From contig NZ_PZPL01000001.1 in the NCBI RefSeq assembly GCF_003044275.1, positions 1,612,001 through 1,676,000 on the forward strand: DNA of 64,000 bases. Reading direction: 5' to 3'. Each line of letters starts with the position of its first letter. The first letter of the stretch is position 1. The notes beneath the pieces were generated by a model. That model saw only the letters and a program-made list of their open reading frames with translations, was not told the origin of the DNA and searched no databases. This DNA comes from Rathayibacter caricis DSM 15933. Lineage in GTDB: Bacteria > Actinomycetota > Actinomycetes > Actinomycetales > Microbacteriaceae. The translations under genes were made by a program, and so were the position numbers. Of this stretch, positions 1 to 64,000 are shown one piece after another.

Positions 1-134
1 GGCTGCTCGAGCTGGAGGCGCCGCCGGTCGACGTGATCTTCGACCACGTGTACTCGGAACCGCATCCGCAGGTGGCCGAGCAGAAGGCGTGGCTGCAGCG
101 CTACGAGGACTCGTTCGGAGGCGACCCGCGATGA
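1..134 (+). CDS. 2-oxoacid dehydrogenase E1 component alpha subunit, C-terminal end (partial)
   Basis: Only the last 43 codons are inside the window; the frame begins at base 3 and ends with TGA at 132-134. The visible tail contains the stretch DVIFDHVYSEPHP and ends in FGGDPR. I identify it mainly by position: it overlaps the ATG of the E1 beta gene by four bases (ATGA), and an E2 gene follows, which is the usual alpha-beta-E2 order of the branched-chain or pyruvate dehydrogenase complexes that have split E1 subunits. The thiamine diphosphate binding part lies upstream of the window. The product would form the alpha2-beta2 E1 that decarboxylates a 2-oxoacid and passes the acyl group to lipoyl-E2. 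Confidence 0.72.
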   Translation, partial: LLELEAPPVDVIFDHVYSEPHPQVAEQKAWLQRYEDSFGGDPR

Positions 135-1159
135 CGATCGACACCAGCACCACGGCTGCCCAGCCGCACCTCTCCGAGGAGCAGCTCCAGTCCATGTCCA
201 TGGCCAAGGCGCTCAACGCCGGCCTCCGCCGCGCGATGACCGAGAACGACCGCGTCCTGCTGATGGGCGAGGACATCGGCCCCCTCGGCGGCGTCTTCCG
301 CATCACGGAGGGACTGCACGCCGAGTTCGGACCGCAGCGCGTCCTCGACACCCCGCTCGCCGAGTCCGGCATCGTCGGGACCGCGATCGGACTCGCCATG
401 CGCGGCTTCCGGCCCGTCTGCGAGATCCAGTTCGACGGCTTCATCTACCCGGCCTTCGACCAGATCACCTCGCAGCTGGCCAAGATGACCAACCGGCACG
501 AGGGGCAGCTGAGCATGCCCGTCGTGATCCGCGTGCCCTTCGGCGGGCACATCGGAGCGGTCGAGCACCACCAGGAGAGCAACGAGGCGTACTTCGCGCA
601 CACCGCCGGTCTGCGCGCCGTCAGCCCGTCCACGCCCAACGACGCCTACTGGATGATCCAGGAGGCCATCGCCTCGGACGACCCGGTGATGTTCTTCGAG
701 CCCAAGAGCCGCTACTGGCCCAAGGGCGACGTCGATCTGCGCGCCTCCGCCGTCCCGCTGCACGCCTCCCGCGTCGTGCGACCGGGCACCGAGGTGACCG
801 TCGTCGGCTGGGGACCGATGGTGTCGGTGCTGCTCCAGGCCGCCGAGCTCGCGGGCGAGGAGGGGACGAGCATCGAGGTCGTCGACCTCCGCTCGCTCTC
901 GCCGATCGACTGGGAGCCGCTGCTCGAGTCCGTGCGCCGGACCGGCCGCCTCGTCGTCGCCCAGGAGGCGTCCGCGAATGTGAGCCTCGGCTCCGAGATC
1001 GCGGCGACTGTCACCGAGCGCGCCTTCTACTCGCTCGAGGCACCCGTGCTGCGGGTCGCCGGCTTCGACACCCCGTTCCCGCCCGCCAAGGTCGAGAAGA
1101 TCTTCCTCCCCGACGTCGACCGCGTGCTCGAGGCCGTCGACCGCTCCCTCGCGTACTGA
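131..1159 (+). CDS. 2-oxoacid dehydrogenase E1 component beta subunit
   Basis: The 342-residue product has the usual E1 beta length and architecture: an N-terminal transketolase pyrimidine-type domain ([41 protein letters not shown], about residues 17-100) and a C-terminal transketolase domain ([35 protein letters not shown]). With the alpha subunit it forms the thiamine diphosphate-dependent decarboxylase of a branched-chain 2-oxoacid or pyruvate dehydrogenase complex. I place the start at ATG 131 because it overlaps the alpha stop and has GGAGG nine bases upstream; the frame stays open to 89 but that part would lie inside the alpha gene. Substrate is unresolved. Actinobacteria usually use AceE for pyruvate, so a branched-chain substrate is plausible. 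Confidence 0.93.
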
Positions 1160-1220
1160 CGCGTCCGCGTCCCACCCGACGCGTCCGCGTCCCTCCAGCG
1201 TCAGAAAGCAGATCCCGACG

Positions 1221-2555
1221 ATGACAGAGCAGTTCCTCCTCCCCGATGTCGGCGAGGGCCTCACCGAGGCCGAGATCGTGGCCTGGAAGGTCAAGGTCGG
1301 CGACGAGGTCGCCGTCAACCAGGTGCTCGTCGAGATCGAGACCGCGAAGTCGCTGGTCGAGCTGCCGTCGCCGTTCAGCGGCACCGTCGTCGACGTCCTC
1401 GTCGACGAGGGCCAGACGGTCGACGTCGGCACCCCGATCATCACCGTGCAGGCGGGCGCCGGCACCCTCGGGTCCGAGATCCCCGCGATCCCCGCCCACC
1501 CGGCGCAGGCCGCTCCGCCCGCCCCGTCGACGACCGAGCCCGGAGAGGGATCGGGCGCCGCGCTCGTCGGCTACGGCACCGCGGGCGGCCACGTCGCCAC
1601 CCGTCGCCGCCGACCGCAGGGCGCTCCGGCCGCCGCGGCCCCCGCGCGCCCGGCCGCTCCGCCGCGCCCGACGTCGGTCCCCGCCGCGGCCGCGCTCCCC
1701 GTCATCGCGAAGCCGCCCATCCGCAAGCTCGCGAAGGACCTCGACGTCGACCTCCTCGAGGTGCAGGCCACCGGCCTCGCCGGCGAGGTCACGCGCGACG
1801 ACGTCATCCGCCACGCGTCGCAGGCCAGCGTCTTCCGCAACATCCAGACCCCCGCGTGGGCCGACTCCCGCGAGGAGCGGATCCCGGTGCGCGGCGTGCG
1901 CAAGGCCATCGCCGCCGCGATGTCGCAGAGCGCCTTCACCGCGCCGCACGTCAGCGTCTTCGTCGACGTCGACGCCACGCGCAGCATGGAGTTCGTCAAG
2001 CGCCTGAAGAACTCGCCCGACTTCGCCGGCACCAAAGTGTCGCCGCTGCTGATCATGGCGAAGGCCATCATCTGGGCGGTCCGGAGGAACCCCACCGTCA
2101 ACTCGGCGTGGACCGACTCCGAGATCATCGTGCGCCACTACGTCAACCTCGGCATCGCCGCGGCCACCCCCCGCGGACTGATCGTGCCGAACGTGAAGGA
2201 CGCCCAGTCGATGAGCCTGCTCGAGCTGGCCCAGGCCCTCGAGAAGCTCACCCTCGACGCCCGCGACGGCAAGACGGCGCCCGCCGACATGCAGAACGGC
2301 ACCATCACGATCACCAACATCGGCGTCTTCGGGATGGACACGGGCACCCCGATCCTGAACCCGGGCGAGGTCGCGATCATCGCGCTGGGCACGATCAAGC
2401 AGAAGCCGTGGGTCGTCGACGGCGAGGTCCGGCCCCGCTACGTGACCACGGTCGGCGGATCCTTCGACCACCGCGTCGTCGACGGCGACGTCGTCAGCCG
2501 CTTCGTCGCCGACGTGGCCAGCGTGCTGGAGGAGCCGGCGCTGCTGCTGGACTGA
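1221..2555 (+). CDS. Dihydrolipoamide acyltransferase (E2) of a 2-oxoacid dehydrogenase complex
   Basis: The 444-residue protein has one N-terminal lipoyl domain ([20 protein letters not shown], with the lipoyl-lysine in [13 protein letters not shown], about residues 8-80), an Ala/Pro-rich linker, a peripheral subunit-binding domain ([17 protein letters not shown] and [15 protein letters not shown], about 166-200) and a catalytic acyltransferase core. The catalytic motif is [10 protein letters not shown] near residue 415, a normal HxxxDG. It transfers the acyl group from lipoate to CoA and forms the core of the complex. It lies 61 bases after E1 beta on the same strand. No E3 gene follows; a hairpin and a convergent gene come next, so E3 must be encoded elsewhere. 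Confidence 0.93.
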
Positions 2556-2642
2556 GTCCGATCCGACGAGGTCCTCGTCGATCGGCGCGCGGTCGGCTGT
2601 TCGAGTCGGGCGCGGTCGGCAGAGCGGAGTGCGTTCCGCTAC

Positions 2643-2666
2643 GCGATCCGCTCGCACGCGGATCGC
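2643..2666. terminator. Perfect hairpin between convergent E2 and HNH genes
   Basis: GCGATCCGC (2643-2651) and GCGGATCGC (2658-2666) form a perfect 9-bp stem with a 6-base loop. It lies in the 323-base gap between two convergent 3' ends and could end transcription from either side. There is no T-tract, as is common in high-GC actinobacteria. The rest of this gap holds one REP-like element (2750-2789) and no convincing gene. Confidence 0.5.
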
Positions 2667-2749
2667 CCCGTGGCGTGGCGTGGTCGGCTCGGCGAGGTGG
2701 TCCCGTTCTCCGGGGAGGGATGTGCTTCGCGCGCGGCGATACGCAGGCC

Positions 2750-2789
2750 TGCTGGTCGAGTAGGCGCCGGAAGCGGCGTATCGCGACCC
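2750..2789 (-). repeat. REP-like GTAG hairpin element, single copy (locus A)
   Basis: TGCTGGTCGAGTAG followed by a GC-rich hairpin and GTATCGCGACCC. This is a diverged member of the family seen in full form at 10485-10580. GTAG is at 2760-2763, and CGCCG/CGGCG (2765-2769 and 2774-2778) can pair. It lies in the gap between convergent genes. Confidence 0.7.
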
Positions 2790-2878
2790 GCCGTCGCCGG
2801 GAGCCGCGGGTGCCCACGCACCCTGGTTCACATTCGATCGATGGGCGCGACGCGACGCGGGTTTCCGCGGTTGCCTGC

Positions 2879-4216
2879 TCACAAGGGTGGCGGCGGGTCG
2901 GCGAACCGCGGGCCCGAGCCCGGCGGGGCGCCGGGGACCGGGCCCGGGCGGGTCGTGACACGGCGTCCGGTGGGGGTGGTCCAGTCGGCGGTGCCGTCGG
3001 GGTGGAGGACGTAGGTCCAGCGGTCGCCGTGGCGGACGTGGTGGTGGGCGACGCAGAGGGAGGCGAGGTTGCGGAGGGCGGTCTCGCCGCCATGGCGCCA
3101 CTCGACGGCGTGGTCGGCCTCGGTGCGCGACGCGGGACGGGTGCAGCCGGGGAAGCGGCAGGTCTGGTCGCGCAGCTGCAGGTGGAGGCGCATCCCCGGG
3201 GGTGGGACGCGCAGCGTGCGGCCGACGGAGACGACGGTGCCGGCACCGGGATCGGTCGCGACGCGAGTGAAGGAGGCGCCGCCGGCGACCAGCTCCCGGG
3301 CGACATCGGCCGGCACGGGGCCGTAGCCGTCGAGGTCTGCGGGGGAGTCGTCGAGACCGGCGGCGGTCGTGGCGGGGAGGGTCAGGCGGATCTCGGCGCG
3401 CACCCCGGGGACGAACGTGGGTGCACCGGGCTCGCCGGGCGAGGTGCCCGACACGTCCCCGTCGCACAGCAGGTCGGCGAGGGCGTCGGCGCGCAGTTGC
3501 GCGAGGGTGCGGTCGTCGCACGGCTCGTCGCGGCGCTGGTCGCCGTGCTCACCGGCGCCGGCGCGGCCCTCGCGGAGGGTCCGCGCGAGCCGGTCGAGGC
3601 GGGCGAACGCTCCGATCGCGGTGGGAGCGGGGAGGAGCGCGGACAGGGTCGCCATGCCGTCGATCTCCGGCGTGATCCACACGGCCCGGTCCTCACGGGC
3701 TCGCCGGTGGCGCTCGGCGAGGGGCTGCTCGTGCAGCTCCTCCCGGAGTCGCGCCAGGGCTCGCCGCAGCTGCGTGGGGGTCAGGGAGACGGCGAGACGG
3801 GCTGCGCGCTCGTCGAACGCGGCCCGCGAGGCGACGGGCAGCGTGGCGGCGACGGCGCAGACGATGCGGCCCGACTCCCAGAGGATGCGCGCTCCGGCCA
3901 GCGCGGCCCTGGTCATCGGCAGATCCTCGACGAGCAGCTGCGCCTGCTCCAGTGAGCGCGAGGCGGACGCCTCCGAGACCCTGAGGGCGACCGCGAACTC
4001 GGCTCGGATCGAGCGCTCCACGAGATCGCTCGACTCGCTGCGCGACCGGCCTCGGGAGAACGCCTCGGGGTGCTCGAGAGCTGCGCGGTAGCCCGCGTAC
4101 AGCTCCTCGGCCGCGGCGAGGTGGAGCGGTGCAGCCGAGCGGGCGAGCGCGGCGGCGCGGTCGCCGCGCCCGCGGACCTCCGCGAGCACCGCTTCCGTCG
4201 TACCGATCTCCGTCAT
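2879..4216 (-). CDS. DUF222 / HNH endonuclease domain protein (13E12 repeat type)
   Basis: The 445-residue product has an N-terminal DUF222-like helical region (ALARSAAPLHLAAAEELYAGY onward, about residues 20-300) and a C-terminal HNH nuclease motif: CTRPASRTEADHAVEWRHGG followed by ALRNLASLCVAHHHVRHGD, with the zinc-finger-like Cys and His pairs. This architecture is a multicopy family in Microbacteriaceae and Mycobacterium (13E12). Its biological role is not established; a nuclease role follows only from the HNH motif. I start at ATG 4216 because the reading before it is low-complexity and has no family match; no good Shine-Dalgarno sequence is visible. It is monocistronic and convergent with E2. 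Confidence 0.88.
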   Translation of the reverse strand: MTEIGTTEAVLAEVRGRGDRAAALARSAAPLHLAAAEELYAGYRAALEHPEAFSRGRSRSESSDLVERSIRAEFAVALRVSEASASRSLEQAQLLVEDLPMTRAALAGARILWESGRIVCAVAATLPVASRAAFDERAARLAVSLTPTQLRRALARLREELHEQPLAERHRRAREDRAVWITPEIDGMATLSALLPAPTAIGAFARLDRLARTLREGRAGAGEHGDQRRDEPCDDRTLAQLRADALADLLCDGDVSGTSPGEPGAPTFVPGVRAEIRLTLPATTAAGLDDSPADLDGYGPVPADVARELVAGGASFTRVATDPGAGTVVSVGRTLRVPPPGMRLHLQLRDQTCRFPGCTRPASRTEADHAVEWRHGGETALRNLASLCVAHHHVRHGDRWTYVLHPDGTADWTTPTGRRVTTRPGPVPGAPPGSGPRFADPPPPL

Positions 4217-4283
4217 GCGAGCAGTGAACCGTCGACCACTGACATTCCCTCGGCTTCTCGGCGCAGAGGTGGCGCGTCCGGGA

Positions 4284-5429
4284 TTAGAGCCCCAGCCCGA
4301 ACTCCGCGTCCAGTGCATCGAGCTCCGCCGCGGCCGCCACGTGCAGCCGCGCCTTCTCGGCCGCGGGCAGCCACGACGCGTCCACCCCGGTCAGCGCCAT
4401 CGCGCGCAGCTGCGCGTGCGTCGCTCCGATCGGCCCCGCGGCGATCCGGTACTCGTCGGCGAGCGTCGTCGGGAACATCCCCGGGTCGTCCGAGCAGGGG
4501 GTGACGCGTAGACCGGCGTCGAGCATGGCGCGGATGGAGGCGCGGCGCCACGGGCGCCAGGAGCGGCGGGAGGTGGTCGACGCGACGGTGAAGACCACTC
4601 CGTCCTCGCGCATCCGCTCGACGACGGCCGGGTCCTCGAGCACGAAGTAGCCGTGGTCGATGCGGTCGCAGCCCAGCAGATCCAGGCAGGTGATCGTGTT
4701 CGCGGCGGTGGGGGCGTGCTCGGAGGAGTGCGCGGTGCGGCCCAGACCCGCTCGTCCGGCCAGGGCGTACGCGTCTGCGAAGCGCTCGGGCGGGCCGGCG
4801 GTCTCGAGGTTGTCGAGGCCGATGCCGGCGACGTACTCGTGCGGGGAGTCGACGACCTGCTGCACGAGGGCGAGGGCCTCCTCGCCGCTGCGGCTGCGGT
4901 CGATTCCGGCGATCATCCGCCCGGTCATGCCGAAGTCGCGCTCGGCCGCGCGGATGCCGTCGGCGTACGCCTCGACGCTGCCGCGGTACCCCAGGCCCGC
5001 CAGGTGCTCGGGGACGCCGTCGAAGAAGAGCTCGAGATGACGGGTGCCGCTGCGGTGGTGCGCGTCCTCGAAGGCCTCGTAGACGATCCGCGTCAGGTCC
5101 TCGGGCGAGCGGAGCACCTGCACCACCCACTCCGACGCCTGGAAGAGCGAGTACGAGACCTCGGGCTCGCCGGCCGAGCGTCCCTGCGGCACCGGCACGA
5201 CAGTGTCGCGGTAGAGCGCGGGGTCGGGCGGGAGGGAGTTGATGTCGGCGAAGATCCGCTCGGGGTCGGCGGGCAGCGCGAGGCCCTCCCGGCGGGCGAG
5301 CTCGGCGAACGTGCTCGCGCGCACGGTCCCGATCAGGTGGCAGTGCAGGTCGACCTTGGGGATCCGACGGATCCACTCGTCGGGGACGGCGCCGGCGGCG
5401 GCGGTCGGGGCGGCGGTCTCGGTGCTCAT
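4284..5429 (-). CDS. Adenosine deaminase family aminohydrolase
   Basis: The 381-residue protein belongs to the ADA branch of the amidohydrolases. The N-terminal metal motif is KVDLHCHLIGTVR (about residue 30; the classic form is HxHLDG). The central zinc and acid motif is TAHSSEHAP (classic HAGE), the catalytic-His motif is DRIDHGYFV (classic RIGHG), and the late metal motif is CSDDPGMF (classic TDDP). All catalytic positions are present, but three motifs are altered around them, so adenosine may not be the substrate; adenine, aminodeoxyfutalosine or another aminopurine are alternatives. It is the last gene after a PotABCD-like transporter on the same strand, behind a strong hairpin (5470-5501). 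GGAGAGA precedes ATG 5429. Confidence 0.85.
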   Translation of the reverse strand: MSTETAAPTAAAGAVPDEWIRRIPKVDLHCHLIGTVRASTFAELARREGLALPADPERIFADINSLPPDPALYRDTVVPVPQGRSAGEPEVSYSLFQASEWVVQVLRSPEDLTRIVYEAFEDAHHRSGTRHLELFFDGVPEHLAGLGYRGSVEAYADGIRAAERDFGMTGRMIAGIDRSRSGEEALALVQQVVDSPHEYVAGIGLDNLETAGPPERFADAYALAGRAGLGRTAHSSEHAPTAANTITCLDLLGCDRIDHGYFVLEDPAVVERMREDGVVFTVASTTSRRSWRPWRRASIRAMLDAGLRVTPCSDDPGMFPTTLADEYRIAAGPIGATHAQLRAMALTGVDASWLPAAEKARLHVAAAAELDALDAEFGLGL

Positions 5430-5469
5430 GGCGGTCTCTCCGGGTGGTGCGGGCGGTGCGGGGTGGAGG

Positions 5470-5501
5470 GCCCGTGCGCGGCGCGGCGGCCGCGCACGGG
5501 C
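5470..5501. terminator. Strong hairpin between substrate-binding-protein and deaminase genes
   Basis: CCCGTGCGCGGC (5471-5482) pairs perfectly with GCCGCGCACGGG (5489-5500), extended by one outer G-C pair (5470/5501), giving a 13-bp stem and a 6-base loop. On the minus strand it starts eight bases after the binding-protein stop. It probably protects the upstream mRNA 3' end and lowers expression of the deaminase. Confidence 0.65.
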
Positions 5502-5508
5502 GGGCCGC

Positions 5509-6594
5509 CTACTGGGCGGTGACCTCGCGGGCGAAGCGGTCGACCCACTCCGAGCGGGTGGGGACGAGCTCGGTCGGGTCGAGGGTCTCGTAGCCGGCGG
5601 CCGTGGGGTCGGCGGCGATGTCGCCGACGACGGCGGTGATCGACTCCGGGACCTGCGCGGCGAGGTTGACGGGCAGGTCACCCACGATCTCGGCGGAGGA
5701 GGTCTGCGCCTCGACCGAGAGCAGGTAGTCGATGAACTGCTCGGCGGCGTCGGTGTTCGCGGCGCCCGCGGGGATCATCGCGCGGTTGGTCGCCATGTAG
5801 CGGCCGGTCGCGGGAGGGGTCCAGCCGATGGGCTCGCCCGAGGCGACGAGGTCGGTGGCGAAGCCGCTCAGCGCGTCGGCGGCGGTGATCTCGCCCTGCG
5901 TCAGCAGGTTCGTGACCTCGGTGGAGGAGCTGTAGAACTGCAGCACGCCGGGCGCCCAGCCCGACAGGGTGTCGAGCGCCGTGTCGATGTCGTAGGGGCC
6001 GTCGCCGTAGGTGGCCGCGACTCCGCTGATCATCAGCTGGCCCGCGGTGACCGAGATGTCGGGCAGCGCGACGCGCCCGGCGTTCGCGGAGTCGCCGTAG
6101 AGCTCCCAGTCGGCGGCCTGCTCGGCCGAGAACGCGTCGGTGGAGTAGAGCGTGCCGTTGAGCTGGTAGCTGTAGGCCGGGCCGAGGTAGACGTCCTCCT
6201 TCGCGAAGTCGGCGATGTCCGCGATCGCGGGCACGGCGTCCGCGTCGACCTGCTCGAAGAGGTCGTCCTCCTGGCCGAGTGCGGCGTAGTAGTCGCTGAT
6301 GAGCATCACGTCGACGCCGGGGTCGTCGCCGCCCGCGAGCTGCAGCTGCGAGAGCCGGTCGGAGTTGGAGCCGGTCTCGACCTCGACCTCGATGCCCGTC
6401 GCCTCGGTGAAGGGGTCGATGACCGCCTCCTGGAACTGCTCGACGCCGAAGGGGAAGGTGCTGACGACGAGCGTCTCGGAGGCGCCTTCGGACTCCGAGG
6501 AGTCGGAGCCGCCGGAGCAGCCGGCGAGGGCGAGGGCGCCGATGACGGCACCGGCGGTGAGGGCGACGGCGCGCCGGGGTGTGGTGCGGGACAT
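5509..6594 (-). CDS. ABC transporter substrate-binding lipoprotein, PotD-like
   Basis: The 361-residue protein has a lipoprotein signal: a basic N-terminus, a hydrophobic segment and the lipobox LALAGC, with the Cys at about residue 26. A mature bilobal binding protein starting ETLVVSTFPFGVEQF follows. The pattern of family 1-type (spermidine/putrescine/iron/phosphonate) binding proteins is visible, including the segment EFVEQF-like start, DPGVDVMLISDYYAAL and NTDAAEQFIDYLLSVEAQ near the C-terminus. It captures the substrate outside the membrane for the permeases and ATPase encoded upstream on the same strand. The linked deaminase suggests a nucleoside or purine-like ligand, but that is inference; polyamine-type ligands are the family default. 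Confidence 0.88.
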   Translation of the reverse strand: MSRTTPRRAVALTAGAVIGALALAGCSGGSDSSESEGASETLVVSTFPFGVEQFQEAVIDPFTEATGIEVEVETGSNSDRLSQLQLAGGDDPGVDVMLISDYYAALGQEDDLFEQVDADAVPAIADIADFAKEDVYLGPAYSYQLNGTLYSTDAFSAEQAADWELYGDSANAGRVALPDISVTAGQLMISGVAATYGDGPYDIDTALDTLSGWAPGVLQFYSSSTEVTNLLTQGEITAADALSGFATDLVASGEPIGWTPPATGRYMATNRAMIPAGAANTDAAEQFIDYLLSVEAQTSSAEIVGDLPVNLAAQVPESITAVVGDIAADPTAAGYETLDPTELVPTRSEWVDRFAREVTAQ

Positions 6595-6685
6595 GGCGGT
6601 TCCTTTCGAGAGGTGCTGCGGAGGGGAGCTGCTGGGGAAGAGGAGGACGGAGAGAACGAGGAGAGCGCGGGAGCAGGCGCCGCGT

Positions 6686-7684
6686 TCAGTCGCGGGCCAG
6701 TGCGACGATCCGCGACGCCGCGGCCGACACGACGACCGCGTCCCCGGGCGCGACGCGCGCGGCGGAGTCGGCGCGCACGTCCGACACCAGCCGCACCGGG
6801 TCGCCGGCGGGATCCGTCGCCTCGACCGTCACCAGCACGTCGACCCCGCGGTAGGCGACGTCGACGACGACCGCGTCCAGGGACAGTGCGCCGGATGAGG
6901 CCCCGCTCGTCACCGCGAGGTGCTCCGGACGCACCGTCACGAGCGAGCCGTCGGCGAGGCCGAGGAAGTTCTCGTAGCCGAGGAAGTCGGCGACGAAGCG
7001 GTTCGCCGGAGCGCCGAAGACCGCGGCCGGTGCGCCCTGCTGCATGATGCGCCCGGCGCGCATGAGCACCATCTCGTCGCTCATCTCGAGCGCCTCGTCC
7101 TGGTCGTGCGTGACCAGCACGACGGTCAGCCCCGTCTCGGACTGGATGCGGCGGATCTCGGAGCGCATCTGCACGCGGAGCCGCGCATCCAGGTTCGACA
7201 GCGGCTCGTCGAGCAGCAGCAGCCGGGGGCGGATCGCGATGGCGCGGGCGAGGGCGACGCGCTGCTGCTGTCCGCCCGAGAGGCGCCGCGGCCGGCTCGC
7301 TGCGAGGTGCGCGAGCCCGACCATCTCGAGGCTCTCGGTCACCCGCTGAGCCCGCTCGGCGCGTCCGAGACCGCGCAGCTTCAGCCCGTAGCCGACGTTG
7401 TCGGCGACGCTGAGGTGAGGGAACAGCGCGTACGACTGGAACACCATGCCCAGTCCGCGCTTCTCGGGAGCGAGCCGGGTGCTGTCGACGCCGTCGATCA
7501 GGATCCGGCCCGAGGTCGGCGTCGAGTACCCGGCGAGCATCCGCAGCGACGTGGTCTTGCCGCATCCGCTGGGCCCGAGGAGGGTGGTCAGCTTCCCGGA
7601 CGGGATCGCCAGGTCGATGCCGTCGACCGCGGTGAAGTCACCGAAGACCTGACTGACGTCGACGAATTCCGCTGCTGCGCTCAT
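6686..7684 (-). CDS. ABC transporter ATP-binding protein, PotA-like
   Basis: The 332-residue protein has Walker A GPSGCGKTTSLRMLAG (about 35-50), Q-loop VFQSYALFPHLSV, signature LSGGQQQRVALARA, Walker B LLLLDEPLSNLD and the switch His in VLVTHDQDEAL. The last roughly 90 residues form a TOBE-like regulatory domain (VRPEHLAV onward), as in PotA/FbpC/MalK-type ATPases. Its ATG overlaps the stop of the upstream permease by four bases. It powers uptake by the two permeases of this operon. Confidence 0.93.
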   Translation of the reverse strand: MSAAAEFVDVSQVFGDFTAVDGIDLAIPSGKLTTLLGPSGCGKTTSLRMLAGYSTPTSGRILIDGVDSTRLAPEKRGLGMVFQSYALFPHLSVADNVGYGLKLRGLGRAERAQRVTESLEMVGLAHLAASRPRRLSGGQQQRVALARAIAIRPRLLLLDEPLSNLDARLRVQMRSEIRRIQSETGLTVVLVTHDQDEALEMSDEMVLMRAGRIMQQGAPAAVFGAPANRFVADFLGYENFLGLADGSLVTVRPEHLAVTSGASSGALSLDAVVVDVAYRGVDVLVTVEATDPAGDPVRLVSDVRADSAARVAPGDAVVVSAAASRIVALARD

Positions 7685-8478
7685 CGGTTGATGCCTCCGA
7701 AGATCTGGGCGAAGCCGACGCTGCGCTCGGCGATGATCGCGATGACGACGGTCGCCGCGAGGATGAGGGTGGACGTGGCCGCGACCATGGGGTCGTAGCT
7801 CTGCTGGACGTAGTCGAGCATCGTCACGGGGAGGGTCCTGGCGTCGCGGCTCTGCAGGAGCAGCGACAGCGGGACGTTGTTGAACGAGGTCACGAATCCG
7901 AGCAGCGCGGCCGAGAAGACCCCGGGGCGCAGGATCGGGAGCGTGACGGTGAAGAAGGTGCGCAGCGGTCCGGCTCCGAGGCCGCGGGCGGCCTCCTCGA
8001 GCGCCGGGTCGCTGGTGGCGAGCGAGGCGCCGGTCACGCGGACGGCGTAGGGGAGCAGGAGCGCCGTGTGGCCGATCAGCAGCACGGCCGCGTTGTCGAT
8101 GTCGAGCGTGACGACGAGCTGCTGGAACAGCGCCAGGCCGACGACGAGCTCGGGCACGATCAGCGGCGAGAGGAAGAGCCCCTCGATCAGCGAGCGGCCG
8201 GCGATCCTGCCCCGGTAGATCGCCAGGGTCGCCGGGATGCCGATCAGCAGGGCGATCGCCGTCGAGAGCACGGCGAGCTGCGCGCTGGTGGCCAGCGACT
8301 CCAGGAACGGGTCGTACGAGAGCGCCTCGCCGAACCAGCGGAACGAGAGCCCCTCCGGCGGGAAGCGGAGCGTGGATCCGGCGGTGAAAGCCGTGGCGAC
8401 GACGAACAGGATCGGCACGATCATGATCACGTAGCCGGCGACCGCGAGCGACGCGGCGACGGGGCGGCGGGTCCTCAT
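7681..8478 (-). CDS. ABC transporter permease, PotC-like
   Basis: The 265-residue protein has about six hydrophobic segments and the permease EAA loop EEAARGLGAGPLRTFFTVTLP (positions about 165-185), which contacts the ATPase. The N-terminal segment VAGYVIMIVPILFVVATAF is the first membrane helix. It overlaps the permease before it and the ATPase after it by ATGA, so the three are translationally coupled. Together with the 8475-9296 product it forms the membrane channel of the PotABCD-like importer. Confidence 0.92.
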   Translation of the reverse strand: MRTRRPVAASLAVAGYVIMIVPILFVVATAFTAGSTLRFPPEGLSFRWFGEALSYDPFLESLATSAQLAVLSTAIALLIGIPATLAIYRGRIAGRSLIEGLFLSPLIVPELVVGLALFQQLVVTLDIDNAAVLLIGHTALLLPYAVRVTGASLATSDPALEEAARGLGAGPLRTFFTVTLPILRPGVFSAALLGFVTSFNNVPLSLLLQSRDARTLPVTMLDYVQQSYDPMVAATSTLILAATVVIAIIAERSVGFAQIFGGINR

Positions 8479-9296
8479 GAGACGGCTCCCTTCCGGGCGA
8501 CGAGGGAGGAGAGCCCGGAGACCAGGAAGACCAGGACCGTCATGACGATCGCGGTGGCGGAGGCGCCGGCCCAGTCGATCGTGACGCTGGAGTAGGAGAA
8601 CAGCTGGGTGCTCAGCATCCGCTGGCTCGACCCGCCGAGCAGGTAGGGCGTGGTGTACGCGGTGACGGAGCCGGCGAAGACGAGCGTCGCGGCGACGACG
8701 ACGCCGGGCAGCGAGAGCGGGACCACCACGTCCCAGAAGGTGCGGGTGGGGCTCGCGCCGAGTCCGCGGGCGGCGTCGTCGAGGCCGGCGTCGACCTGCG
8801 AGACGGCGGAGTAGCAGGAGATGATCGCGAGCGGCAGGAAGAGCTGGGTCAGGCCGAGCACGATCGCGAGCTCCGTGTAGAGCAGCTGCGGGGCCTCGGA
8901 CACGACGCCCAGACCCACGAGCAGCTGGCCGATCGCGCCGTTCGAGCCGAGCACGACGAGCCAGCCGAAGGTGCGCACGACGTTGCTGAGCAGGAGCGGG
9001 AAGATCGCGAGGGCCAGCAGGACGCCGGACCAGCGGGACGAGGAGCGCGCCAGCAGGTAGGCGATCGGGAAACCCAGGACGACGCAGATCAGCGTCACCA
9101 CGAGTCCGATGCCGACCGTGCGGCCGATGATGCGCAGCTCGTAGGGGTCGGTGAGCATCTCGCCGACCCGGGCGATCACCTCGACGGGCCCCGTTCCGGG
9201 AGGGGCGAACAGCATCACCAGCGAGGGGACGACGAAGAAGAGCAGCAGGAAGCCCAGCCCGGGCAGGAGCAGGAGGGGAGCGGTCCTCGACCTCAC
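8475..9296 (-). CDS. ABC transporter permease, PotB-like
   Basis: The 273-residue protein starts with a long N-terminal membrane helix (LLLLPGLGFLLLFFVVPSLV) and has about six membrane segments. The EAA loop is DAGLDDAARGLGASPTRTF near residue 175. It starts at GTG 9296 with CGGAGGT six bases upstream and is the first gene of the operon permease-permease-ATPase-binding protein-deaminase. The promoter must lie in 9297-9340, next to the palindrome at 9349-9364. Confidence 0.92.
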   Translation of the reverse strand: MRSRTAPLLLLPGLGFLLLFFVVPSLVMLFAPPGTGPVEVIARVGEMLTDPYELRIIGRTVGIGLVVTLICVVLGFPIAYLLARSSSRWSGVLLALAIFPLLLSNVVRTFGWLVVLGSNGAIGQLLVGLGVVSEAPQLLYTELAIVLGLTQLFLPLAIISCYSAVSQVDAGLDDAARGLGASPTRTFWDVVVPLSLPGVVVAATLVFAGSVTAYTTPYLLGGSSQRMLSTQLFSYSSVTIDWAGASATAIVMTVLVFLVSGLSSLVARKGAVS

Positions 9297-9348
9297 GAGT
9301 ACCTCCGATCGGACGCGTCGGGCGGCGCCGTGAAAGGCCGCAGGGTGA

Positions 9349-9364
9349 ATGTAACCGGTTGCAT
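9349..9364. promoter_or_regulatory. LacI-type operator in the divergent permease/lacI gap
   Basis: ATGTAACCGGTTGCAT is a 16-base palindrome with seven of eight pairs matched and a central CCGG, typical of LacI-family operators. It lies 53 bases before the GTG of the transporter operon and 141 bases before the divergent lacI gene, so one site could control both. Confidence 0.62.
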
Positions 9365-9407
9365 CGACAGTAGACCGGCGACGCTACCCGCTTCGATTCG
9401 CGCGTGT

Positions 9408-9420
9408 AAACACTGTGTTT
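9408..9420. promoter_or_regulatory. Second inverted repeat in the same divergent gap
   Basis: AAACACTGTGTTT is a perfect 13-base inverted repeat around a central T, 85 bases before the lacI ATG. It may be a second operator or overlap the lacI promoter. It differs from the CCGG-centred site, so a different regulator is possible. Confidence 0.4.
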
Positions 9421-9504
9421 CGTGATCCTGAGTCAGGGCACGTCGTCGATGCGAGCGGTTGCAGATGTGGCCCTATGATCACGGGAGAGCCGGAGGGGGG
9501 ACGC

Positions 9505-10464
9505 ATGGCCACGCTCGCCGACGTCGCCGCCCTCGCAGGCGTCTCGAAGGCGACCGCGTCGCGCACGCTCTCCCGCCCCGAGGTCGTCTCGCCCGAGACG
9601 GCCGCCCGGGTGCTCAGCGCCGCGGCGAAGCTCGGCTTCATCCCCAACTCGGCGGCCCGCCAGCTGGCCCGGGGCCGCACCGGCGTCGTCGCGCTGGTCG
9701 TGCCGACCCTCGACAACGCGTTCTTCACGCCGATCATCGGAGGGGCGCAGCGCCGCGCCGACGAGGACGGCCTCCAGCTCACCGTGGCCGTGCATCCGCT
9801 CGAGGCGGTGCGCGAGCTCGGAGCGTTCGACCGGCTCTCGCGCCAGGTCGACGGCTTCATCGTGGTCGCGCCGCGCGGCGGCGACGAGCTGCTGCTCTCG
9901 GCGGGATCGCACAAGCCGACCGTGCTGGTCGACCGGGAGGTCGACGGGATGGCCTCCGTCGTCGCCGACACCGCCTCGGCCTTCGGCGCGCTCGTCGAGC
10001 GCTTCACGGCCGACGGGCACGAGCGCGTGCTCTACATCGGCGGACCGGAGGGGTCGTGGCAGGACGGTCAGCGCACGGCGGCGGTAAGCGAGGCGGCTCG
10101 GCGCGGGGGAGCGGAGCTGACCGTGCTGGGTCCCTTCCCGGCCACGTTCGCGGCGGGAGTGGGCGCCGCGGCATCGGTGCGCGACTCGGGAGCGACGGCC
10201 GTCGTGCCGTACGCGACCGCGCTCGGGCTCGGCGTGCAGTACGCGCTGCTGTCGTCGGGCGGGGTGCCGGAGGGGCTCGTGGTGAGCTCGGAGCGCTCGA
10301 TCGTCGACGCGCTGGGTCTGGTCGGGGTGCCCGCGGTCGACGTCGACGGCGAGCAGCTGGGGCGGGCGGCGGCCGAGCTGCTCATCGAGCGGCTGGCCGA
10401 CCGGGGTGCGGCGCCGGAGCGGCGGCGGCTGCCGGTGCCGGTGCAGTGGCCGGCGTGCGGCTGA
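9505..10464 (+). CDS. LacI family transcriptional regulator of the PotABCD-like operon
   Basis: The 319-residue protein has an N-terminal LacI helix-turn-helix (MATLADVAALAGVSKATASR, ending in the hinge ARQLARGRTGVVALVVP at about residue 60) and a periplasmic-binding-protein-like effector domain. I choose ATG 9505 because GGAGGGG ends six bases upstream and the HTH starts directly there. It is transcribed away from the transporter/deaminase operon, with the CCGG-centred palindrome in between, so it probably senses the imported compound or a product of it. Its effector is unknown. Confidence 0.92.
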   Translation: MATLADVAALAGVSKATASRTLSRPEVVSPETAARVLSAAAKLGFIPNSAARQLARGRTGVVALVVPTLDNAFFTPIIGGAQRRADEDGLQLTVAVHPLEAVRELGAFDRLSRQVDGFIVVAPRGGDELLLSAGSHKPTVLVDREVDGMASVVADTASAFGALVERFTADGHERVLYIGGPEGSWQDGQRTAAVSEAARRGGAELTVLGPFPATFAAGVGAAASVRDSGATAVVPYATALGLGVQYALLSSGGVPEGLVVSSERSIVDALGLVGVPAVDVDGEQLGRAAAELLIERLADRGAAPERRRLPVPVQWPACG

Positions 10465-10484
10465 CGCGGCCTCTGGAGGACGGG

Positions 10485-10580
10485 GGTCTCGATACGCCCG
10501 CTGCGCGGGCTACTCGACCAGCAGGGGGGCTTCCCCGTGCCTGCCGGTCGAGTAGCCGCCGGAGGCGGCGTATCGAGACC
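10485..10580. repeat. Inverted pair of REP-like elements between convergent genes (locus B)
   Basis: The left arm (10485-10525) and right arm (10540-10580) are 41-base inverted copies with 35 matches and a 14-base spacer. Each arm is itself a hairpin: GCCCGC-TGC-GCGGGC on the left and GCCGCC-GGA-GGCGGC on the right, flanked by TCGATAC and TACTCGACC. Four of the six mismatches between arms are compensatory changes inside the small stems. The right arm carries GTAG (10552-10555) directly at the stem base, as in REP sequences. It lies between the 3' ends of lacI and abfA and may serve as a bidirectional terminator. Confidence 0.85.
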
Positions 10581-10600
10581 CACCGCCTCCGGAGTCGGCG

Positions 10601-12154
10601 CTACGCCGTCAGCGCGACCGCCGTCCACGACACCGGGGGCAGCGTCACCGTGAGGGTGCCGTCCGAGAGGGAGGCGTCGACGGCGTCGCGCAGGCCCACG
10701 CGCTCCTGGTCGTCCTTCGTGTTCTTCGCGTAGGGGTCCTCGTCGAAGAGGGCCACCGCCTCCGCGATGCTCGAGACGCCCAGGCCCGACACGTCGACCG
10801 TGACCGTGATCGACTCCGTCTGCGAGCGGTTCACGAGGAAGACCGACGAGCGGTCGCCGTCGTGCGTCGCGACGGAGTCGACGAGCGGAGCCTCGCCGTG
10901 ACGGGCGGTCGAGTAGGTGCCCGCCTCGATCCGGGGCTTGAGCACGGTGCCGGAGGCGAGACGCGCGGTCGTCGAGAACGGGAAGAACGTGGTCTGGCGC
11001 CACGCCGCTCCGCCCGGCTCGGTCATGATCGGCGCGATCACGTTGACGAGCTGCGCGAGCGACGCCGACGTGACGCGATCGGAGTGCTTCAGCAGCGTGA
11101 TCATCAGGTTGCCCAGCACGACCGCGTCGGCGACCGAGTAGACGTCCTCGAGCAGGCGGGGGGCGTAGGCCCACTCGCGGGTGCTCTGGTCGCCCTCGGC
11201 GTCGGCCTTCTCCTTGGCCTGCCACTCCTCGAGGTACCAGATGTTCCACTCGTCGAAGGACAGCATGATGTCCTTCGTCTTCTTGAGCTTGTACTTCACG
11301 TGGTCGGCGGTCGCGACGACCGTCGCGATGAAGTACTCCATGTCGAGGGAGGAGGCCAGGAACGAGCCCAGGTCTCCGCCGTACTCCTGGTAGTAGGCGT
11401 GGCACGAGACGTACTCGACGTCGTCGTAGGTGTGCTCGAGGACCACGCGCTCCCACTCGCCGAAGGTCGGCATGCCGGATCCGGACGAGCCGCAGACCAC
11501 GAGCTCGAGCGACGGGTCGGCGATCTTGAGCGCCTTGGCGGTGCGGGAGGCGAGCTTGCCGTAGTCCTCCGCGTTCATGTGGCCGACCTGCCAGGGGCCG
11601 TCCATCTCGTTGCCCAGGCACCACATGCGGATGTCGTAGGGCTCGGTGCCGCCGTTGGCGATGCGCTGGTCGGCGAGTGCGGTGCCGGCCGGTCCGTTGG
11701 CGTACTCGAGCACGTCGAGCGCCTCGAGGACGCCGCGGGTGCCGAGGTTGACCGCGTACATGATCTCGCTGCCGGTGAGCTCGGCCCAGCGGGCGAACTC
11801 GTCGAGTCCGACCTCGTTGGTCTCGAGCGAGTGCCAGGCCAGGTCGCGGCGGCGGGGGCGCTCGGAGCGCGGGCCGACCCCGTCCTCCCAGCGGTAGCCC
11901 GAGACGAAGTTGCCGCCGGGATAGCGGATGGTCGTGCTGCCCAGCTCCTTCACCAGGTCCACCACGTCGAGGCGGAAGCCGTCCTCGTTCGCCGTGGGGT
12001 GCCCGGGCTCGTAGATGCCGTCGTAGACGCAGCGTCCGAGGTGCTCGACGAACGAGCCGAAGATCCGCGGATTCACGGGGGCGACGACCGCGGTGGGATC
12101 GAGGGTGATCCGGGCCGAGGAGGTGGACGGGACGGCGCGGGGAGCGTCGGTCAT
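10601..12154 (-). CDS. abfA: Alpha-L-arabinofuranosidase, GH51
   Basis: The 517-residue protein matches GH51 in length and motifs: IFGSFVEHLGRCVYDGIYEP near the N-terminus, TTIRYPGGNFVSGYRWEDG, the acid/base motif WCLGNEMDGPWQ (Glu about residue 185) and the nucleophile region MLSFDEWNIWY (Glu about 300). A C-terminal beta-sandwich follows. There is no signal peptide, so it should cleave arabinofuranosyl units from imported oligosaccharides in the cytoplasm. It is the last gene after a sugar ABC transporter on the same strand (70-base gap, AAAGG upstream of the ATG), consistent with an arabinoxylan or arabinan utilisation operon. Confidence 0.95.
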   Translation of the reverse strand: MTDAPRAVPSTSSARITLDPTAVVAPVNPRIFGSFVEHLGRCVYDGIYEPGHPTANEDGFRLDVVDLVKELGSTTIRYPGGNFVSGYRWEDGVGPRSERPRRRDLAWHSLETNEVGLDEFARWAELTGSEIMYAVNLGTRGVLEALDVLEYANGPAGTALADQRIANGGTEPYDIRMWCLGNEMDGPWQVGHMNAEDYGKLASRTAKALKIADPSLELVVCGSSGSGMPTFGEWERVVLEHTYDDVEYVSCHAYYQEYGGDLGSFLASSLDMEYFIATVVATADHVKYKLKKTKDIMLSFDEWNIWYLEEWQAKEKADAEGDQSTREWAYAPRLLEDVYSVADAVVLGNLMITLLKHSDRVTSASLAQLVNVIAPIMTEPGGAAWRQTTFFPFSTTARLASGTVLKPRIEAGTYSTARHGEAPLVDSVATHDGDRSSVFLVNRSQTESITVTVDVSGLGVSSIAEAVALFDEDPYAKNTKDDQERVGLRDAVDASLSDGTLTVTLPPVSWTAVALTA

Positions 12155-12224
12155 GACAGGGCCTTTCTGAGGCGGTGACGGGCCCCTCCTGTTCCGGAGG
12201 GGAGTGGTGCGCGGGTGCGGCCGG

Positions 12225-13148
12225 TCACTTGACCGAGCCGATGGACAGCCCGCCCTGCCAGTACTTCTGCAGGGTGAGGAAGGAGACGATCAGCGGGATC
12301 ACCGAGATGAGGGCCCCGACGATCACGAGGTTCCACAGCGACTGCCCGCCGGTGTTGACCGACGCCTGGGTCTGCCAGGTGCCCAGGCCCACGGTGACGG
12401 GGAAGAGCTGCGAGTTCGAGAGCATCACGAGAGGGAGGAAGTAGTTGTTCCAGGTTCCCACGACCGACAGCAGCAGCACCGTCACGAGCGCGGGGCGCAG
12501 CAGCGGCAGGGCGACGCGGAAGAAGACCGTGATCTCGCCCGCCCCGTCCATCCGCGCGGCGTCGAGCATCTCCTCCGGCACCGCGTCCTGCGTGTAGACG
12601 CGCATGAGGTAGACCGCGAACGGGTTGAGCATCGAGGGCAGGATGACCGCCCACATGGTGTTGGTGAGCTGCGCGGCGCTGAACATGACGAACAGCGGGA
12701 TGACCAGGGCCGTCGCCGGCACCATCACGGAGCCCAGGACCAGCGAGAAGAAGGCGTTGCGGCCCTTGAACGCGTACGCCGCGAAGCCGTAGCCCGCGAG
12801 CACCGACAGGACCGTCGCTCCGAGACCGCCGACGAAGGCGTAGAGGAACGAGTTGCCGAGCCACTTCCAGTAGAGCCCGTTCGAGTAGGTGAACAGCGAG
12901 CCGATGTTCGTGAAGAACTCGAAGGAGTCGCCGAACCAGAGAGGGCTGACGGTTCCGGAGAAGAGGCCGACCTGGTCCTTCGTCGACGCCACCACGAGCC
13001 ACCAGAACGGCAGGGCGAAGTAGACGACGAAGGCGAGCAGGATCACGTGGGGGAGCAGCTGGCGTCCGCCGCGGCGGCTGCGGGCGCGGACGGCGTCGTC
13101 GCGGCGCTGCGCGCGGACGCGCTTGGGGGCGAGTTCGAGGGTGCTCAT
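12225..13148 (-). CDS. Carbohydrate ABC transporter permease, MalG-like (CUT1)
   Basis: The 307-residue protein starts at ATG 13148 (MSTLELAPKRV), has six predicted membrane segments beginning at LLPHVILLAFVVYFALPFWW, and carries the EAA loop EEMLDAARMDGAGEITVFF. It ends in LQKYWQGGLSIGSVK, the typical C-terminus of MalG/AraQ-type permeases. Its ATG overlaps the stop of the preceding permease (ATGA). With that partner it forms the channel for arabino-oligosaccharide uptake; specificity is inferred from the adjacent arabinofuranosidase. The frame remains open far upstream, but that part is antisense-like low complexity overlapping two other genes. Confidence 0.93.
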   Translation of the reverse strand: MSTLELAPKRVRAQRRDDAVRARSRRGGRQLLPHVILLAFVVYFALPFWWLVVASTKDQVGLFSGTVSPLWFGDSFEFFTNIGSLFTYSNGLYWKWLGNSFLYAFVGGLGATVLSVLAGYGFAAYAFKGRNAFFSLVLGSVMVPATALVIPLFVMFSAAQLTNTMWAVILPSMLNPFAVYLMRVYTQDAVPEEMLDAARMDGAGEITVFFRVALPLLRPALVTVLLLSVVGTWNNYFLPLVMLSNSQLFPVTVGLGTWQTQASVNTGGQSLWNLVIVGALISVIPLIVSFLTLQKYWQGGLSIGSVK

Positions 13149-14092
13149 GAGAGTCCGTTCCGCTTCTTCGTGGCCGCCAGGAACAGGTACGACCCGACGA
13201 ACACCACCAGGCCCAGCGCGAACGAGATCGCGGAGGCGTAGTTGAACTGGTTGTAGGAGAAGGCGAGCGTGTAGGCGTAGATGTTCGGCGTGTAGGACGC
13301 GTCGATCGAGCCGGACGCCAGCGAGCGCAGGATCTGCGGCTCGGTGAAGAACTGGAGCGTGCCGATGAGGGCGAAGACGAGGATCAGCACCATCGAGGAG
13401 GAGATCATCGGGATCTTGATCCGCAGCGCCGTCTGGATCGCGCTCGCGCCGTCGAGGCGGGCGGCCTCGTACACGGCGGGGTCGATGCCCTGCAGTGCCG
13501 CGTAGATGATGATCATGTAGTAGCCCGCCCACTGCCAGGTGACGACGTTGACGAGGCTGCCGAAGATCGACTCCTTGCCGAGCAGGTTGGGGGCGTCGAG
13601 GCCGAACCAGCCGAACACCTCCGAGGCGGGGCCGAACGAGGGGCTGTAGAGGAAGCCCCACATCAGCGCGCCGATGACGGCCGGGACCGCGTAGGGCACG
13701 AAGATCATCAGCCGGGCGAAGCGCGAGAACCGCGAGGTGAGCGCGTCCAGCATCAGCGCGGCGATCAGCGAGACCAGCATCTGGATCGGGATCAGGATGA
13801 ACGCGAACCGGACGACGAGCCAGACGCCCTCGAGGAAGAGGGGGTCCGAGAACGCCTTGGCGTAGTTCGCGAACCAGACCCACTCGGTGCCGGTGGCGAC
13901 GGTCTTGTTCTGCAGGCTCAGGATGAACGAGTAGATCAGGGGCGTGATCAGGAAGACCACGAGGAAGACGCCGAAGGGGGCGACGAAGACCCAGCCCCAG
14001 CGGGCGCGGCGCGAGGCGACGACTCCGGTGCGGGGCTTCTTCGTGCGGCGTTCGGCGGTGGCGGCGGGCGCGGGGACGACGAGGTTCGACAT
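13145..14092 (-). CDS. Carbohydrate ABC transporter permease, MalF-like (CUT1)
   Basis: The 315-residue protein has a 30-residue basic cytoplasmic N-terminus, a first membrane helix at WGWVFVAPFGVFLVVFLITP, and six membrane segments. The EAA loop is AVYEAARLDGASAIQTALR near residue 220. It starts at ATG 14092, about 60 bases after the binding-protein gene and behind a hairpin (14116-14147). It is the first of the two permeases of the arabinoside importer. No dedicated ATPase is encoded; CUT1 importers in actinobacteria commonly share the multitask ATPase MsiK. Confidence 0.93.
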   Translation of the reverse strand: MSNLVVPAPAATAERRTKKPRTGVVASRRARWGWVFVAPFGVFLVVFLITPLIYSFILSLQNKTVATGTEWVWFANYAKAFSDPLFLEGVWLVVRFAFILIPIQMLVSLIAALMLDALTSRFSRFARLMIFVPYAVPAVIGALMWGFLYSPSFGPASEVFGWFGLDAPNLLGKESIFGSLVNVVTWQWAGYYMIIIYAALQGIDPAVYEAARLDGASAIQTALRIKIPMISSSMVLILVFALIGTLQFFTEPQILRSLASGSIDASYTPNIYAYTLAFSYNQFNYASAISFALGLVVFVGSYLFLAATKKRNGLS

Positions 14093-14115
14093 GGTGCTCC
14101 TTCGAGACGGGACGG

Positions 14116-14147
14116 GGCGGCCGCCGCCCTCGCGGACGGCGGCCGCC
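14116..14147. terminator. Strong hairpin after the sugar-binding-protein gene
   Basis: GGCGGCCGCCG (14116-14126) and CGGCGGCCGCC (14137-14147) form a perfect 11-bp stem with a 10-base loop, six bases after the stop of the binding-protein gene on the minus strand. It probably causes higher levels of binding protein than of permeases. Confidence 0.65.
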
Positions 14148-14152
14148 GGTCG

Positions 14153-15481
14153 TCAACCGACCGTGTAGCCCTGACCGGCGGCGTAGTCGCTGACCGCGGT
14201 CTGGTAGGTCGCGAGGGCGTCCTCGACGCTGGACTCGCCGCTGTTGACCGCGTTCACGGCCTCGGTGAGCTTGTCGTAGGCGAAGTTCTGGAACGGCGAG
14301 ACCTGGAAGCCCTGGTACTCGGTCGCGGCGGTGAGGAAGACGTCCTTGTTGATCTGCTGACCGCCGAAGAAGTCGTACTCGAGGTCCGCGAAGTAGTCGG
14401 ACTCGAGGATCGGCTTCCAGAGCGGGAACAGCGCGCCCTTCTCGATGCCGATCTTCCAGGCCTCCTCGGTGCCGAAGATCTCCTTGGCGACCAGGGCGGC
14501 CGCCTCCTTGTCCTCGGCCTGCTCGGTCACCGCGAACGCGGATCCGCCGATGTTGATCTGGGTCGGCTCCTCGCCCTCCCACTGGGGGACCGGAGCGGCG
14601 CGCCACACGGCGTCGGGGTCCGCGCCCTCGAAGCCCTGCAGGTAGCCGGGCAGCCAGGCGGCGGCGATCACGGAGGCGTAGGTGCCGTCGACGAGGTGCG
14701 TGTTGTAGTCGGTGGTCGAGCTGTCCTCGGTGCCGACGAGGCCCTTGGTGACGAGGTCGTTCCAGTAGTTCATGACCTTGGCGCTGGCCTCGTCGTCGAG
14801 GTCGACCGTGACGTCGGTGCCGTCGACGGTGTAGGGCACGGAGCCGGCCTGCGCGAAGAGCGCCTGCTGGTACGCGCGGCCGTTGCCCGCGTAGTCGGTC
14901 ATCAGGGTGCTGGAGCCGGCGTCCTTGAGCGCCTGCGCGGCGGCCGCGTACTCCTCCCACGTGGTGGGGACGGGGATGCCGTACTCGTCGAGGATGTCCT
15001 GGCGGTAGAGCATGCCGACGGGACCGCCGTCGACCGGGATCGCGTAGGTGGCGTCGCCGCTGGAGACGTCGGCCCAGGCGCCCTCGGAGTAGTTCTGCTG
15101 CACGTCGGACGCGCCGTACTCGTTCAGGTCGACGAGGGCGTCCTGCGGGATGTAGCTCTGCACGACCTCGCTCTCGAGCATGACGACGTCGGGGGCGCCC
15201 GAGCCCGCCTGCACGGCGGTGGTGAGCTTGGTGTACTCGTCGTTGCCGGCGCCGGCGTTGCTCCAGCAGATCTGGACGTCGTCGTGGCTGTTGTTGAACA
15301 GGTCGACCACGCCCTCGAACTCGGGGTACCAGGCCCACATCGTGACGACCTTCGCGTCCTCGTTCACGATCGTGTTCTCGCAGTTGGCGGCGTCGCTCCC
15401 GGCGGAGCAGCCCGTGAGAGCAGCGGCGGAAGCCGCGACGGCCACCCCCGCAGCCAACAGTCTCTTCGAATGACGCGTCAT
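14153..15481 (-). CDS. Sugar ABC transporter substrate-binding lipoprotein
   Basis: The 442-residue protein starts at ATG 15481 (MTRHSKRLLAAGVAV) with AAAGGAAA upstream. It has a lipoprotein signal with lipobox AALTGC (Cys at about residue 25). The mature part is a family 1 extracellular solute-binding protein: VVTMWAWYPEFEGVVDLFNN, then GAPDVVMLESEVVQSYIPQ and YAIPVDGGPVGMLYRQDIL, a typical CUT1 pattern. It delivers arabino-oligosaccharides or a related sugar to the permeases encoded next. The gene leads its operon; an ACAACGTTGT operator lies about 100 bases upstream. Confidence 0.93.
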   Translation of the reverse strand: MTRHSKRLLAAGVAVAASAAALTGCSAGSDAANCENTIVNEDAKVVTMWAWYPEFEGVVDLFNNSHDDVQICWSNAGAGNDEYTKLTTAVQAGSGAPDVVMLESEVVQSYIPQDALVDLNEYGASDVQQNYSEGAWADVSSGDATYAIPVDGGPVGMLYRQDILDEYGIPVPTTWEEYAAAAQALKDAGSSTLMTDYAGNGRAYQQALFAQAGSVPYTVDGTDVTVDLDDEASAKVMNYWNDLVTKGLVGTEDSSTTDYNTHLVDGTYASVIAAAWLPGYLQGFEGADPDAVWRAAPVPQWEGEEPTQINIGGSAFAVTEQAEDKEAAALVAKEIFGTEEAWKIGIEKGALFPLWKPILESDYFADLEYDFFGGQQINKDVFLTAATEYQGFQVSPFQNFAYDKLTEAVNAVNSGESSVEDALATYQTAVSDYAAGQGYTVG

Positions 15482-15582
15482 TGCGTTTCCTTTCGGATGC
15501 GGCCGTCGTCGGCCTGAGGAGGGTTCCACGCGGGAGCGGGGAGGTTCTGCAGCGTGTCCCCGACGTTTCTACAACGATGGAG

Positions 15583-15592
15583 ACAACGTTGT
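15583..15592. promoter_or_regulatory. LacI-type operator of the arabinoside operon
   Basis: ACAACGTTGT is a perfect 10-base palindrome. The same core, extended to TACAACGTTGTA, lies at 17168-17179 next to the lacI gene of this region. A half site CTACAACG is at 15569-15576. The site sits 102 bases upstream of the binding-protein start on the minus strand, and 97 bases upstream of the small gene on the plus strand. Confidence 0.68.
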
Positions 15593-15688
15593 AGAGACGA
15601 TGATGCGGAGTCGCCGCGGCGCTGTCAAGAGCGGCTCGCCGAGCGGCCCGAGCGGTGTCCGCCCAGCCGGCCGTGCTGAACTGGGCGG

Positions 15689-16120
15689 GTGGGAACGATC
15701 GACGCGTGCCGCCTCCTCGCCGACCGGGTGGAGGCGCTCGCCGCCTCCGATCCGCCGCCCAGGGCCCTGATCCGCGCGGTGGCGCGCGACATCGCCGGCA
15801 TCCGGGGCGGGCTCCTCGGGCCACTCGATCTGCTGAGCGGGGGACGCAACCGGATCCGCGGCCGCGGCTTCGCCGAGCCGTACGACGACGACACCCGCGG
15901 GCAGGCGCGCCACTTCGCGGGCGTGGCCGGAGCGACGCTCCACCTCGGCGGTCCGCTCGCGCACCTGCTCCTGCGCACGGTCGGCGGCGACGCCGCGGGC
16001 AGCGCCGACGACCGCCTCACCCGGCGGGCCGTGGAGTGGAGCCGGCTGCTGCGGCGCGGCCTTCTGCCGGTCGGCGACGCGGGGGAGTGGATCCGCCGCG
16101 AGATCTGCGACTGCGCCTGA
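15689..16120 (+). CDS. Hypothetical protein, 143 residues
   Basis: I do not recognise this family. The product (MGTIDACRLLADRVEALAAS start, GTG initiation) is soluble, mostly helical in appearance, Arg-rich, has no signal peptide or membrane segment, and ends in REICDCA with two Cys. Coding is supported by strong third-position GC bias, by its fit between two divergent/convergent features and by the stop four bases before the convergent lacI stop. It is divergent from the arabinoside operon and could share the 15583-15592 operator. No function can be assigned. Confidence 0.62.
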   Translation: MGTIDACRLLADRVEALAASDPPPRALIRAVARDIAGIRGGLLGPLDLLSGGRNRIRGRGFAEPYDDDTRGQARHFAGVAGATLHLGGPLAHLLLRTVGGDAAGSADDRLTRRAVEWSRLLRRGLLPVGDAGEWIRREICDCA

Positions 16121-16124
16121 GCGC

Positions 16125-17135
16125 TCAGGCGGGAGCGCTCGACTCCCGCGCCACCACGGAGAACGCCGCGGTGCGCAACCGGTGCGGACCGGTCTCGGTG
16201 CCGTCGATGCGCGCCTTCAGCACGTCGACCGCCGTCTGGGCGATCTCCTCCCGCCCCGGGTCGATCGAGGACAGGCTCGGGACCGAGTAGCGCGACTCGT
16301 CGATGTCGTCGAAGCCGATCACCACGACGTCGCCGGGCACGTGCCGGCCCGCGTCCTGGAGGGTGCGGATCGCGCCGAGCGCGAGGGTGTCGTTGAACGC
16401 GAAGACGGCGTCGAAGTCGACGCCCGACTCGATGATGCCGCGCATCGCGACTGCGCCGTTGGCCCGGTGCCAGGGGCCGGAGTAGCCGATCAGCCGTTCG
16501 TCGTAGGGCACGCCCGCCGCCTCCAGCGCCTGCTCGTAGCCGCGGGTGCGGAGCACGGCCGAGCCGACCTCCTCGCCGGCGTGCGCGCCGAGCGCGACGA
16601 TGCGCCGGCGTCCGCTCTCGAGCAGGTGCTCCGTCGCCGCGCGGGCCGCCTCGACGTTCTGCATCGTGACGTGGTCGACGCGCTCGGTGAAGATGCGCTC
16701 GCCGAGCAGGACGAGCGGGTAGTCGACGGCGAGGGCGGGCTCGTCGGTCATGTCGATGCCGAGCGGGCTGAAGAGGAGGCCGTCCGTCAGCTGGCGGCGC
16801 GGAGAGCTGAGGACGCTGCGCTCGCGGGCGGGATCGGCTCCGGTCTGCTCGATCAGCACAGTGAGCCCGCGGCGGTCGGCGGCGCGCATCACGCTGTCGG
16901 CGAGCTCGGCGAAGTAGGCGAGGCTGAGCTCGGGGAGCGCCAGGCCGATGACTCCGGTACGGCCCCTGCGCAGGCTCCGCGCCGAGAGGTTGGGGCTGTA
17001 GCCGAGCTCCGCGATCGCGGCCTCGACCTTCTCGCGCGTGGCCGGACGGATGTGCGGATAGTCGTTGATGACGTTCGAGACCGTCTTGATCGACACTCCG
17101 GACGCACGCGCGACGTCGTGCAACGTGACCGCCAT
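16125..17135 (-). CDS. LacI family regulator of the arabinoside regulon
   Basis: The 336-residue protein has a LacI HTH (MAVTLHDVARASGVSIKTVS) with hinge SARSLRRGRTGVIGLALPE, and an effector domain with the family pattern (DAVFAFNDTLALGAIRTLQDAG, VVIGFDDIDESRYSVPSLSSI). ATG 17135 follows GGAGGA. A perfect TACAACGTTGTA palindrome lies 33 bases upstream of its start, and the core recurs before the sugar transporter operon, so I infer autoregulation and control of transporter, arabinofuranosidase and the divergent acetyltransferase. Confidence 0.93.
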   Translation of the reverse strand: MAVTLHDVARASGVSIKTVSNVINDYPHIRPATREKVEAAIAELGYSPNLSARSLRRGRTGVIGLALPELSLAYFAELADSVMRAADRRGLTVLIEQTGADPARERSVLSSPRRQLTDGLLFSPLGIDMTDEPALAVDYPLVLLGERIFTERVDHVTMQNVEAARAATEHLLESGRRRIVALGAHAGEEVGSAVLRTRGYEQALEAAGVPYDERLIGYSGPWHRANGAVAMRGIIESGVDFDAVFAFNDTLALGAIRTLQDAGRHVPGDVVVIGFDDIDESRYSVPSLSSIDPGREEIAQTAVDVLKARIDGTETGPHRLRTAAFSVVARESSAPA

Positions 17136-17167
17136 CGGTCCTCCTCCGCTCGGGGGTGCGCCCAACC

Positions 17168-17179
17168 TACAACGTTGTA
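17168..17179. promoter_or_regulatory. LacI operator between lacI and acetyltransferase genes
   Basis: TACAACGTTGTA is a perfect 12-base palindrome with a central CG, standard for LacI-family operators. It lies between the divergent lacI (start 17135) and acetyltransferase (start 17330) genes and shares its core with 15583-15592. Confidence 0.72.
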
Positions 17180-17329
17180 CCACCGCGCGTCCCGCGGCGT
17201 CCTGTTCTCGCGGGACACGGTGTCGCGGCGAGTGTGCGGCCCGGGCGGAGTGGAGGCCGCGCTGTCGTGTCGCGGCCGGGCAGCGGAGGGCGGGTCCTGC
17301 ACGCTGGAGACTCGACGAGAGGGGGCGCG

Positions 17330-17953
17330 ATGGACGCGCGCGAGCACGAGGTCCGCCGGCGGATGGACGCCCACGAGCTGTACACCGATGCGGGCGAGGG
17401 GCTCGCGGCGCTCGAGGAGGAGCGGATCCGCGGCAAGGAGCTCGCGCACGCCTACAACGCGACCGGGCCGCGCGAGGCGGGGGAGCGGCGCCGGCTGCTG
17501 CACGAGCTGTTCGAGTCGGTCGGCGAGGGCGTCTGGGTCGAGCCTCCGCTGCACGTCGCCTACGGCAACCGGGTGCGGCTGGGCGAGAACGTCTACGTGA
17601 ACTTCGGTCTGACGCTCGTCGATGACGTCGAGGTGGTGATCGGCGACCGGGTGATGATCGCTCCGAACGTCACGATCAGCACGACCGGGCACCCGGTCCA
17701 CCCGGAGCTGCGCCGCGACGGCACGCAGTTCTCGGCGCCGGTCGTGATCGAGGACGACGTCTGGATCGGGGCGGGCGCGATCCTGCTGCCGGGCGTCGTG
17801 GTCGGCGCGGGCTCCGTCGTGGCCGCGGGTGCGGTCGTGACGGCGAGCGTGCCTCCGCTGGTCGTCGTCGGAGGAGTGCCGGCGCGCGTGCTGCGGGCCA
17901 TCGGCGACGAGGACCGGGAGTGGGAGTACCGCGCGCCGCGGGTGCTCGGGTGA
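17330..17953 (+). CDS. Sugar O-acetyltransferase (maltose/galactoside acetyltransferase family)
   Basis: The 207-residue protein begins with the Mac domain (MDAREHEVRRRMDAHELYTD), followed by a left-handed beta-helix of hexapeptide repeats (VRLGENVYVNFGLTLVDD, VIGDRVMIAPNVTI) and the catalytic His in STTGHPVHPELR. The end VVVGGVPARVLRAIG is the typical LacA/Maa C-terminus. It transfers acetyl from acetyl-CoA to a sugar hydroxyl, classically to detoxify non-metabolised sugars. ATG 17330 follows a GAGGGGG stretch. It is divergent from the arabinoside lacI with an operator in between, so it is probably co-regulated with arabinoside uptake. Confidence 0.93.
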   Translation: MDAREHEVRRRMDAHELYTDAGEGLAALEEERIRGKELAHAYNATGPREAGERRRLLHELFESVGEGVWVEPPLHVAYGNRVRLGENVYVNFGLTLVDDVEVVIGDRVMIAPNVTISTTGHPVHPELRRDGTQFSAPVVIEDDVWIGAGAILLPGVVVGAGSVVAAGAVVTASVPPLVVVGGVPARVLRAIGDEDREWEYRAPRVLG

Positions 17954-17993
17954 CGGGGGAGCGAGCTGCCCGGCTGTGCAGGGCGACCAGCCC

Positions 17994-18222
17994 TGCTGAT
18001 CGAGTAGGCCGCGGAGGGGGGCGGACCTGCCTGCTGATCGAGTAGGCCGCGGAGCGGCCGTATCGAGATCCGCGGTGTCGGGCGGTGGTGGGTCTCGATA
18101 CGCCCCTGCGGGGCTACTCGACCAGCAGAGGGGGCGGACCTGCCTGCTGATCGAGTAGGCCGCAGAGGGGGGCGGACCTGCCTGCTGATCGAGTAGGCCG
18201 CGGAGCGGGCGTATCGAGATCC
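17994..18222. repeat. Cluster of five REP-like elements (locus C)
   Basis: This gap between the acetyltransferase and HAD genes holds full copies at 18032-18071, 18091-18127 (opposite orientation) and 18183-18222, and 3'-truncated copies at 17994-18016 and 18145-18167. The three full hairpins are GGCCGC/GCGGCC, GCCCC/GGGGC and a GCCCGC/GCGGCC variant with one mismatch. A segment GCGGACCTGCCTGCTGATCG is repeated at about 18021, 18134 and 18171, showing local duplication. No gene is visible in the 315-base gap. Confidence 0.85.
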
Positions 18223-18268
18223 GCGTGCTCGGGAGGGGGCGTTCTCCCGGGCTCGGTAGGCTCCGCGG

Positions 18269-19072
18269 GTGACCCGCTCCCGCCTGATCCTGCTCGACAT
18301 CGACGGCACGCTGATGGACGGCGGCGTCGTCGCGCCCTCGGCCGCCGAGGCCGTGGCGGGCGCCCGCCGCAACGGGCATCTGGTGCTGCTCGCGACCGGA
18401 CGCTCGCGTCCCGAGATCCCGCAGAAGGTGCTCGCCCTCGGCTTCGACGGAGTGGTCTCGGCCGCCGGTGGGTTCGTCGAGCTCGACGGCGAGCTCGTCT
18501 CGCGGAGCACGATGCCGGCGGACGCGGTGCGCGAGATCGTCGACTTCTTCGAGGCGCACCGGATCGAGTACACGCTGCAGGCGCACGACGCCGTGTTCAC
18601 GAGCGGCGGGCTCGCGGCGCGGGTCGCCGAGCTGCACGCGCGGCGGGGCGAGACGGTGGAGCCGGTCGTCGAGACGCCGCGCGGCCCGGTGCCGACCGAG
18701 GGGATCGCGAAGGCGACGTTCTTCGGCGACCACGACGACACCTTCGCGGTGGTGCGCGACGGCCTGGGCGAGCGCTTCCACGTGGTCACCGGCACCATCC
18801 CGTACCTCGGGCACGCGGGCGGCGAGGTGAGCCTGCCCGGCGTCGACAAGGGCGCGGCGCTCGTCGCGCTCGCCGAGCGGCTGGGGCGGGCGGTCGAGGA
18901 CACCGTGGCGATCGGGGACAGCTCGAACGACGTCGAGATGATCACCGCCGCCGGGCTCGGGATCGCGATGGGCAACGCCACCGACGACGTCCTCGCGATC
19001 GCCGACGACGTGACGACGTCGGTGCACGAGGACGGCGTGCGGACGGCGTTCCTCCGTCACGGCCTGATCTGA
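18269..19072 (+). CDS. Cof-type HAD superfamily phosphatase (HAD-IIB)
   Basis: The 267-residue protein has HAD motif I LLDIDGTLMDGG at the N-terminus, motif II LLATGRSRPE, the KG motif in GVDKGAALVALAERLG (motif III) and motif IV GDSSNDVEMITAAGLGIAMG. The cap inserted between motifs II and III fits the IIB (Cof) subfamily. Such enzymes dephosphorylate sugar phosphates or cofactor precursors; substrate is unknown. It starts at GTG 18269. It is monocistronic and convergent with the flavin enzyme gene, with a hairpin (19073-19098) between them. Confidence 0.9.
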   Translation: MTRSRLILLDIDGTLMDGGVVAPSAAEAVAGARRNGHLVLLATGRSRPEIPQKVLALGFDGVVSAAGGFVELDGELVSRSTMPADAVREIVDFFEAHRIEYTLQAHDAVFTSGGLAARVAELHARRGETVEPVVETPRGPVPTEGIAKATFFGDHDDTFAVVRDGLGERFHVVTGTIPYLGHAGGEVSLPGVDKGAALVALAERLGRAVEDTVAIGDSSNDVEMITAAGLGIAMGNATDDVLAIADDVTTSVHEDGVRTAFLRHGLI

Positions 19073-19098
19073 GGCGGCCCCGATCCTGCAGGGCCGCC
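19073..19098. terminator. Bidirectional hairpin between convergent genes
   Basis: GGCGGCCC (19073-19080) and GGGCCGCC (19091-19098) form a perfect 8-bp stem with a 10-base loop, starting directly after the HAD stop and ending eight bases before the stop of the convergent gene. No T-tract. Confidence 0.62.
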
Positions 19099-19106
19099 TC
19101 CGCGGA

Positions 19107-20186
19107 TCAGGTGTACCAGGAGGGCTCGGGCACGTCGCCCAGCAGGGCGAAGACGCCCACCTCGCGTCGCTTGTACGCGATCGGATCGTGCAGCGAGTGG
19201 GTGCGGAGGTTCCTCCAGTAGAGGTCGAGTCCGACCGTGTTCGCGCTCGCGCGGGCGCCGGTCAGCTCGAAGACGCGGGTCGCCGTCTCGAGTCCGTCCT
19301 CGACGATGCGGGCCTTGGCCGCCGCGACGCGCACGGCGATCTCGCCGCGGCGGCGGGGAGTGAGCTCCTCGCGCGGGGCGTGCAGCACGGCCGACAGCTC
19401 GGCTCCGGTCGCGTCGATCAGCGCCTCGGCCGCCCAGAGCTTGGCCTGCAGATCGCCGTAGCCCTCGAGGAGGTACCACTCGTCGGTCGCGCGCTCCTTG
19501 TCGTCGCCGCCGTACGGCCAGGCGCGAGTGCGCTCGCGGGTGTACCGGGCGGCGTGCTCCAGCGCGCCCTGCGCGATGCCGAGGTAGAACTCGGCGAAGA
19601 CCTGCTGGATCGTCGGCACGTTCAGCGAGTTGTAGACGAGCGGCTGGAACACGCGGTCGACGAAGCCGGCGGCGGCGGCCCACGGCACGCGCACGTCGCG
19701 GATCTCGACCGAGCCCGACTCCGTGAGGCGCTGGCCGAGGCTGTCCCAGTCGCGGCCGAAGACGATGCCGTCCTGCGCGGTCGGCACGATCGCGAAGACG
19801 TGCGTGTCCGTGCCCTCGAGGATCCCCTCGAGCACCGTCAGGTCGCTGACCACGCCTCCCGTCGAGAACGACTTGCGGCCAGAGAACACGAGCTCGTCGC
19901 CCTCCTCGCGGATCGAGAGGTCGGAGTCGCGCGGGTTCACGGCGCCGCCGTAGAGCAGGTTCCCCTCGGTGGCGAGCTGCTCGACGGCCGCGATCTGCTC
20001 AGGGGTGCCGACGAGTCGCGCCGCCCACGCCCAGAGGTAGTGGTAGCCGAGCAGCTGGCCGATCGAGCCGTCGGCGCGCGCGACGGTGCGGATCACGCGC
20101 AGCGCGGTGGTCCACTCCTGGCCGCCGCCGCCGTGCTCGCGCGGGCCGAGCAGGGTGACGAGCCCGGCATTCTTCAGCAGGGCCAC
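19107..20186 (-). CDS. Acyl-CoA dehydrogenase-fold flavin oxidoreductase, DszC/SfnC-like (5' end out of frame)
   Basis: The 359 residues in this frame show the acyl-CoA dehydrogenase fold as used by FMNH2-dependent monooxygenases of sulfur acquisition (DszC, SfnC): NAGLVTLLGPREHGGGG, VARADGSIGQLLGYHYLW, SFSTGGVVSDLTV and the C-terminal helical bundle. It probably oxidises a small sulfur or acyl compound with reduced flavin. GTG 20186 is the first available start in frame, but it falls inside a conserved region: clear coding sequence for about 75 more residues lies upstream in the same frame without any start codon (see 20187-20413). One base appears to be missing near the true start. Full-length relatives have about 400 residues. 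Confidence 0.78.
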   Translation of the reverse strand: MALLKNAGLVTLLGPREHGGGGQEWTTALRVIRTVARADGSIGQLLGYHYLWAWAARLVGTPEQIAAVEQLATEGNLLYGGAVNPRDSDLSIREEGDELVFSGRKSFSTGGVVSDLTVLEGILEGTDTHVFAIVPTAQDGIVFGRDWDSLGQRLTESGSVEIRDVRVPWAAAAGFVDRVFQPLVYNSLNVPTIQQVFAEFYLGIAQGALEHAARYTRERTRAWPYGGDDKERATDEWYLLEGYGDLQAKLWAAEALIDATGAELSAVLHAPREELTPRRRGEIAVRVAAAKARIVEDGLETATRVFELTGARASANTVGLDLYWRNLRTHSLHDPIAYKRREVGVFALLGDVPEPSWYT

Positions 20187-20413
20187 CTCGGTGAAGGGCG
20201 CGGCTCCGGCGCGGTCGCGCTCGAGGGCGTTGACGGCGAGGACCGAGGCGACCTCGTCGGCACGGGCGATCCACTCCGCGGGAGAGGCGGGGCGCGGGGC
20301 GCCGGACCAGCGGTCGGTGAGCGGGTCGCCCAGCGCGGTGGCGCGCGCGGCGGGCTCGTGGCCGGTGGGCGGGGTGGTGGTGCCGGTGGGCGTGGGAGCG
20401 GAGGGGTGCTCAC
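20187..20413 (-). other. Probable frameshifted 5' end of the DszC/SfnC-like gene
   Basis: On the minus strand, GTG 20413 is preceded by AGAGGA and opens a frame that soon becomes an Arg/Pro-rich shadow. The other frame, continuous with the 19107-20186 gene, reads GDPLTDRWSG, EWIARADEVASVLAVNALE and RDRAGAAPFTEVALLKNAG, which is typical N-terminal sequence for this fold but has no start codon. Adding one C to the CCCC run (plus-strand G run at 20403-20406) would join the GTG start to that frame. It could be a sequencing or assembly error, phase variation or a real mutation. Confidence 0.6.
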
Positions 20414-20555
20414 GGTGGTCCTCTCTCGAACGGTGCGGCGACTCTCGCAGCCGGGCGCGGCGGACGCACCGCGTGCGTCGGGCAGTGACGGCGTGTGACT
20501 CCGGGTGTCGTCGCGGGCGGTGGAGCGGCCGTGATGAATCGATGCGCTGCCGATT

Positions 20556-20572
20556 TTGACAATCGTTATCAA
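20556..20572. promoter_or_regulatory. Zur/Fur-type box upstream of znuA
   Basis: TTGACAATCGTTATCAA is a 17-base imperfect palindrome in an AT-rich island of an otherwise GC-rich gap, close to the Fur-family consensus with TGA..AT..TTATCA halves. It lies 58 bases before the znuA start and between znuA and the divergent flavin enzyme gene. A zur gene ends this operon, so zinc-dependent repression is the simplest reading. Confidence 0.72.
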
Positions 20573-20629
20573 TAGTCGCTACCGTGAAGTCACCCCGACC
20601 GTCCGACTCCGGACTCAGATTGGCTCTCC

Positions 20630-21613
20630 GTGACGACCCGCACCCGCACCCTCTCCGCTGCCGCCCTCGTCGGCGCCGCGGCCCTCGCCCTCTCGGCCTG
20701 CTCCGGCTCCGGCTCGGCGAGCGACGACTCCGGCCTCGTCTCGATCGTCGCCTCGACGAACGTGTACGGCGACCTCGCGCAGAGCGTCGGCGGCGACCTC
20801 GTCGAGGTGACGAGCATCATCGACAGCCCGGAGAAGGACCCGCACGAGTACGAGGCCACCGCGCGCGACCAGCTCGCCGTCTCGGACGCGCAGCTCGTGA
20901 TCGAGAACGGCGGCGGCTACGACCCCTTCATCGACACGATGATCGACGCGTCCGGCTCCGAGGCGCCCGTCGTCACGGCGACCGTCGTCGCCGGTCTCGA
21001 GGACGAGCACGCGCACGAGGAGGAGTACTCCGACGAGGAGGGCGCCGAGGAGGAGGGTCACTCGGACGAGGACGGCCACGAGCACGCCGCCTACAACGAG
21101 CACGTCTGGTACGACCTCGCCGTCGCCCGCGACGTCGCGACCGGGATCGCCGACGAGCTCTCGAGCATCGACCCCGACAACGCGTCGACCTACTCCGCCA
21201 ACGCCGAGGTGCTCGCCGCCGACCTCGACGCGCTGATCGAGCGCGAGCAGGAGCTCAAAGGCACCCTCGAGGGCCGCTCCATCGCGATCACTGAGCCGGT
21301 GCCGCTGTACATGACCGAGGCGCTCGGCCTCGTTGACGCGACTCCGGAGGAGTTCAGCGAGGCGATCGAGGAGGGCACCGACGTGCCCGCCACCCTGCTG
21401 CAGGAGACGCTCGCCCTGTTCTCGGACGGCGCCGTCGACGCCCTCGTCTACAACGCGCAGACCTCCGACGCGCAGACCGAGGCGGTGCTCGAGGCGGCGA
21501 AGTCGGCCGGGATCCCCGAGGTCGCCGTCACCGAGACCCTGCCCGACGGCGACGATTACGTCGGTTGGATGACCGCGAACCTCGACGCCGTCGAGGGGGC
21601 GCTCTCGTCGTGA
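20630..21613 (+). CDS. znuA: Zinc ABC transporter substrate-binding lipoprotein
   Basis: The 327-residue protein starts at GTG 20630 with a lipoprotein signal (lipobox ALSAC, Cys about residue 24). The mature part follows the ZnuA/TroA fold: IVASTNVYGDLAQSVGGD, DPHEYEATARDQ with the first metal His, and later EHVWYDLAVARDVA with another metal His. Between them lies an acidic His-rich loop (about residues 125-160, DEHAHEEEYSDEEGAEEE and HSDEDGHEHAA), typical of zinc binders. TEPVPLYMTEALGL marks the C-terminal lobe. It captures zinc (less likely manganese) and is the first gene of znuA-znuC-znuB-zur. Confidence 0.92.
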   Translation: MTTRTRTLSAAALVGAAALALSACSGSGSASDDSGLVSIVASTNVYGDLAQSVGGDLVEVTSIIDSPEKDPHEYEATARDQLAVSDAQLVIENGGGYDPFIDTMIDASGSEAPVVTATVVAGLEDEHAHEEEYSDEEGAEEEGHSDEDGHEHAAYNEHVWYDLAVARDVATGIADELSSIDPDNASTYSANAEVLAADLDALIEREQELKGTLEGRSIAITEPVPLYMTEALGLVDATPEEFSEAIEEGTDVPATLLQETLALFSDGAVDALVYNAQTSDAQTEAVLEAAKSAGIPEVAVTETLPDGDDYVGWMTANLDAVEGALSS

Positions 21614-22554
21614 CGCCTCCGTCCCCGATCGATCGGCCCGCCTCCCCGGAGGCGGGCCTTCCGGCGTCTCCGGCCGTGCTGCGGATGCGCGGCGCGGGCC
21701 TCCGCTTCGGCTCCCGCGAGCTGTGGGGCGGAGTCGACCTCGACGTGCAGGCGGGCGAGTTCGTCGCCGTGCTCGGCGCGAACGGATCCGGCAAGACCAG
21801 CCTGCTGAAGGCGGTCCTGGGCCAGCAGCCGTTGAGCACGGGCGAGCTGCAGGTGCTCGGCGCCCCCGTGCACCGCGGCAACCGCCGCATCGGCAATGCG
21901 CACATCGGTTATGTCCCGCAGCAGAAGCTCGCCGACGACGGCACTCCGCTGCGCGCCCGCGACCTCATCGGGCTCGGGATCGACGGCCACCGATTCGGAT
22001 TGCCGCTGCCTTCTCGCGCCCGCCGCGAGCAGGTCGACGCCCTGCTCGCCGCCGTCGGGGCGACCGACTACGCCGACGCCCCGCTCGGCAGCCTGTCCGG
22101 AGGCGAGCAGCAGCGCGTCCGCGTCGGCCAGGCCCTCGCGGGCGACCCGGCGCTCCTGCTCTGCGACGAGCCTCTGATCGCCCTCGACCTCGCGCACCAG
22201 CGCGCGGTCAGCGAGCTGATCGACCGGCACCGGCGGGAGCGCAACCTCGGCGTCCTCTTCGTGACGCACGACGTGAATCCGGTGCTGCGGATGGTCGACC
22301 GCGTGCTGTACCTCGCCGGCGGTCGGTTCCGCATCGGCACGCCCGACGAGGTGCTGCGATCGGAGGTCCTCAGCGATCTGTACGACGCGCCCGTCGACGT
22401 GATCCGCGCCCGCGGCCGGATCATCGTGGTCGGCGCCCCCGACCACTCGCACGTGCACGAGCACGAGGCGGAGCACCGGCACGGATCGGAGCACCGGCAC
22501 GAGCCCGAGCGCCGGCGCGAGCACCGCCACGACACCCCGGAGGAGCGCGCCTGA
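21610..22554 (+). CDS. znuC: Zinc ABC transporter ATP-binding protein
   Basis: The 314-residue protein has Walker A GANGSGKTSLLKAVLG, Q-loop YVPQQKLADDG, signature LSGGEQQRVRVGQALAG, Walker B LLLCDEPLIALD and switch VTHDVNP. The last 35 residues are a His/Glu/Arg-rich tail (DHSHVHEHEAEHRHG, EHRHEPERRREHRHD) likely to bind zinc in the cytoplasm. I start at GTG 21610, which overlaps the znuA stop and has GAGGGGG nine bases upstream; GTG 21676 and ATG 21685 are alternatives that would place the hairpin 21635-21658 between genes. It energises zinc import by the znuB product. Confidence 0.9.
   Translation: MTPPSPIDRPASPEAGLPASPAVLRMRGAGLRFGSRELWGGVDLDVQAGEFVAVLGANGSGKTSLLKAVLGQQPLSTGELQVLGAPVHRGNRRIGNAHIGYVPQQKLADDGTPLRARDLIGLGIDGHRFGLPLPSRARREQVDALLAAVGATDYADAPLGSLSGGEQQRVRVGQALAGDPALLLCDEPLIALDLAHQRAVSELIDRHRRERNLGVLFVTHDVNPVLRMVDRVLYLAGGRFRIGTPDEVLRSEVLSDLYDAPVDVIRARGRIIVVGAPDHSHVHEHEAEHRHGSEHRHEPERRREHRHDTPEERA
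21635..21658. terminator. Strong hairpin just after znuA, within the 5' part of znuC
   Basis: GGCCCGCCTCC (21635-21645) and GGAGGCGGGCC (21648-21658) form an 11-bp perfect stem with a 2-base spacer (in practice a 4-base loop). It lies 22 bases after the znuA stop. It could act as an attenuator that lowers znuC/znuB relative to znuA. Confidence 0.55.
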
Positions 22555-23426
22555 TGGACGACGTCTGGTCGCAGATCTTCGACTTCTCGGACTACGGAGC
22601 CCTGCTGGCGCTGCTGCGGAACTCGGTCATCGCCGGCGCCGTCCTCGGCGTGGTCGGCGGGCTGATCGGCGTCTTCGTGATGTCGCGCGACATGGCCTTC
22701 GCGGTGCACGGCATCAGCGAGCTGTCCTTCGCGGGCGCCTCCGCGGGACTGCTGCTCGGGATCGGAGTGGTGCAGGGCTCGATCGTCGGCTCGCTCGTCG
22801 CGGCGCTGCTGATCGGCCTGCTCGGCTCCCGGGCCCGCGATCGCAATTCGATCATCGCTGTGCTCATGCCGTTCGGCCTGGGCATCGGGATCCTCTGCCT
22901 CGCGCTCTACCCGGGGCGCAGCGCGAACAAGTTCGGCCTGCTCACGGGGCAGATCGTCGCGGTCGACGACCCCCAGCTCGGCTGGCTCATCGCGATCTCG
23001 GTCGTCGTCGTGATCGGCCTCGCGCTGATCTGGCGCCCGCTGACCTTCGCCAGCGTGGACGCCGACGTGGCGGCGGCCCGCGGAGTGCCGACCCGAGCGC
23101 TCTCGATCGTCTTCATGCTGCTGCTCGGGCTGGCCGTGGCCGTGTCGGTGCAGGTCGTCGGCTCGCTCCTGGTGCTCGCGATCCTGGTGACGCCGGCCGC
23201 CGCCGCCCTGCGGATCTCGGCGTCGCCGGTGATCGTGCCGCTGCTGAGCACGCTCTTCGCGGTCGGGTCGCTGGTCGGCGGGATCCTGCTGGCGCTGGGC
23301 GGCTCGGTGCCGATCAGCCCGTACGTGACGACGATCTCGTTCACGATCTACGTCGTCTGCCGGATCGCCGGGCGGCGGGGAGTCCGGCGTCGCCGCTCAC
23401 CGGCGCTCGCCGGGGCGGGGGTATAG
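22554..23426 (+). CDS. znuB: Zinc ABC transporter permease
   Basis: The 290-residue protein is an ABC-3 type permease with about eight membrane segments. Visible family marks are VMSRDMAFAVHGISELSFAGA near residue 45, GILCLALYPGRSANKFGLLTGQ and RGVPTRALSIVFMLLLGLAVAVSVQVVG with VTPAAAALR toward the C-terminus. ATG 22554 overlaps the znuC stop (TGATG). It forms the dimeric channel for zinc with znuC. The zur gene starts 35 bases after its stop. Confidence 0.92.
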   Translation: MDDVWSQIFDFSDYGALLALLRNSVIAGAVLGVVGGLIGVFVMSRDMAFAVHGISELSFAGASAGLLLGIGVVQGSIVGSLVAALLIGLLGSRARDRNSIIAVLMPFGLGIGILCLALYPGRSANKFGLLTGQIVAVDDPQLGWLIAISVVVVIGLALIWRPLTFASVDADVAAARGVPTRALSIVFMLLLGLAVAVSVQVVGSLLVLAILVTPAAAALRISASPVIVPLLSTLFAVGSLVGGILLALGGSVPISPYVTTISFTIYVVCRIAGRRGVRRRRSPALAGAGV

Positions 23427-23460
23427 CGTGGCCCGGGTCGTGAGACGGGAAGGTGGTCCG

Positions 23461-23859
23461 GTGGTCAAGCGGAACACGTGGCAGAGGGAAGCGGTGCGCG
23501 AGGCGCTGACCGGGCGCGACGACTTCGTCAGCGCGCAGGGGCTGCACAGCGCGCTGCACGCGTCCGGATCGCCGATCGGCCTGGCGACGGTGTACCGCGC
23601 GCTCGCCGACCTCGCGGTCGAGGGCGAGGCCGACTCGCTGCAGTCGCCCGACGGCGAGAGCCTCTACCGGGCCTGCACTCCGGGCACGCACCACCACCAC
23701 CTGATCTGCCGGCGCTGCGGGCTGACCGTGGAGATCGCGGCCGACGAGGTCGAGACCTGGGCGCGCTCCGTCGCGGGCCAGCACGGCTTCACGGACGCGC
23801 ACCACGTCGTCGACGTGTTCGGCCTCTGCGCCGAGTGCACGCGGGCGACCGCGGACTGA
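23461..23859 (+). CDS. zur: Fur family regulator, zinc uptake regulator Zur
   Basis: The 132-residue protein has the Fur-family winged helix (VKRNTWQREAVREAL, PIGLATVYRALADLA) and the C-terminal metal domain with the HHHHLICRRCG and CAEC Cys pairs that hold structural zinc. DAHHVVDVFGLC supplies further metal ligands. I choose GTG 23461 because GGGAAGG lies seven bases upstream; GTG 23428 would add 11 residues without conserved sequence. Last gene of the zinc operon, it should repress znuACB through the box at 20556-20572 when zinc is sufficient. Confidence 0.9.
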   Translation: MVKRNTWQREAVREALTGRDDFVSAQGLHSALHASGSPIGLATVYRALADLAVEGEADSLQSPDGESLYRACTPGTHHHHLICRRCGLTVEIAADEVETWARSVAGQHGFTDAHHVVDVFGLCAECTRATAD

Positions 23860-23884
23860 CGCGCTCCAGGCCGGCGGTCGGCTG

Positions 23885-24370
23885 CTACGCCGGCAGGAAG
23901 ACGCCGGCCGCGCGGTCCTTCACGACCGCTCCAGCGGGCAGGACCCGGCCGCTCATCGCGACGTAGACGCCCGGCGGCAGCAGCTGCACAGCGGCCACCG
24001 CGGCGCCGAGGTTGAAGGACGCGTCGCTGTCGCGCATCCGCGCCGGCTGCATCGCTCCGGTCAGCACCACCACGCGGTCGCGGACGGTCCCGATCGCCTC
24101 GGCCGTGGCGGTCATGGTGTCGGTGCCGTGCGTGAGGACGATGCGGTCCTCCTCCGCCTCGAGGACCCGCTGCCGGATGAGGGCGCGATCGTCGTCGTCG
24201 AGGTCGAGGCTGTCCTTCGCGAGCACTTCCTCGATGCGGAACTCGAGCGTCGAGAGCACGGGCTCGAGCAGGCGCGGGACGGTCGGCGCGCCGATCACGA
24301 GCTCGCCCGCGAGCGAGTACTCCTTGTCGATCGTGCCGCCGGTGGTGAGGACGAGGATGCGATCTGTCAC
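23885..24370 (-). CDS. Asparaginase-like protein, N-terminal domain only
   Basis: The 161-residue protein carries the conserved asparaginase active-site motifs: LVLTTGGTIDKEYS at the N-terminus (first catalytic Thr) and VLTHGTDTMTATAEAIG (Thr-Asp pair), then VVLTGAMQPAR. It ends at about the point where the normal two-domain asparaginase (about 330 residues) would begin its smaller C-terminal domain, and the stop is followed by an unrelated convergent gene. One-domain asparaginase-like proteins are a known family with unclear substrate. I see no sign of a broken second domain downstream, so this looks like a genuine short form rather than a truncated pseudogene. Confidence 0.83.
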   Translation of the reverse strand: MTDRILVLTTGGTIDKEYSLAGELVIGAPTVPRLLEPVLSTLEFRIEEVLAKDSLDLDDDDRALIRQRVLEAEEDRIVLTHGTDTMTATAEAIGTVRDRVVVLTGAMQPARMRDSDASFNLGAAVAAVQLLPPGVYVAMSGRVLPAGAVVKDRAAGVFLPA

Positions 24371-24431
24371 TCCCTCACAGTAGGGCGGGCCTCCGACACG
24401 GGGCGCGCGGGCCGCATGTCGTCGGATCCGG

Positions 24432-25379
24432 CTAGAGCTCGTCCGGCCGGGCGGGAGCCGGCTGCCGGGGGATCGCGCGATGGCCCCAGCGGTTCCACGC
24501 CGCGATGTAGATGGCGAGTCCGGTGACGAGCCCGGCGATCACCCACAGCACGACGAGGTAGTCGATCCACGAGCCGACCGGCGGCGAGCCGGGGAGGAAG
24601 TTCCGCAGCGGGATGACCGCGAAGAGCATGGCGCCGATCCAGCTGGTGAGGGTCGCCTCCACCCTCCGGCGGCCGGTGTAGGCGCTGATGGCGACGAACA
24701 GGACCAGCACCGGGGTGACCGCCATCATCCCGAGCAGCACGATCCCGAACGCGACCGTGCTCGCCGAGCGGGTCGCGGTGATGATGACCGAGGTCAGCGC
24801 TTCATCGCCGTCGGCGGTGGGCACGCTGTCGCCGGGCTGCGCGGCCGTCACGGTGTTCAAGTGCCACCCCGGCACGGAGTCGTCGATGCAGACCCGGGTG
24901 GGCACCGCGGTGTGCTCGTGGTCGTCGTGATCGTCCTCGCCGAGGAAGGCGAACGTCGTCAGGTCGGCCCGGTAGCTGTCGAAGGGCCACTCCTCGACGG
25001 TCCCCTCGGCGAAGTCCGACTGCACGGAGCTGTCGAGCACTTCGCCCGCCGGGAAGGTCAGGACGCTCGGCCCGTCGACCGGGAAGGTCACCAGGCTGAT
25101 CGTCTCCTCGGCCGTGTACCCGTCGGAGGAGGTCAGGCCCTTCGAGGGCACCAGCGTCATCTGGAACTCGAGCCGCTGGCGGGCCGCGTCCACCTCCGCC
25201 GGCTGGAGCTTCACGGTGACCGGGTCGGCGCCCGCGATGACCGTCTCGCAGCCCTCGCTCGAGTCCCGGATGCCGCCCGCGTACGTCAGCACGACCGTCG
25301 CGTACACGAGGACCGCCGCCAGGACGGCGAGGAGGACCGGCCATCGACGGCGCCGGGGACGGGGACGCGGGCCGGTCAT
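24432..25379 (-). CDS. DUF4436-like membrane protein
   Basis: The 315-residue protein has one N-terminal membrane helix (WPVLLAVLAAVLVYATVVLTY), an extracellular domain of about 190 residues, and three C-terminal membrane helices (STVAFGIVLLGMMAVTPVLV, WIGAMLFAVIPLRNFLPGSP, VVLWVIAGLVTGLAIYIAAW). The motif AVIPLRNFLPGSPPVGSWID is characteristic of the DUF4436 family of actinobacteria. Its function is unknown. The extracellular domain has a small Asp/His patch (EDDHDDHEH). I start at ATG 25379; the open frame upstream overlaps another gene. It stands alone between the asparaginase-like and sugar ABC genes. Confidence 0.8.
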   Translation of the reverse strand: MTGPRPRPRRRRWPVLLAVLAAVLVYATVVLTYAGGIRDSSEGCETVIAGADPVTVKLQPAEVDAARQRLEFQMTLVPSKGLTSSDGYTAEETISLVTFPVDGPSVLTFPAGEVLDSSVQSDFAEGTVEEWPFDSYRADLTTFAFLGEDDHDDHEHTAVPTRVCIDDSVPGWHLNTVTAAQPGDSVPTADGDEALTSVIITATRSASTVAFGIVLLGMMAVTPVLVLFVAISAYTGRRRVEATLTSWIGAMLFAVIPLRNFLPGSPPVGSWIDYLVVLWVIAGLVTGLAIYIAAWNRWGHRAIPRQPAPARPDEL

Positions 25380-25420
25380 CTGCCGAGCATAGGGGGCTGC
25401 CCGACCCGGCCCCCCGACCC

Positions 25421-26308
25421 TCAGCCCTTGACCGCTCCCGCGCTCAGCCCCTGCACGAGGAACTTCTGCACGTAGGCGAACAGGACGACCACGGGGACCA
25501 CAGCGATCACCCCGCCGGCGGCGAGAGCGCCGAAGTCGGTCCCGAACTCGCCCAAGAGGTAGCTCAGACCCACGGGGATCGTGAACTGGTCCTGGCTCGA
25601 GAGGAACATGATCGCGAAGAGGAAGTTGTTCCACGCGCTGATGAAGGCGAACGACCCGACCGCGACGATGCCCGGCCGCAGCAGCGGCAGGACGATCAGG
25701 CAGAACGCCCGGACGCGTCCGCAGCCGTCGACCCAGGCCGCCTCCTCCAGGTCGATCGGCACGTTCCGGATGAAGCCGGACATCAGGACCAGCGAGAGCG
25801 GCAGGTGGAACACCGTGTCCGAGATGATCAGGCTCCAGAGCGAGTCCGTCAGCCCGAGGCCGTTGAAGACCTCGAACAGGGGGATGAGCATCATCGCCCC
25901 GGGGATGAACTGGGTGCAGAGCATCACCAGCAGGAAGGCCGACTTGCCGCGGAACTGGAACCGCGCCAGACCGTAGCCGCCCAGGAGCCCGATGAGGGTG
26001 GAGACGACGAGGCTGGCCACTCCGACCGAGAGGCTGTTGACGAAGTAGATCCCGAAGCCGGAGCCGTTCCACACCGTCACGAAGTTGTCGACGGTCAGCG
26101 GCCACGGGAGCAGCGACGTCGATCCGGCCGGGCGGAAGGCGAAGAGCAGCATCCAGTAGAACGGCACGAGCGTGAAGACGAGGGCCACGGCGAGCGGACC
26201 GCCGAGCAGGAGCCGCTCGCCGATCCGGCGGCGGCTCGCCTTCCGCTGGTGCGCCCGCTCCTCGACGGGGATCGCGGGGGCGAGGGGGCGTTCGAGTGTC
26301 GTGGTCAT
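25421..26308 (-). CDS. Carbohydrate ABC transporter permease, MalG-like (CUT1)
   Basis: The 295-residue protein starts at ATG 26308 (MTTTLERPLAPAIPVEE), has six membrane segments beginning LLLGGPLAVALVFTLVPFYW, and an EAA loop EEAAWVDGCGRVRAFCLIV. It ends YVQKFLVQGLSAGAVKG, the usual C-terminus of this family. Its ATG overlaps the stop of the preceding permease. It is the last gene of an importer operon (binding protein, permease, permease) that is divergent from the GntR/sugar-acid operon, so sugar acids or oligomers of them are plausible substrates. Confidence 0.93.
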   Translation of the reverse strand: MTTTLERPLAPAIPVEERAHQRKASRRRIGERLLLGGPLAVALVFTLVPFYWMLLFAFRPAGSTSLLPWPLTVDNFVTVWNGSGFGIYFVNSLSVGVASLVVSTLIGLLGGYGLARFQFRGKSAFLLVMLCTQFIPGAMMLIPLFEVFNGLGLTDSLWSLIISDTVFHLPLSLVLMSGFIRNVPIDLEEAAWVDGCGRVRAFCLIVLPLLRPGIVAVGSFAFISAWNNFLFAIMFLSSQDQFTIPVGLSYLLGEFGTDFGALAAGGVIAVVPVVVLFAYVQKFLVQGLSAGAVKG

Positions 26309-27243
26309 GACTGGTCCCGTCCGAACTTGCTGACTCTGAGGTAGGCGACGGTGAAGACCGCCAGGATGACGAAGGCGACCACCGTGAGCGCGGATCCGTA
26401 GCCGAAGTCGCGGTCGTGGATCGCGGTCTGGGCGACGTAGAGCGGGAGCGTGGTCGTGGAGCTCGCGGGCCCGCCTCCGGTCAGGGTGTAGAGGAGGTCG
26501 ACGTTGTTGAACTCCCAGATGGCGCGCAGCAGGGTGGCCAGGATCACCGCCTGCCGGATGTGCGGCCAGGTGATCGAGACGAACTTGCGGATCCGGCCGG
26601 CGCCGTCGACCTCGGCCGACTCGTAGAGATCGAGGTTGACCGACTGCAGATCGGCCAGGATCAGGATCGCGAAGAAGGGCGCGCCCTTCCACAGCTCCGC
26701 GAGCACGACGGCCCAGAAGGTGGTGTCCTCGTTCGCGAGGAGGGACGTGCCGTAGCTCCCGATGCCGAGGTCGGCGAGGTAGCGGCCGACGCCCGTGGAC
26801 GGGTTGTAGATCAGCAGCCAGATCGTGGTGGTGAGGATGCCGGCGACCGCCCAGGGCGAGAAGACCAGCGCCCGCACGATCGCGCGTCCGCGGAAGCTCT
26901 GGTTGATGAGCAGGGCGAGGGCGAGGCCGAACACGAACTGGAGGCCCACCTCGACGACCACCCAGCGCACGGTGAACCAGATGCTGCGCCAGAAGAGCGG
27001 GTCCTGCGAGATGGCGACGAAGTTGTCGAGCCCCGCGAAGCCGTTGTAGATCGGCAGCGTCACGTTGTAGTTCTGCAGGCTGTAGTAGAAGACGCTGAGC
27101 ACCGGGTAGAGGAGGAACACCACGACCAGGGCGACGGCGGGGGAGATGAGCGCGTAGGGGTACCAGGCCGTCGAGCGCCGCCGTCGGGGGGCGGTGGGTC
27201 GAGCGGCGGACCGTCGGGGGACGGGCGGGGAGGAGGTCGTCAT
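26305..27243 (-). CDS. Carbohydrate ABC transporter permease, MalF-like (CUT1)
   Basis: The 312-residue protein starts at ATG 27243 (MTTSSPPVPRRS), with AAGGATC upstream. A first membrane helix YPYALISPAVALVVVFLLYP follows a basic N-terminus; the EAA loop is DLYESAEVDGAGRIRKFVSI. Six membrane segments are visible. It pairs with the 25421-26308 permease. No ATPase is encoded here, so a shared MsiK-type ATPase is needed. It is separated from the binding-protein gene by 58 bases containing a hairpin. Confidence 0.92.
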   Translation of the reverse strand: MTTSSPPVPRRSAARPTAPRRRRSTAWYPYALISPAVALVVVFLLYPVLSVFYYSLQNYNVTLPIYNGFAGLDNFVAISQDPLFWRSIWFTVRWVVVEVGLQFVFGLALALLINQSFRGRAIVRALVFSPWAVAGILTTTIWLLIYNPSTGVGRYLADLGIGSYGTSLLANEDTTFWAVVLAELWKGAPFFAILILADLQSVNLDLYESAEVDGAGRIRKFVSITWPHIRQAVILATLLRAIWEFNNVDLLYTLTGGGPASSTTTLPLYVAQTAIHDRDFGYGSALTVVAFVILAVFTVAYLRVSKFGRDQS

Positions 27244-27263
27244 CGTCGGATCCTTGCGATCGG

Positions 27264-27290
27264 GGGCGGGCGCGACCGGCGCGCCCGCCC
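27264..27290. terminator. Strong hairpin after the binding-protein gene
   Basis: GGGCGGGCGCG (27264-27274) and CGCGCCCGCCC (27280-27290) form a perfect 11-bp stem with a 5-base loop, eleven bases after the stop of the 27302-28636 gene on the minus strand. Confidence 0.65.
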
Positions 27291-27301
27291 GGAGGGGGCG
27301 A

Positions 27302-28636
27302 CTAGTCGGTGGCCGCGTCATAGCGCTGCTGGGCCTCGGTGAGCGCGTCGGCCCAGGTGCCGAGGAAGTCCTCGACGGGGAGCTTGCCCTGGAGCACGAG
27401 CTGCCAGTCCGGCTGCATGTCGGAGGCGGTGATGGAGGTGAACTCCGGGAGGTAGAACGGCTGGTCGAGGACCACCGAGTCGGGGGAGGCGCTCGCCGCG
27501 GCGGCGGCCGCGATGGCCGGGTTCTCGGCGACCCAGTCCTGCTCGGCGACGGCCGTGTTGCCCGGGATGTAGCCGGAGGCCTGCGCCCAGAACCCGTTGC
27601 CCTCCTCGCTCATCGTGAACTCGAGGAACTTCCAGGCCGCCTCCTGGTGCTCGCTGGCCTGGAACATCGCGAAGCCGGTCGTCATGCGCCCGGTCAGGAC
27701 CTGCGTGCCGTCCTCCGCGGGGAACGGGACGGCGGCGCCGATCGCGTCGGCTCCGACGGCGGCGACGAGGGTCGGGTAGGAGCCGATGCTGTGGCTGAGC
27801 ATCGCCGTGCTCCCCGCGCCGAACTGGGCCACCATCGTCTTGAAGTCGGCGGTGAGGTCGCTCTCGGCGGTCGTCGCGCGATAGAGGTCGACGTACTTCT
27901 GCGCCGCGTCGACCACGGCCGGGTCGTCGAGCGTGGACACGCCGTCCTCGTCGAAGAAGGTCGACACCCCGGCCTGCGGGTAGACCATCTCGACGAACTG
28001 CGAGAAGAACCCGGTGCCGCCGCGCAGCGTGTAGCCGAACCGGCCCGAGCCGGCGTCGGTCAGGGTCTGCGCCGCCTCGAAGAAGTCGTCCCAGGTCTCG
28101 GGGGTGTCCAGCCCCGCCTCCTCGAACCAGTCCTTCCGGAAGTAGACGGTGTCGGCGAGGCTCGTGGCGGGAGCGAGGTACAGGGCGCCGTCGGGTGACG
28201 CAGCCTTCGTCGACGCGACCATGGTCTCGTCGATGCGGTCCGCCCATCCGCCCTCCTCGAAGCGGTCGTCGAGCGGCGCGAGGGCGCCCTGTGCGACCAG
28301 GGCGGACAGGTCGGACGCCTTGGGCGTGAGCAGATCCGGCGTCGAGTCGGTCGCGAGGGCGGTGCCGATCTTCTGCATGTACGAGTCGGTCGGCAGGCCG
28401 AGGTAGTCGACGGTGATGCCCGGGTTCTCGGCCTCGAACATCGAGATGAGCTTCTCGAGGTTCGCCGTCCGCTCGGGGCGGGTGTCGGTGTCCCAGAGCT
28501 CGAGGACGATCGGGTCGTCGGGGGAACCGGTCGCGCCGGTGGAGGCTCCTCCCGCGCAGGCGGTGAGGGCGAGGATCGGGAGCAGCGCGAGGCCCGCGAG
28601 AACGCAGGGTCGGGGCCGGGGAGACAGACGCATCAT
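27302..28636 (-). CDS. Sugar ABC transporter substrate-binding lipoprotein
   Basis: The 444-residue protein has a lipoprotein signal (LALLPILALTAC, Cys at about residue 27) and a family 1 solute-binding fold: VLELWDTDTRPERTANLEKL, FEAENPGITVDYLGLP, DSTPDLLTPKASDLSAL, SLADTVYFRKDWFEEAGLD and WKFLEFTMSEEGNGFWAQ. GAAAGGAA precedes ATG 28636; a second ATG follows immediately. It is the leading gene of the importer and is divergent from a GntR regulator by 95 bases. The ligand is inferred from the neighbouring sugar-acid genes, not from sequence. Confidence 0.92.
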   Translation of the reverse strand: MMRLSPRPRPCVLAGLALLPILALTACAGGASTGATGSPDDPIVLELWDTDTRPERTANLEKLISMFEAENPGITVDYLGLPTDSYMQKIGTALATDSTPDLLTPKASDLSALVAQGALAPLDDRFEEGGWADRIDETMVASTKAASPDGALYLAPATSLADTVYFRKDWFEEAGLDTPETWDDFFEAAQTLTDAGSGRFGYTLRGGTGFFSQFVEMVYPQAGVSTFFDEDGVSTLDDPAVVDAAQKYVDLYRATTAESDLTADFKTMVAQFGAGSTAMLSHSIGSYPTLVAAVGADAIGAAVPFPAEDGTQVLTGRMTTGFAMFQASEHQEAAWKFLEFTMSEEGNGFWAQASGYIPGNTAVAEQDWVAENPAIAAAAAASASPDSVVLDQPFYLPEFTSITASDMQPDWQLVLQGKLPVEDFLGTWADALTEAQQRYDAATD

Positions 28637-28677
28637 TGCGAATTCCTTTCATCGAGCGACATCGGCGCCGCTGGAAC

Positions 28678-28696
28678 ATCATATATTAGACACAAT
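28678..28696. promoter_or_regulatory. AT-rich promoter/operator island between divergent ABC and GntR genes
   Basis: ATCATATATTAGACACAAT is a 19-base AT-rich island in a GC-rich gap between the binding-protein gene (start 28636) and gntR (start 28732). It probably contains a -10 element for at least one direction and may include the GntR site. No clear palindrome can be assigned. Confidence 0.4.
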
Positions 28697-28731
28697 GCGC
28701 TACTCTGGCGGAAGACGTCGAAGGGAAATCC

Positions 28732-29391
28732 ATGAACACCGCACCGAAGCAGTCGCCTCAGGCACCGCTCTCCCGCACGGCCTTCGTCGCGCAGGAGCTG
28801 CGCCGCGCGATCCTCGCCGGGGAGCTGTCCGCAGGGCAGGCCCTCGTCGAAGCCGATCTGGCCTCGACCTTCGCCATGTCGAAGACACCGGTCAGAGAGG
28901 CCCTGAAGACCCTCGCCGGGGCCGGGCTCGTGACGATGAACGAGTACCGCGGCGCCTCCGTCCGCGTCGTCGACGCCGCGCTCGCGCGCCAGGTGTTCGA
29001 CATGCGCCTGCTCCTCGAGCCCGCGGCGGTCGAGCGGGCGGTCGAGGCGGGCTTCGACACCGCTCCCGCTCGCGCGGCGCTCACCCGCGCCCAGGAGGCG
29101 GACGGCGCGGGGGAGCGCAGCCTCGAGAACCGCGACTTCCACCGGCTCCTCTACAGCGCCTGCGGCAATCCGCTGCTCATCGCGACCCTCGACGGTCTGC
29201 GCGACCAGACCGCGCTGATCACCGTCACCGCGTGGCGCAACTCCATCTCGTGGCGGCACGAGGCGGGCGAGCACCTCGCGATGCTCGAGGCGGCGGAGCG
29301 GGGCGACGCCGACGAGGCGCGCCGGCTCGTCGAGTCGCACGTCGACAGCTTCGCGACGCGTGCCCTCGCCCAGCTGGAGGTGCAGTCGTGA
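28732..29391 (+). CDS. GntR family regulator, FCD (FadR-type) subfamily
   Basis: The 219-residue protein has an N-terminal winged helix (FVAQELRRAILAGELSAGQ, VEADLASTFAMSKTPVREAL) and a C-terminal FCD domain (QVFDMRLLLEPAAVERAV, DFHRLLYSACGNP, HLAMLEAAERGDADEARRLV) with the metal-binding His/Asp pattern. AAGGGAAA precedes ATG 28732. It is the first gene of the sugar-acid operon and overlaps the DapA-family gene by GTGA. FCD regulators usually bind organic acids and repress, so control of both this operon and the divergent ABC importer is expected. Confidence 0.92.
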   Translation: MNTAPKQSPQAPLSRTAFVAQELRRAILAGELSAGQALVEADLASTFAMSKTPVREALKTLAGAGLVTMNEYRGASVRVVDAALARQVFDMRLLLEPAAVERAVEAGFDTAPARAALTRAQEADGAGERSLENRDFHRLLYSACGNPLLIATLDGLRDQTALITVTAWRNSISWRHEAGEHLAMLEAAERGDADEARRLVESHVDSFATRALAQLEVQS

Positions 29392-30347
29392 GCGCGCTCG
29401 ACGCCGGGCTGCTCGCCGCACGGGCGAGCCTCTCGGACGTCGTCGCGATCCCCGTCACGCCGTTCCGCGACGGGGTCCTGGCGCTCGACGTCTACGCCGC
29501 ACTCCTCGAGCGGCTGCTCGACGCGGGAGTGCGCGTCCTCACCCCCAACGGCAACACCAGCGAGTTCTACGCCCTCCGGCCCGAGGAGCGGCGCGAGCTG
29601 CTGGCCGTCACCGGCGAGCTCGCCCGAGGCCGCGCGGCGGTCCTCGCCGGAGTGGGCCTCGATGTCGCGACCGCCGTCGCCGACGCGCGGCTCGCCGCGG
29701 AGCACGGGGCGACGATGGCGATGATCCACCAGCCCGTCCATCCCTACGTCTCGCGCGCCGGCTGGATCGGCTACCACGCCGAGATCGCGGCGGCGGTGCC
29801 CGGTCTCGGGATCGTCCTCTACGTGAAGAGCACGACCGTGGACGGCGGGATGATCCGCGAGCTCGGCGAGCGGGCCTGCAGCGTCATCGGCGTGAAGTAC
29901 GCCGTGCCCGATCCGGTGCACTTCGCGAAGGTGCGGCGGGAGGCGGGAGCCGAGCGCTTCACCTGGATCGCCGGTCTCGCCGAGCCGTACGCCCTGTCCT
30001 ACGCTGCGCACGGGGCGACCGGCTTCACCTCGGGGCTCGTCACCGTGAACCCCCACCTGTCGCTCGACCTGCGCGACGCCCTGCGACGCGGCGACCTGGA
30101 GGCCGCTCGCACGATGGTCGACAGCATCGCCGCCTTCGAGGAGCTGCGCGCCGCGAACACCAACGCCGACAACGTCAGCGTCATCAAGGAGGCGCTCGAG
30201 CAGCTCGGCCTCGCCTCGGCCGAGGTGCGCGCCCCCAGCTCGCCCCTGACTCCGGCCGGCCGGGAGGCCGTGAGCGGGATCCTCGCCGAGTGGGCGCTCG
30301 AGCGCTCGCTCCTCGCCCCCGGCGCGCGCGCCCTCGCCACGACCTGA
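29388..30347 (+). CDS. DapA family lyase/dehydratase, 2-keto-3-deoxy sugar acid type
   Basis: The 319-residue protein is a TIM-barrel member of the dihydrodipicolinate synthase superfamily. The Schiff-base Lys is in VIGVKYAVPDP (about residue 170), the Tyr in IVLYVKS (about 143), and the carboxylate loop is NGNTSEFYALRPEER (about 48; GTTGE in true DapA). Context argues against lysine synthesis: an enolase-superfamily dehydratase and a ketoglutarate semialdehyde dehydrogenase follow. I infer dehydration (with or without decarboxylation) of a 2-keto-3-deoxy sugar acid to 2-oxoglutarate semialdehyde, as in KdgD or L-2-keto-3-deoxyarabonate dehydratase. GTG 29388 overlaps the gntR stop. Confidence 0.85.
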   Translation: MSALDAGLLAARASLSDVVAIPVTPFRDGVLALDVYAALLERLLDAGVRVLTPNGNTSEFYALRPEERRELLAVTGELARGRAAVLAGVGLDVATAVADARLAAEHGATMAMIHQPVHPYVSRAGWIGYHAEIAAAVPGLGIVLYVKSTTVDGGMIRELGERACSVIGVKYAVPDPVHFAKVRREAGAERFTWIAGLAEPYALSYAAHGATGFTSGLVTVNPHLSLDLRDALRRGDLEAARTMVDSIAAFEELRAANTNADNVSVIKEALEQLGLASAEVRAPSSPLTPAGREAVSGILAEWALERSLLAPGARALATT

Positions 30348-30375
30348 CCCGATCCTCGACCCGGAAGGAGCAGCG

Positions 30376-31725
30376 TTGCTTCCCCACGACCTCGCCGTCC
30401 GCTCGACGGAGCCGGCCACCGCCGCCTCCGAGCGCAGGACCCGCTACCGCTGGACCATCGTCGGATTCTCGGCGCTCGGACTCACCATCGCCTACCTCGA
30501 CCGGGCCGCTCTCAGCGTCGCCCTCCCGTTCATGGCCGAGGAGTTCGCCATCGGCCCGGCGGTCCAGGGCCTGCTCCTCTCGTCGTTCTTCTGGACGTAC
30601 GCGCTGTTCCAGCTGCCGTCGGGGTGGCTGCTCGACCGCTTCGGACCCCGGGTGATCTACCCGCTCGCGGTCGGCTGGTGGTCGGTCTGGACCACCCTGA
30701 CCGCCTTCGCGACCGGTGTCGGGTCGGTGATCGTGTTCCGCCTCGGGCTGGGCATCGGCGAGGCGCCCGTGCAGCCGGCGAACATCACGATCGTGTCGAA
30801 GTGGTTCCCGCGGCGCGAGCGGGCCTTCGCGTCGAGCCTGTTCGACATGGGCCAGCAGATCGGCACGGCGCTCTCGGTGCCCCTGGTCACCGCCCTCGCG
30901 CTGCTCGGCGGCTGGCGGCTCGCCTTCGTGGTCATCGGAGTCGCGGGACTGCTCTGGATCGTCGGCTGGCTGACCGTGTACCGGGCCCCCGAGAAGCACC
31001 CGCGCGTGAACGCGGCGGAGCTCGCGCACATCGTCTCCGATCGCGGGGAGGCGTCGACCGGCGACGGAGCGGGCCGACCGTGGCGGGCGCTGCTGCGCGA
31101 CAACCAGGTCTGGGCGCTGACCCTCGGCTACGTCTTCCGCTCGCTGGCCGGTGCGTTCTTCCTCACCTGGTACCCCAGCTACCTCCTGAACGACCGCGGT
31201 CTGACGAAGGAGGAGTTCGGCCTGGTGGGAGCGCTGCCCGCGCTGATCGCCATCGCCGCAGGCATCGCGGGCGGCGTCGTGTCCGACCGGATGCTCGCCG
31301 CCGGACTGTCGACGAACGTCGCCCGCAAGGTACCGATCCTCGCGGGGCTCGTGCTGAGCGCCTGCATCGGATTCAGCCCGTTCCTCGAGAGCAACGTGCT
31401 CGTGATGGTGGTGCTCACCGCGTCCAGCGCCGCGCACTCGTTCGCGGGTGCGGCGATCCTCAGCCTGCCCGCCGAGGTGGCCGCATCGCCCGACACCGTC
31501 GGCTCCGTCGCCGGCTTCCAGAACTTCGGATCCCAGCTCGGCAATCTCATCAGCCCGATCGCGATCGGAGTCGCCCTGGCGGCGACGGGCGGCTCCTACG
31601 TCGGGCCGCTCGTGTTCGCGGCGGCGAGCTGCCTCGTGAGCGCGGCGATCTACGGGTTCTGGGTGCGCATCCGGCCGCTCGTCCCGAACCCCGCCCCCAC
31701 CACCGACGGAAGGATCCCGCGATGA
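30376..31725 (+). CDS. MFS transporter, anion:cation symporter family (sugar acid uptake)
   Basis: The 449-residue protein has 12 predicted membrane segments and the ACS-family marks LTIAYLDRAALSVALPFMA in helix 1, SGWLLDRFGPRVIYPLAV (motif A) and FRLGLGIGEAPVQPANITIV in helix 4. It resembles the glucarate/galactarate/hexuronate transporters GudP, GarP and ExuT. It starts at TTG 30376, supported by GGAAGGAG seven bases upstream. The gene lies 28 bases after the lyase and overlaps the dehydratase gene (ATGA), so it is a second uptake route for the sugar acid besides the divergent ABC importer. Confidence 0.9.
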   Translation: MLPHDLAVRSTEPATAASERRTRYRWTIVGFSALGLTIAYLDRAALSVALPFMAEEFAIGPAVQGLLLSSFFWTYALFQLPSGWLLDRFGPRVIYPLAVGWWSVWTTLTAFATGVGSVIVFRLGLGIGEAPVQPANITIVSKWFPRRERAFASSLFDMGQQIGTALSVPLVTALALLGGWRLAFVVIGVAGLLWIVGWLTVYRAPEKHPRVNAAELAHIVSDRGEASTGDGAGRPWRALLRDNQVWALTLGYVFRSLAGAFFLTWYPSYLLNDRGLTKEEFGLVGALPALIAIAAGIAGGVVSDRMLAAGLSTNVARKVPILAGLVLSACIGFSPFLESNVLVMVVLTASSAAHSFAGAAILSLPAEVAASPDTVGSVAGFQNFGSQLGNLISPIAIGVALAATGGSYVGPLVFAAASCLVSAAIYGFWVRIRPLVPNPAPTTDGRIPR

Positions 31726-32861
31726 CCCGCATCGACCGCATCCGCACGTATCTGCAGCGGGTGGGGGACCGGCCGCGCGTCCTCGTCAGGATCACCACCG
31801 ACGACGGGCTGGACGGGTGGTCGGAGGTCTACAACCACGGCCCCGACCTCGCGTTCCCGCCGATGATCGAGTACTTCGCGCACCAGTTGCGCGGCTGGGA
31901 CGCCAACCGGACCTCGGCCGTGAACCAGTTCCTCCTCCAGTCCTCCCGCTTCCCGCCGGGAGCGATGGGACTCGCCGCCATCGCCGCCATCGACCACGCG
32001 CTGTGGGACATCGCGGGGAAGGCTGCCGGTCTCCCCGTCTACAAGCTGCTGGGAGGAGCGGTGCGCGACCGGGTCCGCGTCTACGCGGGGCTGTACTCCG
32101 CCCCGGACCCCGCCGAGCTCCTCGACCGCACGCAGCGCCTCCATGCCGAGAACGGCTTCACCGCCTTCAAGCTCAGTCCCTACCGCGTCGACCTGCACTC
32201 GACGCGGTTCGGGCTGGTCGCAGCCGAACTGGGCCGCTACTTCGGCGAGGTCAGGGAGAGCCATCCGGACCACTGGGAGTTCGCCTTCGACGCCCACGCC
32301 TGCCTGTGGGAGCCGCGGCAGGCGGTGGAGCTGGGAGCCGCGCTGGCGCCGAACGAGCCGCTCTTCCTCGAGGAGCCGATCCGTCCCGAGCACCTGCCGG
32401 CCTGGAGCCGGCTGCGCTCCGAGATCGCCGTGCCGCTCGCCACGGGCGAGTCGCTCTACACGCCGCACGAGTTCCTGGGTCTGCTCACCGCTCAGGGCGC
32501 CGACATCGTGCAGCCGGACATCTGCGTGGTGGGAGGGCTGACCCAGATGATCCGGATCGCCCACCTCGCCGAGGCGCACTACGTGCCCGTCGCGCCGCAC
32601 AACCCGCTCGGCCCGCTCGCCACCGCCGCGAACCTCCACTTCGCGGCGGCGACCGTGAACTTCTCGATCCTGGAGTTCAAGCCCGACCCCGTGTCGTGGT
32701 GCCGGGAACCGTACGAGCCGGTCGACGGCCACCTCGAGCTCCGGCCGGACCGGCCCGGCTGGGGGATCGAGATCGACGAGGACGCCCTGCGCACGGACGA
32801 CTGGATCCGCTGGGACCGCCGAGTACCCGTCAAGCCCGACGGCTCGACGGCGTGGATGTGA
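31722..32861 (+). CDS. Enolase superfamily sugar-acid dehydratase (galactonate dehydratase-like)
   Basis: The 379-residue protein shows the mandelate racemase/DgoD fold. Visible active-site segments are TAFKLSPYRVD (second-strand Lys), FAFDAHACLWEPRQAVELG (metal Asp), LFLEEPIRPEHL (metal Glu), LATGESLYTPHEF (metal Glu), DIVQPDICVVGGL (Asp of the His-Asp dyad) and VAPHNPLGPLATAANLH (catalytic His). The HNPLGP form fits acid-sugar dehydratases of the DgoD group more than racemases. It should remove water from an aldonate or aldarate to give the 2-keto-3-deoxy acid used by the 29388-30347 lyase. The exact sugar acid is unresolved. Confidence 0.9.
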   Translation: MTRIDRIRTYLQRVGDRPRVLVRITTDDGLDGWSEVYNHGPDLAFPPMIEYFAHQLRGWDANRTSAVNQFLLQSSRFPPGAMGLAAIAAIDHALWDIAGKAAGLPVYKLLGGAVRDRVRVYAGLYSAPDPAELLDRTQRLHAENGFTAFKLSPYRVDLHSTRFGLVAAELGRYFGEVRESHPDHWEFAFDAHACLWEPRQAVELGAALAPNEPLFLEEPIRPEHLPAWSRLRSEIAVPLATGESLYTPHEFLGLLTAQGADIVQPDICVVGGLTQMIRIAHLAEAHYVPVAPHNPLGPLATAANLHFAAATVNFSILEFKPDPVSWCREPYEPVDGHLELRPDRPGWGIEIDEDALRTDDWIRWDRRVPVKPDGSTAWM

Positions 32862-32869
32862 GGAGAACC

Positions 32870-34372
32870 ATGAGCACTGCACCGACCACGATCGACGACC
32901 GCACGCGACTGCGGCCCGGCGACGACGACAGCGCAGCGGTCGCCCGGGCGGTCGCCACGGCCGTCGCGGCGAGCGAGCGGCTCGCTCGGATGCCGCGCGC
33001 GGACCGGGCGCGGCTCCTGGAGCGGATCGCCGACGGCCTCGAGGAGCGGCGCCCCGACATCGTGCGCACCGCCGATGAGGAGACCGCCCTGGGGGCGGGA
33101 CGCCTGAACGGCGAGCTGACCCGCACCGTCTACCAGCTCCGCTTCTTCGCGGACGTCGTGCGGGACGGAGCGCACCTCGAGGCGATCATCGACCACGAGG
33201 GCGACACCCCGATGGGTCCCCGACCCGACCTGCGGAGGATGCTCGTCCCCCTCGGTCCGGTGGCGGTCTACGCGGCGAGCAACTTCCCGCTCGCGTTCTC
33301 GGTCGCCGGAGGGGACACCGCCGCGGCGCTCGCGGCGGGCTGCGCGGTCGTCGTGAAGGCGCATCCCGCTCACCGCCGCACGAGCGAGCTCGTGCACTCG
33401 GTCCTCACGGCGACGGCGGAGGACGCCGTCGGACTCGTCCACGGATTCGAGGCGGGTCTCGACCTCGTCCGGGCGCCGGAGATCCGCGCCGCGAGCTTCA
33501 CGGGCTCTCTCGCCGGCGGTCGCGCGCTCGCCGATCTCGCCGCGGCGCGACCGGCTCCGATCCCGTTCTACGGAGAGCTCGGCAGCGTGAATCCGATGCT
33601 CGTGACGCCCGCGGCGGCGCAGGCCCGGGCGGAATCGATCGGGGAGGGGCTCGCCGCCTCCGTCGCCCTCGGTGGGGGCCAGTTCTGCACGAAGCCCGGG
33701 GTCGTGCTGGTCCCGGCCGGTCCGGCGGGCGATGCGCTCGTCGACCGGCTCCGGGACTCGCTCGCCGCCGTCGAGCCGCACCCCGCGCTGACGCCGGGGA
33801 TGGCGGCGTCGTACGCGGAGGGCGTTCGCGAGCGAGCGTCCGAGCGAGGCGCGGAGCTGCTCCTGCGCACACCCGCGCCGGAGGGGTCGACCGGCCCCGC
33901 CCTGCTCGAGGTCCCGGGCGGCGACCTCCCGCCCCTGCTGCGCGAGGAGTGCTTCGGTCCGGTGGCCGTCGTCTCGCGCTACCGCGACGACGCGCACGCC
34001 GCGGCGATCGCGCGCACCCTGCCCGGAACGCTGACGGCGTCGCTGTTCGTCGCGGACGGCGACGACGGCGTCCCGCTCGCCCGCGCCGCGCTCTCGGCGA
34101 GTGCCGGCCGGATCCTCTACAACGGCTTCCCGACCGGGGTCGCCGTGGCCTGGGCGCAGAACCACGGGGGCCCCTGGCCCTCGACCGACTCCACGCACAC
34201 GTCCGTCGGAGCGACCTCGGTGCGCCGCTTCCTCCGGCCGGTCGCCTGGCAGAACGCCCCGACCAGCGAGCTGCCGGTGGAGCTGCGCGACGGCGAGTCG
34301 GACATCCCGCGCCGCGTCGACGGCGTCCTGGTGCTGGGGACGAGGGCGGCGGTTCCTGCGAGCCGGACGTGA
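32870..34372 (+). CDS. 2,5-dioxovalerate (ketoglutarate semialdehyde) dehydrogenase, ALDH family
   Basis: The 500-residue protein is an aldehyde dehydrogenase of the ketoglutarate semialdehyde group. It shows VAVYAASNFPLAFSVAGGDTA (Rossmann entry), VVKAHPAHRRTSELV, SFTGSLAGGRALADLA, the catalytic Glu in FYGELGSVNPML and the catalytic Cys in LGGGQFCTKPGVVLV. LREECFGPVAVV follows. The ASNFPLAFS and QFCTKPGL-like forms are typical of the KGSADH group. It oxidises 2,5-dioxopentanoate to 2-oxoglutarate, feeding the citric acid cycle, and completes the operon. AGGAG lies directly before ATG 32870. Confidence 0.9.
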   Translation: MSTAPTTIDDRTRLRPGDDDSAAVARAVATAVAASERLARMPRADRARLLERIADGLEERRPDIVRTADEETALGAGRLNGELTRTVYQLRFFADVVRDGAHLEAIIDHEGDTPMGPRPDLRRMLVPLGPVAVYAASNFPLAFSVAGGDTAAALAAGCAVVVKAHPAHRRTSELVHSVLTATAEDAVGLVHGFEAGLDLVRAPEIRAASFTGSLAGGRALADLAAARPAPIPFYGELGSVNPMLVTPAAAQARAESIGEGLAASVALGGGQFCTKPGVVLVPAGPAGDALVDRLRDSLAAVEPHPALTPGMAASYAEGVRERASERGAELLLRTPAPEGSTGPALLEVPGGDLPPLLREECFGPVAVVSRYRDDAHAAAIARTLPGTLTASLFVADGDDGVPLARAALSASAGRILYNGFPTGVAVAWAQNHGGPWPSTDSTHTSVGATSVRRFLRPVAWQNAPTSELPVELRDGESDIPRRVDGVLVLGTRAAVPASRT

Positions 34373-34422
34373 TCCTGCGGCCGGAGGCGCCTCCCGCCGC
34401 CCCGGCGCGGCACGATGGAGGG

Positions 34423-34821
34423 ATGTCACGCGTCTCCGCCCTGTCCGTCGCCCGCACCGGGGCCAAGCTGCTGCTCGGCTCCGCCCTCGTCTTCGCCGGG
34501 GTGAGCCACCTCACCCGCGCGCGCGAGGAGTTCCAGGCGCAGGTGCCGGAGTGGGTGCCGCTGGACAAGGACACGGTCGTGCTGGCGTCGGGAGTCGTCG
34601 AGATCGGCCTGGGAGCGGCACTCGTCCTCTCTCGCCGCACCGCGCCGCTCGTGGGGAACGCGGCCGCCGCCTTCTTCACTGCGATCTTCCCGGGCAACGT
34701 CTCGCAGTACCTCACGAAGACCAGCGCGTTCGGCCTCGACACCGACCGCAAGCGCGCGGTGCGGCTGCTCTTCCAGCCGGTGCTGGTGGCCTGGGCGCTG
34801 TGGTCGACGCGGCGTCCGTGA
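34423..34821 (+). CDS. DoxX-like small membrane protein
   Basis: The 132-residue protein has four hydrophobic segments (SVARTGAKLLLGSALVFAG, VLASGVVEIGLGAALVLS, LVGNAAAAFFTAIFP, RLLFQPVLVAWALW) with the pattern FAGVSHLTRAREEFQAQVPEW after helix 1, typical of DoxX/DUF4267-like proteins. Function is not established; relatives are linked to quinone or redox processes. The gene follows the ALDH gene by 50 bases, with GGAGG just before ATG 34423. It may be an independent unit. Confidence 0.8.
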   Translation: MSRVSALSVARTGAKLLLGSALVFAGVSHLTRAREEFQAQVPEWVPLDKDTVVLASGVVEIGLGAALVLSRRTAPLVGNAAAAFFTAIFPGNVSQYLTKTSAFGLDTDRKRAVRLLFQPVLVAWALWSTRRP

Positions 34822-34842
34822 CGTCGGCCGGAGGGACTCGGC

Positions 34843-35400
34843 TCAGGTCCTGCCGCGCCCGAGCGCGGCCAGCAGGTTCTCGAGACCGAACTCCCACGCG
34901 TCGTCCACATCGCCGCCGAGGGTGAACGCGCCGTTGATCTCCATGCTGATGAAGCCCGTCGCCCAGGCCGTGAGGGTCCGGGCGGCCTCGAGCGCGTGCT
35001 CGGCGCCGGCGAGCTCCTCGGCCGCCCGGAGGAGGGAGGCGCTCGCCGCGACCCGGTACTCCTGCGCCGCCACGGGCGTCCCGGCCGCCGGGGTCATCAC
35101 GAGCTGGAACGCGGCGGGCCGCTCGTGGCCGGAGCGGCGGAGCTCGGCCGCGATGCGCGCGGGGTCGTCCTCGGCGCCGAGCCGCTGGGCGTAGTCGCGC
35201 AGGGTCGCCTCGGCCACCGAGCGGATCAGCGCCTCGCGGCTCTCGACGCGCTTGTAGAGGGAGGGGGCGCGCACGCCCACCCGCTGGGCGACGGCCTGCA
35301 TGGTGACGCCAGCGAGTCCCTCCTCCTCGAGCAGCGCGGCGGCGGCGGCGACGATCGCGTCGTGGGTGGTGCGGTCCGGAGTGGGCATGCCCTCCAGCAT
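34843..35400 (-). CDS. TetR family regulator
   Basis: The 185-residue protein has a TetR HTH (IVAAAAALLEEEGLAGVTMQ, AVAQRVGVRAPSLYKRVES) and a helical effector domain (TAWATGFISMEINGAFTLGG near the end, a WHG/TetR_C-like feature). Two starts are possible: ATG 35400, or ATG 35388 (MPTPDRTTHD), which has GGAGGG only one base away and so looks less likely as an SD-led start. It is divergent from a metallo-hydrolase gene with a 42-base gap holding a perfect 15-base palindrome, so it surely controls that gene and itself. Confidence 0.9.
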   Translation of the reverse strand: MLEGMPTPDRTTHDAIVAAAAALLEEEGLAGVTMQAVAQRVGVRAPSLYKRVESREALIRSVAEATLRDYAQRLGAEDDPARIAAELRRSGHERPAAFQLVMTPAAGTPVAAQEYRVAASASLLRAAEELAGAEHALEAARTLTAWATGFISMEINGAFTLGGDVDDAWEFGLENLLAALGRGRT

Positions 35401-35412
35401 AGCTATTGACAG

Positions 35413-35427
35413 TAGCCATGATGGCTA
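35413..35427. promoter_or_regulatory. Perfect palindromic operator between tetR and metallo-hydrolase genes
   Basis: TAGCCATGATGGCTA is a perfect 15-base inverted repeat; the half site TAGCCAT recurs at 35435-35441 directly before the metallo-hydrolase ATG. Both divergent promoters must be within 42 bases, so binding would block both. Confidence 0.75.
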
Positions 35428-35442
35428 AGTAGCGTAGCCATC

Positions 35443-36159
35443 ATGGAACTCACCCCCTCGCTCCACCGCCTCGGCTCCGACGTCGTCGCCTCCTACCTGG
35501 TCGCGACCCCCGAGGGCGTCACCCTGATCGACGCCGGGCTCCCCGGCCACTGGTCCGATCTGCTCGCCGCGCTCGCGGCGCTCGGCCGTCCGATCGAGGA
35601 CGTGAAGGGCGTCGTCCTCACCCACGGCGACTCCGACCACATCGGCTTCGCCGAGCGCCTGCGCCGCGAGCACGGGGTGCCCGTCTTCGTGCACGCCGCC
35701 GACGCCGAGCGGGCGAAGGGCGGGAAGAAGCCCGCGAACGGGAAGCAGTCGATGCGGCTCGGCGCCATGGCGGGGTTCCTCGCCTACTTCGCGCGCAAGG
35801 GCGGACTCCGCGTCCCTCCGCTGACCGAGGTGGTCGAGGTCGCCGACGGCGACGTGCTCGAGCTGCCCGGGTCGCCGCGCATCATCGGCCTGCCCGGCCA
35901 CTCCGCGGGCAGCGTCGCCGTGCACGTGCCGGCGGTCGACGCCGTCTTCGTGGGCGACGGCCTGACGACGCGGCACGTGCTCACCGGCCGCTCGGGCCCG
36001 CAGCCCGCCCCGTTCACCGACGATCCGGAGCAGGCGCTCGCGTCGCTCCGCCTCCTCCTGCCGACCGGGGCCGCGTGGGTGCTGCCCGGGCACGGGGCTC
36101 CGTGGCGAGACGGGGTCGCGGCGGCGGTCGAGGCCGCCGAGGCGGCCGCTCGGAGCTGA
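35443..36159 (+). CDS. MBL-fold metallo-hydrolase
   Basis: The 238-residue protein has the metallo-beta-lactamase fold: LIDAGLPGHWSD, the metal motif VLTHGDSDHIG, the third His in GLPGHSAGSVAV and the late FVGDGL and VLPGHGAPWRDG (last ligand). The classic HxHxDH appears here as HGDSDH, with Asp at the second His position, which may change metal use. Substrate is unknown. It starts at ATG 35443 only a few bases after a TetR operator half site and probably is the detoxifying or hydrolytic partner of that regulator. Confidence 0.9.
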   Translation: MELTPSLHRLGSDVVASYLVATPEGVTLIDAGLPGHWSDLLAALAALGRPIEDVKGVVLTHGDSDHIGFAERLRREHGVPVFVHAADAERAKGGKKPANGKQSMRLGAMAGFLAYFARKGGLRVPPLTEVVEVADGDVLELPGSPRIIGLPGHSAGSVAVHVPAVDAVFVGDGLTTRHVLTGRSGPQPAPFTDDPEQALASLRLLLPTGAAWVLPGHGAPWRDGVAAAVEAAEAAARS

Positions 36160-36193
36160 CGCCTGAGGACACCACTCGGAGCCGACCCCGGAG

Positions 36194-37519
36194 TCAGGAC
36201 GCCGGCACGAGCTCCCAGCGCGCCGTGAGGACCCGCAGGCCCTCGTCGAAGACGGCCGACCAGGCGGTCGCGTCGTGCGCACTGTCGGGCACCTCGAGGT
36301 ACGAGGTCCGCATGCCGGCGGCCGTGGCGGCGGCGTGCAGCGTCTGCACCCCGGCGCGGAACGCGGTGTCGTCGGCACCCACTCCGAACACCGCGACCGT
36401 GTCGGAGTAGGGGGCGTGCGCGGCGAGGATGCTCGCAGGCTTCGCCGCCTCGTAGGCGCTCGCGCTGCCTCCGAAGCCCTCGCGGATCGTCGTCGCCTCG
36501 TCGCCCAGGCTCGGTGCCAGCTCGCCCGAGGCGTCGATGATGCCGCCGAAGAGCTCGGGATGCGCGGCGCCGAGCTGGATCGCGCAGGTGCCGCCCTGCG
36601 ACAGCCCGCCGATCGCCCAGTCGGCCGGATCCGGCAGGACGGGCAGGTGCGCGCGGATCCAGGCCGGGACGTCGACCGTGAGGTAGGTCGCGGAGTTCCC
36701 CAGCGGCGAGTCGACGCACATCGGGTTCGCGGTCGGGTCGCCGAGCTGATCGGGCGAGACGACGATGGGCGCCAGACCCGCGTGGTCCGCCGCGTAGGCG
36801 TCGAGGGCCTGCTGCAGCTTCTCGGTCGACAGAGGGTCGGAGGGGGAGCCCGGCTGACCGGACAGCATCACCATCACGGGCAGCAGCGGCGGGTCCGCCG
36901 TGAGGGCGGCCGGCGGGAGGTAGACCACGGCGTCACGGGCGCGGAAGCCCGAGACGGTGGCCGGGATCGGGATCGACTGCACCGTGCCGACGGCCGGCAT
37001 GCCGGCGGGCGCGGTCCAGTCGGAGAACGGGGTGCGGCTGCCGTCGGCGACGGCGGGGAGCGCCCCGACCACGGGGTAGGCGCTGAGTCCGAGGGCGCTG
37101 CGCAGCGTCGGGTACTGGCCGAAGTCGAGGTTGACGGTCATCGCGGCGGTGGCGACGACGAGCACGGCGACCCCGACGGACGCGAGGGCGCGTCGCACGC
37201 GCCGGTGCCGGAGGGCGTGCACCAGGACGACGAGCGCGACGCCGAGGCCGCCGAGCGCGAGTCCCGTCCAGAGCCGCGTGACGGGTGTCAGGTCGACGCC
37301 GAGGGGGCCGTCCGCGCCGTCGAGCAGGGCGGCGAGCGAGGCCCCGCCCACGACGCCGACGAGGAGCACGGCCGCGATGACCGCCGCGCGCCGGACGCGT
37401 CCCTCCGGGCGCGAGCGGGCGTACGCGACGACGAGCGCGGCGAAGGCGAGGGCCGCGACCGCGTAGACGGTCACGACGAGGGGCCCGGAGGAGAGGCTCA
37501 GCCCGAGGAGTGCGTTCAT
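36194..37519 (-). CDS. Membrane-anchored esterase (esterase D / antigen 85-like)
   Basis: The 441-residue protein has four N-terminal membrane helices (residues about 10-130, such as VVTVYAVAALAFAALVVAYA and LWTGLALGGLGVALVVLVHA) followed by an outward alpha/beta-hydrolase domain. The nucleophile elbow is IGGLSQGGTCAIQLGA, with the late His probably in VPDSAHDATAWSAV and PVMVMLSGQPGSPSDPLS forming the oxyanion region. It resembles actinobacterial antigen 85-like esterases. Mycolyl transfer is not expected in this group; a cell-envelope acyl esterase or transferase is plausible. It starts at ATG 37519 and is convergent with the metallo-hydrolase gene. Confidence 0.87.
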   Translation of the reverse strand: MNALLGLSLSSGPLVVTVYAVAALAFAALVVAYARSRPEGRVRRAAVIAAVLLVGVVGGASLAALLDGADGPLGVDLTPVTRLWTGLALGGLGVALVVLVHALRHRRVRRALASVGVAVLVVATAAMTVNLDFGQYPTLRSALGLSAYPVVGALPAVADGSRTPFSDWTAPAGMPAVGTVQSIPIPATVSGFRARDAVVYLPPAALTADPPLLPVMVMLSGQPGSPSDPLSTEKLQQALDAYAADHAGLAPIVVSPDQLGDPTANPMCVDSPLGNSATYLTVDVPAWIRAHLPVLPDPADWAIGGLSQGGTCAIQLGAAHPELFGGIIDASGELAPSLGDEATTIREGFGGSASAYEAAKPASILAAHAPYSDTVAVFGVGADDTAFRAGVQTLHAAATAAGMRTSYLEVPDSAHDATAWSAVFDEGLRVLTARWELVPAS

Positions 37520-37752
37520 GCGTCGATCCGGTCGTCCGGCCGTCGGGAGAGACGGCAGGCGACAGTGTCGACTCCTGTTCTGGACGCTCGCTGGATGCCT
37601 CCTGGACGGCTGGGAAGCCTGCCGTCCTCCCCAGGCGTCGATACTCCGGACGCTCCCCGGCGCCCGCGCAAGCCCGCGCGCCGCCGCGTTGACCCGCCTA
37701 CCGTGGAACGCGCAGGACACGCAGACCGCGCCCTCACGAAGGAGCCCGAACC

Positions 37753-37803
37753 ATGATGCAGATCCCCCTCCCCGTCGTTCCCGAGCGCGAGGCCCGCGCA
37801 TGA
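37753..37803 (+). CDS. Putative 16-residue leader peptide before the SDR gene
   Basis: ATG 37753 is preceded by a perfect GAAGGAG eight bases upstream and opens a 16-codon frame, [16 protein letters not shown], which ends TGA 37801-37803. Its stop overlaps the ATG of the SDR gene (ATGA). The SDR ATG itself has only a weak SD, so the short frame looks like a translational coupler. Several Pro and Arg codons near the end could slow ribosomes. Whether the peptide has its own role is unknown. Confidence 0.5.
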   Translation: MMQIPLPVVPEREARA

Positions 37804-38798
37804 GCCGCGGAGTCGCCGTCGTCACCGGAGGCACCGCCGGGCTCGGCCGCGCCACGGTGCGCGAGCTCGCGAAGCGCGGATGGGACGTCGCCGTGCTCGC
37901 GCGCGGAGCGGACGGGCTCGCGGCCACGGTCGCCGAGATCGAGCAGGCGGGCCGACGCGGTCTCGGAGTGCCGACCGACGTCGCCGACCGCGAGGCCGTC
38001 GAGGCCGCGGCCGACCGGGTGGAGGCCGAGCTCGGCCCGATCGAGCTGTGGGTCAACGACGCGATGGTCGGAGTGTTCGGCGAGTTCCTCTCGACCGAGC
38101 CCGCCGACTTCGAGCGCGCGGTGGCGGTCAACTTCTTCGGCTTCGTCAACGGCACCCGGGCCGCGCTCTCGCGGATGACCCCGCGCGGCCGCGGTCATGT
38201 GATCCAGGTCGGCTCGGCGCTCGCGCACCGCGGCATCCCGCTCCAGGCGGCGTACTGCGCCTCGAAGTTCGGAGCCCGCGGATTCACCGAGGCGGTCACC
38301 GCCGAGCTCCTGCACTCCAAGAGCCGCATCCGGCTCTCCGAGGTCGACATGCCGGCGCTGAACACCATCCAGTTCAACTGGGTGAAGTCGCAGCTGCCGC
38401 ACCACCCGCAGCCCGTCCCGCCGATCTACGAGCCCGAGGTGGGCGCCATCGCGATCGCCGACGTGGCCGACAAGCCGCGCCGTCGCACCTGGGTCGGCGA
38501 GCCGACGGCGGGCACGATCCTGGGCGATCGCTTCGCCGGCGCGTTCATGGACTGGTACCTCGCGCGCAGCGCCTTCGACGGCCAGCAGGCGCCCGACAAG
38601 AAGGAGCCGATGCTCCCGAACAACGTCTACGAGCCCGTGCCCGGCGACCACGGCGCCCGCGGCCTCTTCAGCGACAAGGCCCACACGATGACTCCGCAGA
38701 TCTGGATGATCCGGCACCGCGCGGCGAGCTACGCCGGAGCGGCGGTCGCCGCGGCGGCCGGAGTCGTCGGCGTCGTCGCGGCCCTGCGGAGGAAGTGA
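37800..38798 (+). CDS. Short-chain dehydrogenase/reductase with C-terminal membrane tail
   Basis: The 332-residue protein has the NAD(P) motif [18 protein letters not shown] and the catalytic [11 protein letters not shown] (Tyr and Lys in YxxxK) with Ser in [10 protein letters not shown]. The usual NNAG motif reads VNDAMVGV here. After about residue 240 an extra region ends in a hydrophobic helix ([19 protein letters not shown]) and RRK, which suggests a tail anchor in the membrane. It probably reduces a ketone or oxidises an alcohol on a lipophilic substrate. It is coupled to the leader peptide upstream and followed by the FAD enzyme gene. Confidence 0.9.
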
Positions 38799-38800
38799 CC

Positions 38801-40249
38801 GTGGCCGACGTCGATGCCGTCGTCGTCGGGGCGGGGCCCAACGGCCTCGCCGCGGCGGTCGTCCTCGCGCGGGCGGGGCTGTCGGTCGCGGTGCTCGAGC
38901 GCAACGAGCGGATCGGCGGTGGCGCGCGGACGGCGGAGCTCACGCTGCCGGGCTTCCACCACGACGTCTGCTCGGCCGTGCACCCGATGGCGCTCGCGTC
39001 CGAGTTCTTCCGGCGCTTCCGGCTCGACGAGCGGATCGACCTGCGGGTGCCCGACATCTCGTACGCGCATCCGCTCGACGGCGGCCGGGCGGGCATCGCC
39101 TACCGCGATCTCGACCGCACGGCCCAGGCCCTCGGGCGCGACGGAGCCGCGTGGCGCGCGCTGATGGGCCCGCTGTCCGAGCGCGCCGACCGCGTCTCGG
39201 GCTTCACGAACGACCCGCTGCTGCGCGTGCCGACCGATCCGAGCGTGCTCGTGCGGTTCGGGCTCCGGGTCCTCGAGCAGGGCTCGCCGTTCTGGAACCT
39301 GCGCTTCGCCGAGGACGTCGCCCCCGCGATGCTCACCGGAGTCGCGGCGCACTCCATCCGCCCGATGCCGAGCCCGTCGACCGCCGCCGCCGCTCTCGCT
39401 CTCGGGACCTACGCGCACGCCCGCGGCTGGCCGGTGCCGATCGGCGGCAGCCAGTCGATCGTCGACGCCCTCGCCGACGACCTCCTCGCCCACGGCGGCA
39501 CCATCGAGACGGGGGTCGAGGTCACCTCGCTGGCGCAGCTGCCCCGCGCCCGGGCCGTGCTCGTCGACCTCACTCCGAAGGCGCTGCTCGCGCTCGCCGG
39601 CGACCGGCTGCCGCGCGCCTACGCGAAGGCCCTCCGCGCGTTCCGCTACGGCAACGGCGTCGCCAAGGTCGACTTCGCGCTCGACGGACCGGTGCCCTGG
39701 TCGCACCCCGAGCTCCGGCGCGCCGGCACCCTGCACGTCGGCGGCACCCGGGCCGAGATCGCCGGAGCCGAGCGCGACGTCGCCCGCGGACGCCACAGCG
39801 AGAACCCCTACGTGCTCGTCGCGCAGCCCTCGATCGCCGATCCCGGCCGAGCGCCCGAGGGCAAGCACGTGCTGTGGGCCTACACGCACGTGCCGCGCTA
39901 CTCCCCGCTGCACCAGCAGGAGGCGATCACCGCGCAGATCGAGCGCTTCGCTCCGGGCTTCCGCGACCGCGTGATCGGGGCCTCGTCGATGACCGCGCGC
40001 GACATGGAGCAGTACAACCCCAACTACCTCGGCGGCGACATCGCGGCGGGAGCGGCGAGCGTCGTCCAGCTGCTGTCGCGACCGGTGCCCTCTCCCGACC
40101 CGTGGCGGACGCCCGCGAAGGGCCTGTACCTCTGCTCGTCCTCGACTCCGCCCGGCCCCGGAGTGCACGGCATGGCCGGCTGGCACGCCGCCCGCAGCGC
40201 ACTGCGGCACGAGTTCGGGATCACCCGCGCGCCCGATCTGGCACCCTGA
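38801..40249 (+). CDS. FAD-dependent oxidoreductase, phytoene desaturase-like
   Basis: The 482-residue protein has the dinucleotide-binding motif [21 protein letters not shown], the second motif [20 protein letters not shown] and the C-terminal FAD motif [20 protein letters not shown]. It belongs to the phytoene desaturase/carotenoid oxidoreductase-like flavoproteins found widely in actinobacteria with unknown substrate. I choose GTG 38801 because GGAGGA lies seven bases upstream; GTG 38795 overlaps the SDR stop but leaves no SD spacing. Second enzyme of the SDR-FAD-SRPBCC operon. Confidence 0.9.
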
Positions 40250-40302
40250 GGGGAGGGGCGACCCCGCTCCCGAGCACCGACCGCCTTCCGAAGGAGCCCG
40301 CG

Positions 40303-40902
40303 ATGTCCCGCAACACCCGCGTCTTCCACTGCCCGCCCGAGTCCGTCTTCGCCGCCCTCTCCTCCGGATGGCTGTTCCCTTCGTGGGTGGTCGGCGCCTC
40401 GCGGATGCGGAAGGTGGACGAGGACTTCCCGCACGTCGGATCGCAGCTGCACCACTCGTTCGGGCTCTGGCCGCTCGTCATCGACGACCGCACCACCGTC
40501 CTCGAGTGGGACCCGCCGCGCCGGTTCATCATCCAGGCGGCCGGCTGGCCGATGGGCGAGGCGCGGGTCCGGATCGAGGTGGAGCCGCACAAGCGCGGCT
40601 GCCGCGTGCGGATGCACGAGACGGCCGTGAAGGGCCCCGGCACGCTCATCCCGAAGCCGCTGCTGCACTCGTTCCTCTGGCTGCGCAACATCGAGGCGCT
40701 GCAGCGCCTCGCGCACATGGCCGAGGCGGGCGCGGGCGGACGGGTGCTCGAGCCCCGGGCCCTGCCCTCGCCCCGCGACCGCGAGGGCGTCGACACCCCG
40801 AAGCACCTGGTGTCGCGGACGATCGGCACCCTCGCCTCGGTGGCCGTCGGGTCGCTCGTGCTGCGCGCCGCGGCGGCCGCGATCCGGCGGGCTCGCAGCT
40901 GA
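40303..40902 (+). CDS. SRPBCC family protein (polyketide cyclase/START-like)
   Basis: The 199-residue protein has the SRPBCC helix-grip fold: NTRVFHCPPESVFAALSSGW, the HHSFGLWPLVIDDRT strand region, and EWDPPRRFIIQAAGWPMGEARVRIEVEP. Such proteins bind a hydrophobic ligand in a deep cavity. The C-terminus (TLASVAVGSLVLRAAAAAIR then RARS) looks like a weak membrane-seeking helix with a basic tail, as in the SDR of this operon. AAGGAG precedes ATG 40303. Probably it presents or cyclises the lipophilic substrate of the two oxidoreductases. Confidence 0.85.
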   Translation: MSRNTRVFHCPPESVFAALSSGWLFPSWVVGASRMRKVDEDFPHVGSQLHHSFGLWPLVIDDRTTVLEWDPPRRFIIQAAGWPMGEARVRIEVEPHKRGCRVRMHETAVKGPGTLIPKPLLHSFLWLRNIEALQRLAHMAEAGAGGRVLEPRALPSPRDREGVDTPKHLVSRTIGTLASVAVGSLVLRAAAAAIRRARS

Positions 40903-40916
40903 CCGCGGGCCCGCGG
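40903..40916. terminator. GC palindrome between convergent SRPBCC and NIPSNAP genes
   Basis: CCGCGGGCCCGCGG is a perfect 14-base palindrome that fills most of the 19-base gap between two convergent stops. As RNA it can form a 5-bp stem with a GGCC loop in either direction. Confidence 0.5.
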
Positions 40917-40921
40917 CAGGG

Positions 40922-41239
40922 TCAGACGATGCGCTCGACGAGCCGCACGTGGTGCACGGCGACCCGCTTCGGCTCGCCCGCGAACGCGGCCGCCCGCTCC
41001 GGAGAGTCCATGTAGGTCTTCTCGATCGCGAGGAACGACTCCGCGTCGCCCGGCGTGCTGACCGCCCAGACGAACTCGTTCACCTCGCGGTCGGCGTAGG
41101 CGAACTCGATCCGGAAGCCCAGCGCCTCGCGCGCCGGCACGATCCTCGCCCGGAACCAGGCGAGGAACTCGTCGATCACCCCGTCCACCAGCTCGTAGCG
41201 TCGGAGTTGGATGGTCCTGGTCTCGGCAGCGTCGCTCAT
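40922..41239 (-). CDS. NIPSNAP-domain small protein
   Basis: The 105-residue protein shows the ferredoxin-like dimeric alpha/beta barrel pattern of NIPSNAP proteins: RTIQLRRYELVDGVIDEFLAWF, IVPAREALGFRIEFAYADRE and EFVWAVSTPGDAESFLAIEKTYMDS. It has no signal peptide. NIPSNAP proteins are of unknown biochemical role in bacteria. It is divergent from the MFS gene; the two 5' regions are very close. Confidence 0.8.
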   Translation of the reverse strand: MSDAAETRTIQLRRYELVDGVIDEFLAWFRARIVPAREALGFRIEFAYADREVNEFVWAVSTPGDAESFLAIEKTYMDSPERAAAFAGEPKRVAVHHVRLVERIV

Positions 41240-41357
41240 GCGCTCGACGGTACCGGAGTCGCGGACACCGCTCCCGCCCGCTCGTCCCGCTCACGCACTC
41301 ACCGCCCGCCCGTTCGCCCGCCCGTCCGCCCGTCCGTCCGTCCCGAGGAGGCACCCC

Positions 41358-42725
41358 CTGGATCCCCGCCGCAACCGCGCCCTCGCGCTCCTCGTCGCCG
41401 GCTGCTTCTTCATGGAGAACCTCGACGCGACGATCGTGACCACCGCGGCGCCCGCCATCGCGGCCGACCTCGGCGTCGACTCCGCCGCGATCGCGATCAC
41501 CGTGACCGCGTTCCTGCTCACCGTCGCGGTGCTGATCCCGGCCTCGGGCTGGCTGAGCGAGCGCTTCGGCGTGCGCCGCGTGTTCACCCTGGCGATCGCC
41601 GTCTTCACGATCGCGTCCCTGCTCTGCGCGCTCAGCCCGACGCTGCCCGTGCTGATCGCCGCGCGGGTCCTCCAGGGCGTCGGCGGAGCGCTCATGGTGC
41701 CGGTCGGCCGCCTCGCGGTGCTGCGGCTCACGCCGCGCGAGCGCATCATCGAGGCCATCGCGATCCTGGTCTGGCCGGGCCTCGTGGCGCCGATCGTCGC
41801 TCCGTTCGTCGGCGGACTGCTGACGACCTACGCGTCCTGGCACTGGATCTTCCTGATCAACCTGCCGCTCGGGGCGGTCGCCTTCGTCCTGGCGCTGCGC
41901 ATCGTGCCCGGCGGGCGCGAGCAGGCCCCGCCGCCCCTGGACGTCGTCGGCCTGGTGCTCGTCGCCGTCGGCCTCGGCGCGCTCGTCGGCGCCTCGGGAC
42001 TGGTCGCCGCGTCCGTCTCGGACCCGCGGGCGCTGACGCTCGCCATCGCCGGTGTAGCCGTGACGGCGGTGGCCGTGCGGCACCTGCGCCGTGCGCCGCA
42101 TCCGCTCGTCCGACTCGACGCCTTCCGCTTCCCGACGTTCCGGGTGGCGAACGCGAGCGGATCGCTGTACCGGGCGACGATCAACGCCGTCCCGTTCCTC
42201 CTGCCGCTGCTGTTCCAGGACGCGTTCGGCTGGAGCCCGGTGCAGGCGGGCTCGGTCGTGCTCGCCCTGTTCGTCGGCAACCTCGCGATCAAACCGGCGA
42301 CGACGTGGCTGCTGCGGACCCTGGGCTTCCGGACCGTGCTCGTCGTCGCGAACGCGATCGGAGTCGCGTGCATGGCGGCGATGGCGTTCCTCACCCCGGA
42401 GGTGCCGATCGCCGCGGTCGTCGCCCTGCTGGTGCTCAGCGGCGTCGCCCGATCGGCGGGCTTCACCGCCTACAACACCGTCACCTTCGCCGAGGTGCCG
42501 GCCGAGGGGATGTCGGGCGCGAACACGCTGAGCGCGACCACGCAGCAGGTCGCGGCGGGCTTCGGAGTCGCGGTGGGCGGCGTCGCCCTCGCGGTCGGGA
42601 CCGCGCTGGGCCCGGGCCTCGTGCCCTACCGGTTCGCGTTCCTGGTGATCGCGGTGCTGACCCTGGTGCCGCTCGTCGCTGCGGCGCGCCTGACCCGCGA
42701 CTCCGGCAGCGAGCTGACCCGCTGA
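41358..42725 (+). CDS. MFS drug-resistance type transporter (EmrB/QacA-like, DHA2)
   Basis: The product (about 455 residues) has some 13-14 membrane segments and the DHA2 marks ENLDATIVTTAAPAIAADLG in helix 1, GWLSERFGVRRVFTLAI (motif A) and RVLQGVGGALMVPVGRLAVL (motif B/C). It is a proton-linked multidrug exporter; its substrate is unknown. The start is uncertain: the best SD, GAGGAGG (41345-41351), points to CTG 41358 (reading LDPRRNRALALLV), a rare start codon. ATG 41238 and GTG 41211 are in frame but would add a low-complexity Ala/Arg/Pro stretch overlapping the NIPSNAP gene. Confidence 0.87.
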   Translation: MDPRRNRALALLVAGCFFMENLDATIVTTAAPAIAADLGVDSAAIAITVTAFLLTVAVLIPASGWLSERFGVRRVFTLAIAVFTIASLLCALSPTLPVLIAARVLQGVGGALMVPVGRLAVLRLTPRERIIEAIAILVWPGLVAPIVAPFVGGLLTTYASWHWIFLINLPLGAVAFVLALRIVPGGREQAPPPLDVVGLVLVAVGLGALVGASGLVAASVSDPRALTLAIAGVAVTAVAVRHLRRAPHPLVRLDAFRFPTFRVANASGSLYRATINAVPFLLPLLFQDAFGWSPVQAGSVVLALFVGNLAIKPATTWLLRTLGFRTVLVVANAIGVACMAAMAFLTPEVPIAAVVALLVLSGVARSAGFTAYNTVTFAEVPAEGMSGANTLSATTQQVAAGFGVAVGGVALAVGTALGPGLVPYRFAFLVIAVLTLVPLVAAARLTRDSGSELTR

Positions 42726-42765
42726 CGGAGGGGCCGCTGACGAGGAAGGCCGCTGACGGCGAGGG

Positions 42766-43083
42766 TCAGAGGGCGCCCTGCTCCGGCGTGCCGGCGGGGA
42801 TCGGAGCGAGACGCACGATGCGCGGCGGCTCCTGCAGCAGCCCCTCGAGCGACGCGTTGAGGCGCGCGACGGGCTCGCCCGCGCCGTGGGCGTCGAGCTC
42901 GGCCGCGCTGGTCCACTTCTCGATCATCACGACGGTGCCGTCGGGCGCGTCGTGGATCGAGTAGAGCTCGCAGCCCGGCTCGCCGTGCACCTCCGCGATG
43001 CCCGCGCGCAGGGCGTCGACCATCCGCTCGCGGGCGCCCTCGGCGGGGGTGAAGACGACGTGGACGACGACGGGAGCGGTCAT
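42766..43083 (-). CDS. Antibiotic biosynthesis monooxygenase (ABM) domain protein
   Basis: The 105-residue protein has the ABM/YgiN dimeric alpha-beta barrel: VVHVVFTPAEGARERMVDALRA, EVHGEPGCELYSIHDAPDG and VVMIEKWTSAAELDAHGAGEP. Members are cofactor-free quinol monooxygenases or stress proteins. ATG 43083 has GAGGAA upstream; the frame before it has no family match. It is convergent with the MFS gene and 40 bases from the ppx/gppA stop on the other side. Confidence 0.88.
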   Translation of the reverse strand: MTAPVVVHVVFTPAEGARERMVDALRAGIAEVHGEPGCELYSIHDAPDGTVVMIEKWTSAAELDAHGAGEPVARLNASLEGLLQEPPRIVRLAPIPAGTPEQGAL

Positions 43084-43123
43084 GGCGGGATTCCTCACGG
43101 TGGGCGGGGCGGAACCCTCCACG

Positions 43124-44065
43124 CTACTCCGCTCGGTCGGTGCTCCCGCTGAGGCCGAGCGCCATGCCGTCGAGGAGGTCGTGCGCGGTCGAGGTGACGG
43201 AGTCGAGTCCGGGCGAGGCGCTGCTCGCGGCGCGCAGGACCTCGCCCCAGATCAGCGCGCCGGCGGCGATGACGTCCTCGCGGCCGGAGCGCAGGTAGGG
43301 CAGCGCTGCGGCGTCGGCCGGGGAGAGGCGGGCCAGGTCGTCGCAGGCGGCGAGCACGGTGGCCAGGGGGAGCTCCGCCTCGAGCGCCTCGCGGTCGTAG
43401 GCGCGGAGCCGGAGTGCGTGCGCGGCGACGGTCAGCACCGTCGCGGCGACGCCGACCACGCTCCGGGCGCGCGAGAGGTCGACGGAGGAGGCGGCCAGCG
43501 CCGCGCAGACGTCGGCCCGCATCGCCTCCCGCTCCTCGTCGGTCGGCGCCGCGGCCCGGCGGTGGCGCTCGGTCAGGCGGACGCTGCCGACGTCCATCGA
43601 GTGCGCCTGCTCGGGTGCCTCGTCGCCGAGGACCAGCTCCGTCGATCCGCCGCCGAGATCGACGACCAGCACGGGCCGGTCCGTCTCGACCACCCCGGTG
43701 GCGCCGCGGAAGGAGAGCGCGGCCTCCTCCTCGCCGGTGATCGTCTCGGGACGCACCCCGATGATCCGCTCGACCGCGTCGAGGAACTCCTCGCGGTCGC
43801 TCGCATCCCGGGTGGCGGACGTCGCGGCGAAGCGCAGCCGCGTCGCTCCGGCATCGCGGACCAGATCGGCGTACTCGCGCGTGACGGCCAGCGTGCGCTC
43901 GAGCGCCGCGGGGTCGAAGCGGCCGGTGCGGTCGACGCCGTGGCCGAGGCGGACGAGCTCGGTGCGGCGCACCACGTCGGTCACGCGGTCGCCGTCCACA
44001 TCGGCGATCAGGAGGCGGAGGGAGTTGGTGCCGCAGTCGAAGGCGGCGACGCGCGTGCGAGGCAT
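43124..44065 (-). CDS. Ppx/GppA phosphatase family protein
   Basis: The 313-residue protein has the actin-like ATPase fold of Ppx/Gpp[21 protein letters not shown] (phosphate 1), [34 protein letters not shown] and [18 protein letters not shown] (phosphate 2 with catalytic Glu). The length corresponds to the short actinobacterial form (domains I and II only, without the C-terminal helical half of E. coli Ppx). It hydrolyses polyphosphate or pppGpp. It is divergent from prpD; the gap contains the three-way-junction element at 44112-44168. Confidence 0.9.
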
Positions 44066-44111
44066 GCCGCCATCCTCCAGGACCCGGCGCCGGAGCGGGG
44101 ATCGCGGCCCC

Positions 44112-44168
44112 GCTAGGGCCTGGTGGCGAGGAGGTCGCCGTCGCGAGCACGCGAGACCAGGTCCTAGC
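44112..44168 (+). other. 57-base three-way-junction element in the prpD leader
   Basis: The outer stem is GCTAGGGCCTGGT (44112-44124) with ACCAGGTCCTAGC (44156-44168), 13 pairs including one G-U if transcribed on the plus strand. Inside are two hairpins: GGCGA-GGAGG-TCGCC (44125-44139) and TCGCG-AGCA-CGCGA (44141-44154). Only the loops and two single G linkers (44140, 44155) are unpaired. The G-U pair would be a C-A mismatch in minus-strand RNA, which favours action in the prpD direction. It could be a regulatory leader, a transposon-like palindromic repeat or a DNA cruciform site. Confidence 0.6.
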
Positions 44169-44195
44169 CTGGGAGGACGAGCCGAAGGAGCCCCC

Positions 44196-45719
44196 GTGCA
44201 CGATCACCACGTCCGCGTCCACCGCAGCGACGAGAACCTCGAGCGCGCCGGCCAGCTCGCCCACGCGCTCGCCGAGATCGCCGTCGACCCGGTCGCCGTC
44301 GACGACGAGGTCGCCGAGATGGTCGTCAACCGCGTCATCGACAACGCGGCCGTCGCCACCGCCTCGCTGCTGCGCCGCCCCGTCGTCGCCGCCCGCTCGC
44401 AGGCGCTGGCGCATCCCGCCTCGATCGGGGGAGAGGGCGCCGTCGTCGTCGGCACCGACCTCTCCCGTCGCGTGTCGCCCGAGTGGGCGGCGTGGGCCAA
44501 CGGAGTCGCCGTGCGCGAGCTCGACTACCACGACACCTTCCTCGCGGCCGAGTACTCGCACCCGGGCGACAACATCCCGCCCCTGGTCGCCGTCGCCCAG
44601 CACGCGGGCATCGGAGGCGCGCAGCTGGTGCGCGGCATCGTCACGGCCTACGAAGTGCAGGTCGACCTGGTCAAGGCGATCAGCCTGCACCGGCACAAGA
44701 TCGACCACGTGGCGCACCTCGGCCCGTCGGCCGCCGCGGGCCTGGGCACGATGCTCGGGCTCGACGTGGCGACCGTGGAGCAGGCGATCGCCCAGGCGCT
44801 GCACACCACCACCGCGACCCGGCAGTCCCGCAAGGGCGAGATCTCGACCTGGAAGGCGTACGCGCCGGCCTTCGCGGGCAAGATGGCGATCGAGGCCGTC
44901 GACCGGGCGATGCGCGGCGAGACCAGCCCGTCGCCGATCTACGAGGGCGAGGACGGCGTGATCGCCTGGCTGCTCGACGGCGCCGGCGCCTCCTACGACG
45001 TGCCGCTGCCCGACCGCGGCGAGGCCAAGCGCGCGATCCTCGACACGTACACGAAGGAGCACTCGGCCGAGTACCAGGCGCAGGCGCTGATCGACCTCGC
45101 CCGCCGGCTGCACCACTCCCACCCCGAGGCCGCCGACCCCGAGCGCGTCGAGCGCATCGTGATCCACACCTCGCATCACACCCACTTCGTGATCGGATCG
45201 GGCGCGAACGACCCGCAGAAGTACGACCCGCAGGCGTCGCGCGAGACGCTCGACCACTCGGTGCCCTACATCTTCACCGTGGCGCTGCAGGACGGAGCCT
45301 GGCACCACGTGCGCAGCTACGCCCCCGAGCGCGCGGCCCGGGCCGACACCATCGCGCTCTGGCACCGCACGACGACGGAGGAGGACGCGGAGTGGACCCG
45401 CCGCTACCACTCCGAGGACCCGGCCGAGAAGGCGTTCGGCGCGCGCGTCGAGATCCTGCTCACCGACGGCACCACGATCGTCGACGAGATCGCGGTGGCG
45501 GATGCGCATCCGCTCGGCGCCCACCCGTTCTCGCGCGAGCAGTACGTGTCGAAGTTCCGCACGCTCGCGGCCGACGTGCTCGAGGAGCGCGAGATCGAGC
45601 GCTTCCTCGACCTCGCGCAGCGGCTGCCCGAGCTGACCCCCGAGGAGGTCGGACAGCTGACCGTCGTGGCGGCGCCCGGCGTGCTCGCCTCGGTGGAGTC
45701 GCCGCGCGGGCTGTTCTAG
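44196..45719 (+). CDS. prpD: MmgE/PrpD family protein, 2-methylcitrate dehydratase
   Basis: The 507-residue protein matches PrpD in length and in the segments [77 protein letters not shown] and [20 protein letters not shown]. PrpD dehydrates 2-methylcitrate to 2-methylaconitate in propionate breakdown. It starts at GTG 44196 after GAAGGAG. prpB and prpC are not adjacent, so it is an orphan; other MmgE/PrpD substrates remain possible. The 57-base folded element lies 27 bases upstream. The downstream gap holds a repeat array. Confidence 0.9.
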
Positions 45720-45751
45720 CCGGTCGTGCAGCGGCGTTCCGAGATTGACGT

Positions 45752-46053
45752 GTCCGGCTGTGGTGGATCTCGATACGCCCGCTCGGCGGGCTACTCGATC
45801 AGCGGAGAGTTGCTGGTCGAGTAGCCGCGGAGTGGCGTCTCGAGACCGACGTGTCCGGATGTGGTGGATCTCGATACGCCCTCTGCGAGGGCTACTCGAT
45901 CAGCAGGGTGTTGCTGGTCAAGTAGCCGCGGAGTGGCGTATCGAGACCGACGTGTCCGGATGTGGTGGATCTCGATACGCCCTCTGCGAGGGCTACTCGA
46001 TCAGCAGGGAGTCGCTGGTCGAGTAGCCGCAGACCGGTGTCTCGAGACCCGCC
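45752..46053. repeat. Tandem array of three ~100-base units made of inverted REP-like pairs (locus D)
   Basis: Units start at 45752, 45852 and 45953 (periods 100 and 101), each beginning GTCCGG.TGTGGTGGATCT. Each unit holds one element in one orientation (45765-45803, 45866-45905, 45967-46008; stems GCCCGC/GCGGGC, GCCCTC/GAGGGC, GCCCTC/GAGGGC) and one in the other (about 45811-45846, 45912-45948, 46013-46049). The array fills the 337-base gap between the convergent prpD and putA genes. No gene is visible there. Confidence 0.87.
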
Positions 46054-46056
46054 GTG

Positions 46057-49000
46057 TCAGAGCAGGGCGTCCGTCAGGTGGTCCGGCGTGCCGAAGCGGT
46101 GCGCGGTGATCGAGACGGCCTGCTCGCGGACGAACGGCAGGAGCTCGAGGCGTCCCGACTCCGTCACGGCACCGGCGTGGACCGCCAGGTCGGGGCGGCC
46201 GTCGGTGACCGAGGTCACGTCGGAGGCCGGTGCGCCGATCAGCCGCACCCGGCCCGCTCCGTGCGCCCGCACCCGGCGCGACCAGGCGGCCTCGTCCTCC
46301 ACGACCGCGTCGGCGACGGCAGCCGTTGCGGCGGCGACCTGCGGAGGCAGCGACGTCGCGCTCGACACGACCACCGCTCCTCCGACGCCCGCCGCCGCGG
46401 CGACGACCTGCACGAGCGAGCCCAACGGCTCGCCCTCGGCCAGGCGCACCAGAACGGGGGAGCCGTACGCGAGCCGCCGGAACACGTTGCGCTCGGCCGC
46501 GAGCCCCGTCACGTCGCGGGGCGCGTGCTCGGCGAGCGCCTCGGCCGCGCTGCGCGCCGTCCGCTCGACGGCTCCCGCTTCACCGGCCGACAGCTCCGCC
46601 CGCGCCGCCGCGACGAGCCCGGCCGCCGCGGCGGGCACCTCCGCCATCGCGGTCGACGCACGGGGCGTCCACGTGCCGAGCCCCAGCAGGTAGTCCGGCC
46701 CGCCCGCCTTCGTGCCCGGCCCGACCGCCGACTTCTTCCAGCCGCCGAACGGCTGGCGCTCCACGATCGCGCCCGTAATCCCGCGGTTCACGTACAGGTT
46801 TCCCGCTTGGATGCTCTCGAGCCACGTTCCGATCTCGACCGGGTCGAGCGCGTGCAGCCCCGAGGTCAGGCCGTAGTCGACCTCGTTCACGATCGCGATC
46901 GCGTCCTCGAGGGTCGGCGCGGTCATGATGCCGAGCACCGGTCCGAAGTACTCGGTGCGGTGGTACTCGGACCCGCGGCGCACGCCGTCGCGGACACCCG
47001 GGCTCCACAGGCGGCCGGAGTCGTCGAGCGTCCGCGGCTGCAGCAGCCAGCTCTCGCCCGCGCCGAGCTCGGTGAGCCCGCGCAGCAGCTTGCCGGCGGC
47101 GGGCTCGATGACCGGTCCCATCCGCGTGGCGGGGTCGGTCGGATATCCCACCGTCAGCGAGGCGACGGCGTCGAGCAGCTGCGCGCGGAACCGCTTCGAG
47201 CGGGCGACGGAGCCGACGAGCACGACGAGCGACGCGGCCGAGCACTTCTGGCCGGCGTGGCCGAACGCGCTCGACACGACGTCCTTGACCGCCAGGTCGA
47301 GGTCGGCCGAGGGAGTGACGATGATCGCATTCTTGCCGCTCGTCTCGGCGAGCAGGGGGAGGTCGTGGCGGAACGAGCGGAACAGCTCGGCCGTCTCGTA
47401 GGCGCCGGTGAGGATCACGCGGTCCACGGCGGGCGAGGCGACGAGATCCGCGCCGAGCTCCTCCTCCGGGACCCGCAGCAGGAGCAGCGCCTCGCGGGGG
47501 ACCCCCGCGGCCCAGAGCGCCTCGGCGACGACCGCGCCGCAGCGCGCCGTCGGTCCGGCCGGCTTGAGCACGACGGCCGACCCCGCGGCCAGGGCGGCGA
47601 GCACGCCACCGGCCGGGATCGCCACCGGGAAGTTCCACGGCGGTGCGACGAGCGTCAGCTGCGCGGGGTGGAACTCGGCGCCGTCGACCGAGTCGAGCTC
47701 GCGGGCGCGCTCGGCGTAGTAGTGCGCGAAGTCGATCGCCTCGGACACCTCCGGGTCGCCCTGGTCGATCGTCTTGCCGGCCTCGGCGGCCATCACCTCG
47801 AGCAGGTCGGCGCGGCGGGCCTCGAGCTCCTCGCCCGCGCGGTGCAGGATCCGTGCGCGCTCGTCGGCGGGGACGCGGCCCCAGGTGAGGCCGGCGTCGC
47901 GGGTCGCGGTGAGCGCCGACTCCAGCTCGCGGAGGGCGGTGAGCGTCGCGGCCTCGATGCTGTCGACGCCGAGCCGGGAGGAGGGGACCCGCGCGAGGAT
48001 CGCGTCGGCCCAGTCGCGGTTCGCCGCGACGGAGGGATCGGTGTCGGGCGTGCTGCGGAAGTCGCCGAAGCCCGGTCGGCCGCTCGCGGCGAAGCGGTCG
48101 GCGACGCGGTGGGCGGGCGGCACGGTTCCGTCGAGGGCGGCGACGGAGGCGCGGAACCGCGACTCCTCCCGCGCGAACAGCTCCGGCTGCGCCTCGAGCT
48201 CGAAGACGGCCGACATGAAGTTCTCGCTCGACGCGCCCTCCTCGAGTCGGCGGATGAGGTACGCGATCGCGACGTCGAACTCGGCCGGGGCGACGACCGG
48301 CGTGTAGAGCAGGAGCGAGCCCACGGTGCGGCGCACCGCCTCCGCCTGGCCCTGCGCCATGCCCAGCAGCATCTCGTACTCGATGCCGTCGCGGACCCCG
48401 CGCTCCCCGGCGAGCAGCCACGAGTAGGCGACGTCGAAGAGGTTGTGGCCGGCGACGCCGACCCGCACGTTGCGGATGCGCTCGGGGTGCAGCGCGTAGT
48501 CGAGCACGCGCTTGTAGTTCGTGTCCGAGTCCTGCTTCGTGCTCCAGGTCGCGAGCGGCCAGCCGTGCACCGAGGCCTCCACCTGCTCCATCGGCAGGTT
48601 CGCGCCCTTCACCACGCGCACCTTGATGCCGGCCCCGCCGCGGGCTCGACGCGCGGCGCTCCACTCCTGCAGGCGGATCATCGCCGACAGCGCGTCGGGC
48701 AGGTAGGCCTGCAGCACGATGCCGGCCTCGAGGTCGTGGAACTCGGGGCGGTCGAGCAGGCGGGTGAAGACCGCGATCGTGAGGTCGAGGTCCTTGTACT
48801 CCTCCATGTCGAGGTTGACGAACTTCGCCGGAGTCGCGGCGGCGGCGCGGGCGAACAGCGGAGTGAGCTCGTCGACGATGTCGTCGACCGCGGCATCGAA
48901 GGCCCACGGGTTGTGCGGGGCGACGGTGGAGGAGACCTTGATCGACACGTAGTCCACGTCGTCGCGGGCGAGGAGGCGGTGCGTGCCCTCGAGGCGGCAC

Positions 49001-49524
49001 TGCGCCTCCTTGCGGCCGAGCACCGCCTCGCCGAGCAGGTTCATGTTGAGACGGACGCCCTCGCGGCGGATCTTCGCGATCGCTGGGCCGAGCTTCGCGT
49101 CGGTCGCGTCGATGATGAGGTGGCCGACCATCCTCCGCAGCACTCGGCGGGCGATCGGCACGACCACGTCGGGCAGGATCGGGGCCATCACTCCGCCCAG
49201 GACGACCGCGCCGCGCATCGGGGCGGGGAGGAACCGGGGCACGCCGCCCGCGATCGAGCGCAGCGCCGCGCCGGCGACCCGGGTGTCCTCGGGGCGGACG
49301 ACGCCGTCGACGAATCCGACGGTGAAGTCGAGCCCGGAGGGGTCCTTCAGCACGCCGGCGAGCTGCGCCCCGGACGCGTCGGTCGGGATGTCCGCGGCCT
49401 CGCGCAGCCAGCGGCGTACGAGGGCGACGGTCGCGTCGACGAGCTCCGGGGCGACGGAGTCGGGGGAGGGAGCGGTCGAGGTGGTCGCTCCGCTCGTGGC
49501 GGGGCGTGCGGCGAGGTCGGTCAC
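46057..49524 (-). CDS. putA: Bifunctional proline dehydrogenase / L-glutamate gamma-semialdehyde dehydrogenase
   Basis: The 1155-residue protein joins two enzymes. Residues about 1-470 form the FAD proline dehydrogenase barrel (LARDDVDYVSIKVSS, FVNLDMEEYKDLDLTI, KVRVVKGANLPMEQVEASVHG, RVGVAGHNLFDVAYSWL). Residues about 500-990 form the aldehyde dehydrogenase, with APPWNFPVAIPAGGVLAALA, the Glu in LLAETSGKNAIIV and the Cys in GHAGQKCSAASLVVL; QPFGGWKKSAVGPGTKAGG follows. About 150 more residues extend beyond this. It oxidises proline to glutamate. GTG 49524 has GAAGGA upstream. It has no N-terminal DNA-binding domain; the divergent LysR gene may regulate it. Confidence 0.94.
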   Translation of the reverse strand: MTDLAARPATSGATTSTAPSPDSVAPELVDATVALVRRWLREAADIPTDASGAQLAGVLKDPSGLDFTVGFVDGVVRPEDTRVAGAALRSIAGGVPRFLPAPMRGAVVLGGVMAPILPDVVVPIARRVLRRMVGHLIIDATDAKLGPAIAKIRREGVRLNMNLLGEAVLGRKEAQCRLEGTHRLLARDDVDYVSIKVSSTVAPHNPWAFDAAVDDIVDELTPLFARAAAATPAKFVNLDMEEYKDLDLTIAVFTRLLDRPEFHDLEAGIVLQAYLPDALSAMIRLQEWSAARRARGGAGIKVRVVKGANLPMEQVEASVHGWPLATWSTKQDSDTNYKRVLDYALHPERIRNVRVGVAGHNLFDVAYSWLLAGERGVRDGIEYEMLLGMAQGQAEAVRRTVGSLLLYTPVVAPAEFDVAIAYLIRRLEEGASSENFMSAVFELEAQPELFAREESRFRASVAALDGTVPPAHRVADRFAASGRPGFGDFRSTPDTDPSVAANRDWADAILARVPSSRLGVDSIEAATLTALRELESALTATRDAGLTWGRVPADERARILHRAGEELEARRADLLEVMAAEAGKTIDQGDPEVSEAIDFAHYYAERARELDSVDGAEFHPAQLTLVAPPWNFPVAIPAGGVLAALAAGSAVVLKPAGPTARCGAVVAEALWAAGVPREALLLLRVPEEELGADLVASPAVDRVILTGAYETAELFRSFRHDLPLLAETSGKNAIIVTPSADLDLAVKDVVSSAFGHAGQKCSAASLVVLVGSVARSKRFRAQLLDAVASLTVGYPTDPATRMGPVIEPAAGKLLRGLTELGAGESWLLQPRTLDDSGRLWSPGVRDGVRRGSEYHRTEYFGPVLGIMTAPTLEDAIAIVNEVDYGLTSGLHALDPVEIGTWLESIQAGNLYVNRGITGAIVERQPFGGWKKSAVGPGTKAGGPDYLLGLGTWTPRASTAMAEVPAAAAGLVAAARAELSAGEAGAVERTARSAAEALAEHAPRDVTGLAAERNVFRRLAYGSPVLVRLAEGEPLGSLVQVVAAAAGVGGAVVVSSATSLPPQVAAATAAVADAVVEDEAAWSRRVRAHGAGRVRLIGAPASDVTSVTDGRPDLAVHAGAVTESGRLELLPFVREQAVSITAHRFGTPDHLTDALL

Positions 49525-49616
49525 GGTCGTGTCCTTCGGCTCGTGCGCCGCGCGGTCGGAGCGGCGTCTCCCCTCAGTATTCGACGCGGTACCGTTGAGC
49601 AGAAGCGATGATTCGT

Positions 49617-49641
49617 GACCGGTACCGGTCAGCTGAGCTGA
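49617..49641. promoter_or_regulatory. Two overlapping palindromes between putA and lysR
   Basis: GACCGGTACCGGTC (49617-49630) is a perfect 14-base palindrome and TCAGCTGAGCTGA (49629-49641) a perfect 13-base inverted repeat that shares two bases with it. They sit 93 bases from the putA start and about 20 from the lysR start, as expected for a LysR activation/autoregulation site. Confidence 0.55.
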
Positions 49642-49660
49642 TGAATCGGAGGCGCCTCCC

Positions 49661-50548
49661 GTGCTCGACGTCCGCCGCCTGGTCCTGCTGCGCGAGGTCG
49701 CCGTCCGCGGCACTCTCGCGGCCGCCGCCGAGGCCCTCGCCTACAGTCCGTCCGCCGTCTCGCAGCAGCTGAGCGTGCTCGAGCGCGAGACCGGCGTGGA
49801 GCTCCTGCGCAAGGTCGGGAGGCGGGTGCAGCTCACTCCGCAGGCCGAGATCCTCGTCGAGGCGGCGGGGGAGGTGCTCGCGCTGCTCGAGCGGGCGGAG
49901 GCGGCGCTCGCCGCGTCGGGGGAGTCGGTCACCGGACGCGTGCGCGTCGCGGTGTTCCAGTCGGCCGCCCTGGCGCTGATGCCTCGGGCGCTGCGCTTCG
50001 CGGCCGAGCGGTTCCCCGAGGTGCGGGTCGAGATGGTGCAGCGAGAACCTGAGGGGGCCCTGCACGAGACGTGGGCGCGCGAGTTCGACCTCGTGGTCGC
50101 CGAGCAGTACCCCGGCCACTCGACGTCCTGGCTGCCGGGTCTGGTGCGGGCCGACCTCACGAGCGACGCGATCCGGCTCGCGGTGCGCCGCGACTCCGCC
50201 GTGCTGCGCCTCGCCGACGCCCGCGACGAGGCCTGGGTGATGGAGCCGCGCGGCACCGCGAGCCGCCACTTCGCCGAGCAGCTGTGCCGGGTCGCCGGCT
50301 TCGAGCCCGACGTGCGCTTCGAGACGGCCGACCTGCAGGCGCAGATCCGGCTGGCCGCCTCCGGCAACGCGGTCGCGCTGATGCCGGACCTCGTGTGGGC
50401 GGGCGGGGAGCCGGACTGCCGCCTCCTCGAGCTGCCGGGAGCGCCCCGGCGCACGATCTTCACGGCGCAGCGCGAGGCGGGGCTCGCGTCACCGGCGGTC
50501 CGGGTGTTCCGGGAGTGCCTGGAGGAGGCGGCGCGCGCGTACGCGTGA
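49661..50548 (+). CDS. LysR family transcriptional regulator, probable putA regulator
   Basis: The 295-residue protein has the LysR winged HTH (LDVRRLVLLREVAVRGTLAA, YSPSAVSQQLSVLERETGV) and a C-terminal effector-binding domain (VRVAVFQSAALALMPRAL, DLVVAEQYPGHSTSW, LAASGNAVALMPDLVW). It starts at GTG 49661 with GGAGG eight bases upstream. It is divergent from putA, with palindromes in the gap, so control of proline catabolism is the simplest inference. The effector could be proline or a product. Confidence 0.92.
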   Translation: MLDVRRLVLLREVAVRGTLAAAAEALAYSPSAVSQQLSVLERETGVELLRKVGRRVQLTPQAEILVEAAGEVLALLERAEAALAASGESVTGRVRVAVFQSAALALMPRALRFAAERFPEVRVEMVQREPEGALHETWAREFDLVVAEQYPGHSTSWLPGLVRADLTSDAIRLAVRRDSAVLRLADARDEAWVMEPRGTASRHFAEQLCRVAGFEPDVRFETADLQAQIRLAASGNAVALMPDLVWAGGEPDCRLLELPGAPRRTIFTAQREAGLASPAVRVFRECLEEAARAYA

Positions 50549-50581
50549 CGGGCCCCGGGGTCTCCGTGCCGGACGAGGGCC

Positions 50582-50655
50582 GTGCAGAACCGAGGCCAGG
50601 AGTGCCCCTCATCCACCATCGCGGCTGACGAGCACTCCTGGCCTCGGTTGTGCAC
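50582..50655. repeat. 24-base near-perfect inverted repeat between convergent genes
   Basis: AACCGAGGCCAGGAGTGC (50588-50605) pairs perfectly with GCACTCCTGGCCTCGGTT (50632-50649); GTGCA (50582-50586) and TGCAC (50651-50655) extend it beyond one mismatch, giving 23 of 24 pairs around a 26-base loop. It fills the 112-base gap between lysR and the ABC ATPase gene, both ending there. It is long for a simple terminator and may be a mobile palindromic repeat. Confidence 0.75.
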
Positions 50656-50660
50656 GCGAG

Positions 50661-51452
50661 TCACGCCGGCGCGTGCACCAGCTCCGAGATCCGGCGCTTG
50701 TACTCGTTGAACTCCGGAGCCGTCACGTCGCGCTCCTCCGGCAGGTCGATCGGCACGATCTCGCTGATGTGGCCCGGCACCCCATGCGAGGCGCCGCCCG
50801 TCATCACGACCACCCGGTCGGCGAGGTACACCGCCTCCTCGATCGAGTGCGTGACGAAGAGCACGGTCGTGCGCGTCTCGCGGTGGATGCGCTTGAGCTC
50901 GATCTGCAGATCCGAGCGGGTCAGCGCGTCCAGCGCGCCGAACGGCTCGTCCATCAGCAGCACCGACGGCTCGTTCGCGAGAACCCGGGCGATCGCGACG
51001 CGCTGCTGCATGCCTCCGGAGAGCTCGCCCGGATACCGGTCGGCGAAGCGGGTGAGCCGAACCGCCTCGATGAAGCGGTCGGTCACCTCCGTCACGGCCG
51101 CCTTCGGCAGCTTCTTGCGACGCGGTCCGTAGGCCACGTTCTCGCGCACGCTCAACCACGGGAAGAGGCCGTAGTCCTGGAACACGACGCCGCGGTCGGG
51201 TCCCGGCGCCGACACCGGGGTGCCGCCGACCTCGACCACGCCCTCCGTCGCCTCCTCGAACCCGGCGAGGATCCGCAGCAGCGTGGACTTGCCGCAGCCG
51301 CTCGCTCCGACCACGGCCACGAACTCGCCGGAGGGGATGTCGAGCGTCACGTCGGCCATGGCCAGCACGCCGCCGCCCGCGGTCTCGTAGCGCTTGACGA
51401 GGTCGAGCACGTGGACGTCCGCGGTGCGGACGGTGGGGGTCGCGACGGTCAT
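50661..51452 (-). CDS. ABC transporter ATP-binding protein, TauB/SsuB-like
   Basis: The 263-residue protein has Walker A GASGCGKSTLLRILAG, Q-loop VFQDYGLFPWLSVRENVAYG, signature LSGGMQQRVAIARVLA, Walker B VLLMDEPFGALDALTR and switch LFVTHSIEEAVYLADRV, the pattern of the nitrate/sulfonate/taurine ATPases. It is the last of the three genes binding protein-permease-ATPase on the minus strand, 28 bases after the permease stop. It energises uptake of a small sulfonate, nitrate-like or similar compound; no oxygenase gene is linked. Confidence 0.92.
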   Translation of the reverse strand: MTVATPTVRTADVHVLDLVKRYETAGGGVLAMADVTLDIPSGEFVAVVGASGCGKSTLLRILAGFEEATEGVVEVGGTPVSAPGPDRGVVFQDYGLFPWLSVRENVAYGPRRKKLPKAAVTEVTDRFIEAVRLTRFADRYPGELSGGMQQRVAIARVLANEPSVLLMDEPFGALDALTRSDLQIELKRIHRETRTTVLFVTHSIEEAVYLADRVVVMTGGASHGVPGHISEIVPIDLPEERDVTAPEFNEYKRRISELVHAPA

Positions 51453-51480
51453 CGGACGCTCCTGTTCAGAGGTGACGCGG

Positions 51481-52353
51481 TCATGAGATCAGCGGCCGGC
51501 GGCCGAACAGCAGGCGGAACACCAGCAGCAGCAGCCGGTCCGAGGCGAAGCCGGCGATCGCGATGCAGATCATCCCGACCACGATCAGGTCGGTCCGGAC
51601 CACGTCGCGGGCGAGGAAGATCGTCGAGCCCAGCCCGGTGCTCACGCCCGTGGTCTCGCTCAGCACGAGCACGACCCAGGCGAGCCCGAGTCCCACCCGC
51701 ATGCCGTTGACGATCGCGGCGGCCGAGGCGGGCAGCACGACCCGCGCGAGCACGCCCGCAGTGCCGGTGCCCAGCATCCGCGCCGCCTCGATCAGCCGGG
51801 GCGGCACCTGGCGGGCGCCGCTGATGGTGCCCAGCACGATCGGGAAGAACGCCGACAGGGTGATCAGGAAGATCGACGCCTGGTCGCCGTAGCCGATGAG
51901 GAGCGCCACGAGCGGCACCCACGCGGTCGCGGGGACCGGGCGGAACAGGTTGATGAACGGGTCGAACAGCGAGTTCACGACGTAGTAGCGGCCCATCAGC
52001 ACGCCCAGCGGCACCGCGAGGACCGTCGCCAGCGCGAAGCCCCCGAACACGCGGCCGGCGCTCGCACCCAGGTCGGTCCAGAGCAGCCCGCTGAACGCGT
52101 CGTTCCGCAGGCCCGCGAACGCGTAGTCGATCAGCGAGACCAGGACGTCGCCCGGGTAGGGGAGGAACGCCATCCGGATGCCGAACGGCAGCTCCCACTC
52201 GCCGGCGCGCCCGAACTGCCAGAGCAGGACGAACAGGATCGGGACGGGCAGGCCGAGCAGGAACGTCGTCCAGCCGGAACGCCCCGGCCGGCGTCGCCGT
52301 TTCGCGGTCGCCAGCCGCTCGGTGACGGTCGAGGGCTCGAGGGTCGTGGTCAT
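51481..52353 (-). CDS. ABC transporter permease, TauC/SsuC-like
   Basis: The 290-residue protein starts at ATG 52353 (MTTTLEPSTVTERLATAKRR), with about six membrane segments beginning FLLGLPVPILFVLLWQFG. The permease loop is RLIEAARMLGTGTAGVLARVVLP near residue 185, and FRPVPATAWVPLVALLIGYG and NGMRVGLGLAWVVLVLSE are typical of the TauC/SsuC/NrtB group. It forms the channel for the adjacent ATPase and binding protein. The binding-protein stop lies 11 bases upstream. Confidence 0.92.
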   Translation of the reverse strand: MTTTLEPSTVTERLATAKRRRRPGRSGWTTFLLGLPVPILFVLLWQFGRAGEWELPFGIRMAFLPYPGDVLVSLIDYAFAGLRNDAFSGLLWTDLGASAGRVFGGFALATVLAVPLGVLMGRYYVVNSLFDPFINLFRPVPATAWVPLVALLIGYGDQASIFLITLSAFFPIVLGTISGARQVPPRLIEAARMLGTGTAGVLARVVLPASAAAIVNGMRVGLGLAWVVLVLSETTGVSTGLGSTIFLARDVVRTDLIVVGMICIAIAGFASDRLLLLVFRLLFGRRPLIS

Positions 52354-52364
52354 CGCGCGGCCGC

Positions 52365-53348
52365 TCAGGAGGTGGGCGCGAACGTCGTGTCGACGACGTC
52401 CTCGATCGCGGGCGCCTCGTCGATGAAGCCGAGCTGCTGCATCTGGCCGGCGAGCGCCTCGAGCTGGCCCTGGTACTCCTCGGTCAGGTCGGAGCGGAGC
52501 CAGAAGTTCTCGAGCGCCGACTCGAGCACGTCCTGGTCGCCGCCGAACTCGGCGATCATCTCGGGCAGCCACTCGTCCACGTTGTCGGCCATGTACTCGG
52601 TGGTCGCCGCGTGCGTGTCGACGACCTTCTGCGCGACCTCCGGCTGCTCCTCGATCATCGCGCCGGTCGTGACGAGGCCGATGTTCACGCGGCCGATCGG
52701 AGTCGCGTACGGGTCGGCGATCTCGGTCGCGCCGGCCGCCTCCGCGATCGAGACGCCGATCTCGACGCCGAAGAACGCGTCGATCGAGCCGCTCGTGTAC
52801 GCCGAGGCCATCTCGGGCACGGGGATCGTGGTCAGCTCGAGGTCGGAGTCGGTGAGTCCGGCCTCCTCCAGGTAGTAGCGGAGGGCCACCTCCTGGGCGC
52901 TGCCCTGGATGTAGCCGACCTTCTTGCCGGCGAGGTCCTCGACGGAGGAGATGCCCTCGCCGCCGAGGAAGCCCGAGCCGCCGTCGGCCGCCGAGGCGAC
53001 GATCTTCAGGTCGCGGTCCTGGGCGACGGAGGAGATGGTGGGCGTCACGCCCGAGATCGCGAAGTCGATCGTCCCGGCGACGAGCGCGTCCGACAGGGCG
53101 GGAGTGGTGTCGAGGGTGATCACCTCGAACTCCACGCCCTCCTCGGCGAACTGCTCGTAGAGGAACGGCTGGTAGAAGTGCGGCTGCCCGCGCAGCGTGC
53201 CGACCGTCACGGTGACGCTCTCGGCGTCCGATCCTGCATCGGCGTCGCTCGCGCCGGAGCAGGCGACGAGCGAGAGGGAGGCGGCGAGGGCGCCGCCGAG
53301 GGCGAGGGCGCGGACGGCGGTGCGGGTGCGGGAGGTGGTCGGGCGCAT
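52365..53348 (-). CDS. ABC transporter substrate-binding lipoprotein, TauA/SsuA-like
   Basis: The 327-residue protein starts at ATG 53348 (MRPTTSRTRTAVRAL) after GGAG, with a lipoprotein signal (SLSLVAC, Cys at about residue 29). The mature protein is an NMT1/SsuA-type binding protein: FAEEGVEFEVITLDTTPALSDAL, IDFAISGVTPTISSVAQ, KKVGYIQGSAQEVALRYYLEE and SIDAFFGVEIGVSIAEA. It is the first gene of the operon. Unlike the other ABC operons of the window, no hairpin separates it from the permease gene (11-base gap). Ligand unresolved among sulfonates, nitrate, thiamine precursors and similar. Confidence 0.91.
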   Translation of the reverse strand: MRPTTSRTRTAVRALALGGALAASLSLVACSGASDADAGSDAESVTVTVGTLRGQPHFYQPFLYEQFAEEGVEFEVITLDTTPALSDALVAGTIDFAISGVTPTISSVAQDRDLKIVASAADGGSGFLGGEGISSVEDLAGKKVGYIQGSAQEVALRYYLEEAGLTDSDLELTTIPVPEMASAYTSGSIDAFFGVEIGVSIAEAAGATEIADPYATPIGRVNIGLVTTGAMIEEQPEVAQKVVDTHAATTEYMADNVDEWLPEMIAEFGGDQDVLESALENFWLRSDLTEEYQGQLEALAGQMQQLGFIDEAPAIEDVVDTTFAPTS

Positions 53349-53557
53349 GGTCGGGCTCCGTGAGGCTGGGGGATGGCTGCGGCCCGTCGTGCTGTCGGCG
53401 GGGCGGCCGGGTCGCCTCCTACTCAACCGTGCGCAGATGCTGGGGGGTTTCTGAGGGATTTCGGACGTGTAAAACCCGCGCCCGTTCACCCGGGCGGCCC
53501 CGGCCCGTCATCCTCCGTCCCTTCTGCGTGCGCCCGTCGGCGCGCTACGGTCACCGC

Positions 53558-53872
53558 ATGGAGACTGTGCGACGGCGCGAGGCGGTGGCTCTGCCCGTCG
53601 CGGCGCTCGCGTTCGCGTCCGCCGCGGCCCTGTCCTTCGGCCTCGGCGACGCACTCGAGACGGTGTCGGACGAGGCGTTCGCCCTGTCCTGGATCCTCGG
53701 TTGGGCGCTGCTCGTGTGGTCCGGACTGCTCGGGATCCTCGCCGTCGCGCTGCTCGCCACGCGTCGGCCGCTCTCCCGGGCCGGGCTGGGCGTCTGCGTC
53801 GCCGCTGTCGCGCTGATCGCGGTCGTGGCGGCGACGCATCCGCTCGTCGGCTCGGGGTCGGGCGTCGGCTGA
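53558..53872 (+). CDS. Small membrane protein, 104 residues
   Basis: The protein (METVRRREAVALPVAALAF start) has three predicted membrane helices (ALPVAALAFASAAALSFGLG, ALSWILGWALLVWSGLLGIL and GLGVCVAAVALIAVVAATHP) and short loops. I do not recognise a family. Coding is supported by strong third-position GC and by the clean hydrophobic pattern. It starts at ATG 53558 without a strong SD. It is convergent with the lipoprotein gene at 53900-54643 and has no operon partner. Confidence 0.6.
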   Translation: METVRRREAVALPVAALAFASAAALSFGLGDALETVSDEAFALSWILGWALLVWSGLLGILAVALLATRRPLSRAGLGVCVAAVALIAVVAATHPLVGSGSGVG

Positions 53873-53899
53873 CCGTCCGCCCCGGCCGAGCGCCGAGGG

Positions 53900-54643
53900 T
53901 CAGACGCCCCAGTTCACGAACGGCGCGCGGAGGCCCGAGACGGTGATCTCGTCGTCGGCGAGCACCCCGACAGAGTTCGTCAGCTCGGTGCCGTCCAGGA
54001 CTCCGACCGGCGTCCGGTCGAAGTCGAAGACGGCGAGGGAGTCGCCCTGCACGGCCTCGGGGTGCTCGTCGCGCACCTCGACGGCGGCGTCGCCCACCGC
54101 CACTCCGCTCAGGGTGCTGATCGCGACGTCGCCGACCGCGGGGGCGTTCACCGCGAGCAGGAAGTCGGGCTCGGGGTACTGGGACTCGGGCCCGCCCGCG
54201 TCGTAGACCTCGGTGTCCTTGAAGTCGAAGCCCGGCCAGCTGGAGTTGCGGGTGCGGTAGCCCTCGTAGGGGACGTCGTCGGACTCCGTGGGGGCGCTGC
54301 CGAACGCCTCCGTGAGGGCGGCCACCGCGCCCGTGCCGTCGCGGTACTCCCACGTGCCGAGCTCTGTGCCGGAGTCGTCGACCAGGGAGAAGGAGGTCGG
54401 ACCGACGAGGAGGCTCGTGGCGTCGGCGGCGGTGGGAGCGGCGGTGGGAGCGGCGGTGGGAGTCGCCGTGGGGGTCGGCGTCGCCGGGTCGCTCGAGGGC
54501 GTGATGGTCGCCTCGGGCGCCGAGGTCGGGGCTCCGGCGGACGCGGTCGGCTCGGCCGCCGGATCGGCGGGAGTGCAGCCGGAGAGTGCGGCGAGGGCGG
54601 TGAGAGCGGCGGCTCCGAGGAGCGTGCGGGAACGGACGTGCAT
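53900..54643 (-). CDS. Lipoprotein of unknown function
   Basis: The 247-residue protein has a lipoprotein signal (LLGAAALTALAALSGC, Cys at about residue 23) and then a low-complexity Ala/Pro/Thr spacer to about residue 75, with PTPTATPTAAPTAAPTAA repeats that should lift the domain away from the membrane. The C-terminal part (about 170 residues, starting SLLVGPTSFSLVDDSGTEL) contains two similar-looking beta-rich stretches and ends in FVNWGV. I do not recognise its family. It is monocistronic. Confidence 0.82.
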   Translation of the reverse strand: MHVRSRTLLGAAALTALAALSGCTPADPAAEPTASAGAPTSAPEATITPSSDPATPTPTATPTAAPTAAPTAADATSLLVGPTSFSLVDDSGTELGTWEYRDGTGAVAALTEAFGSAPTESDDVPYEGYRTRNSSWPGFDFKDTEVYDAGGPESQYPEPDFLLAVNAPAVGDVAISTLSGVAVGDAAVEVRDEHPEAVQGDSLAVFDFDRTPVGVLDGTELTNSVGVLADDEITVSGLRAPFVNWGV

Positions 54644-54867
54644 TTGGTGGAGGACCCCCGGAGAGCGGACGACGAGCGGACGACGGAGGCGCTGATCGTC
54701 CCCCTCCGCTCAGTGTCGGGCCGAGCCGGTCCGCACACGCCCGGGCGCGGATAACGATCTGGTCGGTTCCCCAGGAGCCGCCGTCCACCCCTGTCGCTCC
54801 CGGCGCTCACCCGGTGGACTGACGACGTCCCGCGCACCGTGCGGGCACCGCGAGGAAGAAGGACCGC

Positions 54868-55695
54868 ATGACCACCTGGCTCATCACCGGCTGCTCCACC
54901 GGGCTCGGACGCGCGCTCGCGCAGGCCGTCCTGGCTCATGGCGACGACGTCGTGGTGACCGCGCGCGACGTCGACTCCGTCCGCGACATCGTCGAGCCGT
55001 ACAAGGAGACCGCGCTCGCCCTCGCCCTCGACGTCACCGACGAGACGCAGGTCACCGCCGCGGTCCGCGCCGCCGAGGAGCGGTTCGGCCGGGTCGACGT
55101 GCTGGTCAACAACGCGGGCTACGGCTACCGCGCCGCCGTCGAGGAGGGCGAGGAGGAGGCCGTGCAGCGTCTGTTCGACACGCAGCTCTTCGGGTCCGTC
55201 CGCACGATCAAGGCGGTGCTGCCCGGGATGCGCTCGCGCCGCTCCGGCACCATCGTGAACCTCTCGTCGATCGGCGCGCGGATCTCGCCGGAGGGGTCCG
55301 GCTATTACGCCGCGGTGAAGGCCGCCATCGAGGCGCTGACGCTGTCGCTCCGCAAGGAGGTCGCTCCGCTGGGGATCCGCGCGTTCTCGGTCGAGCCCGG
55401 AGGGTTCCGCACCGACTTCGCGGGGCGCTCGCTCACGCAGTCGGCCGAGCCGATCGCCGACTACGCCGAGACGGCGGGGCGCCGGCGCAAGGAGGTCGAC
55501 ACGGCGCACGGCACGCAGTCCGGCGACCCGGAGCGGGCGGCGGCCGCGCTGATCCGCGTCGTCGAGTCGGGATCGACCCCGTCGCTCCTCCTGCTCGGGA
55601 ACGACGCGCAGGACGCGTTCCGCGCCGCGCTCGACGCGTTGCGGACGGACGCGGACGAGTGGGAGGAGCTCGGCCGGAGCACCGACTTCGACTGA
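54868..55695 (+). CDS. Short-chain dehydrogenase/reductase
   Basis: The 275-residue protein is a classical SDR: WLITGCSTGLGRALAQAVLA (TGxxxGxG), ALALDVTDETQVTAAVRAAE (Asp-Val), VDVLVNNAGYGYRAAVEEG (NNAG), IVNLSSIGARISPEGSGYYA (Ser) and YYAAVKAAIEAL (Tyr and Lys). The GCSTGLGR and FSVEPGGFRTDF forms fit the group of uncharacterised oxidoreductases often annotated as NAD(P)-dependent. Substrate is unknown. ATG 54868 has a GAAGGA SD. It stands alone between the lipoprotein and lacI genes. Confidence 0.92.
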   Translation: MTTWLITGCSTGLGRALAQAVLAHGDDVVVTARDVDSVRDIVEPYKETALALALDVTDETQVTAAVRAAEERFGRVDVLVNNAGYGYRAAVEEGEEEAVQRLFDTQLFGSVRTIKAVLPGMRSRRSGTIVNLSSIGARISPEGSGYYAAVKAAIEALTLSLRKEVAPLGIRAFSVEPGGFRTDFAGRSLTQSAEPIADYAETAGRRRKEVDTAHGTQSGDPERAAAALIRVVESGSTPSLLLLGNDAQDAFRAALDALRTDADEWEELGRSTDFD

Positions 55696-55784
55696 CGCGG
55701 CGACCCTCAGCCCGCCGCCTGAGCGAAGGGTATTACCAGCAGCGTCGACGTGGCCGTCGCGACCCTACGCCGGGTCGGCCGGGT

Positions 55785-56804
55785 CTACGCGGACTCCCGC
55801 CGGACGAACTCCGTGGCGAGCTGCACGTGGGCCGGCTGCTCGCCGTCGATCTCGGCGAGCAGCAGCCGGGTCATCTCGCGGGCGATCCGCTCGAACGGCT
55901 GGCGCATCGTGGTGATGGCGGGGGAGGCGGCGCTCGCCGCGGGGCTGTCGTCGAAGCCGCCCACGGCGACGTCCTCGGGCACGCGGCGACCCGCGGCGAC
56001 GAGCGTCGAGATCGCGCCGGCGGCCATCCGGTCGTTCGCGGCGAACACGGCGTCGACGCCGGGGGAGGAGTCGAGCAGTCGGGCCATGGCCTCGGCGCCG
56101 CTGCGCTCGGACCAGTCGCCGAACTCCACGGGGGCGGGCTGCGCGGCGACGTCGCCGAGCGCGTCGCGGAATCCGTCGACCCGGAGCGAGGCCCCCAGCC
56201 GGTCGTCCGGCCCGGCGATCATGGCGATCGAGCGGCGACCCAGGCTCAGCAGGTGCTCGGTCATGCGGCGCGCGCCCTCGCGGTCGTCGGCGGCGACCCA
56301 GCCCGCGTCGCCGCCGCGCCGCTCCGGAGTGCCGCAGCAGACGACGGGCAGGCCCGCCGCGCGCAGCTCGTCGAGGAGAGTGAGGTCGCGGCTCCACGAC
56401 ACGAGCATCACGCCGTCGACCTGACCGGTGCCGAGGAAGTCGAGGGCGTGCTGACGGGTGGCGGGGTCCGCGGCGAGGAGGAGGACCATCGCGTGGCCCT
56501 GCTCCGCCAGCGCCTTCGAGACGTGCGTGAGCAGGACGGCCACGTTGGGGTCGGCGAACAGGTGCTCGACGTCCTCGCCGAGCACGAACGCGATCGCCCC
56601 GCCGCGCTGCAGGCGCAGGCCCCGCGCGTGGGCATTGGCGCGGTACCCGGTGCGGCGGACGGCCGCGTCCACGGCGTGCTGCGCCTCGGGGCTGACCCAC
56701 CTGCCGCCGTTCAGCGCCCGTGAGACGGTGCCGCGCGAGACGCCCGCCGCCCGGGCGACATCGTCGATGGTGGGGCGGCGCCGGGGCTCGCCGGGGAAGG
56801 ACAT
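55785..56804 (-). CDS. LacI family regulator of the GH35 galactosidase
   Basis: The 339-residue protein has a LacI HTH (PTIDDVARAAGVSRGTVSRA) with hinge ANAHARGLRLQRGGAIAFVL, and the effector domain with AVFAANDRMAAGAISTLVAAG and VAVGGFDDSPAASAASPAI. ATG 56804 opens the family match; the frame before it has none. It is divergent from the GH35 gene. The gap holds TGGGAGCGATTACA (56894-56907), whose left half resembles operators of other actinobacterial LacI regulators, so control of the galactosidase is likely. Confidence 0.92.
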   Translation of the reverse strand: MSFPGEPRRRPTIDDVARAAGVSRGTVSRALNGGRWVSPEAQHAVDAAVRRTGYRANAHARGLRLQRGGAIAFVLGEDVEHLFADPNVAVLLTHVSKALAEQGHAMVLLLAADPATRQHALDFLGTGQVDGVMLVSWSRDLTLLDELRAAGLPVVCCGTPERRGGDAGWVAADDREGARRMTEHLLSLGRRSIAMIAGPDDRLGASLRVDGFRDALGDVAAQPAPVEFGDWSERSGAEAMARLLDSSPGVDAVFAANDRMAAGAISTLVAAGRRVPEDVAVGGFDDSPAASAASPAITTMRQPFERIAREMTRLLLAEIDGEQPAHVQLATEFVRRESA

Positions 56805-56832
56805 GGGCCCAGTGTAGGCCGCGCACTGAAAA

Positions 56833-56909
56833 CGATCACAGCCAAACTTGGCCCACCTTGCATGCGGCACTCGGGGCTCCGGCACTTCTCGACTGGGAGC
56901 GATTACAGC
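56833..56909. promoter_or_regulatory. Directly repeated CGATYACAGC motif between lacI and GH35 genes
   Basis: CGATCACAGC (56833-56842) and CGATTACAGC (56900-56909) are repeated in the same direction, 67 bases apart. The second is part of TGGGAGCGATTACA (56894-56907). They are the best candidate LacI sites in the gap; neither is a strong palindrome. Confidence 0.4.
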
Positions 56910-56970
56910 TAGCCTGACCCCGCGGCGCTCGCCACGGACCGCCGCTGCCCGACCAGAAGGAGCCCCCGCG

Positions 56971-59313
56971 ATGACCGGACCCGCCGACCTCGTCGATCCC
57001 GCCACCGCGGCGCCCTCCGACCGCGCCGTGACCGCCACCGTCCGGCACACCCCCTGGGAGCACGAGCGGCGCGAGCCGCCGATGAGCACCGTCGAGGACC
57101 CCCACTCGCGCTACCGCCTGACCGACCGGTACGTCCTCCGCGACGGCGTGCCCTTCGTCCCCGTCTCGGGCGAGTTCCACCTCACCCGCGTCCCGCGCGA
57201 GCGGTGGGAGGAGCGGCTGCGGTTGATGCGCGCCGGCGGAGTGAGCGTCGTCTCGTTCTACGTCATCTGGATCCACCACGAGCCCGCGCGGGGCGAGCGC
57301 CGCTTCGACGGCGACCGCGACGTCGCCGCGTTCGTCGACCTCTGCGCCGAGGTCGGGCTCGACGTGATCCTGCGGATCGGCCCGTGGGCGCACGGCGAGG
57401 TCCGCAACGGCGGCTTCCCCGACTGGGTGCAGGAGGCGCCCGTGCGGCACCGCACCGACGATCCCGAGTACCTGGCGCTCGTCGAGCCCTGGTTCGCCGC
57501 GATCGGCGAGCAGCTCGCGTCGCGCTGCGGACCCGACAGCCCGGTCGTCGCGATCCAGCTCGAGAACGAGCTCTACGACCAGCCCGAGCACCTGCGCACC
57601 CTCAAGCGGATGGCGCGCGCGGCCGGCCTCTCGGCTCCGATCTGGACCGCGACCGGCTGGGGCGGAGCCGACCTGCCCACCGACGCGGTGCTGCCGGTCT
57701 TCGGCGGCTACCCCGACGGCTTCTGGCTCGATCATGACCAGCCGTGGGACGACACGTTCCGCGAGCACTTCCTCTTCTCCCACGTCTGGGACGACCCGGG
57801 CATCGGCGCGGACCTGCGCCAGGGCGTCGTTCTCGAGGCTCCGCGCACCCCGTCCGAGCTGTACCCGGCCGCGACCTGCGAGCTCGGCGGCGGCATGGCG
57901 CTCGCCTACCAGCGCCGGCCGCGCGTCGAGGCGCTCGACGTCGCCGCGGTGGCGCACGACAAGATCGGCAACGGCTCGGCCTGGCAGGGCTACTACATGT
58001 TCGCCGGCGGCCGGAACCCCGGGCCCGACCTGCAGGAGTCGCAGGCGACCGGCTACCCGAACGACCTGGCGGTCTACGACTACGACTTCCGCGCGCCGAT
58101 CGGGGCGACGGGCCGCACCGCCGCGAGCTTCGGCCTCCTGCGCCGCCAGCACGCGTTCCTCGCGGCCTTCGGCGCGACGCTCGCCGAGATGCCCTCGAGC
58201 CTCCCCGAGGTCCGTCCCGAGGGGGTGCGCGACTCCACGACGCTCCGCTGGGCGCTGCGCAGCGACGGCACGAGCGGAGTGGTCCTCCTCACGTGGCACC
58301 AGCCGTACGAGCCCCTCGAGGAGCACCCGGGCGTGCGGTTCGAGGTGGTCCTCGACGAGCGGACGGTCGTGTTCCCGGACGAGCCGGTGCGGATCCCCGT
58401 GGGCACGATCGCGCACTGGCCGGTCGGGCTCGTGATCGCGGGCGTGGAGGTGGAGTGGGCGACCGCGTCGCTGTTCACGGTGCTGGGCGGCGAGCGGCCG
58501 ACCCTGGTGCTGATCGCGGAGGAGGGGATCCCTCCGCGACTCCGCTTCGCGGACGGCACGGCGCTCGTGGTCGACGGCGCCGCGGTCGACGGCCCGCTCG
58601 TGCGTCTCGACGGCACGGAGCCCGTGCTCGCCACCGCCGCCGGAGCGCTCGACGTGCTCGTGCTGCCCGCCGCGGTCGGGGCGGACGCGTGGGCGCTCGA
58701 GGGCGACTCCGGCGTACGGCTCGTGCTCAGCGCCGAGCCGGTGTGGACGGACGCCGACGGGCGGCTCGTCTCGGACGGCGCCGCGGTGCGCCCTGCCCCG
58801 CGCGAGTACCGCGACGGCGCGTTCGAGGAGCTGCCCGGCTCGATCGCGGCGCCCGCGGGGGCCGACTCGGTGCGCCCGGTCGAGGTGCGCGAGCTGCGCG
58901 CCGCTGGATCGCCCCCCGACTCCTTCGGCGGCCTCGACGGCCGGGCCGCGGCTCCCCGCGACGCCGAGTTCGCCGCCCACGCCTCGGCGCACCGGCTGCT
59001 GCTGCCGCCCGCGTCGGGGCGCGCCGTCCGCCGCGAGCTCGAGATCGACTGGGCGGGGGACGTCGCGCGCGTGCTGGTCGACGGCGTCCTGCGCGCCGAC
59101 CGCTTCTGGAACGCCGACGGCTGGGTGCTCGATCTCGACGACCTGGGCGTCGGAGCCGACTCGGCGGTCGTGGTCGAGATCCTGCCGCTCCCGCGCGCGG
59201 CCGAGGTCGGCCTGCCCGCCGACGCCCAGGCGCTGCGCGCCGCCGTCGACGGCGACCTGCACGAGCTCGGCGCCGTCCGTGTCGTCGACGTGTACCGCTG
59301 GACCCAGGCCTGA
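56971..59313 (+). CDS. Beta-galactosidase, GH35 family
   Basis: The 780-residue protein carries a GH35 catalytic barrel in its first half: GEFHLTRVPRERWEERLRLM, VVSFYVIWIHHEPARGERRF, DVILRIGPWAHGEVRNGGFP, the acid/base in VVAIQLENELYDQ (Glu about 200) and the probable nucleophile in ATCELGGGMALAYQ (about 310). C-terminal beta domains follow. There is no signal peptide, so it is cytoplasmic and needs imported galactosides. ATG 56971 has GAAGGAG seven bases before it. It is divergent from a LacI gene; no transporter is linked. Confidence 0.9.
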   Translation: MTGPADLVDPATAAPSDRAVTATVRHTPWEHERREPPMSTVEDPHSRYRLTDRYVLRDGVPFVPVSGEFHLTRVPRERWEERLRLMRAGGVSVVSFYVIWIHHEPARGERRFDGDRDVAAFVDLCAEVGLDVILRIGPWAHGEVRNGGFPDWVQEAPVRHRTDDPEYLALVEPWFAAIGEQLASRCGPDSPVVAIQLENELYDQPEHLRTLKRMARAAGLSAPIWTATGWGGADLPTDAVLPVFGGYPDGFWLDHDQPWDDTFREHFLFSHVWDDPGIGADLRQGVVLEAPRTPSELYPAATCELGGGMALAYQRRPRVEALDVAAVAHDKIGNGSAWQGYYMFAGGRNPGPDLQESQATGYPNDLAVYDYDFRAPIGATGRTAASFGLLRRQHAFLAAFGATLAEMPSSLPEVRPEGVRDSTTLRWALRSDGTSGVVLLTWHQPYEPLEEHPGVRFEVVLDERTVVFPDEPVRIPVGTIAHWPVGLVIAGVEVEWATASLFTVLGGERPTLVLIAEEGIPPRLRFADGTALVVDGAAVDGPLVRLDGTEPVLATAAGALDVLVLPAAVGADAWALEGDSGVRLVLSAEPVWTDADGRLVSDGAAVRPAPREYRDGAFEELPGSIAAPAGADSVRPVEVRELRAAGSPPDSFGGLDGRAAAPRDAEFAAHASAHRLLLPPASGRAVRRELEIDWAGDVARVLVDGVLRADRFWNADGWVLDLDDLGVGADSAVVVEILPLPRAAEVGLPADAQALRAAVDGDLHELGAVRVVDVYRWTQA

Positions 59314-59386
59314 GCGGCGCGACCTGAAGGTGGGCCTCGGTGTGAGGTCTGCGGGTCGCGGGACGGCCCGCACAGTCGGCCCGCGT

Positions 59387-59582
59387 GCTGATCGAGTAGG
59401 CCGCGGAGCTGCCGCACCCTTGCTAGATCGACTAGGCCGCGGAGCTGCCGCACCCTTGCTGATCGAGTAGGCCGCGGGAGCGGCCGTATCGAGATCCGCG
59501 GCTCCTGAAGGAAAGGGTCGGCGTGCCGATCCTTTCGGCGTGGCGGGTCTCGATACGCCCCGGCGGGGCTACTCGACCAGCA
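59387..59582. repeat. Cluster of REP-like elements (locus E)
   Basis: The 314-base gap between the convergent GH35 and GMC genes holds truncated copies at 59387-59409 and about 59420-59443, a full copy at 59457-59497 (stem GGCCGC/GCGGCC, loop GGGA) and one in the opposite orientation at 59546-59582 (stem GCCCC/GGGGC). The segment AGGCCGCGGAGCTGCCGCAC is directly duplicated. No gene is visible. Confidence 0.83.
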
Positions 59583-59627
59583 AGGTCGAGCGGGCCCCAC
59601 TTCTCCCGGGCGCCGCCCGACGCCGCC

Positions 59628-61172
59628 TCACGCCGCCAGGAAGCGGTCCGCCGTCCGCAGCGACAGCGCCATCGTCGCCAGCGCCGGGTTGGCGATCAGT
59701 GCGCTCGGGAACACCGAGTTGTCGCAGATCCAGAGGTTCGGCACGTCGAAGCTGCGCCCGTCGGCGTCGACGACCGCGTCGTCGCGGTCCTCGCCCATCC
59801 GGCAGGTGCCGAGGGTGTGCGCGGTGCGGGCGAGCACCCTCGTGCTCGTCGCTCCGGCGGCCTCGACGATCGCGGTCAGGGTGCGGATCGCGTGCCGGTC
59901 GATCGCGTCCTCGTTGGAGCCCGGGGAGAACGAGATCACAGCCTTGGGCACGCCCTGCTCGTCGAGCTCGTCGGTCAGCTCGAGGCGGTTGCCGTCCGAG
60001 GGCAGGCACTCGGCGTTGATGCCGACCCCGGCCAGGAAGCGGTAGCCGTCGAGCGCGTCCATCAGCTCGCGCCCCCACAGGCCGCCGCCGCGCACGAGCG
60101 TCGTCGCGAGGGTCAGCGGCATCACGCCGAGGCTCTGGATGAGGTACCCGCCCGCGAAGTCGGCGTCGGCCGGCCGCACGGTGTCCTCCGAGATGACGGA
60201 GGAGGGGTAGCCGCGGTAGCTGCGCATCTCGCTCTCGAAGGTGCCCCAGACCTGCGTCGCGCCGTGCGCGAGGAAGTTGCGGCCGACCTGGCCGCTGCTG
60301 TTCGCGACTCCGGTGTGCAGGAGCAGCCGCGGCGTCTCGACGCCGCCCGCGCAGAGGAACAGGGCGGAGCAGCGCTGCCGCCGCTCGACGCCCTCGGACG
60401 TGTAGAGGACCGCGCTCACGCGACCCGCCGCGTCCAGCTCGATCCCGTGCACGAACGACTCGGCGCGGATCTCGGCTCCCGCGCGGACGGCCGCGGGGAG
60501 ATAGGTCGTGTCCATGCTTGCCTTGGCGCCGGTGCGGCAGCCCTGGTGGCACTGCCCGCAGTTGATGCAGGCGGGCCGCTCGCCGTGGTCCGGCTGGTGG
60601 CGGCTCGCGCTGAGCACCGCGGCGGGGGCGTCGACGGCGCGCATCCCGAGCTCGGCGCAGCCGCGCAGCATCATGTCGGCCGAGGCGTTGCGGTCGACGG
60701 GGCCCTGCAGGTAGCGGCGCGAGGGGTCCCACGGGTACTCGGCCGGCCCCGAGACTCCGATGAACGCCTCCACGGTCTCGATGTAGGAGGTCAGCTCCGC
60801 GTGCGGGACCGGCCAGTCGCGGCCGAGCCCCGACTCGCTCCTCAGGCGCAGGTCGCGCGGATCGGGACGCGGGGTGAACGCGCCCCAGTGCAGCGTCGAT
60901 CCGCCCACTCCGCGGCCGCTGTTGTTCGGGCCGAAGGCGGTGGGGGCGTCGCCGCCGCTCAGTCGCTCCTGCATCCAGTTGATCTCGGTCGCGACGGTCT
61001 CGTCGGACGTGTGGCTCCGGGCGTCGAAGTGCGGGCCGGCCTCGAGTGCGACGACCCGCAGGCCGCGGGCCGCGAGCGAGGCCAGCAGCGGCGCTCCTCC
61101 CGCGCCGGTGCCGACGACGACGGCGTCGACCGTCTCGTCGAGATCGAAGCGGCGCATAGTTGCGGTGTTCAT
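59628..61172 (-). CDS. GMC family oxidoreductase (gluconate/alcohol dehydrogenase large subunit-like)
   Basis: The 514-residue flavoprotein has the FAD motif DAVVVGTGAGGAPLLASLAARG, GVGGSTLHWGAFTPRPDP, a Cys-rich segment PACINCGQCHQGCRTGAKAS near residue 210, LFLCAGGVETPRLLLHTGVA and the C-terminal catalytic region HTLGTCRMGEDRDD with NPALATMALSLRTADR. It resembles the large subunit of membrane-associated gluconate/sugar/alcohol dehydrogenases. Its ATG 61172 overlaps the stop of the subunit-3-like gene (ATGA), so the two proteins should act together. No cytochrome c subunit is encoded next to it. Confidence 0.92.
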   Translation of the reverse strand: MNTATMRRFDLDETVDAVVVGTGAGGAPLLASLAARGLRVVALEAGPHFDARSHTSDETVATEINWMQERLSGGDAPTAFGPNNSGRGVGGSTLHWGAFTPRPDPRDLRLRSESGLGRDWPVPHAELTSYIETVEAFIGVSGPAEYPWDPSRRYLQGPVDRNASADMMLRGCAELGMRAVDAPAAVLSASRHQPDHGERPACINCGQCHQGCRTGAKASMDTTYLPAAVRAGAEIRAESFVHGIELDAAGRVSAVLYTSEGVERRQRCSALFLCAGGVETPRLLLHTGVANSSGQVGRNFLAHGATQVWGTFESEMRSYRGYPSSVISEDTVRPADADFAGGYLIQSLGVMPLTLATTLVRGGGLWGRELMDALDGYRFLAGVGINAECLPSDGNRLELTDELDEQGVPKAVISFSPGSNEDAIDRHAIRTLTAIVEAAGATSTRVLARTAHTLGTCRMGEDRDDAVVDADGRSFDVPNLWICDNSVFPSALIANPALATMALSLRTADRFLAA

Positions 61173-62155
61173 CGCGGGCTCCTCGCCGTGGGCTCCCAGT
61201 CCTCGCGCTGATCCGCTCCGAGCGAGCGGAATCCGGCGAGGGGGAGGGTGTCGCCGCCGGACGCGTAGCCGTCGTAGCCGACGCGGGCCATGCTCGCCGG
61301 GTGGGAGAGCCACTGGCGCACGAGGTCGACGCGGCAGTCCTCGAACCAGGCGGTCAGCTGCTCCGGGGTCAGGGCGCCGGCGGGAGCGGAGCCGTCGGCC
61401 ACCGCGGTCAGCCGGTCGTCCTGCTCCACAGGCGTCAGCGCCGCGAATCCGTCGAGGGAGTCCAGGCCCAGGCCGTACGCGATCGGGTCGGCGGGCAGCG
61501 CGGCGTTCCGCCAGCCGTCGCCCTGCCCGTCGGCCAGCTGGGCGTCGACGCGGGCCGCGAGGTCGATCCTGCCGCCGTCCTGCGGCACGACGCGGTCGGC
61601 GATCGCGCGCAGCGTCGCGAGCCGGGTCGGAGTGAGGACCCGGGGCGCGTAGTGCGGGTCGTCGGCGAGCAGCCGCTCGGCCAGCAGGGCCCGCACGCGG
61701 GTGGTGGTGCGGGCGGAGGCGATGGCGCGCGAGGCGTTCACGGGCACGGCGGGTCCGATGCCCGCCCGCTCGACCCAGAACGAGCGGATCGCGGTGGCGG
61801 CGCCCGTCGCGTCATCGAGCCGCAGCGTCGGGATCCGCCCGGCGACCTCGCCCGCGGCGCCGCCGATCAGCACGAGCCCGGCGAGGCCGAAGAGCCCCGA
61901 GCGCCCCGCGAGCGTGCGCGAGGCGACGAGTGCGGCGACCTCGCCTCCGCGGCCCTCTCCGGCGATCAGCCAGCGGGTCGAGCCGTGGAAGGCGACGGCC
62001 CGCACGACGTCCTGGACCGCGGAGTCCGGATCGCCCGGCTCGAGCGGCACGACGTCGAGCACGTCCTCGAGCTCCGCAGCGAGGCCGCCGGCGACCGCCG
62101 ATCCCTGCTCCCGCACGACGAAGAGGGCGGGACGCGCGAGGTCACTCGACGGCAT
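61169..62155 (-). CDS. Gluconate 2-dehydrogenase subunit 3-like protein with N-terminal hydrolase-like region
   Basis: The 328-residue protein starts at ATG 62155 (MPSSDLARPALFVVREQGSA). The C-terminal half, from TPTRLATLRAIADRVVPQDGG (about residue 170) to the end, matches gluconate 2-dehydrogenase subunit 3. The N-terminal half looks like the beginning of an alpha/beta hydrolase (WLIAGEGRGGEVAALVASR, a GxGxGG elbow without a Ser, then LAGLVLIGGAAGE). Subunit 3 proteins usually carry a twin-arginine signal instead; none is visible, so this complex may be cytoplasmic. The fusion seems unusual. Confidence 0.78.
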   Translation of the reverse strand: MPSSDLARPALFVVREQGSAVAGGLAAELEDVLDVVPLEPGDPDSAVQDVVRAVAFHGSTRWLIAGEGRGGEVAALVASRTLAGRSGLFGLAGLVLIGGAAGEVAGRIPTLRLDDATGAATAIRSFWVERAGIGPAVPVNASRAIASARTTTRVRALLAERLLADDPHYAPRVLTPTRLATLRAIADRVVPQDGGRIDLAARVDAQLADGQGDGWRNAALPADPIAYGLGLDSLDGFAALTPVEQDDRLTAVADGSAPAGALTPEQLTAWFEDCRVDLVRQWLSHPASMARVGYDGYASGGDTLPLAGFRSLGADQREDWEPTARSPR

Positions 62156-62388
62156 GGGGCTCCAGGTGAGCGGGCGTGCGGAGGGCACGGAGGGGGAGGG
62201 GGCCGACGTGCTCGGAGCGGCGCCGGACCTCCATGCGACCACAGCGCCGCCGCCCGTGTTGACCCTTGCGGCCGACGGACACTCGTGCGAAGCGCGGAAG
62301 CCGACCCGCCTTCTGAGCGCCGTCGGTCCGCGAGCCCGCGTCGGACGGCGCGGCCTTCGGCCCGATGCCCGAGCGGAGACTGCGCGGA

Positions 62389-62694
62389 TCAGGAGAGGGG
62401 GCCGCCGATGTTCTGCAGAGCGAGACGCTCGACGACGGTCAGCAGGATCAAGGTCAGTGCGCCGAGGTACACGAGCAGGCAGAGCGAGTTGAGGGCGATG
62501 CCGATCGCCGCGGTCCGGCGCGCGATCGGCTCCCGTCGGAGGGAGAGGATGCCGAGGACGACTCCGGCGAAGGGCGCCAGGATCGTCCAGCCGAGGAGGA
62601 TCGAGCCGATCCCGATCCAGAAGCTCGCCCCGGCGAGGATCGACAGGGGTGCGTAGGTCGGGCCGACGGGATCGGCGGAGTGTGCGGTGGTCAT
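62389..62694 (-). CDS. DUF4190-like small membrane protein
   Basis: The 101-residue protein has two or three hydrophobic segments (LSILAGASFWIGIGSILLGW, LAPFAGVVLGILSLRREPIA, AIGIALNSLCLLVYLGALTL) with the pattern GILSLRR..PIARRTAAIGI typical of DUF4190. The function is unknown. I start at ATG 62694 (MTTAHSADPVG); a GTG ten codons upstream is an alternative. It is divergent from the CPBP protease gene. Confidence 0.72.
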   Translation of the reverse strand: MTTAHSADPVGPTYAPLSILAGASFWIGIGSILLGWTILAPFAGVVLGILSLRREPIARRTAAIGIALNSLCLLVYLGALTLILLTVVERLALQNIGGPLS

Positions 62695-62826
62695 GCTGAG
62701 CAGGCTCTCCCTCGGTCGGACCACGGAAGCCTGCCCGAGGAGGGGTGGCGGCGGGGTGCGTGGCGCGAAACGCCGTCACCGAGCGGCCCGGCGACTCCCT
62801 CGGTCACTGTCGATCCCTAAAGTCGA

Positions 62827-63609
62827 GTGGTCATCATGTTCGTGAGGAGTCATGTGGATCTGCTCGTCCTGCTCGTCGCCGTCGGTCTCGCGCTCGTCGC
62901 AGCCCTCCGGTTCCGCCGGTCCGGCCGCCCAGTGCTCAGGAGCTTCGGTCTCGCGGTCGATCGCCGCACGCCGATGCACGTCGTGGTCGGGATCGCAGTG
63001 TCCTTCTCCGCGGTCGCCGTCGTGTTCCTCGTCGAGCGAGCGCTCGGAGTCATCGACGTCCGGGCCGTGGAGCCGTCCCTGCCGGAGCTGGGGATGTGGA
63101 CGGCTGTCATCGGTGCGATGGCGCTGATGGAGGAGCTGATGTTCCGAGTCCTGCTCCTGACCGGCGTGCTGGAGGTCGTGCGCAGCCTGCCGGCGGGCCG
63201 GTGGATCGGAGTCGGCGCGACCTCGATCGTCTTCGGACTCCTGCACCTCGGCAACCCCGATGCCACGATCGTCGGCGCCCTCGGAACGGCCCTCGGCGGG
63301 GCGCTCTGGAGCATCGCCTTCGTGGTCACCCGATCGCTCTGGCTCCCGCTGGCCCTGCACGCGTCGTGGAACCTGAGCCTGGCCGTCTGGGGCCTCCCGA
63401 TCAGCGGGATCTCCGTCGTGCCCGGCCGTTTCAGCACCCGACCGACCGATGGCGGCGTCCTCTCGGGCGGATCGTACGGGCCGGAGGCCGGGCTGGTCGG
63501 GATGCTCGCGCTGCTCCTGGTCGCGGCCGCGGTCCTCGCCTACGCCCGGCGGATCTGGCCGTCGGGCCGTCTCAGCACGCTGACGTTCGCGCCGGATCCG
63601 GGGTCCTGA
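62827..63609 (+). CDS. CPBP family intramembrane glutamic endopeptidase
   Basis: The 260-residue protein has about seven to eight membrane helices and the CPBP motifs MALMEELMFRVLLLTGVLE (EExxxR, about residue 100), GLLHLGNPDATIV (His) and LALHASWNLSLAVWGL (HxxxN). Related Rce1-like proteases cut prenylated or bacteriocin-type proteins; the bacterial substrate here is unknown. It starts at GTG 62827 or ATG 62836; neither has a strong SD. The C-terminal hydrophobic segment (GLVGMLALLLVAAAVLAYA) is an additional helix. Confidence 0.9.
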   Translation: MVIMFVRSHVDLLVLLVAVGLALVAALRFRRSGRPVLRSFGLAVDRRTPMHVVVGIAVSFSAVAVVFLVERALGVIDVRAVEPSLPELGMWTAVIGAMALMEELMFRVLLLTGVLEVVRSLPAGRWIGVGATSIVFGLLHLGNPDATIVGALGTALGGALWSIAFVVTRSLWLPLALHASWNLSLAVWGLPISGISVVPGRFSTRPTDGGVLSGGSYGPEAGLVGMLALLLVAAAVLAYARRIWPSGRLSTLTFAPDPGS

Positions 63610-63624
63610 CCGTCTCCGCCGGGC

Positions 63625-64000
63625 TCAGCGCGTGCGCAGCGCCTCGAGCAGTGCCGCGGGCGTCTCGGGGTCGCGCAGACTGATCGCGAACTCGCGCTCG
63701 CGCGTGGTCCGCACTACCAGCCCCGGGCCCGCGTTCAGGATGAGCGCCGAGCGGCCCGGCATCATCCGGTAGCCCCAGCCGCCCCACTCCGCCGGCCGCA
63801 GCTCGGCCGTGCCGACAGAGGCGATCGTCTCGAGCGGGATGCGCCGCAGCGGGATCCCGAGCACCCGCGACACCACGCGGAGCCCGCGGCGGTCGGCCGT
63901 GACGCGCAGTCGGGTGAAGCCGAGGACCACGATCGCGCTCGCGCCGAGGACCACGGCCATCGCGATCGCGGGGCCCGTCGAGCCCTCGGCCAGCAGCGTC
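63625..64000 (-). CDS. PH-domain-like membrane protein, 5' end beyond the window
   Basis: The visible frame covers 124 residues. It continues past 64000 (TLLAEGSTGPAIA before the ATG at 63960), so the gene starts outside the window. Residues form one hydrophobic segment (IAMAVVLGASAIVVLGF), then a PH-like domain with RLRVTADRRGLRVVSRVLGI, PLRRIPLETIASVG, AELRPAEWGGWGYRMMPG and VVRTTREREFAISLRDPETP. That resembles the DUF1648/PH-domain membrane proteins of actinobacteria. The function is unknown. It is convergent with the CPBP gene. Confidence 0.75.
   Translation of the reverse strand, partial: TLLAEGSTGPAIAMAVVLGASAIVVLGFTRLRVTADRRGLRVVSRVLGIPLRRIPLETIASVGTAELRPAEWGGWGYRMMPGRSALILNAGPGLVVRTTREREFAISLRDPETPAALLEALRTR

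Follow-up and report, generated by a model that had tools for sequence, protein, structure and literature searches.

As far as the accessible text of PMC2229807 and PMC10969869 describes them, the MITEs ERIC/IRU, Correia/NEMIS and RUP are palindromic sequences of about 100-200 bp that are dispersed and mostly intergenic. The family of the element described here, which lies upstream of prpD in Rathayibacter caricis DSM 15933, resembles them in all of these respects. It differs from them, as they are presented in that text, by its CTAG ends and by the conserved structured core of its full-length copies, a core which is also found without CTAG arms. REP elements with RAYT are likewise palindromes located close to gene ends, but no Y1 transposase was found in the 15 genus genomes. 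Insertion sequences of the IS5 family, IS427 type (IS870 and actinobacterial relatives) have a CTAG target, as the element does, and its CTAGGGC.TGT-like tip resembles that of the insertion sequence on contig C2 of the same genome and of a Microbacterium sediminis relative. Unlike these insertion sequences, the element carries no transposase gene, and the sequence inside its tip is unlike that of the C2 insertion sequence.

We interpret the prpD element as a decayed and internally deleted MITE copy, probably of the IS5/IS427 type, which inserted at CTAG, and give this reading a probability of about 0.8. As a decayed MITE it is ordinary in kind. A literature search, with most subscription journals outside its reach, found no description of this CTAG-element family.

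The palindrome upstream of prpD

The window (the whole stretch of 64,000 nucleotides that was analysed) had received a first-pass annotation reporting a 57-base three-way junction upstream of prpD, and this structure is real. At 44112-44168, pairing between 44112-44124 and 44156-44168 gives an outer stem of 13 bp around two 5-bp hairpins, leaving 11 of the 57 bases unpaired; the MFE is -38.1 kcal/mol (z -5.0), and none of 200 dinucleotide shuffles was as stable. The annotation was also correct about the GGAGG sequence of one hairpin loop (44130-44134), the single plus-strand G-U pair of the outer stem, and the 27 bases that separate the fold from the GTG start of prpD (44196). The element proper extends from CTAG to CTAG (44113-44167, plus strand, 55 nt), the outermost G-C stem pair being flanking DNA. 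Its fold, its repeat matches and a match to the R1 model (44113-44166, 24.1 bits, E 0.0052, a score lower than that of several unrelated palindromes in the same window) identify it as a short decayed copy of a CTAG-ended palindromic element.

The left terminal arm (CTAGGGCCTGGT, 44113-44124, plus strand), whose tip resembles both the full-length copies and the IS5-type insertion sequence at their ends, pairs with a right terminal arm (44156-44167, plus strand) that ends in CTAG (44164-44167) and is about 9 nt shorter than that of other short copies. Between the arms, on the same strand, hairpin 1 with its GGAGG loop (44125-44139) is unlike the other short copies found here, and hairpin 2 (TCGCG-AGCA-CGCGA, 44141-44154) is the apparent site of an inner deletion between GAGCACG direct repeats, judging from a comparison of short copies with full-length ones. 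The element lies between divergent genes, since its left neighbour, a Ppx/GppA family gene (43124-44065), is on the minus strand and prpD, a MmgE/PrpD family gene matching PF03972 and PF19305 (44196-45719), on the plus strand. From its sequence, AAGGAG (44185-44190, plus strand) reads as an ordinary Shine-Dalgarno-like sequence before prpD.

The R1 model also matches other palindromes of the window, at 10473-10591, 18088-18223, 45754-46060 and 59343-59590. The repeat GGTCTCGATACGCC...GGCTACTCGA (read at 10473, 45754-46060 and 59343-59590) is different from the CTAG element and overlaps a sub-threshold Rfam mir-761 match.

The search for regions orthologous to that of prpD succeeded in 14 of the 15 genus genomes. 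Two of these regions carry the element, namely R. caricis itself (G000) and G004 (97% identity over the prpD query), and 12 do not, G013 (91%) being the closest genome without it. This distribution bears on one of the three readings proposed in the first-pass annotation, according to which the fold is a cis-regulatory RNA in the 5' leader of prpD. The stable fold, its position directly upstream of prpD and the G-U pair on the prpD-sense strand are what a leader could be expected to present, but the element is missing at 12 of the 14 orthologous regions, other copies lie beside unrelated genes, and an Rfam search of window positions 43000-46000 returned no family at gathering score on the element. 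The two copies at prpD differ by five changes, four of them in the left arm, where three pairs are broken and one becomes G-U in G004, and the fifth in the loop of hairpin 1 (GGAGG to GGAGA in G004). The fold energy is -38.4 kcal/mol in G000 and -27.1 kcal/mol in G004, and this loss of pairs, seen between two sequences only, speaks against the fold being maintained by selection at prpD. Moreover, a -10-like TAnnnT motif (TAGCCT, 44165-44170, plus strand) overlaps the CTAG at the 3' edge of the element and is present in all 14 orthologous regions, as TAGCCT, TAGATT, TAGGGT or TAGGCT. The motif may well be the -10 box of prpD, and its conservation at the element's edge suggests that prpD transcription probably starts downstream of the element. 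A riboswitch or other leader was thus rejected on the absence of the element from most orthologous regions and of any Rfam match, and we regard this reading as very improbable.

Two of the prpD regions without the element have upstream repeats of their own. In G010 (L109), a tandem GAGCGGAGCACGATCGGCC repeat resembles part of the CTAG element, and in G001 (L114) another palindrome occupies the same intergenic space.

Dispersed copies and their insertion sites

Another reading of the first-pass annotation, a mobile palindromic repeat (the third being a cruciform binding site), is borne out by copies at unrelated loci, by filled and empty sites and by the CTAG target. In R. caricis, the prpD copy as query gave 7 matches including itself, two of which (L005 and L007) are unlike the element, and a 64-nt consensus-like query gave 12 matches at 9 places including prpD. 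The latter query also found matches in 8 of the 15 Rathayibacter genomes, a dispersal that points to a MITE. Weak R1 matches, near E 1e-4, are unspecific, those inspected being arm-less core elements (see below) or unrelated palindromes; R1 matches in 14 of the 15 genomes are therefore not a count of CTAG elements.

In G003, G004, G005 and G013, and once in R. caricis, the ends of the short form are located about 165 bp apart, delimiting a longer, full-length form. A pattern built on its inner part retrieved 20 stretches from genome_contigs, all of them from Microbacteriaceae (16 from Rathayibacter, 3 from Pseudoclavibacter and 1 from 'Microbacteriaceae bacterium VKM Ac-2854'). The 21 full-length copies, including the R. 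caricis one, measure 165 nt (13 copies), 166 nt (6), 164 nt (1) or 183 nt (1) and are too short for a transposase gene. CTAG is present at both ends of 11 of these 21 copies. Their ends are terminal inverted repeats: when 13 of the copies are folded to a consensus, the arms pair with each other apart from scattered broken pairs. Rfam assigned no family at gathering score to 5 full-length loci, and no full-length Rathayibacter element was found on plasmids. A phage origin was considered and rejected, as neither the full-length element nor the Streptomyces-type core described below matched phages, and the inner-part pattern found nothing in viral_contigs.

Comparison of the two forms suggests that the 64-nt form arose by deletion between two GAGCACG repeats of the full-length element, and that the prpD copy lost about 9 further bases of its right arm. 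Only 3 of the 15 short copies that were folded, the prpD copy included, have a branched fold. The three-way junction is thus not a feature of the family, and it would be an accident of internal deletions.

The neighbourhood of the copies was examined on our own gene calls. In 20 of 36 copies, a neighbouring gene takes its stop codon from the TAG of a terminal CTAG; this is the gene on the left in 11 copies and the one on the right in 12, some copies serving both; gene orientation around the 36 copies is mixed. One locus is occupied by a full-length copy in G013 (L035, C1:206285) and by an internally deleted one in G004 (L036, C64:2307), the two having a common right flank. Just downstream of both elements is a sequence that we take, from its appearance, to be a TPP riboswitch.

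Filled and empty sites can be compared at several loci. At prpD, the empty site of G013 reads ...CCG-CTAG-CCTGGGAGG and the filled site of R. caricis ...CCG-CTAGGGCC...GGTCCTAG-CCTGGGAGG, a single CTAG in G013 standing where the element's right-end copy lies; an exact CTAG occurs at this site in 4 of the 12 element-free genomes. The R. caricis copy at C1:3304417 corresponds to a single CTAG in 5 of 6 relatives and to a short remnant in the sixth (G004). The full-length R. caricis copy (C1:838064-838228) is absent from G004, which has a single CTAG there, and G013 has no CTAG at this place. For the G007 copy, an exact empty site was found in G005, one of four relatives. Target duplication thus appears clear at these four loci. 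Elsewhere, CTAG is found at the site in 4 of 7 relatives (G5_22), in 3 of 3, but with unrelated sequence adjoining (G5_11), or in none of the 3 relatives that have no element (c2408). Taken together, these alignments indicate CTAG as the target, with exceptions at c2408, c838 (in G013), the G007 copy, G5_11, G5_22 and prpD.

A candidate mover of the IS5/IS427 type

PF13340, a profile of IS5/IS427-type transposases, has a match in one of the 15 genus genomes, on contig C2 of R. caricis (5 of 14 control genomes have one). The insertion sequence concerned (L243:822-1799) has the ends CTAGGGCTTGTCTCCCAT and TTAGGGCGTGTTTCCCAT, and two of its frames match profiles, the first PF13340 and the second PF01609/PF13586. 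The PF01609/PF13586 ORF takes its stop codon TAG from the terminal CTAG. A relative of this insertion sequence in Microbacterium sediminis, 81.1% identical over the whole length and with CTAG at both ends, is annotated as an IS5 family transposase. None of the 14 other genus genomes matches PF13340, including the copy-rich G004, G005 and G013, whose partner transposase would thus have been lost, be a different one or have been missed.

The tip of the element resembles that of the C2 insertion sequence. The 21 full-length copies provide 42 ends, of which 11 agree with CTAGGGC.TGT at all 10 fixed positions and 30 at 9 or 10. When CTAG sites were sampled from 964 kb of DNA of the genus, 2 of 400 control reads agreed at 10 positions and 7 at 9 or 10; as the 42 ends share kinship, this comparison is support and not proof. 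The likeness to the C2 insertion sequence is confined to about 10 terminal bases, the sequences differing further in. PMC9241763, in its accessible part, describes an IS5-family element from actinobacteria whose direct repeats are the 4 bases CTAG, and the reference list of PMC6471742 contains a title on IS870, a CTAG-target insertion sequence. We place the element with IS5/IS427-type MITEs because of its CTAG target, its tip and these published CTAG-target insertion sequences, and infer a partner transposase of that type. One feature of the family goes against IS5 mobilisation: the arms vary with compensation, which simple recognition by a transposase does not need.

Other types of transposase can be weighed against the same data. 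A MITE of the IS630/Tc1 type, like RUP or ERIC, would target the TA contained in CTAG, and the reference list of PMC2170065 contains the title 'Preferential transposition of an IS630-associated composite transposon to TA in the 5'-CTAG-3' sequence'; palindromes of 100-200 bp are also what the accessible text of PMC2229807 reports for MITEs. However, PF13358 (DDE_3), the sole IS630 profile searched, is matched in none of the 15 genus genomes (3 of the 14 controls have a match), and the tip of the element resembles an IS5-type insertion sequence. An IS630-type mover was therefore not supported, and we hold it to be improbable. Even more doubtful is a RAYT or an IS200/IS605 Y1 transposase that would have moved a REP-like palindrome in single-stranded form. 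Such a mover would suit a small palindrome close to gene 3' ends with some strand asymmetry, but insertion of the element leaves CTAG at both ends, and the absence of PF01797 (Y1_Tnp) matches from all 15 genus genomes, against 5 of the 14 controls with a match, left REP/RAYT unsupported; we give it almost no weight.

Sequence comparison shows that copies are scattered over genomes of the genus, that CTAG was the insertion site at several loci, that copies have decayed, and that their ends resemble those of an insertion sequence in the same assembly. The history of the decayed IS5/IS427-type MITE at prpD can be proposed as follows. A full-length MITE of about 165 nt would insert at CTAG, leaving CTAG at either end, and would most likely be moved in trans by a transposase of the IS5 family (IS427 type) that acts on its terminal repeats. 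In the common ancestor of G000 and G004, such a copy would have landed upstream of prpD, in a CTAG overlapping the -10-like TAnnnT motif. After landing, it would have lost internal sequence and pairing.

A structured core shared beyond the CTAG elements

The full-length copies contain a core of about 70 nt (GAGCTGCAAGG.GG ... hairpin ... CGCCGCAGAT). A second element class, reached via weak model matches, consists of a long variable stem around the core GAGCTGCAAGGCGG...hairpin...CGACAACGCCGCAGAT. The core model, R2, matches 20 of the 21 full-length CTAG elements with E 4e-5 or better, so the CTAG element contains the core. It also matches all 15 genus genomes, with a best match of at least 88 bits in each, and 14 of 249 family genomes (5 of 85 genera), five of these 14 belonging to Rathayibacter itself and the match in the G086 genus being a CTAG element. 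Rfam returned no family at gathering score for 6 core loci, the sub-threshold mir-9242 match on L066 reaching 29.2 bits against 62.

Core elements without adjoining CTAG arms (L143-L180, L182) are about 100 nt long and mostly located at or overlapping stop codons, some of them in tandem. In R. caricis they lie on C1 at 233958, 840661, 2175467, 2198791, 2198899, 2442637, 2442746, 3642399, 3678488, 3795934, 3827695. Some are found at orthologous genes with changed stems, for example at nrdH (a gene name read from the translation).

Context was scored on our own gene calls at 37 of 40 R2 loci, leaving out L146 and L167 (near contig ends) and L181 (a CTAG element); several of the loci are orthologs and hence not independent. 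In 35 of these 37 loci the right-hand gene runs against the core strand, and in 29 of 37 its end lies -21 to +26 bases from the core element. Among plasmids, all blastn matches of the core were in Streptomyces records, of which one query found 11 and a second query 30. In 12 matches inspected, some of them from the same neighbourhood or plasmid, the right-hand gene runs against the core in all 11 annotated loci, and in 9 of these 11 the left arm is of the CTAG or TTAG type (for example CTAGGGGGTGTCGTTTGGATC). In a plasmid of Streptomyces sp. NBC_01450 (L245), the flank beside the right CTAG matches Tn3 family transposase genes of other plasmids, and this copy may lie in or beside such a gene. 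Like the core elements here, mycobacterial interspersed repetitive units are repeats that overlap stop codons and keep to one orientation; they differ in that they are not known to be palindromic.

On contig C1 of G007, which starts with dnaA, the best 15 of 19 core-model matches are split by strand: the 10 below 1.44 Mb are all minus-strand matches, and the 5 above 2.64 Mb are all plus-strand ones. It is as if the genes next to the core ran with replication, although tandem copies are not independent. GC-skew sampling for replication origins gave no clear signal, G007 alone being usable, and a relaxed DnaA expression detected dnaA in G007 alone among the sampled stretches.

Thirteen full-length copies fold as a rod of 65 pairs, 17 of which are changed on both sides among the copies, and core stems at the same gene differ yet pair (e.g., L054/L063 and L143/L154, compared by eye and uncounted). 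The first-pass annotation had remarked on one outer pair that is G-U on the plus strand, and an excess of G-U over A-C recurs in the family: along the plus-strand consensus, G-U exceeds A-C by 55 to 4 cells in A3 and 31 to 1 in A5. With pairs predicted from both strands the excess is modest, being weak in the CTAG family at 25 to 7 cells (sign test over pairs, p 0.06) and clearer in the core set at 11 to 0 (p 0.004), and in all these counts the rows share ancestry.

One may then ask whether the full-length element persists because it functions as an RNA or as a folded strand of DNA, with MITE ends that only spread it. The compensated rod and a core common to a second element class present in 15 of 15 genus genomes speak for such a function. 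Against it, the prpD copy has its core deleted and its stem decaying, CTAG copies are in mixed orientation to genes, and arm-to-arm correction in palindromes can yield compensatory changes without function, which is why these changes are no proof that the core is functional. We consider a functional full-length element unlikely, and it would be compatible with reading the prpD copy as a MITE. Somewhat less doubtful, although still tentative, is the idea that the core itself is a module with a conserved function at the 3' ends of actinobacterial genes, acting there as RNA or as a folded strand of DNA, and that IS5-type ends captured it and spread it.

For the window itself, the analysis disposes of a false lead, the prpD riboswitch, for which it found no sign, and it reveals an insertion in what is probably a promoter region. 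The wider family and the core that its members share merit separate study, and the core is an interesting lead: IS5-type mobile ends are here joined to a structured core common to Microbacteriaceae and Streptomyces. If this core is not functional, the family would be a clear case of transposition and palindrome correction mimicking RNA covariation. A functional core would instead amount to an element of actinobacterial gene 3' ends with built-in spreading, for which no description was found in the literature searched.
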